The notes beneath the pieces were generated by a model. It searched no databases. It was not told where the DNA came from and saw only the letters and a program-made list of their open reading frames with translations. Positions 1 through 57,291 of a stretch of DNA of 57,291 bases are shown here, piece by piece. Each line of letters opens with the position of its first letter. Position 1 is the stretch's first letter. Origin of the DNA: an uncultured Alphaproteobacteria bacterium (GTDB lineage Bacteria; Pseudomonadota; Alphaproteobacteria; Parvibaculales; Parvibaculaceae); contig CAISYL010000214.1 in NCBI GenBank assembly GCA_903889655.1, positions 1-57,291 of the forward strand. The letters run 5' to 3'. The position numbers were made by a program, and so were the translations under genes.

Positions 1-335
1 TCGGGCGCGGCGCTCATGCCGTCGGCGAGCTCCTGAAACCGCGCCGCCGCCTCGTCTGCCTCTCCGAGCGACGAAAGAGCCAGCGCCTCGCAATGGAGCG
101 CCGCCTGTCCGCCGCCCAGCGACTTCCACGCCCGCGCATAGTCGAGCGCCTTGGCGGCCTCCCGATCCGTCAACCCGATGCAGGTCTCGTAATCATGCGG
201 CGTCGAGGGCTTGGCGGCAGGCGCGGGCGCGTCGGCCACGGGAGGCTTGACGGGCTGCGCCGCAGCGGCGGGCGGGCCGAAGCCGAGGGAGGCGAGAAGG
301 ACGAAAAGGGGGAGGCTTTGTCTGGCGGTCATCAT
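1..335 (-). CDS. Secreted TPR-like hypothetical protein (partial, C-terminus off the left edge)
   Basis: Reading the minus strand from ATG at 335 gives an open frame of 111 codons that runs off the window. It starts with a clear Sec signal peptide (MMTARQSLPLFVLLASLGFG, then PPAAAQ as a likely cleavage region) and a Pro/Ala-rich linker. The mature part contains DYETCIGL followed by alanine-rich helices (AALHCEALALSSLGEADEAA) of TPR-like spacing. It is divergent from the SDR gene at 387, so the 50-bp gap should hold both promoters. A periplasmic TPR-like protein is the best description; the exact function is unknown. The second ATG at 332 is an equally good start. Confidence 0.7.
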   Translation of the reverse strand, partial: MMTARQSLPLFVLLASLGFGPPAAAAQPVKPPVADAPAPAAKPSTPHDYETCIGLTDREAAKALDYARAWKSLGGGQAALHCEALALSSLGEADEAAARFQELADGMSAAP

Positions 336-386
336 GGGCGATAACCTCCCCGAGGCGTCGGCCTATTGCAAGTTAATCAGGGGGCC

Positions 387-1289
387 ATGGTGAACGGGCC
401 GGGATCGGACAGAACGACGAAACGCCTTTTCTGCTTCGGCCTCGGCTTCAGCGCCGGGGTGCTGGCGCGGCGTCTGCGCGATCGGGGCTTCGCCATTGCC
501 GGCACCTGCCGGAGCGCGGAGAAGGCGGCCGACCTCGCCGCGCAGGGTTTCGACATGCATCTCTTCGGCGAAGGCCATCCGCTCGCCGATCCGTCCGGGG
601 CTCTCGCCGGTACGACGCATCTTCTCCTGTCGGTCCCCCCGGGAGAAGCGGGCGATCCCGTCTTTCTCGCTCATGGGAAGGAGATCGCGGCGCTTGCGCC
701 GACGCTCCAATGGGTCGGCTATCTCTCGACGACGGGCGTCTATGGCGATCGCGGCGGCGAGCGGGTGACCGAGGCTTCGCCGCTGACGCCCTCGACCGAA
801 CGTGGCCGCCGGCGTCTTGCGGCCGAGGAGGCATGGGGCTCGCTCGGCCTGCCGCTCCATATCTTCCGCCTCGCGGGCATTTACGGCCCCGGCCGCAACC
901 AGCTCCGTGGAATCCTCGACGGCACTGCGAAACGCATCGTGAAGCCGGGCCAGATTTTCTCGCGCATCCATGTCGACGATATCGCCGGCGTCCTCGAAGC
1001 CTCGATCGAGCGCCCGCGTCCCGGCGCGGCCTATAATGTCTGCGACGACGAGCCGGCCCCGCCGCAGGAGGTTGTGGCCTATGCGGCGAAGCTTCTCGGG
1101 CGCGAGCCGCCGCCGGAAATCGATTTCGACAAGGCCGAACTTTCGCCCATGGCGCGGAGCTTCTACGCCGAATCGAAGCGGGTTTCGAACCGGCTGCTGC
1201 ATGAGGAACTGGGCGTCAGACTTCGCTACCCGACCTACCGGGAGGGGCTCTCGGCACTTCTGGCCGCCGAAGTTGAGGCAAAAGGATAG
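387..1289 (+). CDS. SDR/NAD-dependent epimerase-type oxidoreductase
   Basis: About 300 residues. The N-terminal beta-strand/glycine-rich loop CFGLGFSAGVLA is a Rossmann NAD(P)-binding signature, followed by a second strand (FAIAGTCRS) and an epimerase-like central part (WVGYLSTTGVYGDRGG, then IFRLAGIYGPGRN). HVDDIAGVLEASIE is a typical extended-SDR C-terminal motif. It resembles the atypical SDR group represented by YeeZ, whose substrate is not known to me. The start was placed at ATG 387, just before the Rossmann strand, rather than the upstream in-frame ATG at 366, because the extra seven residues are not family-like. A nucleotide-sugar epimerase role is possible but not shown. Confidence 0.8.
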   Translation: MVNGPGSDRTTKRLFCFGLGFSAGVLARRLRDRGFAIAGTCRSAEKAADLAAQGFDMHLFGEGHPLADPSGALAGTTHLLLSVPPGEAGDPVFLAHGKEIAALAPTLQWVGYLSTTGVYGDRGGERVTEASPLTPSTERGRRRLAAEEAWGSLGLPLHIFRLAGIYGPGRNQLRGILDGTAKRIVKPGQIFSRIHVDDIAGVLEASIERPRPGAAYNVCDDEPAPPQEVVAYAAKLLGREPPPEIDFDKAELSPMARSFYAESKRVSNRLLHEELGVRLRYPTYREGLSALLAAEVEAKG

Positions 1290-1366
1290 GGACGCCTGCA
1301 TTGATTTGCCTCAGGGAACGCCCGCCGCTCCTGAGCTAGCTTCGCGTCAACCAAAGAGGAAAAGCT

Positions 1367-1759
1367 ATGACCCATTTTCACGCCGCCGTCTGGATCGACC
1401 ATCACGAAGCCCGCATCGTCTCCTTCAATCCCGACGAGCATGCGACGGCGACGCTCCATCACCATCAGGCGATCAAGCACACGCAGCACAGCGCCGGCAA
1501 GTCGCGCAACTGGCGTGCGCCGGAAGATCCCGCCTATTACGAAGATGTTGCCAAATCGCTGGACGGCTTCGGCGAAATCCTGATCGTCGGCCCCGCAAAT
1601 GCAAAATTCGCTTTCCTGAAGCACCTGCAGGCGAAGCATCCGGCGCTCGCCGCCAAAGTTGTCGGCATCGAGACGGTCGACCATCCGAGCGACGGCGAAC
1701 TCACTAATTACGCGCGCGCCTATTTCCACAAGAAGGATCGCACGCTGCCGCAGCTCTGA
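1367..1759 (+). CDS. Small eRF1-like ('translational machinery') protein
   Basis: A 130-residue protein starting HFHAAVWIDHHEARIVSF, with GFGEILIVGPANAKFAFLKHL in the middle and a VDHPSDGEL segment near the end. This layout matches small bacterial proteins annotated as translational machinery or bacterial eRF1 (baeRF-like) family members, which resemble the central domain of archaeal/eukaryal release factor 1. The usual GGQ release motif is absent, so peptide release is not expected. The start ATG follows a good Shine-Dalgarno (AAAGAGGAAAAGCT). It stands alone, convergent with the MarR gene at 1769. The biological role is unknown. Confidence 0.65.
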   Translation: MTHFHAAVWIDHHEARIVSFNPDEHATATLHHHQAIKHTQHSAGKSRNWRAPEDPAYYEDVAKSLDGFGEILIVGPANAKFAFLKHLQAKHPALAAKVVGIETVDHPSDGELTNYARAYFHKKDRTLPQL

Positions 1760-1768
1760 GCGGTCGCT

Positions 1769-2209
1769 TCACTCTTCGACCATCTGCCGCATCAGCTCGC
1801 CGGCGAGGCGCAACACTTCGCGCTCCGTCGGCGAAAGCTTTTCGATGGCGGCTGCGAGCCAGACCTCTTTCAGCTTCGCATCTTCGCGCAATGCGATCCG
1901 TCCCGCCTTGGTGATGCGCACCAGCACGCGCCGCCCATCGCTTGGGTCGGGCGCGCGCTCGATCAATTGATGTTCTTCCAGCGCGGCCAGCACACGCGTC
2001 AGCGATTGCGGCTGCATATGTTCCAGCGCCGCGAGCGCGCTCGGCGTCGTCTCGCCGCCGCGATGCAGCCGGCTGAGGATGCTGAGGCTCATGCTGCTGA
2101 GCGCGACCTCCGATTGCGTTGCCCTCAGTCGCCGCGCCAGCGTCACGATGCCTTGCCGCAATTCCTGGGCGATCCGGGCCGATGGGGAAGCGTCAGTCTG
2201 CATTTTCAT
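1769..2209 (-). CDS. MarR-family transcriptional regulator
   Basis: About 146 residues with the MarR winged-helix layout: a dimerisation helix at the N-terminus, a recognition region (TPSALAALEHMQPQSLTRVL) and the wing signature DPSDGRRVLVRITKAG, followed by a long C-terminal helix. It is transcribed divergently from the chromate-transporter pair at 2344, which suggests that it controls that pair and itself. A perfect 12-bp palindrome (CATAAGCTTATG, 2207-2218) overlaps the proposed start codon. The start is uncertain: ATGs at 2209 and 2203 are both possible and neither has a strong ribosome-binding site. Longer upstream extensions are unlike the family. Confidence 0.85.
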   Translation of the reverse strand: MKMQTDASPSARIAQELRQGIVTLARRLRATQSEVALSSMSLSILSRLHRGGETTPSALAALEHMQPQSLTRVLAALEEHQLIERAPDPSDGRRVLVRITKAGRIALREDAKLKEVWLAAAIEKLSPTEREVLRLAGELMRQMVEE

Positions 2210-2218
2210 AAGCTTATG
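2207..2218. promoter_or_regulatory. Candidate MarR operator palindrome
   Basis: CATAAGCTTATG is a perfect palindrome at the 5' end of the MarR gene. Its left nine bases, CATAAGCTT, recur at 2320-2328 inside the spacer of the chromate-transporter promoter. Two copies flanking a divergent promoter region are what an autoregulating MarR repressor would bind. The assignment to this regulator is inference. Confidence 0.45.
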
Positions 2219-2306
2219 ATTACAATATATGGTGTTGGTCTCAGCAGTATCATACATAAATGGCGTCATATAAGCCATATAATTCAGGATTGTCCGAGAT
2301 TCTTCG

Positions 2307-2336
2307 TTGATTTGATAAACATAAGCTTGGTATTAT
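2307..2336 (+). promoter_or_regulatory. Promoter of the split chromate transporter
   Basis: TTGATT at 2307-2312 and TATTAT at 2331-2336 are separated by 18 bp in an AT-rich gap. The -10 box ends only 7 bp before the ATG at 2344 and no Shine-Dalgarno is visible, so the transcript may be leaderless. The spacer contains a copy of CATAAGCTT, the half-palindrome found at the MarR start. Confidence 0.5.
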
Positions 2337-2343
2337 ATCCTGC

Positions 2344-2976
2344 ATGACCGAAGCCGCAGCAGAGATTCCGAACGCAACTGTCCGTCCGAAGCTCGAGCCG
2401 GCTTCGCCCGGGGCGCTTTTTCTCACCTTTCTGAAGCTCGGCGCCGCCACCACCTTCGGCGACACGACGGCGCTGGTGCAGCGCGAACTTGTCGAGCGCC
2501 GCCGCTGGCTGGGCGAGCCGGCGCTGCGCAGCCTTCAGGGCCTGTCGCGTATCGCGCCCGGCCTGCCGCCCATCAATCTCGCGGTGGCGGTCGGCCGCCG
2601 TCTTGGCGGCACGCGCGGCGCGGTGGCGGCCGTGCTGGCGACGCTCGCCGTTCCCGTCCTCCTCGCGGGAGCGGCGGGCATCGCCTATGCGGCGACGGGA
2701 CTTCATGTCCCGAGCCTCGATGCCGGCACGAAATCGCCGGGCGCGTCCTCCTTTCTGACAGGTCTCGCGGCAGCGAGCGCGGGCATGGCCTTCGCCTCGG
2801 GCTTCGGGGGCCTGCGCCGCATCGGCATCTCGCCCGGCCATGTCGCGATCATTCTTCTGATGGCCGGCGCGATGATGCTGCTTCACTGGCCCTTCGCGCT
2901 GGTCGTGCTGCTCGCCATGCCGCTGAGCCTCGGCCACGAGATCGCGACGGGCCGAAAGAAACCCACCGATGGCTGA
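2344..2976 (+). CDS. chrA: Chromate transporter, N-terminal CHR domain (split ChrA)
   Basis: About 210 residues, mostly hydrophobic. The N-terminal FLKLGAATTFGDTTALVQRE and RRRWLGE are characteristic of the first CHR domain of ChrA-type chromate/sulfate antiporters, followed by PGLPPINLAVAVGRRLGG and several membrane segments. Full-length ChrA has two CHR domains in one chain. Here the second domain is encoded separately at 2969 with an 8-bp overlap, which is the short-chain (split) arrangement known in the family. The product would be an inner-membrane subunit exporting chromate. A divergent MarR regulator lies upstream. Confidence 0.75.
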   Translation: MTEAAAEIPNATVRPKLEPASPGALFLTFLKLGAATTFGDTTALVQRELVERRRWLGEPALRSLQGLSRIAPGLPPINLAVAVGRRLGGTRGAVAAVLATLAVPVLLAGAAGIAYAATGLHVPSLDAGTKSPGASSFLTGLAAASAGMAFASGFGGLRRIGISPGHVAIILLMAGAMMLLHWPFALVVLLAMPLSLGHEIATGRKKPTDG

Positions 2977-3517
2977 AGAACGCCTGCCACTATTGACCTT
3001 GATCCTCGCGATCCTCTCGCTCGTCTCGATCGGCGGTGGGCCGAAGCTGATGGCGCCCTTCGCGCATGAATTCGTTCGCGTGCATCACTGGATGAGCGGC
3101 GCGGCGCTGGCCGGTGTCTACGGGTTGACGCGCGGCATTCCCGGTCTCGGCGGCATGATCCTGCTCGTCGGCTTCGTCGGCTGGACGATTGCCGGCACGG
3201 CGGGGTCCATCGTGGCGCCACTGGCCCTGCTGCTCCCCTCGTCGCTCCTCTGCTTCGCGGTCGCGCCTTTCTGGCAAGCCCGGCCCGGCGCGCCGTGGAA
3301 GACGCTCGCCCAACACACCATCCGGCCGGTCGCCGTCGGTCAGGGTTTTCTGGGCGGTATCGCCGTGCTGCATATCGCGCAAGGGGGACATGCCGGTCTC
3401 GCCGTCGCGGCGGCGGCCTTTTGCGCCCGCCTTGCGGGTATGCAGACGCTCGCGGTGCTGGGGCTGGGCGGCGTTCTGTTCACCGCGCTGCAGGCGATGC
3501 CGGGCGTCACCCTATGA
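2969..3517 (+). CDS. chrA: Chromate transporter, C-terminal CHR domain (split ChrA)
   Basis: A 182-residue membrane protein beginning LLTLILAILSLVSIGGGPKL, with a loop containing VYGLTRGIPGLGGMILLVGF and further hydrophobic segments. This is the pattern of the second CHR half, with the glycine/proline motifs between helices conserved. Translation is probably coupled to the preceding gene because the two overlap by 8 bp. It would form a heterodimer with the N-terminal half. The stop overlaps the convergent hydrolase gene by a few bases. Confidence 0.75.
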   Translation: MAEERLPLLTLILAILSLVSIGGGPKLMAPFAHEFVRVHHWMSGAALAGVYGLTRGIPGLGGMILLVGFVGWTIAGTAGSIVAPLALLLPSSLLCFAVAPFWQARPGAPWKTLAQHTIRPVAVGQGFLGGIAVLHIAQGGHAGLAVAAAAFCARLAGMQTLAVLGLGGVLFTALQAMPGVTL

Positions 3518-4309
3518 CGGTTCGATTTCGCCGAGCAGCGTCTCCAGCGTCAGGGTCAGCCGCGCAATGTCCTCCGGCGTCGAAAGCCGGTGGTCGCCCG
3601 TCCTGGTCAGCGTGATCGCGACGTCTTTCGATGTCAGCGCCTCGACGAGCCGCGTGGCATGGCGCCAGGGCACATCGGGATCGGCCATTCCTTGCAGGAT
3701 GCGCACGGGGCCATCGATGGCAATCGGATTGCCGAGCAGGAGATGGTTCCGCCCCTCATCGATCAGCCGCATTGTGATCTCGTAAGGCTCGTCGTCATAG
3801 TCCGATGGCCGGCGATAGACGCCGTCGCGCAGCAGCACCTCGCGCACCTCGTCGGAGAAGCCCTTCCACATCAGCTCTTCGGTGAAGTCCGGTGCCGGCG
3901 CGATCAGCACGAGTGCCTTGACGCGCTCGGGCCGCGCCAGCGCCGCGAGCAGCGCCATCCATCCGCCCATGCTCGAGCCGACCAGCACCAGCGGCCCTTC
4001 GGTCAGCATGTCGATCGCGGCCAGCGCGTCTTCGCGCCAGCGGCCGATGGTTGCATCCGCGAAATCGCCGGACGATGCGCCATGCGCGAAATAGTCGAAA
4101 CGCAGGAAGCCGCGTTTCGCGGACCTCGCCCATGCGGCCAGCGCACTGGCCTTGGTGCCCGTCATGTCCGATTTGAAGCCGCCCAGCCAGACGATGCCGG
4201 TGGGGCCGGCGGGCTTTTCGGGCTTTTCCACGAGATAGGCGAGGCTTTCGCCGTCGGGACGCGCAAGCTTGCGAGGTTCGGTGCCGTCGGTCATTGTCAG
4301 CTCATTCAT
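3512..4309 (-). CDS. Alpha/beta-hydrolase (ABHD10-like serine hydrolase)
   Basis: About 265 residues with the alpha/beta-hydrolase layout. The strand segment GIVWLGGFKSDMTGTKA leads into an oxyanion region and is followed by RFDYFAHGASSGDF. The nucleophile elbow is GSSMGG (Ser in GxSxG). An acid is likely in LQGMADPDVPW and the histidine in TGDHRLS near the C-terminus, so a complete Ser-Asp-His triad is visible. The sequence style resembles ABHD10-type thioesterases and carboxylesterases; the substrate is unknown. The start was set at the third in-frame Met (4309). An upstream ATG at 4336 and a TTG at 4339 are alternatives. It is convergent with the chromate-transporter pair. Confidence 0.8.
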   Translation of the reverse strand: MNELTMTDGTEPRKLARPDGESLAYLVEKPEKPAGPTGIVWLGGFKSDMTGTKASALAAWARSAKRGFLRFDYFAHGASSGDFADATIGRWREDALAAIDMLTEGPLVLVGSSMGGWMALLAALARPERVKALVLIAPAPDFTEELMWKGFSDEVREVLLRDGVYRRPSDYDDEPYEITMRLIDEGRNHLLLGNPIAIDGPVRILQGMADPDVPWRHATRLVEALTSKDVAITLTRTGDHRLSTPEDIARLTLTLETLLGEIEPS

Positions 4310-4353
4310 GCCGCTGTCTGTCGCGACGACATACATCAAGCCAGAGACCCTGC

Positions 4354-5589
4354 TTGTCCATTTCTTTTCAAAGCCTCTCGCCGCGCCCGGCCATCTTGCA
4401 GGTAATCCCGGCCCTCAATATCGGCGGCGCCGAGCGCACGACGATCGACATCGCCCGCGCCGTCGTGGCGGCGGGCGGCCGTGCCGTGGTCGCAAGTTCC
4501 GGCGGACGTCTCCTCGATCAATTGCGCGGCGTGGGCGCCGAACATATCGAGATGGACGTGAAGTCGAAGAATCCCGTCATCATGGCGCTCAATGTCGAGC
4601 GGCTGACGCGGCTCGCCGAGCGCGAGAAGATCGACCTCATCCATGCGCGCAGCCGCGCGCCGGCCTGGAGCGCGCTGGCCGCCGCGCGGCGTCTCGGCCT
4701 TCCCTTCGTCACCACCTATCATTCGAAGGTGCATGAAGCGCCGCGCCTCAAGGTCTTCTACAATTCCGTGATGGCGCGGGGCGACGCGGTGATTGCCAAT
4801 TCCGCCTACACGGCGGAGCGCATTGCACGAGTGCATGCACCCGATCCCGCCCGCGTCTTCACCGTGCCGCGCGGTGTCGACATTTCCTATTTCGACGACA
4901 CCGCCGTCGCGACGGATCGCATCGCGGCGCTGCGCAAGCGCTGGGACATCGCCGATGACGGCCGCACGGTCTTTCTGTTGCCCGCGCGCATCTCGCGCTG
5001 GAAGGGGCAGAAGCTCGCGGTGCAGGCGGCGGCGCAGCTTCTGGCGAAAGGCGTGACCGGTTTCCGTCTCGTGCTTGTCGGCGACGCGCAGGGCCGCAAT
5101 GCCTTTGTGGCGGAGGTCGAAGCAACAATCCGCGCCTTCGAGCTCAGCCCGCATGTCGCGCTCGTCGGCCATTGCGACGACATGGCGGCTGCCTATGCGC
5201 TGTCGGATGCGGTGCTGGCGCCCTCGATCGAGGCGGAGCCCTTCGGCCGCGTTGCGGTCGAGGCGCAGGCGATGCGTCGCCCGGTCATCGTCAGCGATGC
5301 CGGCGGCCAGCGCGAAACCGTGCTGACGCCGGAAATGACCGGAGGCGTCGCGGCGGCGACGGGCCTTGCCGTTCCGCCGAACGACGACGAAGCGCTGGCC
5401 GCCGCAATGACGGCCATGCTCGATCTTGGGCCGGAAGGACGCCGCGCCATGGGCGAACGCGGCCGCGCCCATGCGGTCGCGCACTATTCGGTCGATGCGA
5501 TGGCCGGGGCGACCCTCGACGTCTATGCCCGCCTCATCGCCCGCAAGCGGGACAAGGCTGAGCGCGGCGGCGCGGAACGACGTGGCTGA
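4354..5589 (+). CDS. Glycosyltransferase family 4 (GT-B fold)
   Basis: About 411 residues. The N-terminal domain opens with AILQVIPALNIGGAERTTID, the classical GT4 acceptor-side signature. HARSRAPAW and TTYHSKVHEAPRL follow, and the C-terminal domain has LLPARISRWKGQ and the nucleotide-sugar binding region APSIEAEPFGRVAVEAQAM (E-x7-E motif). It probably adds a sugar to lipopolysaccharide or another envelope glycan. The start is uncertain: TTG at 4354 is closest to the conserved region, while an ATG at 4294 would overlap the divergent hydrolase gene. The next small gene overlaps its end by 8 bp. Confidence 0.8.
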   Translation: MSISFQSLSPRPAILQVIPALNIGGAERTTIDIARAVVAAGGRAVVASSGGRLLDQLRGVGAEHIEMDVKSKNPVIMALNVERLTRLAEREKIDLIHARSRAPAWSALAAARRLGLPFVTTYHSKVHEAPRLKVFYNSVMARGDAVIANSAYTAERIARVHAPDPARVFTVPRGVDISYFDDTAVATDRIAALRKRWDIADDGRTVFLLPARISRWKGQKLAVQAAAQLLAKGVTGFRLVLVGDAQGRNAFVAEVEATIRAFELSPHVALVGHCDDMAAAYALSDAVLAPSIEAEPFGRVAVEAQAMRRPVIVSDAGGQRETVLTPEMTGGVAAATGLAVPPNDDEALAAAMTAMLDLGPEGRRAMGERGRAHAVAHYSVDAMAGATLDVYARLIARKRDKAERGGAERRG

Positions 5590-5905
5590 CATCCGGTCCG
5601 TCCTTGCGATCCTTTTCGATCCCGCCAATGGTGAAATGCTGAGGCATCTGCGCGAATGTCACCCCGGCGCCCGGTTGATCCTGCTGACGGTGCCGGAGGC
5701 GGCGCCGCGCCTCGCGGGCTTTGCCGATGAAGTCTGGACCGATGGAGCCGCGCGGGGTCCGGCGCGCTTTCTCGCCCTTGTGCGGCGCATCAGCTGGGCC
5801 CATATCGATGAGGGCTATGATTGCGAGAATAGCGTGTTGACGCGCTTTATCCGTCTCTGTGTGTGGCCGAGGCCACACTGGCACGTCAGGCGATACGGGG
5901 TTTGA
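5582..5905 (+). CDS. Hypothetical protein coupled to the glycosyltransferase
   Basis: A 107-residue frame starting at GTG 5582, inside the last codons of the glycosyltransferase gene. It has strand/helix alternation (SVLAILFDPANGEMLRHLRE, then ARLILLTVPEA and FADEVWTDG), resembling the start of a nucleotide-sugar or heptosyltransferase-type Rossmann half-domain. The C-terminus is rich in Arg and Trp and has no recognisable motif. The 8-bp overlap suggests translational coupling with the GT4 gene. I do not recognise the family; it could be a truncated glycosyltransferase domain or a short accessory protein. Confidence 0.5.
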   Translation: MADIRSVLAILFDPANGEMLRHLRECHPGARLILLTVPEAAPRLAGFADEVWTDGAARGPARFLALVRRISWAHIDEGYDCENSVLTRFIRLCVWPRPHWHVRRYGV

Positions 5906-5934
5906 GGTCGAACGCCGCGATGTCGATCCCGTTT

Positions 5935-5967
5935 CTTGACTTGCGGGGCGGACGCTTCAAATCTATA
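5935..5967 (+). promoter_or_regulatory. Possible promoter of infC
   Basis: CTTGAC at 5935-5940 matches the alphaproteobacterial -35 consensus. Downstream AT-rich sequence (AAATCTATAG, 5959-5968) could supply the -10, although the best TATA-like hexamer gives a spacing longer than ideal. It lies just upstream of the 33-codon leader ORF and infC. Confidence 0.35.
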
Positions 5968-5978
5968 GCTTTGCAGCA

Positions 5979-6080
5979 ATGAACGTCCGGGATGGCCTGA
6001 TTTCAGGCCTCGAGGCCCTTTTGATCGAGCGGATGCCGCTCGCGGGCTTTTCGGACCAGCTAAAGGAGAAGGTTACATAG
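5979..6080 (+). promoter_or_regulatory. infC leader: 33-codon upstream ORF with two hairpins
   Basis: An ATG at 5979 opens a 33-codon frame ([12 protein letters not shown]... ending QLKEKVT) whose TAG stop (6078-6080) overlaps the infC AUA start as ATAG. The same stretch can form two hairpins: GGCCTG/CAGGCC (5994-6009) and GAGCGG/CCGCTC (6027-6041). The infC Shine-Dalgarno lies inside the last codons of this ORF. Translation of the ORF has no strong Shine-Dalgarno of its own, so its use is inferred from the overlap alone. Confidence 0.4.
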
Positions 6081-6613
6081 CTCGCAGACCAGTTCAGGCG
6101 CCGCCCACCCGCGAGGGCCCGCGCATCAACGAGATGATCGATGAGCCGACAGTGCTGCTCATCGATGCCGAAGGCGAAAAGCGGGGCGTGATCCCCACAT
6201 CGGAAGCCATGAGGCTGGCTGAAGAGGCAGGACTCGATCTCGTCGAAGTCTCGCCCAACACCAAGCCGCCCGTATGCAAGCTTCTGGATTTCGGCAAATT
6301 CAAATATCAGGCCCAGAAAAAGGCCAACGAGGCGCGCAAGAAGCAGAAGACCGTCGAGGTCAAGGAAATCAAGATGCGCCCGAACATCGACACGCATGAC
6401 TATGACGTGAAGATGAAGAGCATGCTTCGCTTCTTCGAGGAAGGCGACAAGGTCAAGGTCACGCTGCGCTTCCGTGGCCGCGAAATGGCGCATCAGGAGC
6501 TCGGCATGCAGCTTCTCTATCGTGTGCGCGATCAAGTCGAACCGATTGCCAAGGTCGAAGCGCATCCGCGCCTCGAGGGCAGGCAGATGGTCATGGTTCT
6601 GGCGCCGAAGTAG
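6077..6613 (+). CDS. infC: Translation initiation factor IF-3 (AUA start)
   Basis: A 178-residue IF-3. It binds the 30S subunit, discriminates against non-AUG initiation and prevents premature 50S joining. The N-terminal domain has the signature [10 protein letters not shown] and [20 protein letters not shown], followed by [13 protein letters not shown]. After the lysine-rich linker the C-terminal domain contains [17 protein letters not shown] and [12 protein letters not shown]. The first ATG (6134) falls inside the conserved NEMIDEP motif and would delete about 19 conserved residues. Reading upstream in frame reaches ATA at 6077, 8 nt after a strong GGAG (AAAGGAGAAGG). A rare start codon is the known basis of infC autoregulation (AUU in E. 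coli). The stop is followed by a strong terminator, so the gene stands apart from rpmI-rplT at 14.7 kb. Confidence 0.93.
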
Positions 6614-6643
6614 GGCCGCCGCTCCGGACCGGGGACGAGGAAA

Positions 6644-6680
6644 GGCTCGGCGCCACAGGCGCCGGGCCTTTTTCCTTTTG
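6644..6680 (+). terminator. Rho-independent terminator of infC
   Basis: CGGCGCC/GGCGCCG (6648-6654 with 6658-6664, ACA loop) is extended by a few outer pairs and followed by a T-rich run (TTTTTCCTTTT). It separates infC from the convergent phosphodiesterase gene. Confidence 0.8.
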
Positions 6681-6683
6681 TCC

Positions 6684-7646
6684 TCAGGCGAGCACTTTTT
6701 TCAGCACGTCGGGCCGGTCAGTGAGGATCGCATCGACGCCGAGTGCGGCAAGGCGCGCCATGTCGGCGGCGCCGTCAACCGTCCAGCAGGAAACCTCCAG
6801 CCCCAGCGATCTCGCCAGCGCAACGGTGTCCGCATTGACGTCCCCGAGCCAGGAAAACCAGCCATCCGCGGGGCCAGCGGCGATTGCCTTCAGCAGACGC
6901 TCGCCGAATGTCGCACCGGTTTGCGCCCGCCAGTCGAAGCCCGCAAAGAAGTCGGCGCCTTCAGCCGAGGCCTTGCGCAGCGCCTCGTCTTCCGAATCCG
7001 GCGCATCGCCGGCGGCGGATGGATCGGCCGGATCGATCTGGAAGAAGGGCAGCGTCGTGAAAGCGTTGCGGATTTCCGGCGCGATCTTCTTGGCATGCGC
7101 GAGCGCCCGCCAGTCGAATGAAACGAATGTCGTCTGCGCCGTCATCTCCATCCGGCGCGCCAAGGCCACTGCGGCTTCCGCCAGCGGCTCGGGCGAGGCC
7201 GACTGGGTGAGGTCGAGCAGCGCCGTCTTCAGCTCGACATAGAGCCGGAAGCCGGGTTTTGCCGCCCGCTTCACCAGGGCGTAAACGTCTTCGAGCCTTG
7301 GAATGCGGGCGCCGTCGAAAGGCGTCTGCTCCGGATAGCGCGCGCTGTAGCCCGCGCCCGCCCGAAGCCGGCCGATGTCGTAGCGCTGCAATTCGGCATA
7401 GCTCAGCGATTTCAGAAGCGGCGTCGGCCGTTCGACCCAGCGGCCGTCCGGCCCGCGTGCGATCGCCGGCTTCAGGCTCTCGTCGTGGTGGACGACGAGG
7501 ACCCCGTCCCGGCTCAGATGCACATCGAGTTCGATACCGTCGGCGCCGGCCGCGATGGCGCGCTCGAAGGCTTCCATGGTGTTTTCGGGCCAAAGGCCCG
7601 AGCCGCCGCGATGGGCGATCTGCAGCGGTCTGGTCATGGGGGTCAT
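6684..7646 (-). CDS. Glycerophosphodiester phosphodiesterase (GDPD family)
   Basis: About 320 residues. The N-terminus IAHRGGSGLWPENTMEAFER is the conserved HRG...PENT motif of the GDPD TIM barrel. It is followed by GIELDVHLSRDGVLVVHHD, which holds the metal-binding E-x-D and the catalytic histidine, and later by LYVELK (second metal Glu). The C-terminal DAILTDRPDVL is also typical. It would hydrolyse glycerophosphodiesters to glycerol-3-phosphate and an alcohol. No signal peptide is seen, so it is probably cytoplasmic. The start was set at ATG 7646; ATG 7637 (TRPLQIAHRGG) is a close alternative. Confidence 0.9.
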   Translation of the reverse strand: MTPMTRPLQIAHRGGSGLWPENTMEAFERAIAAGADGIELDVHLSRDGVLVVHHDESLKPAIARGPDGRWVERPTPLLKSLSYAELQRYDIGRLRAGAGYSARYPEQTPFDGARIPRLEDVYALVKRAAKPGFRLYVELKTALLDLTQSASPEPLAEAAVALARRMEMTAQTTFVSFDWRALAHAKKIAPEIRNAFTTLPFFQIDPADPSAAGDAPDSEDEALRKASAEGADFFAGFDWRAQTGATFGERLLKAIAAGPADGWFSWLGDVNADTVALARSLGLEVSCWTVDGAADMARLAALGVDAILTDRPDVLKKVLA

Positions 7647-7772
7647 CTCTGAAGAAGGGGCTGTCTTCGGGCTTGCGGGAGGTCGGGATGGCAGGCGGCC
7701 CAAACTATCAGGCCGAAGGCGTCCGGCCAGCCCATTTTGGGTAGGTTGGGCCGAGTAATCATTTTTTCACCC

Positions 7773-7801
7773 TTGCCAAGCTTAATAGACCGGAAGATAT
7801 A
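7773..7801 (+). promoter_or_regulatory. Possible promoter upstream of the 83-residue ORF
   Basis: TTGCCA (7773-7778) and GATATA (7796-7801) are 17 bp apart in an AT-rich gap. The start codon of the next gene is about 120 bp downstream. The match is moderate. Confidence 0.35.
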
Positions 7802-7920
7802 TAGACTAGAGTTGATTCACACGAAGAGCGTCGGGCGGGCCTCTTCTGCGCAGAACTCGGTGGGCTTCCGGTTTGACCGGATGCAGTCGATTCAGTTGGG
7901 CAGAAAGAGGTAACGCTAAG

Positions 7921-8172
7921 ATGTCTTTATCCGATTTCTGGAAGCATCTGCTGGGCCGTCGTCGCATGTCTTTCTACGACAGCCAGCATGTCATGCGGCA
8001 GGCGATCGCCTCCGTGGGGCCGATCGATTTCACTTGTCTGAGCGACGATGCGCTGCGGCGCATCATCGAGGAAGAGCCCGCCTCGGTGCGTGTCGAGGCC
8101 GCCCGGCAGCAACTTGCCTGGCGCGGCTATGGGCGCCTTGCCTCCGGCCACGACGTGCGGGCTGCTTCCTGA
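7921..8172 (+). CDS. Small hypothetical protein (83 residues)
   Basis: The start ATG at 7921 follows GAAAGAGGTAACGCTAAG, a usable ribosome-binding site, so the upstream in-frame ATG at 7873 was not chosen. The protein begins MSLSDFWKHLLGRRR and has amphipathic helices (LSDDALRRIIEEEPASVRVE). No signal peptide or membrane segment is visible. I do not recognise a family. It lies co-oriented with and about 100 bp upstream of the LLM monooxygenase gene but has no evident functional link to it. Confidence 0.55.
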   Translation: MSLSDFWKHLLGRRRMSFYDSQHVMRQAIASVGPIDFTCLSDDALRRIIEEEPASVRVEAARQQLAWRGYGRLASGHDVRAAS

Positions 8173-8274
8173 TCGAAATCGGGTTTCCGGCGCCGGGTGC
8201 TCTTGCACCTCGCAGTGAGGCGCCGGTCCTCTATACTCCTCCCAAAAGAAATCTGAACAAGGGGAGGAGAGAAC

Positions 8275-9525
8275 ATGAAGTTCGGCGTCTTCTACGAATT
8301 GCAATTGCCCAAGCCGTGGAATCCCGGCGACGAGGCACGCCTCTTCCATGAGGCGCTCGACCAGGTGGTGCTCGCCGACAGGCTCGGCTACGACTACGCA
8401 TGGGAAGTCGAGCATCATTTCCTCGATGAATATTCCCATTCCTCCGCACCCGAAGTATTCCTGTCGGCCGCTGCCGCGCGTACGGAGCGCATCAGGCTCG
8501 GCCACGGCATCCGCCAGGTGATCCCGAACTACAATCACCCCGCGCGCACCGCCGAAGGTCTCGCCACGCTCGATATCATCTCGAAGGGCCGCGTCGATTT
8601 CGGCATCGGCGAGGGGGCGACGCGCCTCGAGCTCGGCGGCTTTCACATTCCGGCGCGCGAGAAGCGCGCCATGGCGATCGAAGCCGGCGAGCAGATCGCC
8701 AATATGATGGCGCTCGATCCCTATCCGGGCTTCGAAGGCAAATATTTCTCGATGCCCTGCCGCAATGTGCTGCCGAAGCCGGTGCAGACCCCTCATCCGC
8801 CGATGTGGATGGCCTGCACCAATCGCGACACGATCAAAGTGGCAGCATCATTGGGCCTTGGCGCTCTTGCTTTCTCCTTCGTCGATCCGAAGGAGGCGCA
8901 TGTCTGGTCGGATATCTATTACGGCATCATCAAATCCGATCAATGCGTGCCGCTCGGTCATTCGGTGAACGCCAATATCGCGATGGTCTCGAACTTCTCG
9001 GTGCATAAGGATCGCGCCGAGGCGATCCGCCGCGGCCATGAAGGCTTCGAATTCTTCGGTTATGCACTCAACGCGCTCGTCGCCCACGACACGGTGCCGG
9101 GCCGCACCGATCTCTGGGGCGATTACATCAAGGCGCGCGGCAACCGCACGCAGGAGGTGATCGATGCGGCGGCTCGTGCCGACGCGATTGCAACCGGCAT
9201 CGGCACGCCGGATGACATGCGCGCGCATCTCCGCGCCTTCCAGAATGCCGGCGTCGATCAGGTGATCTTCATGCAGCAGGCCGGACGCAACCGTCACGAC
9301 CACATCTGCCAGTCGCTCGATCTCTTCGCCGCCGAAGTGATGCCGGAGTTCAAGGTCGAAGCTGCCGCGCGCGAGGAGAAGAAGGCGCGAGAGCTTGCCC
9401 CCTTCGTCGAGGCGGCGCTCGCGCGCAAGAACTGGATGAAGCCGCTTGCCGATCACGAGATCCCGGTGGTGAAAGCCTCCGTCGCCAAGGCGCAGGTCAA
9501 TCAGGGCAACAGCGCCGCGGAGTAG
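8275..9525 (+). CDS. LLM-class flavin-dependent monooxygenase
   Basis: A 416-residue luciferase-like TIM barrel. Visible family signatures are DRLGYDYAWEVEHHFLDEYS (the conserved W.EHH.. region), IRLGHGIRQVIPNYNHPART, DIISKGRVDFGIGEGATRLE and a C-terminal part with GTPDDMRAHLRAF and GVDQVIF. Such enzymes use reduced flavin and O2 to oxidise hydrocarbons, sulfonates, terpenes or similar compounds; the substrate cannot be read from sequence. The start follows a strong GGGGAGGAGAGAAC. It stands as a single gene with no flavin reductase next to it, so reduced flavin must be supplied elsewhere. Confidence 0.85.
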   Translation: MKFGVFYELQLPKPWNPGDEARLFHEALDQVVLADRLGYDYAWEVEHHFLDEYSHSSAPEVFLSAAAARTERIRLGHGIRQVIPNYNHPARTAEGLATLDIISKGRVDFGIGEGATRLELGGFHIPAREKRAMAIEAGEQIANMMALDPYPGFEGKYFSMPCRNVLPKPVQTPHPPMWMACTNRDTIKVAASLGLGALAFSFVDPKEAHVWSDIYYGIIKSDQCVPLGHSVNANIAMVSNFSVHKDRAEAIRRGHEGFEFFGYALNALVAHDTVPGRTDLWGDYIKARGNRTQEVIDAAARADAIATGIGTPDDMRAHLRAFQNAGVDQVIFMQQAGRNRHDHICQSLDLFAAEVMPEFKVEAAAREEKKARELAPFVEAALARKNWMKPLADHEIPVVKASVAKAQVNQGNSAAE

Positions 9526-9738
9526 CCGGCACGTTGCCGCCAGCCGGGCCGGCCAGCCTTCCTTTCGCCGTAATGCGGCAATCGTTTCGCCACTACGTGC
9601 TTCCAGACTCAAACTCGGCCTGTACCTCGCGGGCCGAGTGCGGCGCCGGTTAAAGGGTACGGAGCCTCGCGCGGACTCGAATTGAACATGGCGGCTCGAC
9701 ACCCAACGGGGCGCGCCGCCGGCAAGGGAGTTCGAAAA

Positions 9739-9915
9739 ATGCGACGGAATTTGAAACTTGCGGCTCTGTGTCTTCTTGTCCTTGGTATGGGCGGGCTGAC
9801 CGGTTGTATCGTCGTGCCGGACGACGGCTACGGATACCACCATCATCACTGGGATCACGATGGAGACCGTGACTGGGATCATGGCGGCTATCATGGGCGG
9901 GGTGATTGGCGCTGA
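9739..9915 (+). CDS. Small His/Asp-rich lipoprotein
   Basis: Starting at ATG 9739 after AAGGGAG, the protein is 58 residues. MRRNLKLAALCLLVLGMGG leads to the lipobox LTGC, and the mature part is dominated by His, Asp, Trp and Tyr (YHHHHWDHDGDRDWDHGGYH). This could bind divalent metals, but that is inference. It is the first of three small lipoproteins in a row; its signal peptide is nearly the same as that of the next gene, which suggests tandem duplication. The upstream in-frame ATG at 9682 is unlikely. Confidence 0.65.
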   Translation: MRRNLKLAALCLLVLGMGGLTGCIVVPDDGYGYHHHHWDHDGDRDWDHGGYHGRGDWR

Positions 9916-9992
9916 CGCGCCATCGCTCGCGCGAAACCTTCCGGAGTGCTGCTTCGTTTCACCGAAACGGGCAGGCGTAAAAGGAGTTTGAT

Positions 9993-10367
9993 ATGCGCAG
10001 GAGCTTGAAACTTGCCGGCCTTGTCGTGCTGGCCGGCCTGGGTGCCGGCCTCTCGGGCTGCGTCGCCTATCCCGACGGGCCCGACACTTACACTTACGCG
10101 CCGGCCTATGGTTATTACGGCGGCTATTACGATCCCGACTATTACTATTACGGGCCCGGCTATGTGAGCGGGTCGTTCTTTTACTACAATTCACCGGGCC
10201 GCTATTGGCGCGGCGGCCATTATCGCGGCCCCTGGCACGGTGGTCCGCATGATTTCGGCCATGGAGGCGGTGGCTACCACGGCCATGGCGGCGGTGGCAG
10301 CTACCACGGAGGGGGTGGCGGCGGCAGCGGCCATGGTCATGGCAGCGGCGGCACCTTCCATCACTGA
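9993..10367 (+). CDS. Tyr/Gly/His-rich lipoprotein
   Basis: A 124-residue protein with signal peptide MRRSLKLAGLVVLAGLGAG and lipobox LSGC. The mature region has a tyrosine-rich part (YGYYGGYYDPDYYYYGPGY) followed by a Gly/His low-complexity tail (HGHGGGGSYHGGGGGGSG). It is predicted to be membrane-anchored. The signal peptide is a close copy of the one encoded at 9739. Low complexity prevents functional assignment; metal binding or a surface-structural role is possible. Confidence 0.7.
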   Translation: MRRSLKLAGLVVLAGLGAGLSGCVAYPDGPDTYTYAPAYGYYGGYYDPDYYYYGPGYVSGSFFYYNSPGRYWRGGHYRGPWHGGPHDFGHGGGGYHGHGGGGSYHGGGGGGSGHGHGSGGTFHH

Positions 10368-10444
10368 GCGCCGGAAATAAACGGGAAACATTTCGACGCC
10401 CGATCGTTGACTCTCCGGGGACGGATTAACGGAGATCGACAATA

Positions 10445-10774
10445 ATGCACAGAAACGTCAGGATGGCTGTCATTGCGGGGATTGCCGGTTTCGGCGCGGC
10501 GTCCCTCGCGGGATGTGCCGCGCCGCGGCAGTACCCCAATGATCGTTACTACGAAGCGCCCGGCGATCGTGCGAATTACGACGCGCCGGCGGGCTATGTT
10601 GCGCCGTCAACCCAAACCACGACAACGACCTCGACGACGTCCTATCCGTCGGGCACTGCCTATCAGAGTGAAACGGTCACGACATATGACGGGCCCGCCT
10701 ATGGCAAGCCGACCACGTATGTCGAGGATGATCCGCATCACTACGGACGCGGACCGAACCAGCACAAATACTGA
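10445..10774 (+). CDS. Thr/Tyr-rich lipoprotein
   Basis: A 109-residue protein with signal peptide ending in the lipobox LAGC (MHRNVRMAVIAGIAGFGAAS before it). The mature part contains a Thr-rich stretch (STQTTTTTSTTSYPSGTAY) and a Tyr/His-containing end (DDPHHYGRGPNQHKY). It is third in the lipoprotein series, about 80 bp after the previous gene, and convergent with amn. No known family was recognised. Confidence 0.7.
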   Translation: MHRNVRMAVIAGIAGFGAASLAGCAAPRQYPNDRYYEAPGDRANYDAPAGYVAPSTQTTTTTSTTSYPSGTAYQSETVTTYDGPAYGKPTTYVEDDPHHYGRGPNQHKY

Positions 10775-10780
10775 GATCGT

Positions 10781-12253
10781 TCAGCGGAAAGCCGGCTCGT
10801 CGAAGCTTCTGAGCTTGCGTGAGTGAAGCTCGTCGACGCCGCGCTCCCGGATGAGGCGGATCGCCTCGATGCCGATGGTGAGATGCTGGCTCACGCGCTG
10901 GCGATAGAAGGCGTTGGCCATGCCGCGCAACTTGATCTCGCCATGCATCGGCTTGTCCGAGACGCAGAGCAGCGTGCCGTAAGGCACCCGCAGCCGGAAT
11001 CCGTTGGCGGCAACAGTGGCGCTCTCCATGTCGATCGCCACCGCGCGCGACTGGTTGAAGCGCGTGTAAAGCTCGTCGTATCTGAGTTCCCAGTTCCGGT
11101 TGTCGGTCGAGACGACGGTGCCGGTGCGCATACGCGTCTTGAGCTCCGGCGGTTCGAGCCCCGTCACGCGCTCGACGGCTTCCTGGAGTGCGACCTGCAC
11201 TTCCGCGATGGGCGGCACCGGCACGAAGGGCGGCAGATCCTGATCGAGCACCTTGTCGTCGCGCACATAGGCATGCGCCAGCACGTAATCGCCGAGCTGC
11301 TGCGAGCGGCGAAGTCCGCCGCAATGCCCGATCATCAGCCAGCAATGCGGACGAAGCACCGCGAGATGATCGGTGATCGTCTTCGCATTCGAAGGGCCGA
11401 CGCCGATATTGACGAGCGTGATGCCGAGCTTGTCGCCGCGCACCAGATGATAGGCGGGCATCTGCGGCAATGAACGGTCGCCAAGCGTGCGGCCGTCCGG
11501 TGCCTCTCCGCGCTCCTGCACGAACTCGCCCGGCTCGACGAAGCGAATGTAATCTTCCGCACCGCCGCCCTCCGCGATAAGACGCCGCCCGAGCGCGGTG
11601 AACTCGTCGACATAGCGCTGATAATTGGTGAAAAGCACGAAGCGCTGGAAATGCTGCGGGCTCGTGCCGGTGTAGTGATAGAGCCGTTGCAGCGCGAGAT
11701 CGACGCGCTCGGCCGAGAAGAGCGCGAGCGGCAAGGCCTCGCCGGGCGCCGGCCGGTGCGTGCCGTTGGCGACCGCGTCGTCGACCTGCGCAAGATCGGG
11801 GAGCGCGAAGACCGCGCCGAGCGCGCGCACGTCTTCCGGCCCGATATCGGTCGTCGCTTCCTCGACCACGAAAGGAAGCGGGATCGGCCGTTCCGATATG
11901 CCGACACCGACCGGGACACCGTGATAGTCGATCAGCCGCGCGATCTGGTTGCGGTAGTAATCCCCGAAGAGGTCGGGCCGCGTCAGCGTCGTGCCGAAAC
12001 TTCCCGGATAGGCAAGCGTGCCCCAGGATGGCCGGCTGTCATAGACGAGGTTCTGAGGTGCGACCGTGATCCCGAGATAGGGATAGCAGGCGGCCCGCGT
12101 CGGCCGCCCGGAACGCTCGCCCTTCGCGAAGGCGGCAAACCGAGCGCGGACCGCGCCCGCGGAGCGTTCATAGATGTCGCGGATGCGGGCCAGCGCCGCA
12201 TCGGCGTCGGTGAAGGCTTCGATGTCGCGGGCGGGATGGGAAAGATGGGTCAT
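10781..12253 (-). CDS. amn: AMP nucleosidase
   Basis: A 490-residue protein. AMP nucleosidase (EC 3.2.2.4) cleaves AMP to adenine and ribose-5-phosphate in purine salvage. The N-terminal Amn-specific domain includes RAACYPYLGITVAPQN and WGTLAYPGSFGTTLTRPD. The C-terminal phosphorylase-like domain has GPSNAKTITDHLAVLRP, MIGHCGGLR and the base-binding acidic segment VAIDMESATVAANGFR. Its length matches the family. The start was placed at MTHLSHPARD (12253) rather than the longer 12289 ATG, which adds an atypical Cys-containing leader. It is divergent from the nitrilase gene. Confidence 0.92.
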   Translation of the reverse strand: MTHLSHPARDIEAFTDADAALARIRDIYERSAGAVRARFAAFAKGERSGRPTRAACYPYLGITVAPQNLVYDSRPSWGTLAYPGSFGTTLTRPDLFGDYYRNQIARLIDYHGVPVGVGISERPIPLPFVVEEATTDIGPEDVRALGAVFALPDLAQVDDAVANGTHRPAPGEALPLALFSAERVDLALQRLYHYTGTSPQHFQRFVLFTNYQRYVDEFTALGRRLIAEGGGAEDYIRFVEPGEFVQERGEAPDGRTLGDRSLPQMPAYHLVRGDKLGITLVNIGVGPSNAKTITDHLAVLRPHCWLMIGHCGGLRRSQQLGDYVLAHAYVRDDKVLDQDLPPFVPVPPIAEVQVALQEAVERVTGLEPPELKTRMRTGTVVSTDNRNWELRYDELYTRFNQSRAVAIDMESATVAANGFRLRVPYGTLLCVSDKPMHGEIKLRGMANAFYRQRVSQHLTIGIEAIRLIRERGVDELHSRKLRSFDEPAFR

Positions 12254-12459
12254 GGTGCAAAAGCTAGGCGAGCATCGGATGCCGGTCACGCCGAAATCGA
12301 AAGACGGGAGGGCGGGGGCGAGCTTACCTCGGGAATCCTGAAGCTGGGATAACGGAAAAAAGAATATCCATCCCGCGCCGTCCGCTCGAAGATTCAGACG
12401 GCGGCACTCGGCCGCTTGTCAGCACCGGCAACGCCGCCGGTGGAAGAGCAGGGGTATCC

Positions 12460-13479
12460 ATGAAGTCGATCAAAGCCGCCGCCGTGCAAGCCGCCCCCGT
12501 GTTCATGGACCTCGAGGCCTCGATCGACAAGGCGGGAAAACTGATCGAAGAGGCCGCTGCCGCCGGCGCCGCGCTCGTCGCCTTTCCGGAGACCTGGCTG
12601 CCGGGCTTCCCCTGGTTCATCTATCTCGGCACGCCGGCCTACGCCCTCGGCTTTTTCGCCCGTTATCACGACAACAGCCTCGCCGTCGATTCACCGCAGA
12701 TGCGGCGTCTTCAGGCGATCGTGAGGAAAGCCGGTGTGACGGTCGTCATGGGCTTTTCGGAACGCGATCACGGCAGTCGCTACATGGCACAGGCGATCAT
12801 CGGCCCGGACGGCGAATTGCTGCTGACACGCCGCAAGCTGAAGCCGACCCACATCGAACGGACGGTTTTCGGCGAGGGCGACGGATCGGATCTCGTCGTG
12901 GTCGACGCACCCTTCGGACGGCTGGGGGCGCTCAATTGCTGGGAGCATGTGCAGCCGCTGGTCAAGATGGCGATGTATGCGCAGCATGAGGAAGTCCATG
13001 TCGCCTCATGGCCGAGCCTTTCCATCTATCGCGACATCGCCTATGCGCTCGGGCCCGAGGTGAACAATGGCGCGAGCATGATCTATGCGGTCGAAGGCGG
13101 CAGCTTCGTGCTGGCGCCCTGCGCGGTCATCTCGCAGGAGATGTTCGACATGCTGGCCGACACGCCGGAAAAGGCGAACCTCCTCAATCCGCGCACCGGC
13201 AAGCCCGGCGGCGGCTTCACCGCGATCTATGGACCCGACGGGCGCGAGCTTTGCGCGCGCCTCGCCGAGGACGAGGAGGGCATTCTCTATGCCGATCTCG
13301 ACCGGGACATGGTGACGCTGGCAAAAGCCGTAACCGATCCGGTCGGCCACTACGGACGCGGCGACGCGCTGCGCCTCGTCATCAACCGCTCGAAGCGCGA
13401 GCCGGTGCAGGAAGTCTGCTTCTCGCCGGGTGTGCCGGAGAAGCAGGCCGACCCTGTCATCGACGAAGCGGCCGAGTAG
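12460..13479 (+). CDS. Nitrilase (carbon-nitrogen hydrolase)
   Basis: A 339-residue nitrilase-superfamily enzyme. The catalytic triad is visible: Glu in VAFPETWLPGFPWF, Lys in RRKLKPTHIER and Cys in GALNCWEHVQPL. The NCWEH context and the PTHIERTVFGEGDG segment are typical of true nitrilases (EC 3.5.5.1 type), which convert nitriles to carboxylic acids plus ammonia. It starts after a modest purine-rich site (GGAAGAGCAGGGG). Its stop is 9 bp before the aldoxime dehydratase gene, so the two are almost certainly one operon and act in sequence. Confidence 0.9.
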   Translation: MKSIKAAAVQAAPVFMDLEASIDKAGKLIEEAAAAGAALVAFPETWLPGFPWFIYLGTPAYALGFFARYHDNSLAVDSPQMRRLQAIVRKAGVTVVMGFSERDHGSRYMAQAIIGPDGELLLTRRKLKPTHIERTVFGEGDGSDLVVVDAPFGRLGALNCWEHVQPLVKMAMYAQHEEVHVASWPSLSIYRDIAYALGPEVNNGASMIYAVEGGSFVLAPCAVISQEMFDMLADTPEKANLLNPRTGKPGGGFTAIYGPDGRELCARLAEDEEGILYADLDRDMVTLAKAVTDPVGHYGRGDALRLVINRSKREPVQEVCFSPGVPEKQADPVIDEAAE

Positions 13480-13488
13480 GCCCGGCTC

Positions 13489-14520
13489 ATGGAATCCGCG
13501 ATCCCGCCGCATCTCGGATGCCCGCGCACGCGGCCGCGCGCGGTCGCCGACGATTTCACGCCGCCGGTGGCGAGCTGGTCGGCGCGCGCGCCGGAAAGCA
13601 TGACGGAGGTTGCCATCGGCTATTTCGGGGTTCAGGGCCGGAAGGGCGCAGACGCGCGCATACTCCGTGCGGGCTTCGAAACCTTGCTTGCGGAACTGGG
13701 CGCGAAGGACGGCCCCGCGCGTCGCGACCTTGCGCGTTATGTCGACGCCGATGGCTATGAAAATCTGATCGCGATCGCCTATTGGGATGATCCCTTCGCC
13801 TACGGGCGCTGGCGGACCGGCTCCTTCGCCGATTGGTGGAGCGCGGACGAGCGATTGCGCGAACCCATCGGCTATTTCCGCGAAGTGCTGACGCCGCGCA
13901 TGGAGCGCCTCGAAACGATCTTCAGTTCGACGGCGTCCCTGCAGGGGCTCGGTGCCCTGATGGGTGGCTTCAGCGACGAAATCCGGGAACATGGCTATTG
14001 GGGGTCGATGCGTGACCGGTTGCCGGCGGCGCAGATCGAGGCGCTGAACGGCGAGGGTGCGCTTGCCGCGATCACCGCCGGGCGGGGCCGGCTGACCGTC
14101 GCCGGGCACCGGAACCTCGTGGTCATCCGCTCCGGCCAGGACTGGTCGAAAACGGACGGCGCGGAACGCCGGCTCTATCTCGACGACATCGAGCCTACTT
14201 TACGCGCCGGCATGGACTATCTGCGCGATCACGGCCGGGAGGCCGGCTGCTACGTCAACCGTTATGTCCGGCTGATCGACGAGGCCGGGGACCCGATCGA
14301 GAAGAGCTTCGGCTACAGCCATTGGCGGTCGCTGGCGCATCTCGAACGCTGGGCGGCCTCCCATCCGACCCACCTCGCGATCTTCGATCTCTTCCTGCGG
14401 GTCGCCGCCGGCCTCGAAAAGCTCGAACTGCATCACGAGGTCTGCGTGCTGGAGCCCGAATGGCAGACTTACGAGTATGTTAACTGCTATGCCGGCACCG
14501 GCCTTGCGGGCGCCCTTTGA
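13489..14520 (+). CDS. Aldoxime dehydratase (heme enzyme)
   Basis: A 343-residue protein matching the phenylacetaldoxime dehydratase family, which uses ferrous heme to remove water from aldoximes (R-CH=N-OH) and yield nitriles. Recognisable parts are IAYWDDPFAYGRWR, SFADWWSADERLREPIGYFR, a central GYWGSMRDR and the heme-pocket segment KSFGYSHWRSLAHLERWA with SHPTHLAIF, which holds the conserved His residues expected for proximal and distal roles. It directly follows the nitrilase gene. The two give the pathway aldoxime to nitrile to acid. The N-terminal 20 residues are variable, and alternative starts are possible. Confidence 0.9.
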   Translation: MESAIPPHLGCPRTRPRAVADDFTPPVASWSARAPESMTEVAIGYFGVQGRKGADARILRAGFETLLAELGAKDGPARRDLARYVDADGYENLIAIAYWDDPFAYGRWRTGSFADWWSADERLREPIGYFREVLTPRMERLETIFSSTASLQGLGALMGGFSDEIREHGYWGSMRDRLPAAQIEALNGEGALAAITAGRGRLTVAGHRNLVVIRSGQDWSKTDGAERRLYLDDIEPTLRAGMDYLRDHGREAGCYVNRYVRLIDEAGDPIEKSFGYSHWRSLAHLERWAASHPTHLAIFDLFLRVAAGLEKLELHHEVCVLEPEWQTYEYVNCYAGTGLAGAL

Positions 14521-14552
14521 GCCTGCGCGGATGCCGCATGGGCGTGTCGCAG

Positions 14553-14581
14553 CTTGACCTTGGGCCCTTTTCCCTTATAAA
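14553..14581 (+). promoter_or_regulatory. Strong promoter of the rpmI-rplT-pheST operon
   Basis: CTTGACC (14553-14559) contains TTGACC as -35, and TATAAA (14576-14581) is the -10, separated by 16 bp. This matches a strong housekeeping sigma promoter. It leaves a leader of about 120 nt before rpmI. Confidence 0.7.
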
Positions 14582-14644
14582 TCCGCGCCTTCGGGACCGC
14601 CCGGCCATGAAGGGCATGCCGTGGCGATCCGAAAAGCCAAGACT

Positions 14645-14690
14645 GGCTCCGTTTTTCCTTGAAATATCAAGGTCTTCAGCGAACGGAGCC
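14645..14690 (+). promoter_or_regulatory. Structured mRNA leader before rpmI
   Basis: GGCTCCGTT (14645-14653) pairs perfectly with AACGGAGCC (14682-14690). Between them CCTTGA/TCAAGG (14657-14662 with 14667-14672) forms an inner 6-bp hairpin with an AATA loop. The rpmI ribosome-binding site starts about 8 nt downstream. The position and two-tier form suggest an autoregulatory ribosomal-protein leader, possibly read by L20 or L35. Confidence 0.45.
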
Positions 14691-14709
14691 CACCTATAAG
14701 GAGTGCAAA

Positions 14710-14910
14710 ATGCCCAAGTTGAAGACCAAGAGCGGGACCAAGAAGCGCTTCAGGCTCACCGCATCCGGCAAGATCAAACGCGGCCAGACGGCAAAGCGGC
14801 ACGGCATGATCAAGCGGACGAACAAGCAGATCCGCAACAAGCGGGGCACGACCATCATGGCGGCCGTCGATACGGCGCGCGTGTTGAAATTCTTCATGCC
14901 CAACGCGTGA
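14710..14910 (+). CDS. rpmI: Ribosomal protein L35
   Basis: A 66-residue, highly basic protein [20 protein letters not shown]..., the standard L35 start, with [14 protein letters not shown] and a C-terminal FMPNA. It is a component of the large ribosomal subunit. The start ATG follows AAGGAGTGCAAA. It is followed 29 bp later by rplT, as in most bacteria. The leader carries a strong promoter and a paired-stem structure. infC, usually adjacent, is 8 kb upstream here. Confidence 0.97.
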
Positions 14911-14939
14911 ACCGGAACAATCTGTAAGGAGCTCGAACC

Positions 14940-15296
14940 ATGTCGCGCGTCAAAAGGGGTGTAACCACCCACGCTCGTCACCGCAAAGTGATCAAGAAGG
15001 CGAAGGGCTATTACGGCCGTCGCAAGAATACATTCCGCGTTGCGAACCAGGCGGTCGAAAAGGCCGGCCAGTACGCCTATCGCGACCGTCGCACGAGGAA
15101 GCGCAACTTCCGCGCTCTCTGGATCCAGCGCATCAATGCCGGCGCCCGCGAACTCGGCCTGACCTATGGCCGATTTATCGATGGCCTCGGCAAGGCTGGC
15201 ATCGAAGTCGACCGCAAGGTGCTCTCCGATCTCGCCATCCACGAGCCCGAGGCCTTCAAGGCCCTGGTCGAAAAGGCGCAGGCCGCTCTCGCTTAA
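14940..15296 (+). CDS. rplT: Ribosomal protein L20
   Basis: A 118-residue basic protein with the L20 signatures [38 protein letters not shown] and [19 protein letters not shown]20 is essential for early 50S assembly and in several bacteria represses its own operon by binding the leader. It has a good Shine-Dalgarno (AAGGAGC). It sits between rpmI and pheS. The 172-nt gap to pheS has a CCCGCGC/GCGCGGG hairpin (15348-15367) with no U-run after it. Confidence 0.97.
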
Positions 15297-15468
15297 GAGG
15301 CAGCCCCGCTTTACCCGACCGTTCAGGGCCGGTACACCCGTCGGGACCCCGCGCGCGATTGCGCGGGCCTTCCCGGGGGTGAGGGCGGACCGTCGATCTT
15401 TCACTTCTGTTCCCTCGCCCCGAGGCTGATCCCGTCGACGAGACGGACCGCAGAAGTTTGAGAAGGTC

Positions 15469-16563
15469 ATGACGGACATTCAATCGGAAGTCGAAACGCT
15501 CGAGAGGGATTTCCTCGCCGCCATCGCGGATGCGGTGGAAGAGCGCGTGCTCGAGGAGGTTCGCGTCGCGGCGCTCGGCAAGAAGGGCCGCGTCTCGGAG
15601 CTGATGAAGAGCCTGGGCTCCATGAGCCCCGAGGAACGCAAGACCATGGGGCCGCTGCTCAACGGTCTCAAGGACCGGTTGACCGATGCGATCGCGGCGC
15701 GGAAATCGGCGCTCGCCGAAGCCGGCCTCGAAGCGCGGCTTGCGGGCGAGAAGATCGACGTGACGCTGCCCTTGCGCGAAAGCGCGCTCGAAGCGGGCCG
15801 CATCCATCCGCTCAGCCAGGTCTGGGACGAAGTCGTCGCGATCTTCGCCGACATGGGCTTCGCGGTCGAGCAGGGCCCCGACATCGAAAGCGATCACTAC
15901 AACTTCACGGCGCTGAATTTCCCCGAAGGTCATCCCGCGCGCGAGATGCACGACACCTTCTATTTCGAGCCCCGCGCCGACGGCAGCCGTCCTTTGCTCC
16001 GTACACATACGAGCCCGGTGCAGGTCCGCACGATGGAGAAGGGCAACCCCCCCTTCCGCTTCATCTGCCCCGGCCGTACCTATCGTTGCGATAGCGACCA
16101 GACGCATACGCCGCAGTTCCATCAGATCGAGGGCCTCGTCATCGACGAGACGACGCATCTCGGCCACCTCAAATGGACGCTGGAGGAATTTCTCCGCGCC
16201 TTCTTCGAGGTGGAGGGCGTCGAACTCCGGATGCGCCCGAGTTTCTTTCCTTTCACCGAACCGTCGATGGAAGTCGATGTGCGCTGCGCACGTCTCGGCA
16301 ACGAAATCCGCATCGGCGAAGGCAGCGACTGGCTCGAAATTCTCGGCTGCGGCATGGTCCATCCGAATGTGCTGAAGTCCGCCGGCATCGACCCGGAGAA
16401 ATATCAGGGCTTTGCCTTCGGCATGGGCCTCGACCGGCTCGCGATGCTGAAATACGGCATCCCTGACTTGCGCGCCTTCTTCGAGAGCGATCTCAGATGG
16501 CTGCGCCACTACGGTTTCTCGGCCCTCGATGTGCCGACGCTCGCGGGAGGGCTCTCGTCGTGA
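15469..16563 (+). CDS. pheS: Phenylalanyl-tRNA synthetase alpha subunit
   Basis: A 364-residue class II synthetase alpha chain. It has the N-terminal coiled-coil, then [39 protein letters not shown], the motif-2 region [20 protein letters not shown] and the motif-3 region [17 protein letters not shown]. It catalyses Phe adenylation and transfer together with PheT. The length is standard. The ATG is preceded by GAGAAGGTC. The stop codon overlaps the pheT GTG start, so the two are translationally coupled. Confidence 0.97.
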
Positions 16564-18998
16564 AATTCACCCTCTCCTGGCTGAAGCAGCCCCTCGAAAC
16601 CGAAGCGTCGCTCGACGAGATCGCCGAACGGCTGACCATGCTCGGCCTCGAAGTCGAGGGCATCGAAGACCCCGCGAAGAAGCTCGCCGACTTCTCGGTC
16701 GCGAAGATCGTCGAGGCGGTGCCGCATCCCGACGCCGACAAGCTCCGCCTCTGCAAGGTCGAGGCGGTGGTCGACGGCAGGAAACAAATCCTGCAGGTCG
16801 TCTGCGGCGCGCCGAATGCGCGGACGGGCCTCACCGGGATTTTCGCGCCGTCGGGCGCGACCATTCCGGCGAACGGCATGGTGCTGAAGCCGACGAAGAT
16901 TCGCGGCGTCGAGTCGAACGGCATGATGTGTTCCGAGCGCGAGCTCGAACTGTCGAACGAGCATGACGGCATCATCGAATTGCCCGACAGCTGGGAGGTC
17001 GGCACGCCGGCGTCCGAAGCGCTGGGCCAGAACGATCCCGTGATCGAAATCGCGATCACGCCGAACCGCCCGGACTGCCTCGGCGTCTATGGCGTCGCCC
17101 GCGATCTCGCGGCGGCGGGCGTCGGCCGGTTGCGCGAAGGTTCTTTCCCGCCGGTCGAAGGCGGTTTCGAAAGTCCCATCGGCATCAGGCTCGAATTCGC
17201 ACCGGGCACCGAGAATGCCTGCCCGGTTTTCGCGGGCCGGCTGATCCGCGGCGTCCGCAACGGGCCGAGCCCCGAATGGCTGCAGAATTATCTGAAGGCG
17301 GTGGGCTTGCGCCCGATCAACGCGCTGGTCGACATTACGAACTTCATTTCGCTCGATCGCGCGCGTCCGCTCCATGTCTATGACGCGGCGAAGGTCAAGG
17401 GCGATCTCCGCGCGCGCTTGGGGCACAAGGGCGAAAAGCTCGTGGCGCTCGACGGCAAGACCTACGACATCGCGCCGGATTATTGCGTGATCGCCGACGA
17501 CGAGAAGGTACTCGGTCTCGCCGGTGTCATGGGCGGCGAAGCCTCGGGCTCGACCGAAGCGACCACCGACGTCTTCATCGAGAGCGCCTATTTCGATCCC
17601 TACCGGACCGCAAAGACGGGCCGCGCGACCGGCATCGTCTCCGATGCGCGCTACCGCTTCGAGCGCGGCATCGATCCGGCCTTCACCGTGCCGGGCCTCG
17701 AGCTCGCGACGAAGATGGTGCTGGAGCTGTGCGGCGGCGAAGCCTCGAAGATCGTCGTCGCCGGCAAGGTGCCGGACACGCACAAGGTCATCGCCTTCGA
17801 TCCGATGCGGGTCGAGAAGCTGACGGGCCTTTCGCTGGCGCGCGCGGAAGCGGAAACGATTCTGACGAAGCTCGGCTTCGGCGTCGCGGAAAAATCCGGC
17901 GGACATCTCGATGTGACGGTGCCGAGCTGGCGCCCGGATATCGACGGCTCCGCCGATCTCGTGGAAGAGATCGTGCGGGTACACGGATTGTCTGAAGTGA
18001 AGTCGGTGGCGCTGCCGCGCGTTCATGCGGTGGCAAAGCCGGTGTTGACGGCGCAGCAGCGGCGCGATCGCCTGGCGCGGCGCATTCTCGCGGCGCGCGG
18101 CCTCGTCGAAACGGTCAACTGGTCCTTCATCTCGGAGGCGCAGGCGAACCTCTTCGGCGGCGGCAATGCGACGCCGGGGCTGAAGCTCGCCAATCCGATC
18201 TCGTCGGACATGAGCCATATGCGGCCGAGCCTGCTGGCCGGCCTGATCGCGGCGGCGGGCCGCAATGTCGATCGCGGCTTTGCCGATGTGGCGCTCTTCG
18301 AAGTGGGTCAGCAATTCGCCGACGACACGCCGGAAGGCCAGTCGACCTCGGCGACCGGCATTCGCCGCGGCACCGCGCGGCCCCTGGGCGCTGGCCGCCA
18401 TTGGCAGGGCAAGGCCGGTCCCGTCGAGGCGCTGGACGCCAAGGCCGATGCGGCGGCGCTGCTCGCGGCTCTCGGCGCGCCGGTCGCGAACCTGCAGGTG
18501 AGCACGGAAGCGCCTTCCTGGTATCACCCCGGCCGCTCGGGTGCCTTCAAGCTCGGACCGAAGGTCGTGCTCGGCTATTTCGGCGAGATCCATCCGCGCG
18601 TGCTGGCGGAACTCGACGTTGCGGGGCCGGTCGTCGGGTTTGAAATCTATCCGGCGGCGATCCCCGAGCCGAAGAAGAAGGCGACGCGTGCGAAGCCCCC
18701 GCTCGACCTCTCGGCCTTCCAGCCGGTGCGCCGCGACTTCGCCTTCGTGGTGGACGCGGGTGTCGGCGCCGATCAGCTGATCCGTGCGGCGCGCAACGTC
18801 GACAGGAAGCTCATCGCCGACGTCTCGCTCTTCGACGTCTTCGAAGGCGGCGCGATGGGCGAAGGCAGAAAGTCGCTCGCGATCGAGGTGACCTTGCGGC
18901 CCGTCGATAAGACGCTGACCGACGAGGACATCGACGCGGTGTCGAAGAAGATCGTCGCGGCGGTCGAGAAGGCGACGGGCGGAACGCTGAGAAGCTAG
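16560..18998 (+). CDS. pheT: Phenylalanyl-tRNA synthetase beta subunit
   Basis: An 812-residue beta chain starting with GTG at 16560, overlapping the pheS stop by 4 bp. The domains are in the usual order: the N-terminal [20 protein letters not shown], a tRNA-binding (EMAP-like) domain with [11 protein letters not shown], a B3/B4 editing region, the B5 domain ([20 protein letters not shown]) and a C-terminal anticodon-binding FDX-ACB domain ([20 protein letters not shown]). It completes the heterotetramer with PheS. No terminator is seen directly after it; a palindromic repeat follows. Confidence 0.97.
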
Positions 18999-19000
18999 CC

Positions 19001-19076
19001 CGTTGTCGCGAGCCGCCGAAGGTGGCGCGGCAATCCATCTTCGCAGACTGGATTGCTTCGCTTCGCTCGCAATGAC
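19001..19076 (+). repeat. REP-like palindromic repeat between pheT and the hydrolase gene
   Basis: An intergenic palindrome starts 2 bp after the pheT stop. GCAATCCA (19030-19037) pairs with TGGATTGC (19049-19056), and the outer arms CGTTGTCGCGAGC and GCTCGCAATGACG are imperfect complements. TTGCTTCGCTTCGCTCGCAA is a sequence I know from dispersed repeats in alphaproteobacterial genomes. It ends about 16 bp before the next start codon and could form a hairpin in the mRNA. Confidence 0.65.
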
Positions 19077-19092
19077 GATCCCGGGAGGAGCG

Positions 19093-19878
19093 ATGGACTT
19101 CGAGGCGTACGAACTCCACAGGCGAGATCTCGATGGTCGCGACATTTTGCTCTGCGGACGGAGCATTGGCGTGGGCCCGTCGATCGTCATGCTGGCCTCG
19201 CTCGGCCGGCCGGGGACGGACTTCGACGAGGTCGCGACGAAGCTCGCGCAGGCCGGATACCGTGTCACGCTGCCGGAGCCGCGCGGGATCGGCGGCAGCG
19301 AGGGGCCGATGGAAGGGCTGACGCTGCACGATCTCGCGGAAGACGTCGCCCATGTCATCGAGCATGTCGCCGGGGCGCCGGTCGCGCTGGCGGGCCATGC
19401 TTTTGGCAACCGGCTCGCGCGGACCACGGCGGCGGATTATCCAACCCTCGTTTCGAAGGTCATGCTGCTCGCCTGCGGCGGTCTCATCGAAATGCCGGAA
19501 AAGGCGCGGGAAGCGTTGATCGGTTGCTTCGACGCATCGCTCTCGCCGGAGGCGCATCTCGAATGCGTGCGCTATGGCTTCTTCGCCAAGGGTAACGATC
19601 CGGAGGTCTGGCGCGACGGTTGGCATCTGCCCGTCATGCTGATGCAGTCGTCGGCCGTGCGCCGCACGCCGGTCGAGGACTGGTGGGAGGCGGGCGGCCA
19701 ACCGATGCTGGTGGTGCAGGCGATGGAGGATGCCATCGCGCTTCCCGCCAATGCGGCCGACCTCAAGGCGCGGATGGGGGAGCGGGTGACTTTGGTGGAG
19801 CTGCCGCAGGCGGGCCATGCCATGCTGCCCGAGCAGCCCGATGCGATCGTCCGGGCCATTCTCGATTTCCTCGCCTGA
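19093..19878 (+). CDS. Alpha/beta-hydrolase
   Basis: A 261-residue protein; ATG 19093 follows a near-ideal GGGAGGAGCG. The hydrolase-fold hallmarks are PSIVMLASLGRPGTDFDEVA, then PEPRGIGGSEGPMEGLTLHD, and a nucleophile-elbow position LAGHAFGNRLAR. The elbow has His-Ala (GHAFG) instead of G-x-S-x-G, so the usual Ser nucleophile is replaced. The catalytic-His region GHAMLPEQPDAI is intact. It may be a non-canonical or inactive member, or a C-C hydrolase-like variant. Longer in-frame starts read through the upstream repeat and were rejected. Confidence 0.8.
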   Translation: MDFEAYELHRRDLDGRDILLCGRSIGVGPSIVMLASLGRPGTDFDEVATKLAQAGYRVTLPEPRGIGGSEGPMEGLTLHDLAEDVAHVIEHVAGAPVALAGHAFGNRLARTTAADYPTLVSKVMLLACGGLIEMPEKAREALIGCFDASLSPEAHLECVRYGFFAKGNDPEVWRDGWHLPVMLMQSSAVRRTPVEDWWEAGGQPMLVVQAMEDAIALPANAADLKARMGERVTLVELPQAGHAMLPEQPDAIVRAILDFLA

Positions 19879-19987
19879 TCCGGCGGCGGGCGGGGATAAG
19901 TTTCGAGAAATACATAAAAAACTTATCCTCATTATCTGCGCCGCCCGAATTCCCATATCCTGTGCCGGAACAGGAGGAGATGGGGCC

Positions 19988-20806
19988 ATGGAACTGAAGA
20001 CGATCCTCTACAAGGTCGCCGATTTCATCGCGACGATCACGCTGTCGCGGCCGAAGCGCCGCAATGCGTGGACGGGGCGGATGCACACGGAATATCGCTG
20101 GGCTCTGGAGCAGGCCGACAAGGACCCGGCGGCGCGCGTCATCGTGGTGACGGGCGACCCGGAAGGCGGCGCCTTCTGCGCGGGGGCCGATCTGGGGGCG
20201 CTCGAAGGCCATTCCGAAAAGGGCCGCTACGATCCGGGCATCGCGGACGACATCGCGCGGCCGGGCTATGGCGTGGCGCCGGAGTTCGACGCCAATTTCG
20301 CCTATCATTTCGGCCTGACGAAGCCCGTCATCGCGGCGATCAACGGGCCGGCGGCGGGGGTCGGCCTGGTGCTCGCGTCCTATGCCGATCTGCGCTTCGC
20401 GGTGCCGGGCGCGAAATTCACGGCGGCGCATGGCCGCTTCAACTTCCCGGCCGAATACGGGCTCTCCTGGCTGCTGCCGCGCATCATCGGATTGACGCAT
20501 GCGAACGACATCCTGCTGTCGAGCCGCGTCTTCACCTCCGACGAGGCGATGGGCTTCCTCAACAGGCTTTTGGCCCCGGACGAGTTGATGCCTTTCGTGC
20601 TGGACTATGCGCGGCGCATGGCCGAGGGCGTTTCGCCGGGATCGCTGAGGGTGACGAAACGTCAGATCTACACGGACCTCCACCGCGACGCGGCGAGCGC
20701 CGTCAACGAGGCCGAGCGCCTGTTATCGGAAATGGCGACGCATCCGGATTATAAGGAAGGCGTGAAGGCATGGATGGAGAAGCGAAAGGCCGAGTGGCAG
20801 GGCTGA
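19988..20806 (+). CDS. Enoyl-CoA hydratase/isomerase family protein
   Basis: A 272-residue crotonase-fold protein. It has TITLSRPKRRNAWTGRM at the N-terminus, the oxyanion-hole segment GAFCAGADLGALE and AAINGPAAGVGLVLASYADLR. The PAEYGLSWLLPRIIG segment holds the position where hydratases carry catalytic Glu. The longer insert between these parts is typical of certain crotonase paralogues. It probably acts on acyl-CoA thioesters, possibly in fatty-acid or aromatic catabolism. The ATG at 19988 follows an AGGAGAT site. Confidence 0.85.
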   Translation: MELKTILYKVADFIATITLSRPKRRNAWTGRMHTEYRWALEQADKDPAARVIVVTGDPEGGAFCAGADLGALEGHSEKGRYDPGIADDIARPGYGVAPEFDANFAYHFGLTKPVIAAINGPAAGVGLVLASYADLRFAVPGAKFTAAHGRFNFPAEYGLSWLLPRIIGLTHANDILLSSRVFTSDEAMGFLNRLLAPDELMPFVLDYARRMAEGVSPGSLRVTKRQIYTDLHRDAASAVNEAERLLSEMATHPDYKEGVKAWMEKRKAEWQG

Positions 20807-20815
20807 CGAGGGGGC

Positions 20816-21442
20816 TTGTTGGGCGTCGGGGGCAAAGAGGCGAGGCGGTGGGGCGGCCGGTTGTTCGGCACGCTTCTTTTAGCCTTTTGCGCGGCCCTTC
20901 CTGCGCATGCCGGCGACATCGAGATCGTCACCACGCGCTTTTGCGATCTGCCGGTGAACGAGCCGATCTATGTCGCAGGCTCGGGCCTGACCGATGAAGA
21001 CGATGCGGTGGCGGCGCGGGTCGCCGACATGCTGCGCCGGAAGGGCCGGACGGTGCAGGAGGCGGAGCCCGACGACGAAGGCGACACGCTGATCCTCTCC
21101 TTCGATATCGATCGCTTTGTGCCGGAGCGGCCGGACGACAAGACGGGCTTCGGCATCGCGGTCAAGGGCGCGAGCGGCAGCGGCGTCAGCGCCAGGATCA
21201 TCGTCCCGAAGCTCAGGAGGGATTACCTGCTTGGGCCCATGACGCCCAAGCCGCCGCCGGGGCCGATCATCACGCTCGATATGCGGCTCGATTTCGGCCA
21301 GTCCCGCCGCGTCTGGCTCGGCCGGGCGTCGGCGGCTCTGGGGCATCGCGACCCGGTCGATCTCGAGCGCGAGATGGCGGACCTTCTGGTGAATGCGCTG
21401 CTGAACCCGCCTGCCGACAAGTGCGTGGCGCCGCCGGAGTGA
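20816..21442 (+). CDS. Secreted hypothetical protein
   Basis: A 208-residue frame. The start is a TTG at 20816 (or 20819) preceded by GAGGGGGC. The N-terminus has a basic patch and a hydrophobic core (RLFGTLLLAFCAALPAHAGD), a Sec signal peptide with a likely cleavage after AHA. The mature part begins IEIVTTRFCDLPVNEPIYVAG and has further strand-rich segments ending in CVAPPE. I do not recognise the family. It is 9 bp after the enoyl-CoA hydratase gene, probably co-transcribed. Expected in the periplasm. Confidence 0.65.
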   Translation: MLGVGGKEARRWGGRLFGTLLLAFCAALPAHAGDIEIVTTRFCDLPVNEPIYVAGSGLTDEDDAVAARVADMLRRKGRTVQEAEPDDEGDTLILSFDIDRFVPERPDDKTGFGIAVKGASGSGVSARIIVPKLRRDYLLGPMTPKPPPGPIITLDMRLDFGQSRRVWLGRASAALGHRDPVDLEREMADLLVNALLNPPADKCVAPPE

Positions 21443-21474
21443 GAGGCGGCGGCAGCCGTATTTGCAAGCGTCCA

Positions 21475-21626
21475 CCCCTCACCCTGCTCCGGCTAAGGCT
21501 CGGGGTAGGCCCCGAGCCAAGCCTCCGCATTCCTCTCTCCCCCCGCCCGGGCTCCGGTGGAGGCGGGAGCGCCTTGGCGAGAGGGGAGAGGGAGGAACGA
21601 GCACCAGCGAGCGGAGGGTGAGGGGA
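21475..21626 (+). repeat. Nested palindromic (MITE-like) element upstream of lepA
   Basis: CCCCTCACCCT...CTCCG (21475-21491) is inversely repeated by CGGAGGGTGAGGGG (21612-21625). Inside, GGCTCGGGG/CCCCGAGCC forms a 9-bp stem, CCTCTCTCCCC is mirrored by GAGAGGGGAGAGG, and the centre is CCCGCC...GGCGGG. Several inverted arms around one centre are typical of non-autonomous palindromic repeat elements in alphaproteobacteria. No transposase is encoded. Confidence 0.6.
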
Positions 21627-21675
21627 GGGAAAGGAGGCGGTGTGGTGTGTATCCGTGAAGCGAAATCCCGCCGGA

Positions 21676-21705
21676 TTGGCTTCAAACCCCCTCCAGTGCT
21701 ATATG
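21676..21705 (+). promoter_or_regulatory. Promoter of lepA
   Basis: TTGGCT (21676-21681) and TATATG (21700-21705) are 18 bp apart, 26 bp before the lepA ATG. This is a reasonable housekeeping promoter, downstream of the palindromic element. Confidence 0.5.
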
Positions 21706-21730
21706 GGCGCGCCTGAGTACAGAAAGCCCC

Positions 21731-23533
21731 ATGACAGACCTCGCTCATATCCGCAATTTCTCCATCATCGCCCATATCGACCACGGGAAATCGACCCTTG
21801 CCGACCGGCTGATCCAGCTTTGCGGCGGGCTCGAGGCCCGGGAGATGAAGGAGCAAGTGCTCGATTCGATGGATATCGAGCGCGAGCGCGGCATCACCAT
21901 CAAGGCCCAGACGGTCCGCCTCGATTACAAGGCGCAGAACGGCGAGATGTATGAGCTGAACCTCATCGACACGCCGGGCCATGTCGACTTCGCCTATGAG
22001 GTCAACCGTTCGCTGGCCGCCTGCGAAGGCTCGCTGCTGGTCGTCGATGCGAGCCAGGGCGTCGAAGCGCAGACGCTCGCCAATGTCTATCAGGCATTGG
22101 AAGTGAACCACGAGGTCGTGCCGGTCCTGAACAAGATCGACCTGCCTGCCGCAGATCCGGCCAAGACCCGCCAGCAGATCGAGGACGTGATCGGCCTCGA
22201 CGCTTCGGATGCGGTCGAGATTTCGGCCAAGAGCGGCATCGGCATCCCCGACGTGCTGGAAGCGATCGTGCATCGGCTGCCGGCGCCCAGGGGCGACATC
22301 AAGGCGCCGCTGAAGGCGATGCTGGTCGACAGCTGGTACGACAGCTATCTCGGCGTCGTCGTGCTGGTGCGCATCATCGACGGCGAGATGAAGAAGGGCC
22401 AGCGCGTGCTGATGATGCGCACGGGCGGCACCTATACGATCGAGCAGGTCGGCATCTTCCGCCCGAAGCGCGAGAACGTCGCGAGCCTGACGCCGGGCGA
22501 GATCGGCTTTTTCACCGCCTCGATCAAGGAGGTGGCCGACACGCGCGTCGGCGATACGGTGACGGAGGAGCGCCGCCCCTGCGCCGAGGCGTTGCCGGGC
22601 TTCAAGCCGGCGCAGCCGGTGGTCTTTTGCGGCCTCTTCCCGGTCGACGCGTCCGAATTCGAGGATCTGCGCGAGGCGATGGGCAAGCTTCGCCTCAACG
22701 ACGCGAGTTTCGAGTTCGAGATGGAAACCTCGGCCGCGCTCGGGTTCGGCTTCCGCTGCGGTTTCCTCGGCCTGCTCCATCTCGAAATCATCCGTGAGCG
22801 GATCGAGCGCGAATTCAACATCGATCTCATCACCACGGCGCCGTCGGTCATCTACCATCTGCACATGACGGACGGCTCGGTGATCGACATGCACAATCCG
22901 GCCGACATGCCGGACACGATGAAGATCGATCACATCGAGGAGCCATGGATCAAGGCGACGATCCTGGTGCCCGACGAATATCTAGGTTCGGTGCTGAAGC
23001 TCTGCGAGGACCGGCGCGGCCATCAGGTCGACCTCACCTATGCCGGTTCGCGCGCGATGCTCGTCTATCGCCTGCCGCTCAACGAAGTCGTGCTCGATTT
23101 CTACGACCGGCTGAAATCGGTGAGCCGCGGCTATGCAAGCTTCGATTATCACATCGAGGGTTATGAAGAGGGCGACCTCGTCAAGATGACGATCCTCGTC
23201 AATGACGAGCTGGTCGACGCACTTTCGACCGTCGTGCACCGGAGCCGCGCCGAGCAGCGCGGCCGCGCCATGTGCGAGAAGCTGAAGGAACTGATCCCCA
23301 AGCATCTCTTCAAGATCCCGATCCAGGCCGCGATCGGCGGCCGCATCGTGGCGCGCGAGACGATCGCCGCCATGCGCAAGGACGTGACGGCCAAGTGCTA
23401 TGGCGGCGACATCAGCCGCAAGCGCAAGCTCCTCGACAAGCAGAAAGAGGGCAAGAAGAAGATGCGGCAGTTCGGCCGCGTCGACATCCCTCAGGATGCT
23501 TTCATCGCAGCCCTGAAGATGGACGAGAACTGA
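21731..23533 (+). CDS. lepA: Elongation factor 4 (LepA)
   Basis: A 600-residue translational GTPase. It has G1 AHIDHGKST, the effector segment [13 protein letters not shown]3 DTPGHVDF, G4 NKIDLP and a SAKSG-type G5. Domains II and III and the characteristic LepA C-terminal domain ([13 protein letters not shown] near the end) are present. EF4 promotes back-translocation and recovery of stalled ribosomes and associates with the membrane. The standard length indicates an intact gene. It has its own promoter and ends at a strong bidirectional terminator. Confidence 0.97.
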
Positions 23534-23555
23534 AAAGTTCGGACGAATTCAAATG

Positions 23556-23590
23556 GAAAAAGCCGCTCCTCGAAAGGAGCGGCTTTTTTA
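23556..23590. terminator. Bidirectional terminator between lepA and the minus-strand gene
   Basis: AGCCGCTCCT (23561-23570) pairs with AGGAGCGGCT (23575-23584) across a CGAA loop. An A-run precedes and a T-run follows, so it can terminate both the lepA transcript and the opposing small gene. Confidence 0.9.
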
Positions 23591-23602
23591 TTGGCCGAAT
23601 AT

Positions 23603-23887
23603 TCAGCGCGTGACGCGAATGAGCCCGGCGATGACGATGCCGATGACGCCCAGCACGGCCCAGGCCGGATAGCTGAAGACGGTATTGAGCGGGCCGGACA
23701 CGGCGGCCGCATGCGCCGCGACCCAGGCGAGGAAGCTGTCGAGCGAGGTCTGGCTCAGAAGGGCCCAGAGTTCGGCCAGCGAGCGGATCTCGACCTTGCC
23801 CGCCTCGAGCGACCGCAACGCATCCGAGCCCAGCGCCATCAGCGCGAGCGTGATCAGCAGCAGTCCGATTATCCGAAACAGAACCAT
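23603..23887 (-). CDS. Small two-helix membrane protein
   Basis: About 94 residues from MVLFRIIGLLLITLALMALG (first membrane helix) to a second hydrophobic segment (WAVLGVIGIVIAGLIRV). Between them is an amphipathic linker (LRSLEAGKVEIRSLAELWAL). It is a probable inner-membrane protein of unknown function. The start was chosen at the first Met of the hydrophobic segment; the longer frame to 23971 would add a leader unlike a signal. It is convergent with lepA through a shared terminator. Confidence 0.6.
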   Translation of the reverse strand: MVLFRIIGLLLITLALMALGSDALRSLEAGKVEIRSLAELWALLSQTSLDSFLAWVAAHAAAVSGPLNTVFSYPAWAVLGVIGIVIAGLIRVTR

Positions 23888-24009
23888 GACAAGAGCCCCC
23901 CAGCTCCACGCGAAAGGTTGTTCAACACGAAGCCTGACGGTAGCGGCAACCACTGTCCCAAACAAGCACACTCATTGCGCCGGGAGAGGCAAATACCCGC
24001 TCGCGCTGG

Positions 24010-24037
24010 TTGATTCAGCCCTTTCCTCTTGTATAGT
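24010..24037 (+). promoter_or_regulatory. Promoter of tRNA-Ser
   Basis: TTGATT (24010-24015) and TATAGT (24032-24037) are 16 bp apart. The tRNA 5' end is 36 bp downstream of the -10, so a short 5' leader would be removed by RNase P. Confidence 0.55.
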
Positions 24038-24072
24038 GCCGGCCGCGATCGGCTGCTCAGCCGTTTCGAGCC

Positions 24073-24162
24073 GGAGGGATGGCCGAGTGGCTGAAGGCGC
24101 ACGCTTGGAAAGCGTGTTTGCGGGAAACCGTAACGTGGGTTCGAATCCCACTCCCTCCGCCA
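24073..24162 (+). tRNA. tRNA-Ser(GGA)
   Basis: The acceptor stem GGAGGGA pairs with TCCCTCC, with discriminator G and an encoded CCA. The anticodon arm CACGC/GCGTG holds loop TTGGAAA, so the anticodon is GGA, reading UCC and UCU. A long variable arm (class II) precedes the T-arm with GTTCGAATC. The 90-nt length fits serine tRNA. An antisense open frame beginning [18 protein letters not shown] is the well-known spurious translation of this tRNA. Confidence 0.97.
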
Positions 24163-24362
24163 ATGGCGATCCGGCAATATTTTCAGAAACTTATGGTGAG
24201 CCAGCGGGCCTCTGAAGAGGCGCGCCCGCATGCTTTGGCATCGCTTGACGCCGAGCCTTCATGGGCCGGCGGAGCCGTCGCCGCGCCCTGACGAGGACTC
24301 CCTGCGACAGTTTTGCACCAGAAGCCTGCAAAATGATGGTTAATGCCTGCGCCGCAAGTCGA

Positions 24363-24926
24363 TCAGGAGGTTTTCGCGACCGTGACCGACCGGCGGGGGC
24401 GGAGATAGGCGGTCTCCGACATGGTGATCGGCCCGGTGATGAAGGTCGAGATCGGCGAGGTGTAGGTGTAGGTCACCTCGGCCATGATGATACCCGTGTT
24501 GGCCGTCGTCAGGCCCGTGGGCAGGGTCACGGAGGAGTTCACCGTCCTGGCGGTGGCGCCGCCATAGGCGGAACTCCAGGCGACGGTCGTCACGTTGCTG
24601 GCGTTCGCCACGACGCTCGAGATGACGATCTTGACCGCGCTGGTGTTGTAGGGCGTCAGGATCGCCGAGCTGACGGAAAAAATGTCGGTGAGATCGGATG
24701 TGCTCACCGATGGCACCTGCGCGACGAGGTCGGCGGCCGTCTGCGCGACATTGGTGACGCGGCGCGACGCCGTGAGCGCGTCGGATGTTTCCAGCGTGCC
24801 GAAGTAGAGCGTCAGCATCAGCGGCACGATCAGCGCGAATTCGACCGCGGCAAGGCCGCGTACGTCGCGCCAGAAGCGTGGCGGCGTTTTGATGGATATT
24901 TTCCTGCGGGTCGGTGCGGCGCTCAT
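24363..24926 (-). CDS. TadE-family pilus pseudopilin
   Basis: A 187-residue protein. After a basic N-terminus it has RGLAAVEFALIVPLMLTLYF, the TadE membrane segment with the conserved Glu of processed pseudopilins. The rest is a Ser/Thr-rich extracytoplasmic domain (YGGATARTVNSSVTLPTG). TadE/TadF pseudopilins are processed by the CpaA/TadV peptidase and help Flp pilus assembly. It is 14 bp downstream of another TadE-type gene at 24941, so the two form an operon divergent from the TadG gene. Confidence 0.85.
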   Translation of the reverse strand: MSAAPTRRKISIKTPPRFWRDVRGLAAVEFALIVPLMLTLYFGTLETSDALTASRRVTNVAQTAADLVAQVPSVSTSDLTDIFSVSSAILTPYNTSAVKIVISSVVANASNVTTVAWSSAYGGATARTVNSSVTLPTGLTTANTGIIMAEVTYTYTSPISTFITGPITMSETAYLRPRRSVTVAKTS

Positions 24927-24940
24927 GAGCCTCTATCCGG

Positions 24941-25483
24941 TCAAGACGTATAGGGTTCGTTGCGGAACGCGATGCTCGACTGGATGAGCCGCGTGCTGCC
25001 GGTATTGTTGGCAAGGCCGACCGGCAGCGGGCTGATGACGCTCCAGACATAGAAGGCGCGGATCAGCACGATGTCGCCCGCGCTGCCCATGTTGAACTGA
25101 AGCGTCGTGACGAGATTGCCGTTCTGGTCGACCGGCGTCGGAAAGGCGACGCTGGCGAAGGTGGAATAGGTCCGCACATCGAGCTTCAGGTTGGAGGTGC
25201 AGTTCGAGACCATGACGACGTTGTTGCAGATTTGCTGAACGAGTTGCGTCGCCGTCATGTTGCCGGTCTGCGCCTGCCCCGTGCGGATCAACCGGCCGAC
25301 GTCGTTGAGCGAATTCTCGATCGTCGCGCTGACGAAGAAAATCATGCCGGCTTCGATGATCGCGAAGAGCAGCGTGAAGAAAGGAATGGCGGTGAGCGCG
25401 AACTCGACGGCGACGCTCGCGCGTTCGGCCCGCATGAAGCGCGCCATTAACCGTCTCGCTCCGGACTTTTCATTTCGCGTCAT
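24941..25483 (-). CDS. TadE-family pilus pseudopilin
   Basis: A 180-residue protein with RASVAVEFALTAIPFFTLLF as the pseudopilin hydrophobic segment, then a Cys-containing (QQICNNVVMVSNC) extracytoplasmic domain. The pair of TadE-like genes supplies the TadE/TadF components of the Tad system. The start at 25483 (MTRNEKSGARR) is likely. ATG 25447 (MARFMRAERA) has a purine-rich GGAGCGAGACGG upstream and is an alternative. Longer frames are not supported. Confidence 0.8.
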   Translation of the reverse strand: MTRNEKSGARRLMARFMRAERASVAVEFALTAIPFFTLLFAIIEAGMIFFVSATIENSLNDVGRLIRTGQAQTGNMTATQLVQQICNNVVMVSNCTSNLKLDVRTYSTFASVAFPTPVDQNGNLVTTLQFNMGSAGDIVLIRAFYVWSVISPLPVGLANNTGSTRLIQSSIAFRNEPYTS

Positions 25484-25665
25484 GGGGAGGCGCTCGCTTC
25501 GAATTCTAAGCAAAATTGCGAATATTTTCGCTCGTCGACACCGCGCGGCGTAAGCCCGCAACTCCATATCGTGCAGCTTGAATATTGACGGCACGTTAAC
25601 TTTCCGCGCGCCAAAATCGCCTCTCGAATTTCCACGGCCCGCATTGCGGGAGACCGGACATCGCC

Positions 25666-27021
25666 ATGCGTGAACACCCGATGCATCAGCCGAACTTCAT
25701 GCGCCCCCGACTGACCGCGTTTCTGCGTCGCTGGGTATCGGACACGCGCGGGAATTACGCGATCATGTTCGCGCTCGCCCTGGTCCCGATCCTGATCGCT
25801 ATCGGCGCCGCGATCGACATTTCGCAGGCCTATGTCGTCAAGCAGCGCATGACGCGGGCGCTCGACGATGCGGGCCTCGCGGTGGGCGGCATGACGGGTC
25901 TCACTGCGACACAGATCCAGACCTATGCGCAGAATTACTTCAACGCCAACTATCCGGCGAGCAAGATCGGCGTACCCGGTACGGTCAGCGTGACGACAAG
26001 CGGGAATCTCGTGAACCTGTCGGTGAGCGCGACGATGCCGACATCGATCATGAGCATCGTCGGCATCAACACGATCAATATCTCGGCGAGTTCGCAGATC
26101 ACGAAGATGGGCAAGAAGCTCGAGGTCATCCTGGTGCTCGACAACACCGGTTCGATGTCGTCGAGCAACAAGCTGACGACGCTGAAGACGGCGGCGAAGA
26201 ACCTGATCTCCACCGTTTCGGCCGCCGCCGTCAACGTAGGCGATGTCAAGATCGGGATCGTACCCTTCACGACCGCCGTCAATGTCGGTTCGTCGAACGT
26301 GAGCGCGACCTGGCTCAAATGGACTTATGCGCCGACGAACGCCTCCTGCACGACGAAAAACGGCAATGTGACTTGCACGCAGGCATCTGCGACGACGAGC
26401 AAGACCGGCTGGAGCGGCTGCGTCACCGACCGCGACCAGAGTTACGATATTGCGGTCACCGTGCCGTCGACGAGCAACTCCGCAACGCTCTATCCGGCCG
26501 ACGGCGACAATCTCGGCAGCGGCACCAACATCTATAATGATTCTTGCAGCTTGCAGCCATTGATGCCGCTCTCGACGGACTGGACGTCGCTTAATAACGA
26601 AATCACGGCGATGCAGGCCGGCGGCGCCACCAATACGACGATCGGTCTCGTCTGGGGCTGGCAGATGTTGACCCAGGGCGCAACTTTATCTGTGGCGGCT
26701 GCACCCGATCCGACGAAGCTCAACAAAGTGATCGTCTTCCTGACCGACGGCGACAACACCTATTATCGCGCGGGCATCGGCAGCTGCGATGGCAGCAACG
26801 ACTGCACCGGCGCCGACACGCGCACGTCGCTCGTTTGCACGGCAATCAAGAATGCGGGTATCCAGATCTATACTGTGCGCGTCATGGATGGCAATGGAAC
26901 GCTGCTTCAGAACTGCGCATCCGATCCAACGATGTATTACAGCGTGACCGCGGCAAGCCAGCTGACGTCGGTCTTTGCGACCATCGCTCAGGCATTGTCG
27001 AATTTGCGCATCAGCCAATAA
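25666..27021 (+). CDS. TadG-like pilus-assembly protein with von Willebrand A domain
   Basis: A 451-residue protein. The N-terminal segment DTRGNYAIMFALALVPILIA is the TadG/TadE-like membrane anchor followed by AIDISQAYVVKQRM. The vWA domain has the MIDAS motif DNTGSMSS near residue 160 and VIVFLTDGDNTYY further on. TadG is a minor pilus-assembly component thought to anchor the apparatus in the envelope. Disulfide-capable cysteines lie in the C-terminal part (SCDGSNDC). It is divergent from the tadE pair and ends at a strong terminator. Confidence 0.85.
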   Translation: MREHPMHQPNFMRPRLTAFLRRWVSDTRGNYAIMFALALVPILIAIGAAIDISQAYVVKQRMTRALDDAGLAVGGMTGLTATQIQTYAQNYFNANYPASKIGVPGTVSVTTSGNLVNLSVSATMPTSIMSIVGINTINISASSQITKMGKKLEVILVLDNTGSMSSSNKLTTLKTAAKNLISTVSAAAVNVGDVKIGIVPFTTAVNVGSSNVSATWLKWTYAPTNASCTTKNGNVTCTQASATTSKTGWSGCVTDRDQSYDIAVTVPSTSNSATLYPADGDNLGSGTNIYNDSCSLQPLMPLSTDWTSLNNEITAMQAGGATNTTIGLVWGWQMLTQGATLSVAAAPDPTKLNKVIVFLTDGDNTYYRAGIGSCDGSNDCTGADTRTSLVCTAIKNAGIQIYTVRVMDGNGTLLQNCASDPTMYYSVTAASQLTSVFATIAQALSNLRISQ

Positions 27022-27038
27022 ACAATCAGCTGACAAAT

Positions 27039-27068
27039 GAAAAGGCCCGCTTGAGAGCGGGCCTTTTT
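27039..27068. terminator. Bidirectional terminator after tadG
   Basis: AAGGCCCGC (27042-27050) pairs with GCGGGCCTT (27057-27065) across a TTGAGA loop, with A- and T-runs on either side. It serves both tadG and the opposing CpaC-N-domain gene. Confidence 0.88.
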
Positions 27069-27090
27069 AACGATCAGAAATGAAACGCCG

Positions 27091-27639
27091 TCAATTCGCC
27101 TGACCGCCGCCGCTGTTGCCGCCGGCGCCCGAGGCCGCGCCGCTCGCGGCGGCGCTGGCCGACGAGGCCCGGCTCAGGGTCGGCAGGAAGTTTTCCGATG
27201 CGTCGGCCGGATTGACCACGGGTTCGCAGCGCGGTGCGCAGCTATAGGTCGACTGCCCGGATCCGCGCATCAGCGTCACGACGCCGCTAGATTGCGCGAC
27301 GACGGCGAGATCGAACTGGGCGACCTGCTTTCCGCTGGAATCGAGAGCAATGAAATTGGTCTTGCCATAGCCGCGTCCGAGCACATAGACGGTCTGCGGA
27401 TTTTCGACACTGACATCGGCGATTGCCGGATTGCCGACCATGACGGTCGCGATCGGCGCCGGCAGATGAAGAGCCTTCTGCTCGTTGATCTCGACCTTGA
27501 ACTCCGCCGCCACAGCCTGGACGGACAGGAGAGAGCAGGCCAGCGCGGCGCCGCCGACGAAGCGCATGACGTGAAGCCGTGAGGGCGCGGGAAATTGCGA
27601 AGGCATGGGCAGGGCCATCTTTCTCGGGCGGCGACCCAT
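27091..27639 (-). CDS. Secretin N-terminal-domain pilus protein (CpaC-N-like)
   Basis: About 182 residues. After a signal peptide (FVGGAALACSLLSVQAVAAE) the protein has EFKVEINEQKALHLPAPIAT, VGNPAIADVSVENPQTVYVL and GKTNFIALD. This is the N-terminal pilus domain also found at the start of the cpaC secretin encoded at 30669. The secretin pore domain is missing. The C-terminal part has YSCAPRCEP and a Ser/Gly/Ala-rich tail. It may be a periplasmic pilotin-like partner of CpaC. ATG 27639 was chosen because of GGAGCGGCGA upstream; 27651, 27618 and 27606 are alternatives. Confidence 0.75.
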   Translation of the reverse strand: MGRRPRKMALPMPSQFPAPSRLHVMRFVGGAALACSLLSVQAVAAEFKVEINEQKALHLPAPIATVMVGNPAIADVSVENPQTVYVLGRGYGKTNFIALDSSGKQVAQFDLAVVAQSSGVVTLMRGSGQSTYSCAPRCEPVVNPADASENFLPTLSRASSASAAASGAASGAGGNSGGGQAN

Positions 27640-27763
27640 TCGCCGCTCCATGGCGGAGAGTAAGCCCAAGGAATGAACGATTTGTTGACCGTAATCGAGA
27701 GGGTTTTCTTTACCGCTGTTTAAGACGCATGAGATTAATTTCACCTTGCACTCGGAGGGAAAA

Positions 27764-28513
27764 ATGTTCGGAACGGATCGCGCGGCGCAGACATCTCCGG
27801 ATAAAGCGAGAAGTTTGCGCGGAATCCGCATTCTGGCCGACCTCGAGCCCAAGGAGCTGGCTCTTCTCGCCGCCGAATGCAACTGGCGCTCATACGCCCG
27901 CAACGACATCATCTTCTCGGCCGGACAGGGCGGCACGCGGGGCGACGTGGTTTTCGTCGTTTCCGGTTCGGTCCGGCTTGCCCGCCCCACCGGGCCGAAT
28001 GGCCGTATTTCCTATGTCGACCTTCATGCCGGCGGTCAGTTCGGCGAGACGGCCATACTCGGCCTCGACGACAGCGACCTGGCCGCGATTGCCCGCGAGG
28101 ACGCCCTGATCGCGCTTCTGCCCGAGACGCGCTTTTCCGAGTTGCTGGCCCGGCAGGAATCCGTTTCGCGCGCCCTTCTGTTTCAATATGCGAAATTGCT
28201 TCGCGCCAGGGAGGCGGCAACCGAGGCCGCGTCCGAAAGCCAGCCCGGCGCGACCGGCGCGCAGCGCGTCTACGCGGAACTGCTTGCGCTCGCCGAACCC
28301 CGCGGCCCCGCCAACGGTGCAGAGGGGCAGGGCGATCTTTTCGTCGCCCGTCTGCCTCGCCACCGCGAACTTGCCGACCGGCTGTCCACCACGGAAGAAG
28401 TGGTGGCCGGCGCCATCGCCGAACTGGTGCGGCTCGAAATTGCCCAACGCGACTATCCGGGCCTCAGAATAAAGAGCGAAGCGGCCTTGCGCCGCATCTG
28501 CGAATCCCGTTAG
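27764..28513 (+). CDS. Crp/Fnr-family transcriptional regulator
   Basis: A 249-residue protein. The cyclic-nucleotide-binding fold is visible in LADLEPKELALLAAEC, NDIIFSAGQGG, GDVVFVVSGSVRLAR and GGQFGETAILG. The C-terminal helix-turn-helix is LPRHRELADRLSTTEEVVAG followed by AIAELVRLEIAQRD. The Fnr cysteine cluster is absent, so it is not an oxygen-sensing iron-sulfur protein; the effector is unknown. The ATG is preceded by GGAGGGAAAA. It lies next to the Flp pilin gene, so a role in pilus expression is plausible. Confidence 0.85.
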   Translation: MFGTDRAAQTSPDKARSLRGIRILADLEPKELALLAAECNWRSYARNDIIFSAGQGGTRGDVVFVVSGSVRLARPTGPNGRISYVDLHAGGQFGETAILGLDDSDLAAIAREDALIALLPETRFSELLARQESVSRALLFQYAKLLRAREAATEAASESQPGATGAQRVYAELLALAEPRGPANGAEGQGDLFVARLPRHRELADRLSTTEEVVAGAIAELVRLEIAQRDYPGLRIKSEAALRRICESR

Positions 28514-28608
28514 CGCGAACGACGCACGGGCACTCTCAAGGATTCTCGACGAAAGCGGGGCCGCGGCGCATGAGCGCCAGCGGTGTCCTTTCATGTAATC
28601 GCCCGGGC

Positions 28609-28623
28609 TTAACCCGCTATTAA
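28609..28623. promoter_or_regulatory. CtrA-type binding box
   Basis: TTAA CCCGCTA TTAA fits the CtrA full-site consensus TTAA-N7-TTAA exactly. CtrA is the alphaproteobacterial cell-cycle response regulator and is known to activate pilA in Caulobacter. Binding here is inferred from the motif. Confidence 0.55.
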
Positions 28624-28788
28624 CTATTATCCGAATGTCGTTGCTGTAAATTGAAGAAAGAAGAATCGATAACTACTTAGGTACGCGAGGCGAATACAAT
28701 AAATAATGATGGATTTACATAAAGCCGCGACAATACAACTAGAATTGCAGGCATCTCGCTCCGCTTCGTTAGTATTCAAGTAATGATG

Positions 28789-28804
28789 TGGCACTAGGCT
28801 TACC
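28789..28804 (+). promoter_or_regulatory. Sigma-54-like promoter sequence
   Basis: TGGCAC followed after 5 bp by TTACC resembles TGGCAC-N5-TTGC(A/T) with a single mismatch at the -12 G. The position, about 85 bp before the pilin ATG, is suitable. It is a candidate only. Confidence 0.25.
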
Positions 28805-28887
28805 GCCAGTCCAACCGAGGGCTATCTCCCGAGCGACGCCCGAGGAGATTGGTGCTGTCGAGAAGTCACATGTGAAGGAGACTCATA

Positions 28888-29052
28888 ATGGGTCAGTTTC
28901 TGAAAGCTTTTGCGAAGAATGAATCGGGTGCGACCGCGATCGAATACGGTCTCATCGCCGCCGGTATCGCCGTTGCCATCGCGACGATCGTCACCACGAT
29001 CGGTACCGATCTGACCGCGAAGTTCAACGCGATCGACTCCAAGCTGAAGTAA
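28888..29052 (+). CDS. flp: Flp-family type IVb pilin
   Basis: A 54-residue prepilin: MGQFLKAFAKNESG, then ATAIEYGLIAAGIAVAIATI as the processing and hydrophobic segment with the conserved Glu-Tyr, ending TAKFNAIDSKLK. It is cleaved by CpaA and assembled into the adhesive Tad pilus. The ATG follows GTGAAGGAGACTCATA, a strong ribosome-binding site. A 15-bp terminator stem follows, which allows pilin to be expressed at higher levels than the assembly genes downstream. Confidence 0.95.
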   Translation: MGQFLKAFAKNESGATAIEYGLIAAGIAVAIATIVTTIGTDLTAKFNAIDSKLK

Positions 29053-29112
29053 GCTTCGCCAGGTTGGGCGGGTGCGGCTCTCCGCTCCCGTCGAAACCCG
29101 ATGCGCTACAGC

Positions 29113-29153
29113 AAGCCGCCAGATCCAATCCTGGATCTGGCGGCTTTGTTTTT
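29113..29153 (+). terminator. Terminator after the Flp pilin gene
   Basis: AAGCCGCCAGATCCA (29113-29127) pairs perfectly with TGGATCTGGCGGCTT (29132-29146) across a 4-nt loop and is followed by TGTTTTT. Confidence 0.9.
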
Positions 29154-29277
29154 AACGTCTCGTTCACCAATTGACGCAGGTGTTTACGCCAAATTTACGG
29201 TCTTGCGTTCAAAATTCCAATGAACAGAACCAGTTGGTCTGCAGAAGTCTGCCGATCCGCCAACCAGAAGCCAGGGC

Positions 29278-29793
29278 ATGTTCGTATTGGGCACATTGCC
29301 GATTGTCGTCTTCGCGGCCGCGATGATCTTCGCGGGCATTCGCGATCTGACGACCATGACGATCCCGAACTGGCTCACGCTGGGGCTCGCGCTGGCGTTT
29401 TTCATCGGCGCCCTTCTCGTCGGCATGCCGCTGACGGAAATCGCGCGTCACGCATCGGCGGGGCTCGCGCTTCTTCTGGTCGGCATGGGCCTTTTCAGCA
29501 TGGGCTGGATCGGCGGCGGCGATGCAAAATTCGTGGCCGCGGCTTCTCTCTGGGTCGGTTGGGCGCAGGCGCTGCCCTATCTGCTCGTCGCCACCATTCT
29601 CGGCGGCGGGTTGACTGTCCTGATCCTTCTCTACCGCACGATGCCGATCCCCGGTTTTTTCTTCCGGGTCGACTGGCTCGCGCGACTGCATGACCGCAAG
29701 GAAGGTGTTCCCTACGGTCTGGCGCTGGCGGCGGCGGGACTGATGATTTTTCCGGAGACGGATGTTTTCCGGATGGCCCTCGCATTGGGTTGA
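29278..29793 (+). CDS. cpaA: Prepilin peptidase CpaA/TadV
   Basis: A 171-residue inner-membrane aspartic peptidase (A24 family). The two catalytic Asp are in IRDLTTMTIPNWLTL and IGGGDAKFVAA, within the usual hydrophobic segments. It removes the leader of Flp and the TadE-type pseudopilins. The start ATG follows a weak GCCAGGGC. It is the first gene of the assembly operon that runs to tadC, and lies about 225 bp after the pilin gene. Confidence 0.92.
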   Translation: MFVLGTLPIVVFAAAMIFAGIRDLTTMTIPNWLTLGLALAFFIGALLVGMPLTEIARHASAGLALLLVGMGLFSMGWIGGGDAKFVAAASLWVGWAQALPYLLVATILGGGLTVLILLYRTMPIPGFFFRVDWLARLHDRKEGVPYGLALAAAGLMIFPETDVFRMALALG

Positions 29794-29878
29794 TGAGCGG
29801 CCGCGGAGCATTCGGTCTTCGCGGGTATGGATGATTTGACGGGAAGCAGGTTTTCCGTCGAATGAAAGGAAGCGGGAC

Positions 29879-30664
29879 GTGAACGGCGCACGCATCGGAG
29901 TTCTGGTTTTGGCAGTCGTCGCCGCGGGTCTTGCGGCGCTGCTGGCGCGCGGTCTTGTCTCGAGCAAGCCCGAGCCGGTGCAGCCCGTCGCCGTGGTCCC
30001 GACGACGCAGGTTCTTGTGGCGTCGACCAACGTCGATCGCGGGGTGCGTCTCGCGGCCGGAGATCTGCGCTGGCAGGCCTGGGCAGCGGGTCCGGTCTCG
30101 CCCGAACTCATCACCAAGGATGCAAAGCCCAACGCGATCGATCTTTATGCAGGCTACGTCACCCGCGCGCCGATCATGAATGGCGAACCCGTCATCGTTT
30201 CGAAGCTCGTCGATCTGAAGACCGGCGGCTACATGTCGGCCCTCATTACGCCGGGTATGCGCGCCGTGGCGATCACGGTTTCGCCTGAGACGAGCGCGGG
30301 CGGCTTCATCCTCCCGAACGATCATGTCGATGTGATCCTGACGCACAAGGTACGCGAAAGCGGCATGGGCGAAGAGGCGGTGCGCGGCGAAACGTTCCTT
30401 CGGAACGTGCGCGTTCTCGCCATCGACCAGCGTTTCAAGGAAGAGGGCGACCAGGTCGCCATCGGCAAGACCGCGACGCTCGAGCTTTCGAGTTCGCAGG
30501 CCGAACTCCTCGCGACGGCCCAGGCGGAAGGTACGATTTCGCTTTCGTTGCGCAGTCTGGAAAAGGCCGACGAGGCCGTTGCGGATACCGACGGCACGAA
30601 GACGGACGGTGCAGTCATCCGCATTGTGCGGTACGGCGCGGAAAAAACGGTTCGGGTGAGGTAG
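29879..30664 (+). CDS. cpaB: Tad pilus assembly protein CpaB (RcpC)
   Basis: A 261-residue protein starting with GTG. It has an N-terminal membrane anchor (IGVLVLAVVAAGLAALLARG) followed by VLVASTNVDRGVRLAAGDLR and WQAW, the SAF-domain-like opening of CpaB, then MRAVAITVSPETSAGGFILP and NDHVDVILTH. CpaB is a periplasmic component that works with the CpaC secretin. It precedes cpaC by a few bases. Confidence 0.9.
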   Translation: MNGARIGVLVLAVVAAGLAALLARGLVSSKPEPVQPVAVVPTTQVLVASTNVDRGVRLAAGDLRWQAWAAGPVSPELITKDAKPNAIDLYAGYVTRAPIMNGEPVIVSKLVDLKTGGYMSALITPGMRAVAITVSPETSAGGFILPNDHVDVILTHKVRESGMGEEAVRGETFLRNVRVLAIDQRFKEEGDQVAIGKTATLELSSSQAELLATAQAEGTISLSLRSLEKADEAVADTDGTKTDGAVIRIVRYGAEKTVRVR

Positions 30665-30668
30665 CGCC

Positions 30669-32123
30669 ATGCGTTTGGGCACGGGCAAGATCATGAAATT
30701 CCTCCGCACCGGCGGTCTGCTGGCCGCGATGCTGGCCGTTTGCGCCTCCTCGATCCCGGCCGATGCCGCGGTCGGCGACGCCGATTACGTCAAGATCGAA
30801 CAGGGCGGCGTCGGCAAGACGTCGCGCTCGATCGTGCTTGGCCTCAACAAGGCTGCCGTCGTCGAATTGCCGGTCGCGGCCCGCGACGTTCTCGTCTCCA
30901 ACCCGAAGATCGTCGACGCGGTCGTGCGTTCGGCGACGCGCACCTATCTCATCGGTCTTACCGTCGGCCAGACCAATGCCTTCTTCTTCGACGACAAGGG
31001 CCGGCAGATCCTCAATCTCGAAATCAATGTCGAGCGCGACCTGACGGAACTTCGCTCCGCGTTGCGTCAGTATTTTCCCGACGCGCATATCGACGTGCAG
31101 GCGATGAACGATCACATCGTTCTGTCGGGGTCCGTCGCCAATGCGGTCGATGCAGACAAGGCGCGCGATCTCGCCGAGCGCTATGTTGCGCAGGATGGCG
31201 GCAGCGCCGGCGGCAGCGGACAGGATTCCGGCAAGGTCGTGAACATGCTCGCCGTCGACGGCAAGCAGCAGGTCATGCTGAAGGTGACGGTCGCCGAAAT
31301 GCAGCGCAACGTCATCAAGCAGCTCGGCATCAACCTGTCGGCCGCCGATGGCGGAATGCTCAACATCGCGACCTCCAACCCCTTCTCCATCCAGGGCACC
31401 GTGCTTGGTGGCCTTTCGACGGCGGGGTCGGGCGTGCAGGTCGGCGGGACGACGATCGGCAGCACGTTGAAGGCGCTGGAAGAGGACGGTCTCGTCCGCA
31501 CGCTTGCCGAGCCGACGCTGACCGCGATTTCGGGCGAAGGCGCGAAATTCCTTGCCGGCGGCGAATTTCCCATCCCGGTTTCGAAGGACCAGGACGGCAA
31601 CATCACGGTCAGCTACAAGCCTTTCGGCGTGGGTCTCGCCTTCACGCCGGTCGTGCTGAGCGAGGGCCGTATCAGCCTGAAGATTTCGACCGAAGTCAGC
31701 GAGCTGACGACGCAAGGTCAGTACACATCGAATGGCTTCACCATTCCGGGGCTGAACGTCAGGCGGGCGGAAACGACGCTCGAACTGCCGTCCGGCGGTT
31801 CGCTCGTCATGGCCGGTCTCCTGTCGGACAAGACGAAGCAGAATATCGACGGCGTGCCGGGCGCCAAGGACCTGCCGGTTCTGGGCGCGCTCTTCCGCAG
31901 CCGCGATTATCAGAAGAACGAGACCGAACTCGTGGTCGTGGTCACGCCCTATATCGTCGATCCGACGAACCGCAAGAAGATCGCCCTGCCGACCGACGGC
32001 TTCGCGCCCGCCAGCGACATGGACACCATTCTGATGGGCAAGCTCAACGCGACCTACCGCGCGAACGGCGACGCCCCGACGGACAAGAAGCTGAAGGGCC
32101 CGGTCGGGTTCGTGGTGGATTGA
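30669..32123 (+). CDS. cpaC: Tad pilus secretin CpaC (RcpA)
   Basis: A 484-residue outer-membrane secretin with a signal peptide ending SIPADAA. The N-terminal pilus domain is SRSIVLGLNKAAVVELPVAA with TYLIGLTVGQTNAFFFD, then a BON-like domain (VLSGSVANAVDADKAR) and the secretin pore domain with LAEPTLTAISGEGAKFLAGG, VGLAFTPVVL and LVVVVTPYIVDP. It is the outer-membrane pore through which the Flp pilus passes. The cpaD gene begins directly after the stop. Confidence 0.95.
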   Translation: MRLGTGKIMKFLRTGGLLAAMLAVCASSIPADAAVGDADYVKIEQGGVGKTSRSIVLGLNKAAVVELPVAARDVLVSNPKIVDAVVRSATRTYLIGLTVGQTNAFFFDDKGRQILNLEINVERDLTELRSALRQYFPDAHIDVQAMNDHIVLSGSVANAVDADKARDLAERYVAQDGGSAGGSGQDSGKVVNMLAVDGKQQVMLKVTVAEMQRNVIKQLGINLSAADGGMLNIATSNPFSIQGTVLGGLSTAGSGVQVGGTTIGSTLKALEEDGLVRTLAEPTLTAISGEGAKFLAGGEFPIPVSKDQDGNITVSYKPFGVGLAFTPVVLSEGRISLKISTEVSELTTQGQYTSNGFTIPGLNVRRAETTLELPSGGSLVMAGLLSDKTKQNIDGVPGAKDLPVLGALFRSRDYQKNETELVVVVTPYIVDPTNRKKIALPTDGFAPASDMDTILMGKLNATYRANGDAPTDKKLKGPVGFVVD

Positions 32124-32140
32124 TGGGAACCGAGGACAAG

Positions 32141-32854
32141 ATGAGCCACATGCTTTCCATCCGCGTCGCGCTGCGTATGCTGCCCGTCGCCGTCGTTTTC
32201 GCCGCCTCTTTCGCATTGTCTGGTTGCGGCGGCTACAACGACGCCGGCCTGGCCAACAGCGAACCGGAATACCGGCACCCGATCGCCGTCGATCAGGATG
32301 TGCAGACGCTGACGGTCGCCGCGCCGCGGGACAAGTCGGGCCTCTCCGACGAGGACCGCCATGCGGTGGCGGCCTTCGCCACCGGCTACAAGGATCGCGG
32401 TCACGGCGCGCTGACAGTCTCGACGCCTTCCGGTTCGCCGAACACGACGACCGCGATGAACATCCTCGTCGACGTTCGCGACGCGCTGGCCGAAAAAGGC
32501 ATCGCGCCGAATGCGGTGAACTACACGCCGTACCGCGCTTCCGCGGCCAACACGGATGCGCCGATCATCCTTTCCTACAAGCGGTATGTGGCGACGCCGA
32601 GCGCCTGTGGAGACTGGTCGTCGGATTACGCGGACGATCCGACCAACAACACGCCGCCCAATTTTGGCTGCGCGTCCCAGAACAATCTGGCGGTTCTCGT
32701 CGCCGACCCGGCCGATCTGGTGACGCCGCGCGACAGCACACCCCGCGACGGGGCGCGTTCGGCGGTCGTTCTCGGCAAGTATCGTCAGGGTCAGATCACA
32801 GCGACGGAACGCAGCGCCAATGACTCGGCAGCGGTAAGTGAGGTCGGCAAATGA
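32141..32854 (+). CDS. cpaD: Tad pilus lipoprotein CpaD
   Basis: A 237-residue lipoprotein. The signal peptide RVALRMLPVAVVFAASFALS ends at the lipobox LSGC. The CpaD family features are VDQDVQTLTVAAPRDKSGLS, GYKDRGHGALTVSTP, ACGDWSSDYADDPTNNTPPN and FGCASQNNLAVLVADP. CpaD is a lipoprotein partner of the secretin. ATG 32141 has GAGGACAAG upstream; ATG 32123, overlapping the cpaC stop, is an alternative. Its stop overlaps the cpaE start by 4 bp (ATGA). Confidence 0.9.
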   Translation: MSHMLSIRVALRMLPVAVVFAASFALSGCGGYNDAGLANSEPEYRHPIAVDQDVQTLTVAAPRDKSGLSDEDRHAVAAFATGYKDRGHGALTVSTPSGSPNTTTAMNILVDVRDALAEKGIAPNAVNYTPYRASAANTDAPIILSYKRYVATPSACGDWSSDYADDPTNNTPPNFGCASQNNLAVLVADPADLVTPRDSTPRDGARSAVVLGKYRQGQITATERSANDSAAVSEVGK

Positions 32855-34128
32855 GCAATGCAGTGCGTAAACAAGATACGGAAGCTCCGCCGATGCCGGG
32901 TGACGAGGGTCCTGCTCCGGCTCTGAAGCCGGTCCCGCGGATCACGATCCATGCTTTCTGCGAGCATCCCGAAACCGGCGGCGCCATCCAGCGCGCCGGC
33001 GAGGACCGCCGCCTCGCCAAGGCCCATCTTACGGTTCACATGGGCGGCATCAAGGCGGCCGTCGAACAGTATCAGACGAACGGTACGCCCAATCTCATTC
33101 TCGTCGAGACGAAACTCGGCGGCGCCGAACTCTTCGTCGATCTCGCAGCGCTGGCCGACGTCTGCGATGCCGGCACCAAGGTCGTCGTGATCGGCCACCT
33201 GAACGACGTCTCGGTCTATCGCGAGATGATCCGCCAGGGCGTCAACGAATATCTGGTGACGCCGCTTCATCCGATGCAGATCATCGAGGCCGTGTCGCGG
33301 CTCTACGCCGATCCGGACGCGCCGCCGATCGGCCGTTCGATCGCCTTCATGGGCGCCAAGGGCGGCACGGGTTCGAGCACGATCGCGCATAATGTCGGCT
33401 GGTGCATTTCGACCCGCATGCAGGAAGACGTGATCATCACCGATCTCGATCTGCCTTTCGGTACCGCCGGTCTCGACTTCAATCAGGATCCAGCGCAGGG
33501 CATCGCCGATGCGCTGACTTCGCCCGAGCGTCTCGACGACGTGCTGCTCGATCGCCTGCTCGTCAAATGCTCGAACCATCTGAGCCTTTTCGCGGCGCCG
33601 GCCGTTCTCGACCGTGACTTCGACATGGATGCGGACTCATACGAGTCCGTGCTTGAAATCGTGCGCGAGACGGTTCCCTGCGTCATCGTCGACCTGCCGC
33701 ATGTCTGGTCGGCCTGGACGAAGAAGCTGCTGCTCTCCGCCGACGACATCGTCATCACGGCGACGCCGGATCTCGCGAGCCTCAGGAACACCAAGAACAT
33801 CATCGATCTCGCCCGGCAGACGCGCGCCAATGACGGCATGCCGCTCGTCGTCATCAACCAGGTCGGCGTGCCGAAGCGCCCGGAAATTCCGGTGAAGGAT
33901 TTCGCGGAAGCGATCGGCGTCGAACCTGTGCTGGTGCTGCCGTTCAATCCGGGCCTCTTCGGCACGGCCGCGAATAACGGCCAGATGATCGAGGAACTCG
34001 ACCCCAAGGGAAAGACGACCGAGGGGCTGCGGTTCCTCGCCAAGCAGCTTTGCGGCCGCCAGGCGGCGCCCGTGAAGAGCAGTTCGTCGATCTTCCCATT
34101 CCTGAAGCGGTTGTCCCGCAAGGGCTGA
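32851..34128 (+). CDS. cpaE: Pilus assembly ATPase CpaE (ParA/MinD-like)
   Basis: A 425-residue protein. The N-terminal half is a receiver-like domain (NLILVETKLGGAELFVDLAA, NEYLVTPLHPMQIIEAV). The C-terminal half is a ParA/MinD-type ATPase with the deviant Walker-A motif GAKGGTGSSTIAHNVG, VIITDLDLPFGTAGLDFN and the strand VIVDLP. CpaE localises the Tad machinery and is needed for assembly. Coupled to cpaD by a 4-bp overlap, and followed after 17 bp by cpaF. Confidence 0.93.
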   Translation: MSNAVRKQDTEAPPMPGDEGPAPALKPVPRITIHAFCEHPETGGAIQRAGEDRRLAKAHLTVHMGGIKAAVEQYQTNGTPNLILVETKLGGAELFVDLAALADVCDAGTKVVVIGHLNDVSVYREMIRQGVNEYLVTPLHPMQIIEAVSRLYADPDAPPIGRSIAFMGAKGGTGSSTIAHNVGWCISTRMQEDVIITDLDLPFGTAGLDFNQDPAQGIADALTSPERLDDVLLDRLLVKCSNHLSLFAAPAVLDRDFDMDADSYESVLEIVRETVPCVIVDLPHVWSAWTKKLLLSADDIVITATPDLASLRNTKNIIDLARQTRANDGMPLVVINQVGVPKRPEIPVKDFAEAIGVEPVLVLPFNPGLFGTAANNGQMIEELDPKGKTTEGLRFLAKQLCGRQAAPVKSSSSIFPFLKRLSRKG

Positions 34129-34145
34129 ACCGGAAGGAGTAACGC

Positions 34146-35606
34146 GTGTTTGGACGGCGCAACGATACCCAGCCCGCTCCGCGCAAGGCCGCGGCGCCAG
34201 CATCTGCGACGAGCGCGGCTCCTCCGCCCGCGCCGAAAGCGGACGCGGCGCCCGCTGTCGCGCCGAAGCCGGCTGCGCCGCGCGCTTCCGCGCCCGCGAC
34301 GCCGCCCAAGGCCAAGGTCTCGGATCAGCGTTCGGAAAACTACTATCAGATCAAGACGACGATCTTCAACGCGCTGATCGACACGATCGATCTGACGCAG
34401 CTCGCGCAGCTCGACGCCGAAAGCGCGCGCGAGGAAATTCGCGACATCGTCAACGAGATCCTGTCGATCAAGAACGTCGTCATGTCGATCTCCGAGCAGG
34501 AAGCCCTGCTTCAGGACATCTGCAACGACGTGCTCGGCTACGGCCCGCTCGAGCCGCTGCTCGCGCGCGACGACATCGCCGACATCATGGTCAACGGCGC
34601 CGACCGCACCTTCATCGAAGTCGGCGGCAAGGTCGAGCTGACCAATGTGCGTTTCCGCGACAACAGCCAGCTGATGAACATCTGTCAGCGCATCGTGAGC
34701 CAGGTCGGCCGCCGCGTCGACGAATCGAGTCCGATCTGCGACGCGCGCTTGCCCGACGGCAGCCGCGTCAACGTCATCGTGCCGCCGCTGGCGATCGACG
34801 GCCCGGCGCTTACCATTCGTAAGTTCCGCCGCGACAAGCTCACCATGAAGAACCTGGTCGAGTATGCCTCGATCTCGGAAGAGGGTGCCGAAGTGCTCGG
34901 CATCATCGGCAAGGTGCGCTGCAACGTCCTGATTTCCGGCGGTACGGGTTCCGGCAAGACGACGCTTCTGAATTGCCTCACCGCCTTCATCGATGTCGAC
35001 GAGCGCGTCATCACCTGCGAGGACGCCGCCGAATTGCAGCTCCAGCAGCCGCATGTGGTGCGTCTCGAAACGCGCCCGCCGAACCTTGAGGGCCAGGGTC
35101 AGATCACGATGACGGAACTGGTGCGCAACTGTCTGCGTATGCGCCCCGAACGCATCATCGTCGGTGAGGTTCGCGGACCGGAAGCCTTCGATCTCCTGCA
35201 GGCGATGAATACCGGCCATGACGGCTCGATGGGCACGCTCCATGCGAACAGCCCGCGCGAGGCGCTGTCGCGTCTCGAAGGCATGATCACCATGGGTGGC
35301 TACAATCTGCCGTCCCGCACGATCCGCGAGATGATCACCGGCTCGATCGACGTCATCATCCAGGCCGCGCGTCTGCGCGACGGTTCGCGCCGCATCACCC
35401 ATATCACCGAAGTGCTCGGCACCGAGGGCGAAGTCATCATCACGCAGGACCTCTTCGTCTACGACATCGACGGCGAAGACGAGACCGGCAAGCTCAAGGG
35501 CAAGCACAAGTCGACGGGTATCGCCCGTCCGGCCTTCTGGGAACGCGCGCGCTACTACAACCAGCATCACGCACTCGCCGCCGCGCTCGATCGCGCGCAG
35601 GGCTGA
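34146..35606 (+). CDS. cpaF: Tad secretion ATPase CpaF (TadA)
   Basis: A 486-residue type II/IV secretion ATPase starting with GTG. The Ala/Pro-rich N-terminus is followed by [20 protein letters not shown] and [18 protein letters not shown]. Walker A is [16 protein letters not shown], with the Asp box [15 protein letters not shown], the Walker-B region [20 protein letters not shown] and the His box [15 protein letters not shown]. It is the cytoplasmic motor that drives pilus assembly, and in this family also retraction. The length matches CpaF. Confidence 0.96.
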
Positions 35607-35616
35607 GGAAAGTCCG

Positions 35617-36600
35617 ATGGACCAATCGACGCTTCTCGTTTTCGGCATTGCCGTCCTGGCTGCGCTCTGCATCGGCGGCGTAGGTTTCGTCTTTGTCGGT
35701 GGAGACGACAAGGCCTCGAAGCGCGTCGCCCGTGTCTCGGGCACCGATCGCACCAAGCGCCGCTCGGCGGAAAGCGACGCGGACAGCGGAGACAAGCGCC
35801 GCAAGCAGGTGCAGGAAACCCTGAAGGGGCTCGAACAGAAGCAGAAGGAGCAAAAGAAGATCACGCTCCGTCTCAAGATCGAGCGGGCCGGCCTCACGCT
35901 GACGCCGCGCAACTTCTACATGCTGAGCGGCATTTCGGGTCTCGTCTTTGCTGCGATGGTCATGTTCCTCGGCTATTCGCCGCTCATCGGTCTCGGTGCC
36001 GGCTTTGCCGGCGGCTTCGGTCTGCCGCGCTGGGTGCTCTCCTTCATGATCAAGCGCCGCCAGAGCGCTTTTCTCGAGGAATTCGCCAACTCGATCGACG
36101 TCATCGTGCGCGGCGTCAAGGCAGGCCTCCCTCTCAACGACTGCCTGAAGATCATCGCCAGTGAATCGTCGGAGCCCGTCCGCACCGAGTTCCGCGATCT
36201 CGTCGAGGGCCAGCGCATCGGCGTCGCGCTGGAGCAGGGGCTCGCCAGGGTTTACGAACGCATGCCGCTTCCCGAGGTCAATTTCTTCCAGATCGTGATC
36301 TCGATCCAGCAGAAGACCGGCGGCAACCTGGCCGAAGCGCTCGGCAACCTCTCGAAAGTGCTGCGCGACCGCAAGAAGATGCGCCAGAAGATCATCGCAA
36401 TCTCGCAGGAAGCCAAGTCGTCGGCCGCCATCATCGGTGCGCTGCCGCCGGGCGTCATGCTGGTTCTCTATTTCACGGCGCCGACCTATCTCGATCCTCT
36501 GATCACGACGCGGCCCGGCAACATGATCATCGTCGGCGGCCTGGTCTGGATGTCCATCGGCATTCTGGTCATGCGCAAGATGATCAATTTCAATTTCTGA
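35617..36600 (+). CDS. tadB: Tad inner-membrane platform protein TadB
   Basis: A 327-residue GspF-type membrane protein. After an N-terminal helix (LLVFGIAVLAALCIGGVGFV) and a charged linker come RNFYMLSGISGLVFAAMVMF and the T2SSF domain (FLEEFANSIDVIVRGVKAGL, FQIVISIQQKTGGNLAEALG). It forms the inner-membrane core that contacts the CpaF ATPase. The order cpaF, tadB, tadC is the conserved Tad order, with gaps of about 10 bp. Confidence 0.93.
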   Translation: MDQSTLLVFGIAVLAALCIGGVGFVFVGGDDKASKRVARVSGTDRTKRRSAESDADSGDKRRKQVQETLKGLEQKQKEQKKITLRLKIERAGLTLTPRNFYMLSGISGLVFAAMVMFLGYSPLIGLGAGFAGGFGLPRWVLSFMIKRRQSAFLEEFANSIDVIVRGVKAGLPLNDCLKIIASESSEPVRTEFRDLVEGQRIGVALEQGLARVYERMPLPEVNFFQIVISIQQKTGGNLAEALGNLSKVLRDRKKMRQKIIAISQEAKSSAAIIGALPPGVMLVLYFTAPTYLDPLITTRPGNMIIVGGLVWMSIGILVMRKMINFNF

Positions 36601-36610
36601 AGGCGGGTCC

Positions 36611-37579
36611 ATGTATTCCCTCATCGCGGCCGCATTCAATGTTCAGACGGGCGTCATGCTGCTGGTCGGCGTGGCTGCTTTCGCGACCATCCTGACGCTT
36701 GCCATGCCGCTGCTCGAGGGCGACAAGCTTGGCGCCCGCATGAAGGCGGCGGCGACGGAACGCGAAGCCTTGCGCCAGCGTCACCGCGAGCAGATGCAGA
36801 TCGAGAAGAGCCGTCTGCGCCAGACGCCCAAGGGCTTCATGAAGGAGATCGTCGAGAAATTCGGGCGCGGCCGGATGCTCGAGAACGATGCGGTCAAGGA
36901 CAAGCTGCGCCAGGCGGGCTTCCGCGGTCAGGGACCGATCTACACCTTCATCTTCTTCCGCTTCGTGATGCCGCCGATCCTGTTCTTCGTCGTGCTCGGC
37001 TATCTCTATCTCGTCAACAGCTTCCATCTGTCCACGATGGCCCGCATTGCCGTTTCGGCCGGCGGTGCCTTCTTCGGCTTCTATATGCCGAACCTCTTCG
37101 TGCAGAACGTCATCGCGCGCCGGCAGGAATCGATCAAGAAGGCCTTTCCCGATGCGCTCGACCTTCTGCTGATCTGCGTCGAATCGGGCATGTCGGTCGA
37201 AGCGGCCTTCTCCAAGGTCGCGGCCGAGATCGGCAGCCAGTCGGTCGAGCTCGCCGAGGAGTTGACGGTGACGACCGCAGAACTTTCCTATCTGCAGGAG
37301 CGCCGCAAGGCCTATGAAAACCTCGCTTCGCGCACCGGTCTTCCCGGCGTCAAGGCGGTGGTGATGAGCTTGACACAGGCGGAGCGCTACGGCACGCCGC
37401 TCGGCACGGCACTGCGCGTCATGGCGCAGGAAAACCGCGACATGCGCATGTCGGAAGCGGAGAAGAAAGCGGCGGCCCTTCCACCCAAGCTCACCGTGCC
37501 GATGATTTCGTTCTTCCTGCCGGTGCTCTTTTTCGTCATCCTCGGCCCGGCGGCGATCAGGGTCTTCCATCTCGGCTAG
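36611..37579 (+). CDS. tadC: Tad inner-membrane platform protein TadC
   Basis: A 322-residue GspF-type protein. It has an N-terminal membrane helix, a basic stretch and the T2SSF domain with QESIKKAFPDALDLLLICVE, SGMSVEAAFSKVAAEIG and MSLTQAERYGTPLGTALRVM. It partners TadB in the inner-membrane platform. The last gene of the operon, followed by a bidirectional terminator that separates it from the opposing TadD-like gene. Confidence 0.93.
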   Translation: MYSLIAAAFNVQTGVMLLVGVAAFATILTLAMPLLEGDKLGARMKAAATEREALRQRHREQMQIEKSRLRQTPKGFMKEIVEKFGRGRMLENDAVKDKLRQAGFRGQGPIYTFIFFRFVMPPILFFVVLGYLYLVNSFHLSTMARIAVSAGGAFFGFYMPNLFVQNVIARRQESIKKAFPDALDLLLICVESGMSVEAAFSKVAAEIGSQSVELAEELTVTTAELSYLQERRKAYENLASRTGLPGVKAVVMSLTQAERYGTPLGTALRVMAQENRDMRMSEAEKKAAALPPKLTVPMISFFLPVLFFVILGPAAIRVFHLG

Positions 37580-37601
37580 ATGCGGCGACATATCGCCCAA
37601 C

Positions 37602-37631
37602 AAAAAAGGCGCCTCGAAAGGGCGCCTTTTT
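37602..37631. terminator. Bidirectional terminator between tadC and tadD
   Basis: AAAAGGCGCC (37604-37613) pairs with GGCGCCTTTT (37621-37630) across TCGAAAG. Flanking A- and T-runs allow termination in both directions. Confidence 0.9.
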
Positions 37632-37660
37632 CGTATCCGTCTTTCGTCCGCGTCTCCGCA

Positions 37661-38647
37661 TCAGGGGAGCGAACTGGTCGATGTCGAGGGCGGCATCGAG
37701 GAAACATCGTCCGGCGTCGAGGAGGTCATCGGCGAGGCCGCCGTTGATGACGAAGCCGGCTGAGAAGGCTGCTTGTCGAGCTGTTCCATCTGCTTCCAGA
37801 GGGCCGGCTGCGTCAGCATATCGCGCAGATAGGCAATGTTGTTGTTGGCGACGTCGGGCGGAAGATCGGCATGCGCGATGCGCGTCGCCTCGTCGAAATT
37901 TCCCTTGAGGCCGAGCACGACGACGAGATTCTGTCGCGCCCGCGCGGTCGCGCGCGGGTCGGCGACGGCCTGTCTCAGAACCTGTTCGGCCTTGTCGAGA
38001 TCGCCTTGCAGCGCATAGGAGAGGCCGAGATTGCTGAGCACCGAGGGATTGCCGGGGTCGAGCTGCAGCGCGGCTTGATACTTCGCCTGCGCGTCGCCGT
38101 AGCGGCCCATCTGATCGAGTGCGACGCCCGTGGTCGAGAGGATGGTCCAGTCCTTGGGCAACATCGAGGCGGCGCGGTTGAGCACCGGTACGGCCTGATC
38201 CGGATGCCCGGTTTCCGTCAGTACCTTTCCATATTCGGCAAGCACGGCCGCGTCGTCGCCGTGAAGTGCCTGCGTACGCTGCATGACCATGCCGGCCTGT
38301 TCGATCGAGCCGATCTGGCGAAGCGCTTTCGAGTAGCCGACCGCGTTCTCCGCATTGTCCTGATTGCGCTCGTAGAGATTGCCCCAATAAGCCGCCGCCG
38401 CGACATAGTCCTGTGTCTTGGCGGAGGTAATGGCGGCGTTCTTCAGCGCGCCGTCGTCGAGCGCGGGATCCGGCTTGGCGGCGATCGCGGGTGTCTTTGC
38501 GGCTGCGGTTGCGGCCTTGGGGCTCGCATCGGTGCTCGATGCCGGCGTGCTGGCACAGCCCGACAGGGCGAGCAGGGCGGCAAGCGCCGTCGAAGCCATG
38601 ATGAGGCCGGTATGCCGGCGCGGCCGAGAAGGTCTGATGTCTTGCAT
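37661..38647 (-). CDS. tadD: TadD-like TPR lipoprotein
   Basis: A 328-residue lipoprotein. The signal peptide MASTALAALLALS ends in the lipobox LSGC after a basic N-terminus. TPR repeats follow, with typical helices (AAAYWGNLYERNQDNAENAV, YGDAQAKYQAALQLDPGNPS, VLSNLGLSYALQGDLDKAEQ). The C-terminal tail is Ser/Thr/Pro-rich. TadD is a lipoprotein needed for Flp pilus assembly and is thought to support the secretin. It is encoded opposite the cpa operon. ATG 38647 was chosen; the longer 38704 frame adds 19 residues. Confidence 0.85.
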   Translation of the reverse strand: MQDIRPSRPRRHTGLIMASTALAALLALSGCASTPASSTDASPKAATAAAKTPAIAAKPDPALDDGALKNAAITSAKTQDYVAAAAYWGNLYERNQDNAENAVGYSKALRQIGSIEQAGMVMQRTQALHGDDAAVLAEYGKVLTETGHPDQAVPVLNRAASMLPKDWTILSTTGVALDQMGRYGDAQAKYQAALQLDPGNPSVLSNLGLSYALQGDLDKAEQVLRQAVADPRATARARQNLVVVLGLKGNFDEATRIAHADLPPDVANNNIAYLRDMLTQPALWKQMEQLDKQPSQPASSSTAASPMTSSTPDDVSSMPPSTSTSSLP

Positions 38648-38831
38648 GGGTCTACGCGTCCCGACTGTAGCGGACGTTCCGTTGGACCCATTCTGGCGCG
38701 CCACCTCTCAAGAAAGCCTTAATTATAAGACCCGGCGGTTTACCTCGCTTTTCGCGGAAACTCGGTCCGCGGGTCTTCCGCCGGGACGCGGCGCCTGACT
38801 AGAATGGACGCCGGGGAGGAAGCGCATTTCC

Positions 38832-39965
38832 ATGCAGTTGTGGGCCGGCCTCAAGACCTGGGCGAGCGAAGCCGTCAAGCACCCGCTGGCTCGCTGGGTC
38901 CTCGGCGGCGTGGCGGCGGGCCTGCTGGCCGGACTGCTCGTCCTCCTCTACGCGCGCGCGCCTGTGACGCTCGACGAGGAAACGGAGAAGGTCACCTTCT
39001 TCCAGATCGGCGCCGGCGCGTCCGACGGTCCCTATTTCGGCCTTGGCCGTCGGCTGGCGGCGATCATCAGCCGGCCGCCCGACGCCGGCCCCTGCGAGCC
39101 GGCGAGCCCCTGCGGTGTCGAGGGCCTTCTCGCCGTGGTCAAATCATCGGCCGGATCGGTCGCCAATGTCCGGGCCGTGAGCGCCGGCCATTTCGAGTCC
39201 GCTCTGGTGCAATCGACGACGCTGGACGAAGCCTGGCACGCGACCGGCCCCTTTCGCGGCGAAAAGCGTTTCACCAATCTCAGGGCCATTGCCGGTATCT
39301 ATCGCGAAGCGGTGCATGTCGTCGCGAGCCGCGGCGCCAATATCCACGACATCGCCGATCTGAAAGGAAAGCGCATCTCGATCGGCGGTACGGAATCCGG
39401 CACGGCGGATATCGCGCTCGCGATCCTGCGCGCCTACGGGCTCACGCCGAAGAGCGCCGAGATCGTGCGCGAGGAGCCGGATCTTGCCGAGGACATGCTG
39501 CTGCACGGCCAGCTCGACGCCTTCTTCACGATTTCGGGCGTGCCGGATACGCATGTGGCCGATCTTGCCAGTCGCGGCGCGATCGACATCGTGCCGGTCG
39601 GCGGCGACGCGGCGGCAAAACTTGTCGCGGCACATCCTGAATTGAGCCTGCTCCACATCCCGGCCGACACCTATCGCTTCAGCCCCGCGCTCGACACGCT
39701 GGCCGTCAATGCGGTCTGGATATGCAATGCGAAGGCCGATGCGGATCTCGTGCACGAGATGACGCGGGCTCTCTTCGAGCCCGGCAATCGCGACCTCCTG
39801 CCCGCGACGGACGACATGCCGCCCCTGCCGAAAAAGCACGACCGGACCATGGAAGACGCCATGCGGCGCAACCTGATGATGGGCGCCGCGAGCGATCTGC
39901 CGATTCCGCTTCACGACGGCGCCGCGCGCTTCTATCGCGAGGAGGGCGTGGTGCCGGCGAACTGA
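38832..39965 (+). CDS. TAXI-family TRAP-type solute-binding protein
   Basis: A 377-residue protein. An N-terminal hydrophobic segment (VLGGVAAGLLAGLLVLLYAR) acts as anchor or signal. The binding-protein part has FQIGAGASDGPYFGLGRRLA, the segment VEGLLAVVKSSAGSVANV, NLRAIAGIYREAVHVVASRG and KGKRISIGGTESGTADIALA. These are TAXI-type hallmarks, in which a periplasmic receptor captures solutes for a fused DctQM permease. No TRAP permease gene is nearby, so it is an orphan here. The ATG is preceded by GGGAGGAAG. Confidence 0.88.
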   Translation: MQLWAGLKTWASEAVKHPLARWVLGGVAAGLLAGLLVLLYARAPVTLDEETEKVTFFQIGAGASDGPYFGLGRRLAAIISRPPDAGPCEPASPCGVEGLLAVVKSSAGSVANVRAVSAGHFESALVQSTTLDEAWHATGPFRGEKRFTNLRAIAGIYREAVHVVASRGANIHDIADLKGKRISIGGTESGTADIALAILRAYGLTPKSAEIVREEPDLAEDMLLHGQLDAFFTISGVPDTHVADLASRGAIDIVPVGGDAAAKLVAAHPELSLLHIPADTYRFSPALDTLAVNAVWICNAKADADLVHEMTRALFEPGNRDLLPATDDMPPLPKKHDRTMEDAMRRNLMMGAASDLPIPLHDGAARFYREEGVVPAN

Positions 39966-39969
39966 AAGT

Positions 39970-40638
39970 TCAGCCGCGCGCCGCCATTTCCCGCTTCGCG
40001 CCCTCTTCCCATTCGCGGAAGGCCGGGAGCGTCAGCACGGTTTCCATATAGGCCTTGGCCAGCCCGTCATCGCCCAGCGCCGCGAGATCGACGCCATAGG
40101 TGCGGAAGCGGCTGACGACAGGCGCGTACATCGCATCGGCTATCGTGAAGGAGCCGAAGAGAAAGCGCTCGTCCCGCGCGGCATTTTTCCCGAAACGGCC
40201 GCGCAGGTTCCGCCATATCTCGACGATGCGCCGCGCATGGGCCAGCGCGCCTTCGCTGTGCCCCTCGCCCGGATAGCGGTTGATGACATCCATCGGCATG
40301 TCGCGGCGAAGCTCCATGAAGCCCGAGTGCATTTCGCACGCCGCGCTGCGGGCCATCGCCCGGGCAAGCCTGTCCGCGGGCCAGAGCTTCTTCTCCGGAA
40401 AGAAATCGGCAATCGTTTCGCAGATGGCGAGCGAATCCGAAATGACGTTCCCCTCCCATTTGAGGGCGGGCACCATGCCCGAGGGAGAATGGCGCAGGGC
40501 CTGCGCCTTGGTGTCGTCCTGGCGGAGGCGGATATGCGCCTCCCGGAAGGGTACGCCCGCGACCTTCATCAGCAGCCAGGGCCGCAGGCTCCAGGTCGAC
40601 CAGTTCTTGTCGCCGATGACGAGTTCGAAATCCGGCAT
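39970..40638 (-). CDS. Glutathione S-transferase
   Basis: A 222-residue GST-fold protein. The N-terminal thioredoxin-like domain is LVIGDKNWSTWSLRPWLLMK, with SPSGMVPALKW, and NVISDSLAICETIADFFPEK holds the conserved ES/DS loop that binds glutathione. The helical domain follows, with ERFLFGSFTIADAMYAPVVS (the N-capping box in the hydrophobic core). The start at 40638 has the Shine-Dalgarno GGAGGGCAGC. Convergent with the TAXI gene and divergent from the aminopeptidase gene. Confidence 0.9.
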   Translation of the reverse strand: MPDFELVIGDKNWSTWSLRPWLLMKVAGVPFREAHIRLRQDDTKAQALRHSPSGMVPALKWEGNVISDSLAICETIADFFPEKKLWPADRLARAMARSAACEMHSGFMELRRDMPMDVINRYPGEGHSEGALAHARRIVEIWRNLRGRFGKNAARDERFLFGSFTIADAMYAPVVSRFRTYGVDLAALGDDGLAKAYMETVLTLPAFREWEEGAKREMAARG

Positions 40639-40741
40639 GCTGCCCTCCGCCTTTCCCGCGATCCCCGCGCCCGTTGCGGGGCTTCTTTCCTCTCTATAAG
40701 GTTTCGGCGGCGCAAACGCGACGCCCTTATTGGACCTCTCC

Positions 40742-42121
40742 ATGCTCGATATCTTCGTCACGAAAAAGGATGCCGCCGCGACGCCGGTCTGGCTCGTGCG
40801 CAGCGCCGATCTGAAGGCCTGGCTGGCCGAACATGCCGGTTCCGGCGCCGCCTGGGTCGAGACCTCGGGCTTCAAGGCGGAGGCCGGCAAGGTGCTGCTG
40901 CTGCCGGACGGATCGGGCGGTCTTTCGGGGGCGATCCTCGGCCTCGGCGACGGTTCGGACCCGTTCCTGACCGGCGCGCTCGCGACTGCGCTTCCGGTCC
41001 AGACCTATCGATTTGCCGGTCAGCTCGCCGCGCCGGACAAGGCGGTGCTCGGTTTCGCGCTCGGTACCTACAGCTTCACGCGCTATGGCGGCAAGACGCG
41101 CGAATATCCGCGCCTCGTCCTGCCTGACGGCGTCGATGGCGAAGAGGTGAGCCGCACGGCGCGCGCGATCTTCCTGGTTCGCGACCTCATCAACACGCCG
41201 ACCAACGACATGAGCCCCGCCGATCTCGCCGGCGCCGCGCTCGATGTGGCCCGCGCTCATGAAGCGCAGGCGAGCGTGATCGAAGGCGAAGACCTCATAA
41301 CGCGCAATTACCCGCTGATCCATGCGGTCGGCCGCGCCTCGGCCGTTGCGCCGCGCCTGATCGACTTCACCTGGGGCCGTGCCGATGCGCCGAAGGTGAC
41401 GCTGGTCGGCAAGGGCGTCTGCTTCGATACGGGCGGTCTCGATCTGAAGCCGTCGAGCGCGATGCTGCTGATGAAGAAGGACATGGGCGGCGCCGCCAAT
41501 GTGCTGGCGCTCGCGGCCCTCATCATGGGCGGCAAGCTCGACATCCGGCTCCGGGTGCTGATCCCTGCCGTCGAGAACAGCGTCTCCGGCAACGCCTTCC
41601 GTCCGGGCGACATCCTGAAGAGCCGCAAGGGCCTGACCGTCGAGATCGGCAACACAGATGCAGAAGGCCGCCTCGTGCTCGCCGATGCGCTGGCCGAAGC
41701 CGACACCGAGACGCCGGACATTCTGATCGACATGGCGACGCTCACCGGCGCGGCACGCACTGCGCTCGGCCCGGACCTTCCGCCTTTATATACCGACGAC
41801 GATGCGCTCGCCGTCGAGATTGCGGACGCGGCGACGGCCGAGGCCGATCCGCTCTGGCGCATGCCGCTCTGGCAACCCTATGACGGCTGGATGGACAGCA
41901 AGATCGCCGACGTCAACAATGCGGGCGAAGGCGGCTTTGCCGGGTCGATCACGGCGGCGCTCTTCCTGCGGCGCTTCGTCGGCAATGCAAAGGCCTGGGT
42001 CCATTTCGACGTCTATGGCTGGGCGCCCAAGGCAAAGCCCGGCCGCCCGGTCGGCGGCGAGGCGCAGGCGATCCGCGCTCTGTACGCCGTGCTGAAGCGC
42101 CGCTTCGGCATTCGCGGCTGA
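40742..42121 (+). CDS. Leucyl aminopeptidase family (M17) protein
   Basis: A 459-residue peptidase. The C-terminal catalytic domain has VGKGVCFDTGGLDLK (metal and catalytic Lys region), NTDAEGRLVLADALAEAD (metal-binding motif with the Arg) and MKKDMGGAA. These are the two-zinc ligands of M17 aminopeptidases. It would hydrolyse N-terminal residues from short peptides in the cytoplasm. ATG 40742 (MLDIFVTKK) was chosen over an in-frame TTG at 40730. It is the first gene of a set of three that runs to the NlpC/P60 gene. Confidence 0.93.
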   Translation: MLDIFVTKKDAAATPVWLVRSADLKAWLAEHAGSGAAWVETSGFKAEAGKVLLLPDGSGGLSGAILGLGDGSDPFLTGALATALPVQTYRFAGQLAAPDKAVLGFALGTYSFTRYGGKTREYPRLVLPDGVDGEEVSRTARAIFLVRDLINTPTNDMSPADLAGAALDVARAHEAQASVIEGEDLITRNYPLIHAVGRASAVAPRLIDFTWGRADAPKVTLVGKGVCFDTGGLDLKPSSAMLLMKKDMGGAANVLALAALIMGGKLDIRLRVLIPAVENSVSGNAFRPGDILKSRKGLTVEIGNTDAEGRLVLADALAEADTETPDILIDMATLTGAARTALGPDLPPLYTDDDALAVEIADAATAEADPLWRMPLWQPYDGWMDSKIADVNNAGEGGFAGSITAALFLRRFVGNAKAWVHFDVYGWAPKAKPGRPVGGEAQAIRALYAVLKRRFGIRG

Positions 42122-42217
42122 CCGGCGCCACTGATCGCTTGCCCGGCGCTGCCGTCCCGCTAGACTGAACCGGGACCGAAACGGATGCGGGGCCGTCAGG
42201 CCGGTGGGGAAAAAGCG

Positions 42218-42568
42218 ATGACGCTGGAGTTGAAGCCGGTGCAGGCACTCGCGCTGTGGCAGGACGTGGTCCTGGAAACGGTCCGGCGCGACGGGCCAGA
42301 TCTCTCCTCGCGTCAGCTTGCGATCCTGCTTTCCGTCTATCTGACGCCGCCGCCGCACACCGTGCGCGGTCTTGCCGGTCTCCTCAATGTCTCGAAGCCC
42401 GCGATCACGCGCGCCCTCGACACGCTCGGCCAGCTCGATCTTCTGAAGCGCAAGCGTGACGAGGCAGACCGCCGCAACGTGCTCGTGCAGCGTACCGTCA
42501 AAGGCTCCGTTTTCCTGCGGGACTTCGCCGATCTCGTCACCGACGTGGCGGGGAGGCTCAACGCATGA
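42218..42568 (+). CDS. MarR-like winged-helix regulator
   Basis: A 116-residue protein. It has LSSRQLAILLSVYLTPPPHT, a recognition helix LLNVSKPAITRALDTLGQLD and the wing segment KRKRDEADRRNVLVQRT, which are MarR/HTH hallmarks. ATG 42218 follows GGGGAAAAAGCG. Its stop overlaps the next gene's ATG by 4 bp, so it is translated together with the NlpC/P60 peptidase and probably controls it or the aminopeptidase gene upstream. Confidence 0.85.
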   Translation: MTLELKPVQALALWQDVVLETVRRDGPDLSSRQLAILLSVYLTPPPHTVRGLAGLLNVSKPAITRALDTLGQLDLLKRKRDEADRRNVLVQRTVKGSVFLRDFADLVTDVAGRLNA

Positions 42569-43431
42569 GCCGCGGAAGCGGCCCCGATCGCCGCATCAAT
42601 CCCTATCGCGACGATCTCGCCGCCGCCTATCTGCGTGGCGAGGTGAAGGCGACGCGCTTCGTCGAAGGCGAGGACCGTCAGGTGAAGCTTCCCTGCGTCC
42701 CCTTGCTGCAGCGGCCGGAAGCAGACGCGCCGATGGACACGCAGCTTCTCTTCGGCGAGAGCTTCCGCGTCTACGAGGAAAAGGCAGGCTTTGCCTGGGG
42801 CCAGTCGGCCGGCGACGATTATGTTGGTTATGTCGATGCGAAGGCGCTGGCGCCACGCCCCTATCGCCCGAGCCATGTCGTCGCGGCATTGCGGACCTTC
42901 GTCTATCCGCGCCCCGATCTCAAAAGCCGGCCGGCGACGCCGCTCGGCCTCAACGCCAAGGTCAGGGTCGTCGGCGCGCGGGGCGACTATAGCGAGATCG
43001 AACGCGGCGGCTGGATATTCACCGCCCATCTCGCTCCGGTCGATGCTCATGTGCGCGACTTCGTGTCGGTCGCCGAAGAGCATCTGGGCGTCCCCTATCT
43101 CTGGGGCGGGCGCGAAAGCACTGGCATCGATTGTTCGGGACTGGTGCAGGCCTCGCTCGAACGCGCCGGCATCTCGTCCCTGCGCGATACCGACATGCAG
43201 GAAGCGACGCTGGGCGAACGACTGCCCGAGCCCATCGACTTCACGACGCTTGCGCGCGGCGACCTCGTTTTCTGGAAAGGGCATGTCGGCATCATGGTCG
43301 ACGCCGAGCGCATGGTCCATGCGAGCGGCTTCCAGATGCGCGTCGTGATCGAGCGGCTCGACATCGCCATGTCGCGCATTTCCCGCACGGCGGGCCACGT
43401 GACGTCGATCAGACGTCTGCCCCGCCGCTAG
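42565..43431 (+). CDS. NlpC/P60 family peptidase
   Basis: A 288-residue protein. The N-terminal region contains SH3-like parts (LLFGESFRVYEEKAGFAWGQ, VGYVDAKALAP). The C-terminal NlpC/P60 domain has YLWGGRESTGIDCSGLVQ with the nucleophile Cys, DLVFWKGHVGIMVD with the catalytic His and a third residue in MVHASGF. Such enzymes cut D-glutamyl-type bonds in murein peptides. No signal peptide is seen, so a cytoplasmic role in recycled-murein peptide degradation fits the neighbouring aminopeptidase and the Yej importer. It is the last high-GC gene before the low-GC island. Confidence 0.92.
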   Translation: MSRGSGPDRRINPYRDDLAAAYLRGEVKATRFVEGEDRQVKLPCVPLLQRPEADAPMDTQLLFGESFRVYEEKAGFAWGQSAGDDYVGYVDAKALAPRPYRPSHVVAALRTFVYPRPDLKSRPATPLGLNAKVRVVGARGDYSEIERGGWIFTAHLAPVDAHVRDFVSVAEEHLGVPYLWGGRESTGIDCSGLVQASLERAGISSLRDTDMQEATLGERLPEPIDFTTLARGDLVFWKGHVGIMVDAERMVHASGFQMRVVIERLDIAMSRISRTAGHVTSIRRLPRR

Positions 43432-43520
43432 TTCGTATAGGCCACATCTAAATTTATTGTCGACTATCTATATGTCCTGCTACGGATAATATTCTCGTCA
43501 TGAAACCTCTGAGGGGGACC

Positions 43521-44684
43521 ATGAAGTTTCGGGATTATCAGAGGGCGGCCGCTAAAACGGATCAAAAGCGTGAATTTCGCTTATCTTTGATAGGCTTAAT
43601 TGATGAATCAGGGGATATCGCGCATGAGCTTATGCGGGCGCGGCTGAGTGGGGGTGATGAATGTAGGCTGAAGGACTTCTTGAAAGAGAGGTTGGGAAAT
43701 TTGCTTTGGTATCTTTCTAGTCTTGCCACTCTGCAAAATCTCGAACTTCGAGAAATTGCTTGGCAAAACATCCGAAAAAATTCGATTCGGACTAAAGGTG
43801 CCACCAAAAGAACGCTCGATCAGTTAAAGGTCAGCGACGTCAACGACTTTAGGAAATTTCAGTCGCTTGCTAAAAAGACCTTTATGGCCAGCTCAGATGA
43901 GGTGTTTGTCGCGGGGTTGGCCGGAGAGGTAGGAAGCGTAGCTACGCTTTTCAAAAAGCATCTCCGAGACAAGACGCCGTTTAAACAATTTGGTCCTGAT
44001 CTCGTTTTCGAGCTGGGTGATGTGTTGTGGTATCTGACGGCGATCGCCATACATCATGGCCTTTCATTAGACGACATTGCGACCGAGAATGAACGTCAAA
44101 TTTGGTATCGTTGGATAGAAGAAGGCGAGCGGGTGTCGGATAGCAGGTTCCCTCCTGAAGAGCGATTTCCTCCGAATATGACCATCTCTTTCAAGGAATA
44201 TGGTCGCGAGAAGCCACCTCATGTGAAATTGCAAACAAGCGGTGTCAATATAGGAGATCGCATCAACGACAACAGCGATCTCCCTGATGGATACCGTTTT
44301 CACGACGTGTTTCACTTCGCTTATGGCGCGATACTAGGATGGTCGCCTGTTTTGCGCGAACTCTTGCGGCTAAAGCGAAAGAGTGACAAGGCGGTGGATG
44401 AAAACCAAGACGGCGCACGAGCGAGGATATTGGAGGAGGCGGTCTCTGCATATGTATTTAATCTGGCGCCTGATTCATTCGAAAACACCAGATATATAGA
44501 TGGTCAAATCCTTCGGACCATAAGGGATCTAACAAAAAATCTTGAGGTATCTCTGTGTACAGAAAAAAGATGGGAGAAGGCCATTCTTTCTGGGTTCGAG
44601 GTATTCAGGAGACTGAAGGAAAACGGGGGTGGACAAGTCCTCGTAGATTTTCAGAATGGAAATATTCGCTACCTGAAGAAATGA
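43521..44684 (+). CDS. MazG-like nucleotide pyrophosphohydrolase, duplicated
   Basis: A 387-residue protein from ATG 43521, which has GAGGGGGACC before it; the ATG at 43500 lacks a Shine-Dalgarno. Two MazG-type helix units are visible. In copy 2 (about 126-190), AGLAGEVGSV...LFKK and FELGDVLWYLTAIA hold E136, E164 and D167. Copy 1 (about 20-85) is degenerate (LIDESGDIAHEL, KERLGNLLWYL), with Asn at the last metal position. The C-terminal region (about 245-320) has DLPDGYRFHDVFHFAYGAIL and ARILEEAVSAYVF, another helical unit that I associate with MazG-like proteins. A role in hydrolysing a (d)NTP to the monophosphate is likely but unproved. It is first in the low-GC operon. Confidence 0.8.
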   Translation: MKFRDYQRAAAKTDQKREFRLSLIGLIDESGDIAHELMRARLSGGDECRLKDFLKERLGNLLWYLSSLATLQNLELREIAWQNIRKNSIRTKGATKRTLDQLKVSDVNDFRKFQSLAKKTFMASSDEVFVAGLAGEVGSVATLFKKHLRDKTPFKQFGPDLVFELGDVLWYLTAIAIHHGLSLDDIATENERQIWYRWIEEGERVSDSRFPPEERFPPNMTISFKEYGREKPPHVKLQTSGVNIGDRINDNSDLPDGYRFHDVFHFAYGAILGWSPVLRELLRLKRKSDKAVDENQDGARARILEEAVSAYVFNLAPDSFENTRYIDGQILRTIRDLTKNLEVSLCTEKRWEKAILSGFEVFRRLKENGGGQVLVDFQNGNIRYLKK

Positions 44685-44700
44685 AAGAGGGCGGCGTGAT

Positions 44701-45411
44701 ATGGTGGTGCCTATCGAAGGCTCAAGTTGCCTGGAGGCTTGGCGTCTGGGGTGTTCGGCGCTTCTTGATGGCGGGGGCGAACTCGATAATATAATAACTA
44801 CTATCCTCGATCCGTGTTCCGCCAATCCGCAAGGATATAGGGCCTTCGATCCACGAGGCGTGTCCGGTTCGCCAGACACCGTAGCGCATGTAGCTAGGAC
44901 GATCTTTCCCACAGGAATATGGCAGGTCTCTGCCAACAGGGCGGATCTCTATCATCGCTACAAAGATAGTTTGTTGCGTACACGGCAGCGAGGCTGGGGT
45001 ACTTATTTTGAACGTCTAATTGAGTTCGGCGCGGAGCGGGATAGGCAAAGCGTCAATCAACTTGAGCGAATTATTCAGCGCCTTTCAAAATGGCCGGGGA
45101 ATTATAAGGCTGCCTTTGTGATGCATACATCGGCGGCCCATCTTGACAGCCCATCTCCGAGAGGTGGCCCTTGTCTTCAATACCTTCAGTTAATTGGCGC
45201 TGGTAATGATGTATATGATCTAGTCGCGCTTTATAGGAACCATGATTTTTTCAACAAGACGCTTGGCAATTTCGTCGGCCTTGGGCAGCTGCTAAAATTT
45301 ATCTGCGATGAGACGGGGAAGCATCCGGGCTCACTAATTTGTCATTCGGTCCACGCATTCATAGGGTCCAAAGGGAGCCGCGGCAGATTGCGCTCTCTGG
45401 CGAATTTATAG
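44701..45411 (+). CDS. Thymidylate-synthase-like protein
   Basis: A 236-residue protein. The match to the TS/dCMP-hydroxymethylase fold rests on PCLQYLQ around C158 (nucleophile position), LYRNHDFFNKTLGN with R179, D182 and N190 (corresponding to R-S-x-D and the Asn eight residues later in TS), and HSVHAFI near H218. The N-terminal half has ARTIFPTGIW and RGWGTYFERLIEFG. It is about 30 residues shorter than E. coli TS. It may methylate or hydroxymethylate dUMP or act on a modified pyrimidine; the exact reaction is unknown. The start follows AGAGGGCGGCGTGAT, 16 bp after the MazG-like gene. Confidence 0.7.
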   Translation: MVVPIEGSSCLEAWRLGCSALLDGGGELDNIITTILDPCSANPQGYRAFDPRGVSGSPDTVAHVARTIFPTGIWQVSANRADLYHRYKDSLLRTRQRGWGTYFERLIEFGAERDRQSVNQLERIIQRLSKWPGNYKAAFVMHTSAAHLDSPSPRGGPCLQYLQLIGAGNDVYDLVALYRNHDFFNKTLGNFVGLGQLLKFICDETGKHPGSLICHSVHAFIGSKGSRGRLRSLANL

Positions 45412-45432
45412 TGATCGTGTCATTATAAATAC

Positions 45433-46527
45433 ATGACAGATCAAGAGTTCAAATCGCTTTGTTTGGATATTCATGCGTGTCGAGTATGTCCGCGGATGGA
45501 TGAACGTGCGCGGGTGTTTGGTGAAGCATGCGGGCCGACTGATGCGGCATTGATGTTCGTAGGTGAAGCGCCTGGGCGACTTGGCGCTGACCAAAGTGGC
45601 ATCCCGTTCCATGGGGATCGTTCGGGGCATAATTTCGAAGAGCTTTTGGAATTTGCGCGCATTAGCAGAAATGAGATTTTTGTGACCAATGCAGTGTTGT
45701 GTAATCCTCGCGATGACGGAGGAAGAAATGCACCGCCGACCTCTGTCGAAATAGCGAACTGCACACGGTTTTTGAAAAGACAGATTGATACGATTAAGCC
45801 AAAACTAGTGGTGACGCTGGGAGCAAGTGCCCTGAGATCGGCGGGAATTGTAGAAGGCCATGATCTAACCCTTTCCGATAATGTTCGGACTGCACATGAG
45901 TGGTACGGACGGACATTGGTCCCCCTTTATCATCCTGGCCAACGAGCAATGGTTCATCGTAGTTTTGCCAATCAGAGATCCGACTACGCATTTGTGGCAA
46001 AATGCTTTAGGGGCTTGGAAAAAGTAAGAGGGCAGAGATCACATGCTGCCGGTAAAGAACATATTGCAAATATCGCAGCGCAATTGATAGAGCGCGCCGG
46101 GCGTCTTTCGTATTTTGCACTTCACAAGTTGTTCTATTTGTTCGAATGGAATTTCTTTGAAAGTAACGGTCGTAGATATACAGATGCCTACATCGTTAGA
46201 CAGCTTGACGGCCCATATTGTACGGATCTCCACATTGTGCGGCTACAAAAGCGATTACCAGGTTTGGTCGTGTCCAAGAGCGATAATGAACTCTTTTTGC
46301 AGATGTCTCAAAAATCTCTCGAACTTGAGAAATCTAAGAACGAAGACGTTGAGCAGCAGGCGCAGAAAATATTGGACGAGGTGATGCATAAGTATGGCAG
46401 AAGGAGCAATGCTGAACTAAAGCGGTCGGCATACATGACGAGGCCAATGCGACAAATCCTGCGTCGAGAAAAAAGTGAAGGCCGGAGTCTCTATAATTCA
46501 TCCATCGAGTTTTCTGTGCGGCCGTAA
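45433..46527 (+). CDS. Family-4 uracil-DNA glycosylase fused to a Panacea/DUF4065-like domain
   Basis: A 364-residue protein with two domains. The N-terminal part (1-195) is a family-4/5 UDG. Four cysteines suit the 4Fe-4S cluster (C16 and C19 in ACRVCPRM, C90 in NAVLCNPR, C110 in IANCTRF). GEAPG at 44-48 is the catalytic water/substrate motif, LVVTLGASALRSAG is a typical core segment and LYHPGQR is the final UDG loop. The C-terminal part (about 205-345) has LHKLFYLFEWNFFES, RQLDGPYCTDLHIVRLQKRL and a long helix, resembling Panacea/DUF4065 (SocA-type antitoxin) domains. The fusion is unusual. It lies 21 bp after the TS-like gene. Confidence 0.78.
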   Translation: MTDQEFKSLCLDIHACRVCPRMDERARVFGEACGPTDAALMFVGEAPGRLGADQSGIPFHGDRSGHNFEELLEFARISRNEIFVTNAVLCNPRDDGGRNAPPTSVEIANCTRFLKRQIDTIKPKLVVTLGASALRSAGIVEGHDLTLSDNVRTAHEWYGRTLVPLYHPGQRAMVHRSFANQRSDYAFVAKCFRGLEKVRGQRSHAAGKEHIANIAAQLIERAGRLSYFALHKLFYLFEWNFFESNGRRYTDAYIVRQLDGPYCTDLHIVRLQKRLPGLVVSKSDNELFLQMSQKSLELEKSKNEDVEQQAQKILDEVMHKYGRRSNAELKRSAYMTRPMRQILRREKSEGRSLYNSSIEFSVRP

Positions 46528-46538
46528 GCAAATTCAAA

Positions 46539-48191
46539 TCAGTTCTTGACGACGCCAGCTGGCGCGGTCCGGAGTTCGAAGGCGGCGGCGAGAAGCGCCT
46601 TGGTGTAATCGCTCTGCGGTGTGTCGAAAATCTCGTCCGCCGTGCCGCTTTCGACGACCTTGCCGCCGCGCATCACGATGATGTCGTCGGCAAGGGCACG
46701 CACGACCCTGAGGTCGTGGCTGATGAAGAGATAGGCGAGATCGTGCTTGCGCTGGAGATCGCGCAGCAGATCGACGATCTGCGCCTGCACCGACATGTCG
46801 AGCGCGGACGTAGGCTCGTCCAGCATCACGAAGCGCGGCTTCAGCGCCATCGCGCGCGCGATCGCGATGCGCTGGCGCTGGCCGCCGGAGAATTCATGCG
46901 GATAGCGATCCTGCATGGCGGGATCGAGGCCGACTTCCTCCAGCGCCTCCGAAACCACGGCGCGGCGCTCCCTGGCCGTCATGCCGATCTTCTGGACGAT
47001 CAAACCCTCCTCGACGATCTGGCTGACGGAGAGGCGCGGGGAGAGCGAACCGTAGGGATCCTGAAAGACGATCTGCATATGGCGGCGCAAGGGGCGCAGC
47101 TCTTTCGATTTCAGTCCCTGGATCGGCTGTCCGCGGAAGCGGATGTCGCCCTCGCTCGAAATAAGGCGGAGTAGCGCGAGGCCGAGCGTCGTCTTGCCCG
47201 AACCGGATTCGCCGACGACGCCGATGGTGCGGCCTTCGCGGACGTTGATCGAAACGTCGTCGACCGCCTTGACGTAACCGACGGTCTTTCTGAGGAAGCC
47301 CTTCCTGATCGGGAACCAGACCTTGAGCCGGTCGGCTTCCATGATGAGCGCGCCGTCCTTCGGCGCGCCGAGCGCGCGGCCCTTGGGTTCGGAAGCGAGG
47401 AGACGTTGCGTATAGGCGTGCTTCGGATGGGTGAAGACTTCTTCGGTTGCCCCATGCTCGACGATCTCGCCCTTGGTCATCACGAAGATGCGGTCGGCCA
47501 TCTTGCGCACGATGCCGAGGTCGTGGGTGATGAGCAGAAGTGCCATGCCCATCTCGCGCTTAAGATCCTTGAGGAGTTCGAGGATCTGCGCCTGCACGGT
47601 GACGTCGAGTGCCGTCGTCGGCTCGTCGGCGATCAGAAGGTCCGGCTCGTTCGCAAGCGCCATCGCGATCATCACGCGCTGGCGCTGGCCGCCGGACAAT
47701 TCATGCGGATAGGCGCCGAGACGGGTTTCCGGATCTGGAATGCCGACTTTTTTCAGAAGCTCGATGACGCGCGCCCGCACCGCCGCACCGCGCAAGCCCT
47801 TGTGGAGTTCCAGCACTTCGCCGACCTGCCGCTCGATCGTATGCAGCGGGTTGAGCGAGGTCATGGGCTCCTGAAAGACCATCGTGATCCGGTTGCCGCG
47901 CACCTTGCGCAGACGTGCCTCGCTGGCGCCGACGAGGTTCTCTCCCTCGAAGATGATCTCGCCCGAAGGATGCGAGGCTTGCGGATAGGGAAGAAGCTGC
48001 AGGATCGACAAGGCCGACACGGATTTGCCCGAGCCGGATTCGCCGACCAGCGCGACGGTCTCGCCCGGCTTGATGTCGAACGAGATACGGTCGACGGCAA
48101 GCACCTCCTGCCCGTCCGAGCGGAAGGCGACGGAGAGGTTCCTGACCTCGACGAGAGGTTTCGTCGCGTTCATCGCAGCATCCTGGCTCAT
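46539..48191 (-). CDS. yejF: Peptide ABC importer ATPase, two nucleotide-binding domains (YejF)
   Basis: A 550-residue protein with two complete ATPase domains. The first has Walker [15 protein letters not shown], signature [15 protein letters not shown] and Walker [13 protein letters not shown]. The second has [32 protein letters not shown] and [12 protein letters not shown]. It energises YejB/YejE. The ATG overlaps the yejE stop by 4 bp; an internal ATG at 48173 is possible. It is the last gene of the operon, and its 3' end borders the low-GC island. Confidence 0.93.
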
Positions 48192-49237
48192 TCGAGCACC
48201 TTGCGCGGATCGAAGGCGTCGCGCACGGCCTCGCCGATGAAGATCAGCAGGCTCAGCATGATCGCGATGGAAAAGAAGCCGGTGAGGCCGAGCCAGGGCG
48301 CTTGCAGATTGGCCTTGCCCTGCGCCAGCAATTCGCCGAGCGAGGCCGATCCCGGCGGTAGGCCGAAGCCGAGAAAATCGAGCGAGGTCAGCGTCGTGAT
48401 CGAGGAATTGAGGATGAAGGGCATGAAGGTGATGGTCGCGACCATCGCATTCGGCAGCAGATGCTTGAAGATGATGACGCCGTCGCTGAGCCCCAGCGCG
48501 CGCGCCGCCTTCACATATTCGAAATTGCGCCCGCGCAGGAATTCCGCGCGCACGAGGCCGACCAGCGACGTCCAGTGGAAGAGCAGAAGGATACCGAGCA
48601 ACAGCCAGAAACTCGGCTCGAACATCGCCGCGAGAATGATGAGGAGGTAGAGCGTCGGCACGCTGGTCCAGATCTCGATGAAGCGCTGGAAGAGCAGGTC
48701 CGTCCAGCCGCCGAAGTAACCCTGCACCGCGCCGGCCGCGATGCCGATCACCGACGAGGCGGCGGCGAGAATGAGGCCGAAGAGAACCGAGATGCGGAAC
48801 CCGTAGATCAGCCGCGCCGCGACGTCGCGGCCCTGATCGTCGGTGCCGAGCCAGTTCTCGGAGGAAGGCGGCGCGGGCGCCGGCACCGGCAGATTGAGGT
48901 TGATGGTGCGGTAGTCGTAATGGATCAGCGGCCAGACGATGTGCCCGCCCGCATCGCCGATCAGCTTGACGACGTAGGGATCGCGATAATCTGCCTCCGT
49001 CTGGAACTCGCCGCCGAAAGTCGTTTCGGGATAGGACGCGAACACGGGCGCATAGAGGCCGCCCTTGAAGGTGACGAGGAGCGGCCGGTCGTTGGCGATG
49101 AATTCGGCGAAGAGCGAAATGAAGAAGAGCGCGAGAAAGAGCCAGAGGCTCCAGTAGCCGCGCCTGTTCGCCTTGAAATTCCGCCATCGCCGCTTGTTGA
49201 TGGGGCTCAACGCGAAGCGTCGTCCGAACAATGCCAC
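48188..49237 (-). CDS. yejE: Peptide ABC importer permease (YejE)
   Basis: A 349-residue permease with a GTG start. The N-terminal membrane helix is WSLWLFLALFFISLFAEFIA. The binding-protein-dependent transport motif is RGRNFEYVKAARALGLSDGV, and the segment with NWLGTDDQGRDVAARLIYG is typical of DppC-like permeases. The large periplasmic loop after the first helix is a YejE feature. It pairs with YejB and overlaps yejF. Confidence 0.93.
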   Translation of the reverse strand: MALFGRRFALSPINKRRWRNFKANRRGYWSLWLFLALFFISLFAEFIANDRPLLVTFKGGLYAPVFASYPETTFGGEFQTEADYRDPYVVKLIGDAGGHIVWPLIHYDYRTINLNLPVPAPAPPSSENWLGTDDQGRDVAARLIYGFRISVLFGLILAAASSVIGIAAGAVQGYFGGWTDLLFQRFIEIWTSVPTLYLLIILAAMFEPSFWLLLGILLLFHWTSLVGLVRAEFLRGRNFEYVKAARALGLSDGVIIFKHLLPNAMVATITFMPFILNSSITTLTSLDFLGFGLPPGSASLGELLAQGKANLQAPWLGLTGFFSIAIMLSLLIFIGEAVRDAFDPRKVLE

Positions 49238-49239
49238 CC

Positions 49240-50343
49240 TCAGACCTCCCGCGTCTCGAAGTCGATGCGCGGATCGACCCAGGTATAGGTGAGGTCGGAA
49301 ATCAGCGCGACGACAAGGCCGAGCAGGCCGAAGACGTAGAGCGTCGCGAAGACGACGGGATAATCGCGGTTGACGATGGACTCGTAGGAGAGGAGGCCGA
49401 GCCCGTCGAGCGAGAAGATCGTTTCGATCAGGATCGAGCCCGAGAAGAAGGCGCCGATGAAAGCGCCGGGAAAGCCCGCGATGACGATCAGCATCGCGTT
49501 GCGGAAGACGTGTCCATAGAGCACCTGCTGCTCGGTGAGGCCCTTGGCGCGCGCCGTCGTCACATATTGCTTGCGGATTTCATCGAGGAAGGAATTTTTT
49601 GTGAGAAGCGTCGTGGTTGCAAAGCCGCCGATGGTCATCGAGGCGACAGGCAGCACGATATGCCAGAGATAGTCGAGCGCCTTGCCGCCAAGAGAAAGCT
49701 CCGACCAGTTGTCGGAGGTGAGGCCGCGCAAGGGGAATATCTGCCAGTAGGAGCCGCCGGCAAAGAGCACGATCAGGAAGATCGCGAAGAGAAAGCCGGG
49801 GATCGCATAGCCGACGATGATGACGCCGCTGGTCCAGAGGTCGAAACGCGAGCCGTCCTCGACCGCCTTCTTGATGCCGAGCGGAATGGAGATGAGATAA
49901 GTCAGCAGCGTCGTCCAGAGCCCGAGCGAGATCGAGACCGGCATTTTTTCGAGGATCAGGTCGAGCACGCCCGTGTCGCGGAAATAGCTCTTGCCGAAAT
50001 CGAAGCGGGAATAATCCCAGATCATCTTGCCGAAACGCACATACCAGGGCTTGTCGAAGCCGAACTGCACTTCGAGCTGCTTGATGAATTCGGGATCGAG
50101 CCCGCGCGCGCCGCGATACTTGCTGTTGAGGGCGGCGTCCGCCGCGCCTCCGGCGCCTTGCGAAAAGTCGCTTCCGCCGCCGCCGATGCGCGCCGTTGCC
50201 GAGACATCGGTGCCGGAAAGCTTTGCCACGATCTGCTCGATCGGTCCACCCGGCGCGAACTGCACGATGACGAAGCTGATGAACATGATGCCGAGAATGG
50301 TCGGGATCATCAGCAATATGCGCCGCGCGATATAGGCTCCCAT
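49240..50343 (-). CDS. yejB: Peptide ABC importer permease (YejB)
   Basis: A 367-residue permease. It begins with [20 protein letters not shown] and [13 protein letters not shown], the DppB-like opening. An insertion with Gly/Ala-rich [17 protein letters not shown] is typical of YejB. The EAA loop is [20 protein letters not shown]. It partners YejE in the inner membrane. The ATG follows the SBP gene stop by 2 bp, and the stop is 2 bp before the yejE start. Confidence 0.93.
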
Positions 50344-50345
50344 GA

Positions 50346-52232
50346 CTATCCCTCGATCCCGAGCTTCTTCGCCTTGGCCGCGTCGAACCACCATGTGCGC
50401 TCGACGCCGCGTTCGTATTTCGGTGCGGTTTCGGGCCAGTCGAAGATATCCCAGAAGGCCAGCGCATAGCTCGCCTTGTACCATTGCGGAATCCAGTATT
50501 GCCCCGCCCTGAGCACCCGGTCGAGCGCGCGGGCAGCGACGATCTGCTCGGCCCTTGTCGGCGCGGCGATCACGATCTCGATCAGCGCGTCGACGGCCGG
50601 GTTGTCGATGCCGGAAAGGTTGCGGCTGCCGTCGGTCCGGCCGAATTCCGACCCCCAATAGCTGCGCATTTCGATGCCGGGCGTGAGACCCAGCGAATAG
50701 CGCTGCACGGTGAGATCGAAATCGTAGGATTTGAGGCGCTTCTGGAATTGCGCGGAATCGACGAGGCGCGATTGCGCGGCGATGCCGAGAAGCTTCAGAT
50801 TCTTGATGAAGGGCCCCTCGACACGCTGGAACACCGGATCGTCGCCGAGGAATTCGACGGTCAGCGCCTCGCCTTTGGCATTCTTGCGCGTGCCGCCATC
50901 GATCTTCCAGCCCGCCTGATCGAGGAGATCGGCGGCTTGGCGCAGCAGCTTGCGGTCCTGTCCCGACCCGTCGGTCGCCGGCGGACTATAGGCCGGGCCG
51001 AAGACCGATGCCGGCAGCTTGTCGCGCCAGGGCTCCAGAAGCTTCACCTCTTCCGGCGACGGCAGACCTTCGGCCCGCATCGGCGAGTTTTCAAAGAAGC
51101 TCGATGTGCGCTTGTAGAGCCCGTAGAACAGATTCTTGTTGGTCCATTCGAAATCGAAGGCGATGGTCAGCGCCTCGCGGACGCGGGCATCGGAAAACTT
51201 CTCGCGCCGCGCGTTGATGAACCAGCCCTGCGCGCCGGACGGCGTATGGTCGGGTAGCGTCATGCGCTTGACGCGCCCGTCCTTCACCGCCGGAAAGACA
51301 TATTCCGTCGCCCATGACTTGGACGTGAATTCCTCGCGGAACTGATACTGCCCTGAAGCAAAGGCTTCGAAGCCCGATGTGCGGTCGCGATAGAATTCGA
51401 AACGCAGCTTGTCAAAATTCCACTGTCCGACATTCACATTGAGATCGCGTGCCCAGTAGTCCTTGACGCGCTCATAGACGATGTAGCTGCCCGCCTTGAA
51501 ATCACCGATCCTGTAGGGACCGCTCGCCAGCGGCGGCGTCAGCGTCGTCTCGTCGAAGGGATGGTCCGTGTACCAGGACTTCGAGAAGATCGGCATCTCG
51601 CCGGCAATGAAGATCGCGAGATCGCGCGTCTGCTTTCCGGTAAAGACGATCTGGAGCGTTGCGGCATCGAGCGCCTTCGCCTCTTTCATCTCGCGCAGAT
51701 TGAGCGAAATGAGGGGATGGCCCTTCGCTTTCAGAAGATTGAGGGAGAAGGCGGCGTCCTCGGCGGTGAGCTTCGATCCGTCGTGAAAGCGCGCGGCCTG
51801 GCGCAGGTGGAAGACGAGGCGATTGCCCTTGTCGAGAATCTCGACGCTCTCGGCAACGAGGCCATAGACTGCATCTTCCTCGTCATAGGCACGCGTCATC
51901 AGCGTATCGAAGATGAAATCGAGATGCGGCGGCGAATTGCCCTTGAGGATATAGCCGTTCAGCGTGTCGAAGGTGAGGAGCGATGCGTTGTAAGCGCCGA
52001 CCGAAGGCATCTGCGAAAGTGTGCCGCCCTTGGGCGCCTGCGGATTGCCGTAGCCGAAATGCCTGAAGCCTTGCGGGTATTTCAGCTCGCCGAAAATCGA
52101 CATGCCGTGCCGGCGACCGACATCGGCGCCTTTCGTCTGCGCCCGCAGGGGCGCGGGCAACAGCGTGGCTCCGAGCCCTGCGCCGATCAGGCCGAGCACA
52201 TCGCGGCGTGGAAGACCGGGCTTCGACGTCAT
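50346..52232 (-). CDS. YejA-type peptide-binding protein, twin-arginine signal
   Basis: A 628-residue family-5 solute-binding protein. The N-terminus has [19 protein letters not shown], a twin-arginine-type signal. The mature part includes [40 protein letters not shown] and [20 protein letters not shown], which are YejA-like. A tandem paralogue is encoded just upstream and overlaps by 4 bp. It delivers peptides to YejBE. Its Tat-like signal differs from the Sec-like signal of its paralogue. Confidence 0.9.
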
Positions 52233-54097
52233 GGCTTCTGGGGTGCCTTCTGGCCGGCCGCCTTGCCGCCCGCGTCGTACCACCAGATGTCCGGAAAGCC
52301 GATCGCATAAGCCGGCATCGTCTTCGGATGTCCGAGCCGCGCCCAATAGGCGACGCGCGCGAAGGGCGAATACCATTGCGGTACCAGGTAATGCCGCCAG
52401 AGAAGCACGCGGTCGAGCGCATGCGTTGCGGCGACAAGTTCCGCGCGGCTCGTCGCGAAGATCACCCGGTCGATGAGCTTTTCGACGACCGGGTCGCAAA
52501 TGCCGATGACGTTGCGGCTGCCCTCTCGCTTCGCCGCATCGCAGCCCCAGAATTCGCGCTGTTCGTTGCCGGGCGAAAGCGATTGCGGGAACGACGAGAC
52601 GATGATGTCGAAATCGCGATTGTCGACGCGGTTCTGGTATTGCGCCGTGTCGACGGTGCGCAACGTCGTCTTGATGCCGAGCTTGTCCAGCGACTGCTTG
52701 TACGGTGCGACGATGCGCTCGAATTGCGGATCGGCGAGCAGGAATTCGACGGCGAGCGGCTTGCCATCTTTCACGCGTTGTCCGTTCACGATTTTCCAGC
52801 CTGCGGCGTCGAGGAGTTCGGCCGCATGCCGGAGATTGGCGCGGTTGTTGCCGCTGCCGTCGGTCTTCGGATTGCTGTAGGGCGTGGTGAAGAGTTCTGC
52901 GGGAAGTTCCTTCGCGAAGGGCTTCAGCATGTCGAGCTCGAGTCCCTGCGGGACGCCGCTCGAAGCGAGTTCGGAATTGGCGAAGTAGCTGTCGGTGCGC
53001 GTGTACTGACCCGAAAAGATATTCTTGTTCTGCCATTCGAAATCGAGTGCCCAGTCGAAGGCCTCGCGGACACGCTCGTCCTTGAAGACATCGCGGCGCA
53101 GATTGAAGGCAAAGCCCTGCATGCCGGACGGATTATGCGTACGTATCTGCTCGCGCTTGACGCGTCCGTCCCGGATCGCGGGGAAGTCGTAACCCGTCGC
53201 CCAGCTCTTGGCGCTGCTCTCGATGCGGAAATCCACCTGGTCGGCCTTGAAGGCCTGAAAGGCGACGGTCGGATCGCCGTAATAGTCGAAACGCAGGCGA
53301 TCGAAATTGTTGGTGCCGACTTTCGCGGGCAGATCCTTCGCCCAGTAATCCTTGACGCGCTCATAGACGATGCTGCGGCCCGGCACGACTTGCGCGATGC
53401 GATAAGGCCCGCTGCCAAGCGGTGCTTCGAGCGTCGTCTGGGAAATGTCGCGTGTGCGGCCCTTGGCGTCCTTGCCCAGCCAGTAGTGCTTCGGCAGCAC
53501 CGGCAACTGCCCAGTGATCTGCGGCAATTCGCGATTGCCCTTCACCGAAAAGACGAAGCACACCTTATCGGGGCCGGCCCTCTCCGCTTTCTCGATGTTG
53601 CGGTAATAGGCGGCATAGAAGGGATGGAGCTTCTTCAGCGTCTCGAAGGTCCAGATGACGTCCTCGGGCGTGATCGGCGTGCCGTCCTGAAAGCGGGCTT
53701 CCTTGCGCAGCGTGAAGGTGACGGAGGAAAAGTCGTCCGGATAGGAAAGGCTTTCGGCGACAAGCCCGTATTCGGTGCCAGGCTCGTCGAGGCTCGGTTC
53801 GAGCAAGGTGTCGTAGATAAGGGTGAGGGCCGCCGCCTGTTCGCCCTTGACGATAAAGGCGTTGAGGCTGTCGAAGGTGCCGAGCGCCGCATAGCGCAAC
53901 TGGCCGCCCTTGGGGGCATCCGGATTTACATAGTCAAAATGCTTGAAGCCGGGCCCGTATTTGAGATCGCCGAAGAGCGATGCGCCGTGGCGTTCGGCGG
54001 GGGCGGCGTCGGCGGCATGCGCGGCGGACGGAAAACCGGTGGCGCCGGCGATCGAGAGACTAAGCGCCAGAGCGAACCCGGCCTTGCTGAACGTCAT
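52229..54097 (-). CDS. YejA-type peptide-binding protein, Sec signal
   Basis: A 622-residue family-5 binding protein. The Sec signal peptide is MTFSKAGFALALSLSIAGAT with FPSAAHA as cleavage region. The mature protein has LFGDLKYGPGFKHFDYVNPD, FTLRKEARFQDGTPITPEDV and [20 protein letters not shown]. It has an excellent Shine-Dalgarno (CCGGAGGGGAA) and is first in the five-gene operon. It is clearly homologous to the second binding protein, so a duplication gave two receptors feeding one permease. Confidence 0.93.
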   Translation of the reverse strand: MTFSKAGFALALSLSIAGATGFPSAAHAADAAPAERHGASLFGDLKYGPGFKHFDYVNPDAPKGGQLRYAALGTFDSLNAFIVKGEQAAALTLIYDTLLEPSLDEPGTEYGLVAESLSYPDDFSSVTFTLRKEARFQDGTPITPEDVIWTFETLKKLHPFYAAYYRNIEKAERAGPDKVCFVFSVKGNRELPQITGQLPVLPKHYWLGKDAKGRTRDISQTTLEAPLGSGPYRIAQVVPGRSIVYERVKDYWAKDLPAKVGTNNFDRLRFDYYGDPTVAFQAFKADQVDFRIESSAKSWATGYDFPAIRDGRVKREQIRTHNPSGMQGFAFNLRRDVFKDERVREAFDWALDFEWQNKNIFSGQYTRTDSYFANSELASSGVPQGLELDMLKPFAKELPAELFTTPYSNPKTDGSGNNRANLRHAAELLDAAGWKIVNGQRVKDGKPLAVEFLLADPQFERIVAPYKQSLDKLGIKTTLRTVDTAQYQNRVDNRDFDIIVSSFPQSLSPGNEQREFWGCDAAKREGSRNVIGICDPVVEKLIDRVIFATSRAELVAATHALDRVLLWRHYLVPQWYSPFARVAYWARLGHPKTMPAYAIGFPDIWWYDAGGKAAGQKAPQKP

Positions 54098-54225
54098 TTC
54101 CCCTCCGGCTTGCGTGATGTTTCGCGATCTGGCGCGATCGTTTCACGTCGAGACTTGATGACCATTGTGGCCATTTTTTGAGACGAGCGCGAGCCTTGCC
54201 GCGTTAGCGGACCGCGATGTGGCAA

Positions 54226-54258
54226 TAAAAAAGCGCCCGGAATTTCCTCCGGGCGCTT
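54226..54258 (-). terminator. Terminator of the cytochrome c gene
   Basis: AAGCGCCCGGA pairs with TCCGGGCGCTT across about 6 nt (54231-54257). On the minus strand the stem is followed by a six-T run. Confidence 0.85.
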
Positions 54259-54282
54259 CCTTCCATCCGTCGCGACGGATGA

Positions 54283-54897
54283 TTATTTGGCGGGCTTCGC
54301 GCCCTCGGCAGGCTTCGCAGCGGCGGCAGGCGCTGCCGCGGGAGCCGCGGCCGCTTCCGGCTTCGGCAGCGGCTGGTTCGAGCCCAGCGTGTTCAGATAG
54401 ACGAGGAGGTCGGCGCGCTGCTGCGGGTCCTTGAGACCGGCGAAGGTCATCGCCGTGCCCGAAACATAGCCGCGCGGATCCTTCACGAAATGGAAGAGTT
54501 CGTCGAAGGTCCAGGTGCCGCCCTTCTTCTTCATCGCGTCCGAATAGGCAAAGCCCGGCGCGCTGGCGACCTTGCGGCCCACGATGCCATAGAGATCCGG
54601 GCCGATCTTGGCGCCGGCGCCTTCCTGCAGATTGTGGCAGGCACCGCACTTCTTCGACTGGGCTTCGCCCTTGGCCTTGTCGGCCTTGGCGAGCAGTTCG
54701 GGCAGCGGCACTTCCGGCGCGGCTGCGGCCGGCGCGGCGCCGGCTGCACCCTCGGCCACCACGCCTTCGACGACGAAGGACTTCGGATTGGCCGGCTGCA
54801 CGTCATAGATGTAGGCGGCGAGATTTTTCACGCCGAGCACGACGAGCAGCGAAAACAGCACTGCGCCCGCGATCTTGTTGAGTTCAAAAGTGTCCAT
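54283..54897 (-). CDS. cycM: Membrane-anchored cytochrome c (CycM-type)
   Basis: A 204-residue protein. The N-terminal anchor (AGAVLFSLLVVLGVKNLAAY) is not cleaved, followed by an Ala/Pro-rich linker. The class I cytochrome c domain has the heme site C84-G-A-C87-H88, the conserved GPDLYGIVGRKVASAPGFAY and Met150 in VSGTAMTF as axial ligand. The C-terminal tail is Ala/Pro/Lys-rich. In this family such proteins pass electrons to a terminal cytochrome oxidase. It is divergent from kdsB. Confidence 0.92.
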   Translation of the reverse strand: MDTFELNKIAGAVLFSLLVVLGVKNLAAYIYDVQPANPKSFVVEGVVAEGAAGAAPAAAAPEVPLPELLAKADKAKGEAQSKKCGACHNLQEGAGAKIGPDLYGIVGRKVASAPGFAYSDAMKKKGGTWTFDELFHFVKDPRGYVSGTAMTFAGLKDPQQRADLLVYLNTLGSNQPLPKPEAAAAPAAAPAAAAKPAEGAKPAK

Positions 54898-55199
54898 CGG
54901 CTCTCGCTCCGCCCGGCTCTGTTACGGCAGGTATTGTTTACGAAGAGGGGTGGAGAGGACAAGAGAAACGCCAAAAAGACGCGGCCGCGCCTTGCCAGAC
55001 CCCGCAATTGGCGCGGAGATTAGCCGCTTCCGCGCCTGCGCCGCAAGCCGTATAAGTTCTCGCATTCGCAAGCCGGTGCGGCGAGGCCCGGCGCGGGGAA
55101 ATTGCCCGCCAGGCGGGCGCGAATTGCGGCGATCCGCCGCACCTTGGAGATTTCACGGGGAGGCCTGGCCCCGCCTTCCGAACCGAATTGAGAGACCTC
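54898..55199. other. Intergenic region between cycM and kdsB
   Basis: This 302-bp gap holds no supported ORF. It must contain divergent promoters for cycM and kdsB; a weak TTGCCA-N18-GAGATT pair (54992-55021) points toward kdsB. A near-perfect palindrome GCCCGCCAGGCGGGC lies at 55104-55118, with AATT on both sides, and could be an operator or a hairpin. Confidence 0.4.
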
Positions 55200-55949
55200 A
55201 TGGCAGCCGAGCCCATCATCGTGATTCCCGCCCGCATGGCCTCGACGAGGTTGCCGGGCAAGCCGCTCGCCGACATCTGCGGCGCGCCGATGATCGTTCA
55301 GGTCTGGCGCCGCGCCTGTGAGGCCTGTATCGGCCGCGTCGTCGTCGCCGCCGCCGAGCGCGAGATCGCCGAAGCCGTGGTCGCGGCGGGCGGCGAGGCC
55401 GTGCTGACCGATCCCGATCTGCCCTCGGGCTCCGACCGCATCTGGCAGGCGCTGAAAGGCGTCGACGCCGAGGGCCGGCACGAGGTCATCCTGAATGTGC
55501 AGGGCGACCTGCCGACGCTCGATCCGCATCTCGTTCGCCGCGCCGCCGAGGCGCTGGCCAGGACCGGCGCCGACATCTCGACGCTCGCCTGCGAGATCAA
55601 GGTCGAGGAGGAGCGCACCAATCCGAATGTGGTGAAGGCGGTGATCGCGCTTCCCGACGGCGCGCATTCCGGCCGTGCGCTCTATTTCACGCGGGCAACC
55701 GCGCCTTACGGCGACGGCCCGCATTTCCATCACATCGGCCTTTACGGCTATACGCGCGCGGCGCTCGAACGCTTCGTCTCGATGCCGCCTTCGCCGCTCG
55801 AACGGCGCGAAAAGCTCGAGCAGTTGCGGGCGCTCGAAGCGGGCATGTCGATCGAGGTGGCTCTCGTTGACACCGTTCCGCTCGGTGTCGATACTCCCGC
55901 CGACCTCGAAAAGGCGCGTGCGGCCCTCGCTTCCCGCGCGCCCGCATGA
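55200..55949 (+). CDS. kdsB: 3-deoxy-manno-octulosonate cytidylyltransferase
   Basis: A 249-residue nucleotidyltransferase. It has [20 protein letters not shown] (CTP-binding motif), [29 protein letters not shown] (metal and CTP region), [11 protein letters not shown] and [17 protein letters not shown]. It activates KDO to CMP-KDO for lipopolysaccharide core synthesis. ATG 55200 was chosen over a TTG at 55188. It overlaps pheA by 4 bp, a pairing that is common in Rhizobiales. Confidence 0.95.
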
Positions 55950-56845
55950 AAGACGCCATGAGCGCTCCCGATCCCCAGCCGGAACCCAAGCCGGACAATG
56001 CCATCGCCTTCCAGGGCGAGCCCGGCGCCAATTCGCATATCGCCTGCCACGAGGCTTTCCCCGATATGATGGGGCTTCCCTGCGCGACCTTCGAGGATGT
56101 GTTCTCGGCGATCGACGAGGGCAGGGCCCGCCTCGCGATGATCCCGATCGAGAATTCGGTCGCCGGCCGCGTCGCCGACATCCATCATTTGCTGCCCGAT
56201 TCCTCGCTCTATATCGTCGGCGAGCATTTCCTGCGTGTGCGCCATCAGCTTCTCGGCCTCAAAGGCGCGTCGCTTTCGGACCTCAAGACCATCCAGAGCC
56301 ATGTCATGGCGCTCGGCCAGTGCCGCAAGGTGATCCGCGAATTGGGACTGACGCCCATCGTCGCCGCCGATACGGCGGGTTCGGCCCGCGAGATCGCGCA
56401 TCAGGGCGACCGCAGCCGCTCGGCCATCGCGTCCGAACTCGCGGCTGAAATCTACGGCCTCGACATCCTGAAGCGCGACATCGAGGACGCCGAACACAAC
56501 ACGACCCGCTTCCTCATCATGGCGAAGGAGCCAAACGACGCCGAGCCGGAGGACGGGCCCGTCATCACGAGCTTCGTCTTCCGTGTGCGGAACGTACCGG
56601 CGGCGCTTTACAAGGCGTTGGGCGGGTTCGCCACCAACGGCGTCAATATGACGAAACTCGAAAGCTATCAGCTCGAAGGTTCCTTCAGCGCAAGCCAGTT
56701 CTATGCCGACATCGAAGGTCATCCCGCCTCACGCAATGTCCGCCTTGCGCTCGAGGAGCTCGAGTTCTTCACCAGCGAGTTGAAGATCCTCGGCATCTAT
56801 AAATCCCACCCCTATCGCAGCGCCCTCGCGGCCGCAGGTTTCTGA
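55946..56845 (+). CDS. pheA: Prephenate dehydratase
   Basis: A 299-residue monofunctional prephenate dehydratase. The catalytic domain has [48 protein letters not shown] and [12 protein letters not shown]. The C-terminal ACT domain has [20 protein letters not shown] and [14 protein letters not shown], the Phe-binding ESRP-like region. It converts prephenate to phenylpyruvate in phenylalanine synthesis and is likely inhibited by Phe. Its start overlaps the kdsB stop (ATGA). Confidence 0.94.
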
Positions 56846-56983
56846 ACCCGCTTTTGCGTGAGCCTGCCTGCACGGCCCGGAAGGCCGAAGCCCGCTGCGG
56901 GCCGCTTCGCCGCGCCTGGAGGCAGTGCTAGGATCGGGCTGCCTGCGCGGGGTTGCCGCGCCGGCCGCGATGAGGGGAACAAG

Positions 56984-57291
56984 ATGAAAAGCATGACGAA
57001 GATTGCAGGCGTGCTGGCGTTTTTCGTTCCGGCAGCGGCCTTTGCCGCGCCGCCGCAGATGGAACCGGGCCTCTGGCAGCGCACCATGACGATGCAAGGG
57101 CGCACCTTCAGCCATCAGGATTGCGTGACCCCCGACATGGTGAAGCAGGGCGTCGAGAAGATGGCCGAGGCCCGCAAGGGCAAGGGTGAGATGGAGAAGA
57201 ATTGCACTCACGATGGAAGCTGGAGCGGAAACGTCTACAGCTTCGAGAGCGACTGCAAGATGGGTGACAACGGCACGACGATGAAGATGAA
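56984..57291 (+). CDS. DUF3617-type secreted protein (partial, C-terminus off the right edge)
   Basis: A frame of at least 102 residues. The signal peptide MKSMTKIAGVLAFFVPAAAF ends with AAPPQ. The mature part starts with MEPGLWQRTMTMQ, has a QDCVTPDMV segment, a Lys-rich MEKNCTHDGSWSG region and SFESDCKMGDNG. This is the pattern of DUF3617 (periplasmic, Cys-paired, function unknown). The start follows GAGGGGAACAAG. The gene runs off the window. Confidence 0.8.
   Translation, partial: MKSMTKIAGVLAFFVPAAAFAAPPQMEPGLWQRTMTMQGRTFSHQDCVTPDMVKQGVEKMAEARKGKGEMEKNCTHDGSWSGNVYSFESDCKMGDNGTTMKM

Follow-up and report, generated by a model that had tools for sequence, protein, structure and literature searches.

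A thymidylate-synthase-like protein in a small inserted cassette with MazG_C and a uracil-DNA glycosylase-Panacea fusion: a candidate mobile nucleotide-modification module

Introduction

Enzymes of the thymidylate synthase (TS) fold and defence systems that alter nucleotides are both known kinds, and several described members come close to the protein considered here, a TS-like protein of 236 residues encoded on the forward strand (44701..45411, + strand, ATG start) of the window, that is, the whole stretch of 57,291 nucleotides that was analysed. With the archaeal or methanogen TSs (TIGR03283) and with ThyA (PF00303) it is alike in fold, catalytic cysteine, asparagine and order of motifs, but it scores under the curated cut-offs of these models and has no Arg-Arg pair; furthermore, the folate aspartate is lost in 27 of the 31 members of the TS-like family, and the genes of this family sit in mobile cassettes. 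The CMP/dCMP/dUMP hydroxymethylases, a group that includes T4 gp42 and the SPO1-type enzymes, have the TS fold in common with it (Z 15.8 for MilA), whereas identity to MilA is about 14% and the TS-like family keeps an asparagine at the base-reading position. The closest match in fold is AfhB (PDB 9iqc and 9iqu; Z 17), likewise a short chain (217-234 residues), but identity is 13-14%, and AfhB is known here from its entry titles only, as a TS-fold FAD-dependent dCMP hydroxylase.

On the side of defence, the systems reported with DefensePredictor contain the same kinds of domains (TS, dNMP kinase, 5-hmdU kinase, NMAD, MazG-C and UDG), the likeness being one of domain type (PMC13092281). That paper counts TS and 5-hydroxymethyluracil kinase among the domains whose presence in anti-phage systems of E. 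coli is newly validated, places MazG, MazG-C (termed a predicted nucleotide kinase) and UDG among the parts of predicted defence systems, and credits an earlier bioinformatic study with predicting several such domains in defence (PMC13092281). In contrast to the loci described below, the terms 'acyl carrier' and 'ImmA' each have 0 occurrences in its main text. The toxin-antitoxin systems built on Panacea (DUF4065/SocA) have this domain in common with the cassette in the window, and Panacea is described as an antitoxin domain for many toxins (PMC8832971); in the window, however, it is fused behind a uracil-DNA glycosylase (UDG), as part of a three-gene operon. Finally, 5hmdU in phage DNA is phosphorylated by a 5hmdU DNA kinase (PMC6449724). 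A search confined to one literature library returned no published description of the whole gene set.

We propose, with a probability of roughly one half, that the cassette belongs, as a minimal version, to a mobile family of nucleotide-modification modules with a probably anti-phage role. New, as far as the searches reach, are the mutually exclusive base-acting partners, the operon of the relatives with its ACP, ImmA and chagasin-papain components, and the minimal UDG-Panacea form, found at two loci. It is the family, more than this one gene, that is of interest.

The inserted cassette and its site

An inserted segment of 3,112 bases (43436..46547, no strand assigned) carries three genes, all on the + strand and close together, with the TS-like gene in the middle; the order is MazG-MazG_C, TS-like, UDG-Panacea. 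The GC content of the segment is 0.479, as against a mean of 0.639 and a minimum of 0.596 in all 957 overlapping stretches of equal length outside it. The site is empty in each of the three sister genomes compared (L076, L077 and L078, picked from 20 others for the most similar flanking gene): when positions 42000-50000 were compared by blastn with the corresponding same-genus stretches, the two flanking genes adjoined, the alignment stopping at 43435 and restarting at 46548. The flanks are 1 base apart in L076 and L077; in L078, where the alignment stops some bases earlier, the distance is 24 bases. The earlier note had called the cassette foreign, and both the GC content and the clean empty site bear this out. 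Its neighbours are an NlpC/P60 gene on one side and, by eye, an ABC-transporter-like gene on the other, and it stands isolated between genes of housekeeping appearance, with no defence island around it. There is no integrase or transposase among its three genes, and the best direct repeat found at the insert ends has 5 bases, which was taken as chance. None of the three proteins matches a PADLOC model, and a DNA-level search of E. coli genomes gave no match to the cassette.

The earlier note had also expected the host to have its own thyA. The genome does contain a canonical thyA, visible only in fragments at the ends of contigs (C9, C186, C92 and C163; L001-L004). With the cassette foreign and canonical thyA elsewhere, the suggestion of a different substrate or product stands in part, in that the TS-like protein is probably not the housekeeping enzyme. 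The thyA pieces form two sets, which perhaps represent two copies or a strain mixture.

The first gene (43500..44684, + strand) encodes a protein of 394 residues with two copies of MazG (PF03819, E=7.4e-6, over the cut-off) and a MazG_C domain (PF18722, E=6.7e-66). The first MazG copy is degenerate by eye; the second, at residues 136-195 (43905..44084, + strand), is the best stretch for PF03819, and MazG_C follows at residues 213-392 (44136..44675, + strand). This genome has a single MazG_C; across its class the domain is present in 13 of 385 genomes (this one included), and it is present in 0 of 14 controls. The structure model of MazG-MazG_C is poor (pTM 0.51), and a Foldseek search with this poor model returned nothing at E <= 0.001.

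The third gene (45433..46527, + strand) encodes 364 residues, namely a UDG nearest to family 4 (PF03167, E=4.4e-27; residues 34-177, 45532..45963, + strand) fused to a SocA/Panacea domain (PF13274, E=1.5e-5, 26.3 bits against a cut-off of 25.7; residues 230-331, 46120..46425, + strand). The glycosylase scores under the cut-offs of the type-4 UDG and UdgX models. It aligns with PDB 1ui0 (E=1.3e-20) at four cysteines and at the HP positions, and we take the four cysteines to be ligands of an Fe-S cluster. A metagenome-assembled genome (locus L005) has this set of three genes as well, in identical order; its TS-like protein is 45-47% identical and its MazG_C protein 41%, and its UDG is again fused to Panacea (E=4.8e-9, 37.6 bits).

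A Panacea domain is fused to the glycosylase in both members of this architecture that were found (the window and L005), as might be expected if the cassette were a toxin-antitoxin system, with Panacea as the antitoxin, either fused to a toxic UDG or guarding it, and with the TS-like and MazG_C proteins as a sensor or as the nucleotide supply of the toxin. Panacea domains do neutralise very diverse toxins (PMC8832971), but the word 'glycosylase' has 0 occurrences in the main text of that source, and the invariant cysteine and asparagine of the TS-like family suggest catalysis over sensing, which makes this reading unlikely. In the nucleotide-modification module that we prefer, the Panacea domain would hold the glycosylase in check until infection.

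Relatives and their gene company

Partner genes were counted at 33 further loci, with the window and L005 left aside, as presence in the fetched stretch (8-17 kb). No partner model drew its seeds from more than 16 of the 33 loci, and seed rows count by construction, as does the 5-hmdU kinase of L083, a locus that came from the search for that kinase; L031, an orphan TS-like piece, is scored as a miss in every count. On this basis, HTH and ImmA/IrrE genes are each present at 32/33 loci, ACP-like genes at 28/33 and MazG_C at 27/33. A UDG is found at 14/33 and a 5-hmdU kinase (PF18723) at 16/33; the two never occur together, and three loci have neither. MazG_C is accompanied by one or the other at 25 of the 33 loci, and a TS-like gene, MazG_C and a base-acting enzyme are likewise combined in one locus in the window and in L005, with a UDG of a different branch. 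Less frequent are a papain-like C1 peptidase (19/33), AcpS (8/33), dCTP deaminase (7/33) and a second, long TS (PF00303; 4/33), which stands together with the kinase and ACP in L028 and L082. Pfam assigns this long TS to PF00303 only, and to label it a hydroxymethylase would be a guess.

The C1 peptidase is present at 14/14 UDG loci and at 5/16 kinase loci. Where it is present, the ImmA protein carries a chagasin-type domain in 4/4 cases tested (L007, L020, L022 and L082, two of them barely over the cut-off), and where it is absent the domain was found in 0/3 (L009, L028 and L033). The ImmA/IrrE-chagasin fusion and the adjoining C1 peptidase would, judging from their domains, form a protease/inhibitor pair built into the TS-like loci. 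The Q, C, H and N positions are kept throughout the ten C1 seed proteins, save for one row, with a short annotated start, in which the first two are missing. The ACP call is based on a [D/N]-S motif that is kept in 16/16 seed proteins; Pfam PP-binding is over its cut-off only in L009 and L026, under it in L033, L022, L029 and L034, and without a match in L006, L008 and L082. In L022 (6300-7999), L007 (5270-7017) and L082 (3068-4747) the ImmA/IrrE-chagasin gene lies directly before that of the peptidase.

With models made from the plasmid loci, neither the 57-kb window nor L005 showed any of the ACP, HTH, ImmA and C1 genes of the relatives. Since ACP-like, HTH and ImmA/IrrE genes were not found there, these two loci are called a third, minimal architecture, and because the window has none of the four as detected by these models, its cassette may be a remnant or may be regulated in another way. 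The glycosylases also differ. Specifically, the UDG model of the relatives misses the window UDG at E <= 0.001 and reaches only 16 bits in L005, whereas the Pfam UDG model matches all glycosylases tested, the window's and the relatives' alike; the glycosylases of the window and L005 form a branch other than that of the relatives. The two branches may not share a substrate, and a shared role would follow from their position and superfamily.

The company kept by the relatives bears on a second alternative, in which the TS-like protein would make a 5-hydroxymethyl (or similar) pyrimidine for the DNA of the host or of the mobile element, as in hypermodified phages, while the UDG would edit unmodified uracil. 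The frequency of the 5-hmdU kinase (16/33), the second long TS (4/33) and the structural match to MilA (Z 15.8) are in its favour, and phage pathways are described as passing via 5hmdU and a 5hmdU DNA kinase (PMC6449724). However, the three genes of the window cassette include no polymerase, endonuclease or methyltransferase, and a chromosome-wide base replacement driven by a plasmid gene seems unlikely in itself. The asparagine at position 190, where an aspartate would be expected, is moreover against cytosine hydroxymethylation, and we consider the alternative improbable. For a module directed at the DNA of phages, as preferred here, the same kinase would act on the kind of base on which the UDG acts at other loci.

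The TS-like protein and its family

The NCBIfam model TIGR03283 (methanogen TS) matches the window protein with E=4e-17 and 62.4 bits, under its cut-off of 174.55, and PF00303 with E=0.035 and 13.7 bits, under its cut-off of 24.3 bits. An AlphaFold model of the protein (pLDDT 79, pTM 0.83, with six aligned sequences as input) retrieved TSs with Foldseek from E=2.9e-9 upward, the match covering nearly the whole length, and VIA with the same model gave Z 13-17 to TS-fold proteins. The top two rows of VIA are phage AfhB, 9iqc (Z 17.2, 198 residues) and 9iqu (Z 17.1, 194 residues), at an rmsd of 3.1-3.2 A, followed by MilA (rmsd 3.3, 200 residues), whereas the TSs lie at Z about 13-14 over about 190-199 residues. 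A structural alignment with TS had been proposed as a check in the earlier note, and the predicted structure is TS-like by both programs; the window protein is therefore assigned to the TS fold on the strength of this model.

The open reading frame and its four key residues, read directly from the codons, are as the earlier note had them: C158, the TS-type catalytic cysteine (TGT, 45172..45174), R179 at the TS phosphate arginine position (AGG, 45235..45237), D182 at the folate aspartate position (GAT, 45244..45246) and N190 at the uracil-reading asparagine position (AAT, 45268..45270), all on the + strand. A 21-member profile alignment places them opposite the Cys, Arg, Asp and Asn of solved TSs, which we take to be C146, R166, D169 and N177 of the E. 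coli enzyme; the phosphate-binding arginines of TS are, in the same numbering, presumably R166 plus the R126'-R127' pair. That the four residues would be grouped in one pocket follows from the fold match alone. In TS-fold enzymes, an asparagine at the base-reading position goes with uracil and an aspartate with cytosine.

The family alignment comprises 31 members, namely the window protein with 30 relatives, which fall into 29 clusters at 80% identity. Invariant in all of them are C158 and N190, together with G189, Y102, R105, G100, T67, F69 and P70, whereas R179 is kept in 22/31 and D182 in four only (the window, L005, L008 and L082). The position of the Arg-Arg phosphate pair of TS reads NYK in the window; the aligned pair is intact in 5/31 members, all five without R179, so that R179 and the pair are found together in 0/31 (in L024 an Arg-Arg stands a few residues off the aligned position, and an alignment error is possible there). 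The claim that the catalytic framework is retained is right in that the four residues align with TS positions and the cysteine and asparagine are invariant, but it is too strong as regards D182 and the pair that the window lacks. If the alignment is right here, one half of the TS phosphate site has gone in one lineage and the other half in a second.

Because C158 and N190 are invariant, D182 is kept in so few and no member has both R179 and the Arg-Arg pair, the TS-like proteins are a separate TS-fold family and not decayed thyA genes. A degenerate thyA or pseudogene was considered and rejected, given the intact reading frame, the homologue in the same gene order in L005 and the invariant Cys and Asn of the family. 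The partial loss of the phosphate site and the loss of the folate aspartate in most members would then indicate that the substrate or the cofactor has changed, while the asparagine continues to read uracil. The earlier note had thought of a cytosine substrate as well, as for dCMP hydroxymethylase; this is the weaker half of the guess, since Asn190 in 31/31 argues for uracil.

In a tree of the TS-like proteins, four partner labels need 3 changes, which is the minimum possible, as against 13.1 in shuffles. The window and L005 form one fully supported branch (100/100), which joins the side of the UDG/C1 loci with a support of 92/93, short of the starred level of the tool. That side also includes three kinase loci, and the kinase loci alone do not make a single clade.

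The loss of the folate aspartate (27/31), taken with the rank of AfhB above MilA and the TSs, raises the possibility of a TS-fold enzyme that works without folate, for instance a flavin-dependent 5-hydroxylase like phage AfhB, oxidising C5 of a pyrimidine nucleotide. The identity of only 13-14%, the absence of AfhB from the list of 52 PDB sequences that the family profile gave at E <= 10, the D182 that the window itself retains and the N190 that favours uracil all speak against it, and we would not give it much credence. Weaker still is the idea of a metabolic spare, an archaeal-type TS making dTMP with folate while MazG cleans the pool and UDG repairs as housekeeping enzymes, for although TIGR03283 matches 21/21 members of alignment A1 at E <= 0.01, the window retains R179 and D182, and MazG and UDG are known in just these roles, the best of the 21 scores is the window's own 62.4 bits, far from the cut-off, the Arg-Arg pair is gone in the window and nowhere joined to R179, a canonical thyA is present (in pieces), the cassette is rare and inserted, and the 5-hmdU kinase, papain-like peptidase and ACP of the relatives are unneeded for a supply of dTMP.

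Proposed function

The best clue to the function of the TS-like protein is its neighbours, MazG_C and UDG-Panacea, together with their equivalents elsewhere; the earlier note made no use of them. As a nucleotide-modification module, the cassette might work as follows. MazG-MazG_C would take pyrophosphate off a deoxyuridine-type triphosphate and leave the monophosphate. Cys158 of the TS-like protein would attack C6 of the uracil ring, as in TS, and the enzyme would alter or exchange the group at C5, probably via the same covalent-adduct chemistry, to a product other than ordinary dTMP. The target of the glycosylase would then be uracil, or else the altered base, in DNA, above all in that of a phage. 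We infer what the substrate and product are, in which sequence the steps follow, that Panacea restrains the glycosylase and that the module protects against phages.

The relatives help to narrow down the base. Because UDG and 5-hmdU kinase exclude each other, they suggest action on the same kind of base, uracil or a 5-substituted uracil, and this either-or, together with the invariant asparagine, is mainly why uracil is preferred over cytosine hydroxymethylation. The dCTP deaminase (7/33) and the second TS (4/33) would fit a supply line toward a modified deoxyuridine.

A more specific scheme, which is tentative and to be rated well below even odds, is an immunity that makes and breaks: a 5-substituted deoxyuridine would be made and would enter replicating phage DNA or act as a signal, and from it the glycosylase or the 5-hmdU kinase would produce a lesion or an active signal. 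These two enzymes would stand in for each other at the final step, as would the TS-like protein and Nmad2 at the step that writes the base, and the output would come from the papain-like peptidase with chagasin-ImmA or from TIR. For the relatives, the transferred group could possibly be tethered to the ACP, and the precursor could be derived from dCTP via dCTP deaminase and MazG_C.

If the proposal is right, one of the most studied enzyme folds now serves within a mobile immune module. That a locus has either a UDG or a 5-hmdU kinase, and that Nmad2 can replace the TS-like protein, makes the role of the MazG_C, Nmad2 and TS-like proteins testable, and the three-gene operon is small enough for cloning whole.

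Nmad2 and defence genes in the neighbourhood

Within the class, MazG_C stands without a TS-like gene at 9 of 15 places. Seven of these nine adjoin Nmad2, six of the seven with a TIR gene; as for the other two, one ends at a contig edge and one is perhaps the continuation of locus L061 across a contig break. Among plasmids, 14 records have MazG_C and no TS-like match, three of which were examined (L084, L086 and L087). The TIR of L084 is of the ThsB type known from Thoeris (model E=2.8e-51); one of the other two loci has CBASS phospholipase and TIR genes, the other an LmuB-like ATPase beside a SIR2-annotated gene. A second architecture can be recognised, in which Nmad2, MazG_C and UDG or 5-hmdU kinase, mostly with TIR, stand together without the TS-like gene (L084 4296-7826, L087 1093-4660, L103-L105 and L107-L110).

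Genes annotated as defence lie near the TS-like gene in five cases (Shedu, restriction endonuclease, SIR2/ATPase or caspase). PADLOC bears out SduA in L024 and the LmuB-like ATPase in L030, and the ImmA protein of L022 matches its capP model (E=4.8e-15). At 1e-5 it gave no match for the neighbours named SIR2 (L086) or caspase (L023), and it gave none to the MazG_C, UDG, C1, ACP, kinase and TS-like proteins of the relatives that were tested. The swap of TS-like protein and Nmad2 near defence genes may point to immunity.

Distribution

The TS-like gene was found in 23 of 72,556 plasmid records, 20 of which fall among the 34 records of that collection with MazG_C. Records H4-H7 were left out because in identity and coverage they hardly differ from H3, and L079 and L081 duplicate L034 and L033. 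It occurs in 6/385 genomes of the same class, the window's own included (7/385 matched; G222, L018, was dropped by eye as a chance match within the frame of another protein), and in 4/398 genomes across the phylum (G000, G646, G672 and G457), again counting its own. The phylum scan had matched 20/398, and 16 were dropped as another TS family, three of them confirmed as a different TS fused to PterinBD-DUF4346 and 13 judged by frame length and partial match only. A further scan with alignment A4 confirmed 0 of 37 candidate stretches. In the collections searched, the hosts are thus plasmids of proteobacteria, actinobacteria, cyanobacteria and a haloarchaeon, phage-like contigs (four from IMG/VR) and proteobacterial genome contigs. 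An origin as a phage gene was considered and rejected: tblastn against 50,697 phage records gave no match, either with the window protein as query (E <= 0.01) or with two of the relatives (E <= 0.001). A search of the window's own genome for 5-hmdU kinase and Nmad2 gave no match, but the controls likewise matched nowhere.

The TS-PterinBD-DUF4346 proteins are another divergent TS family, three having been checked by Pfam. They are frames of ~490-790 residues with a TS domain and a C-terminal PterinBD-DUF4346, found in several families of the phylum (L039-L055; e.g. L066 5489-7000).

There are 20 plasmid records with the 5-hmdU kinase, eight of them among the 23 TS-like records and L083 a further one; in L085 the kinase stands without any other part of the module. 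A phage-like stretch (L082 2317-7725) has ACP-like, HTH, ImmA-chagasin, C1, TS-like, second long TS (PF00303) and 5-hmdU kinase genes in a row. Cargo genes often sit between terminase and portal genes, and in two prophage-like loci (L034 4277-7505 and L080 3507-6732) a compact ACP-like/HTH/ImmA/TS-like/MazG_C set lies between genes that are, by eye, terminase- and portal-like.
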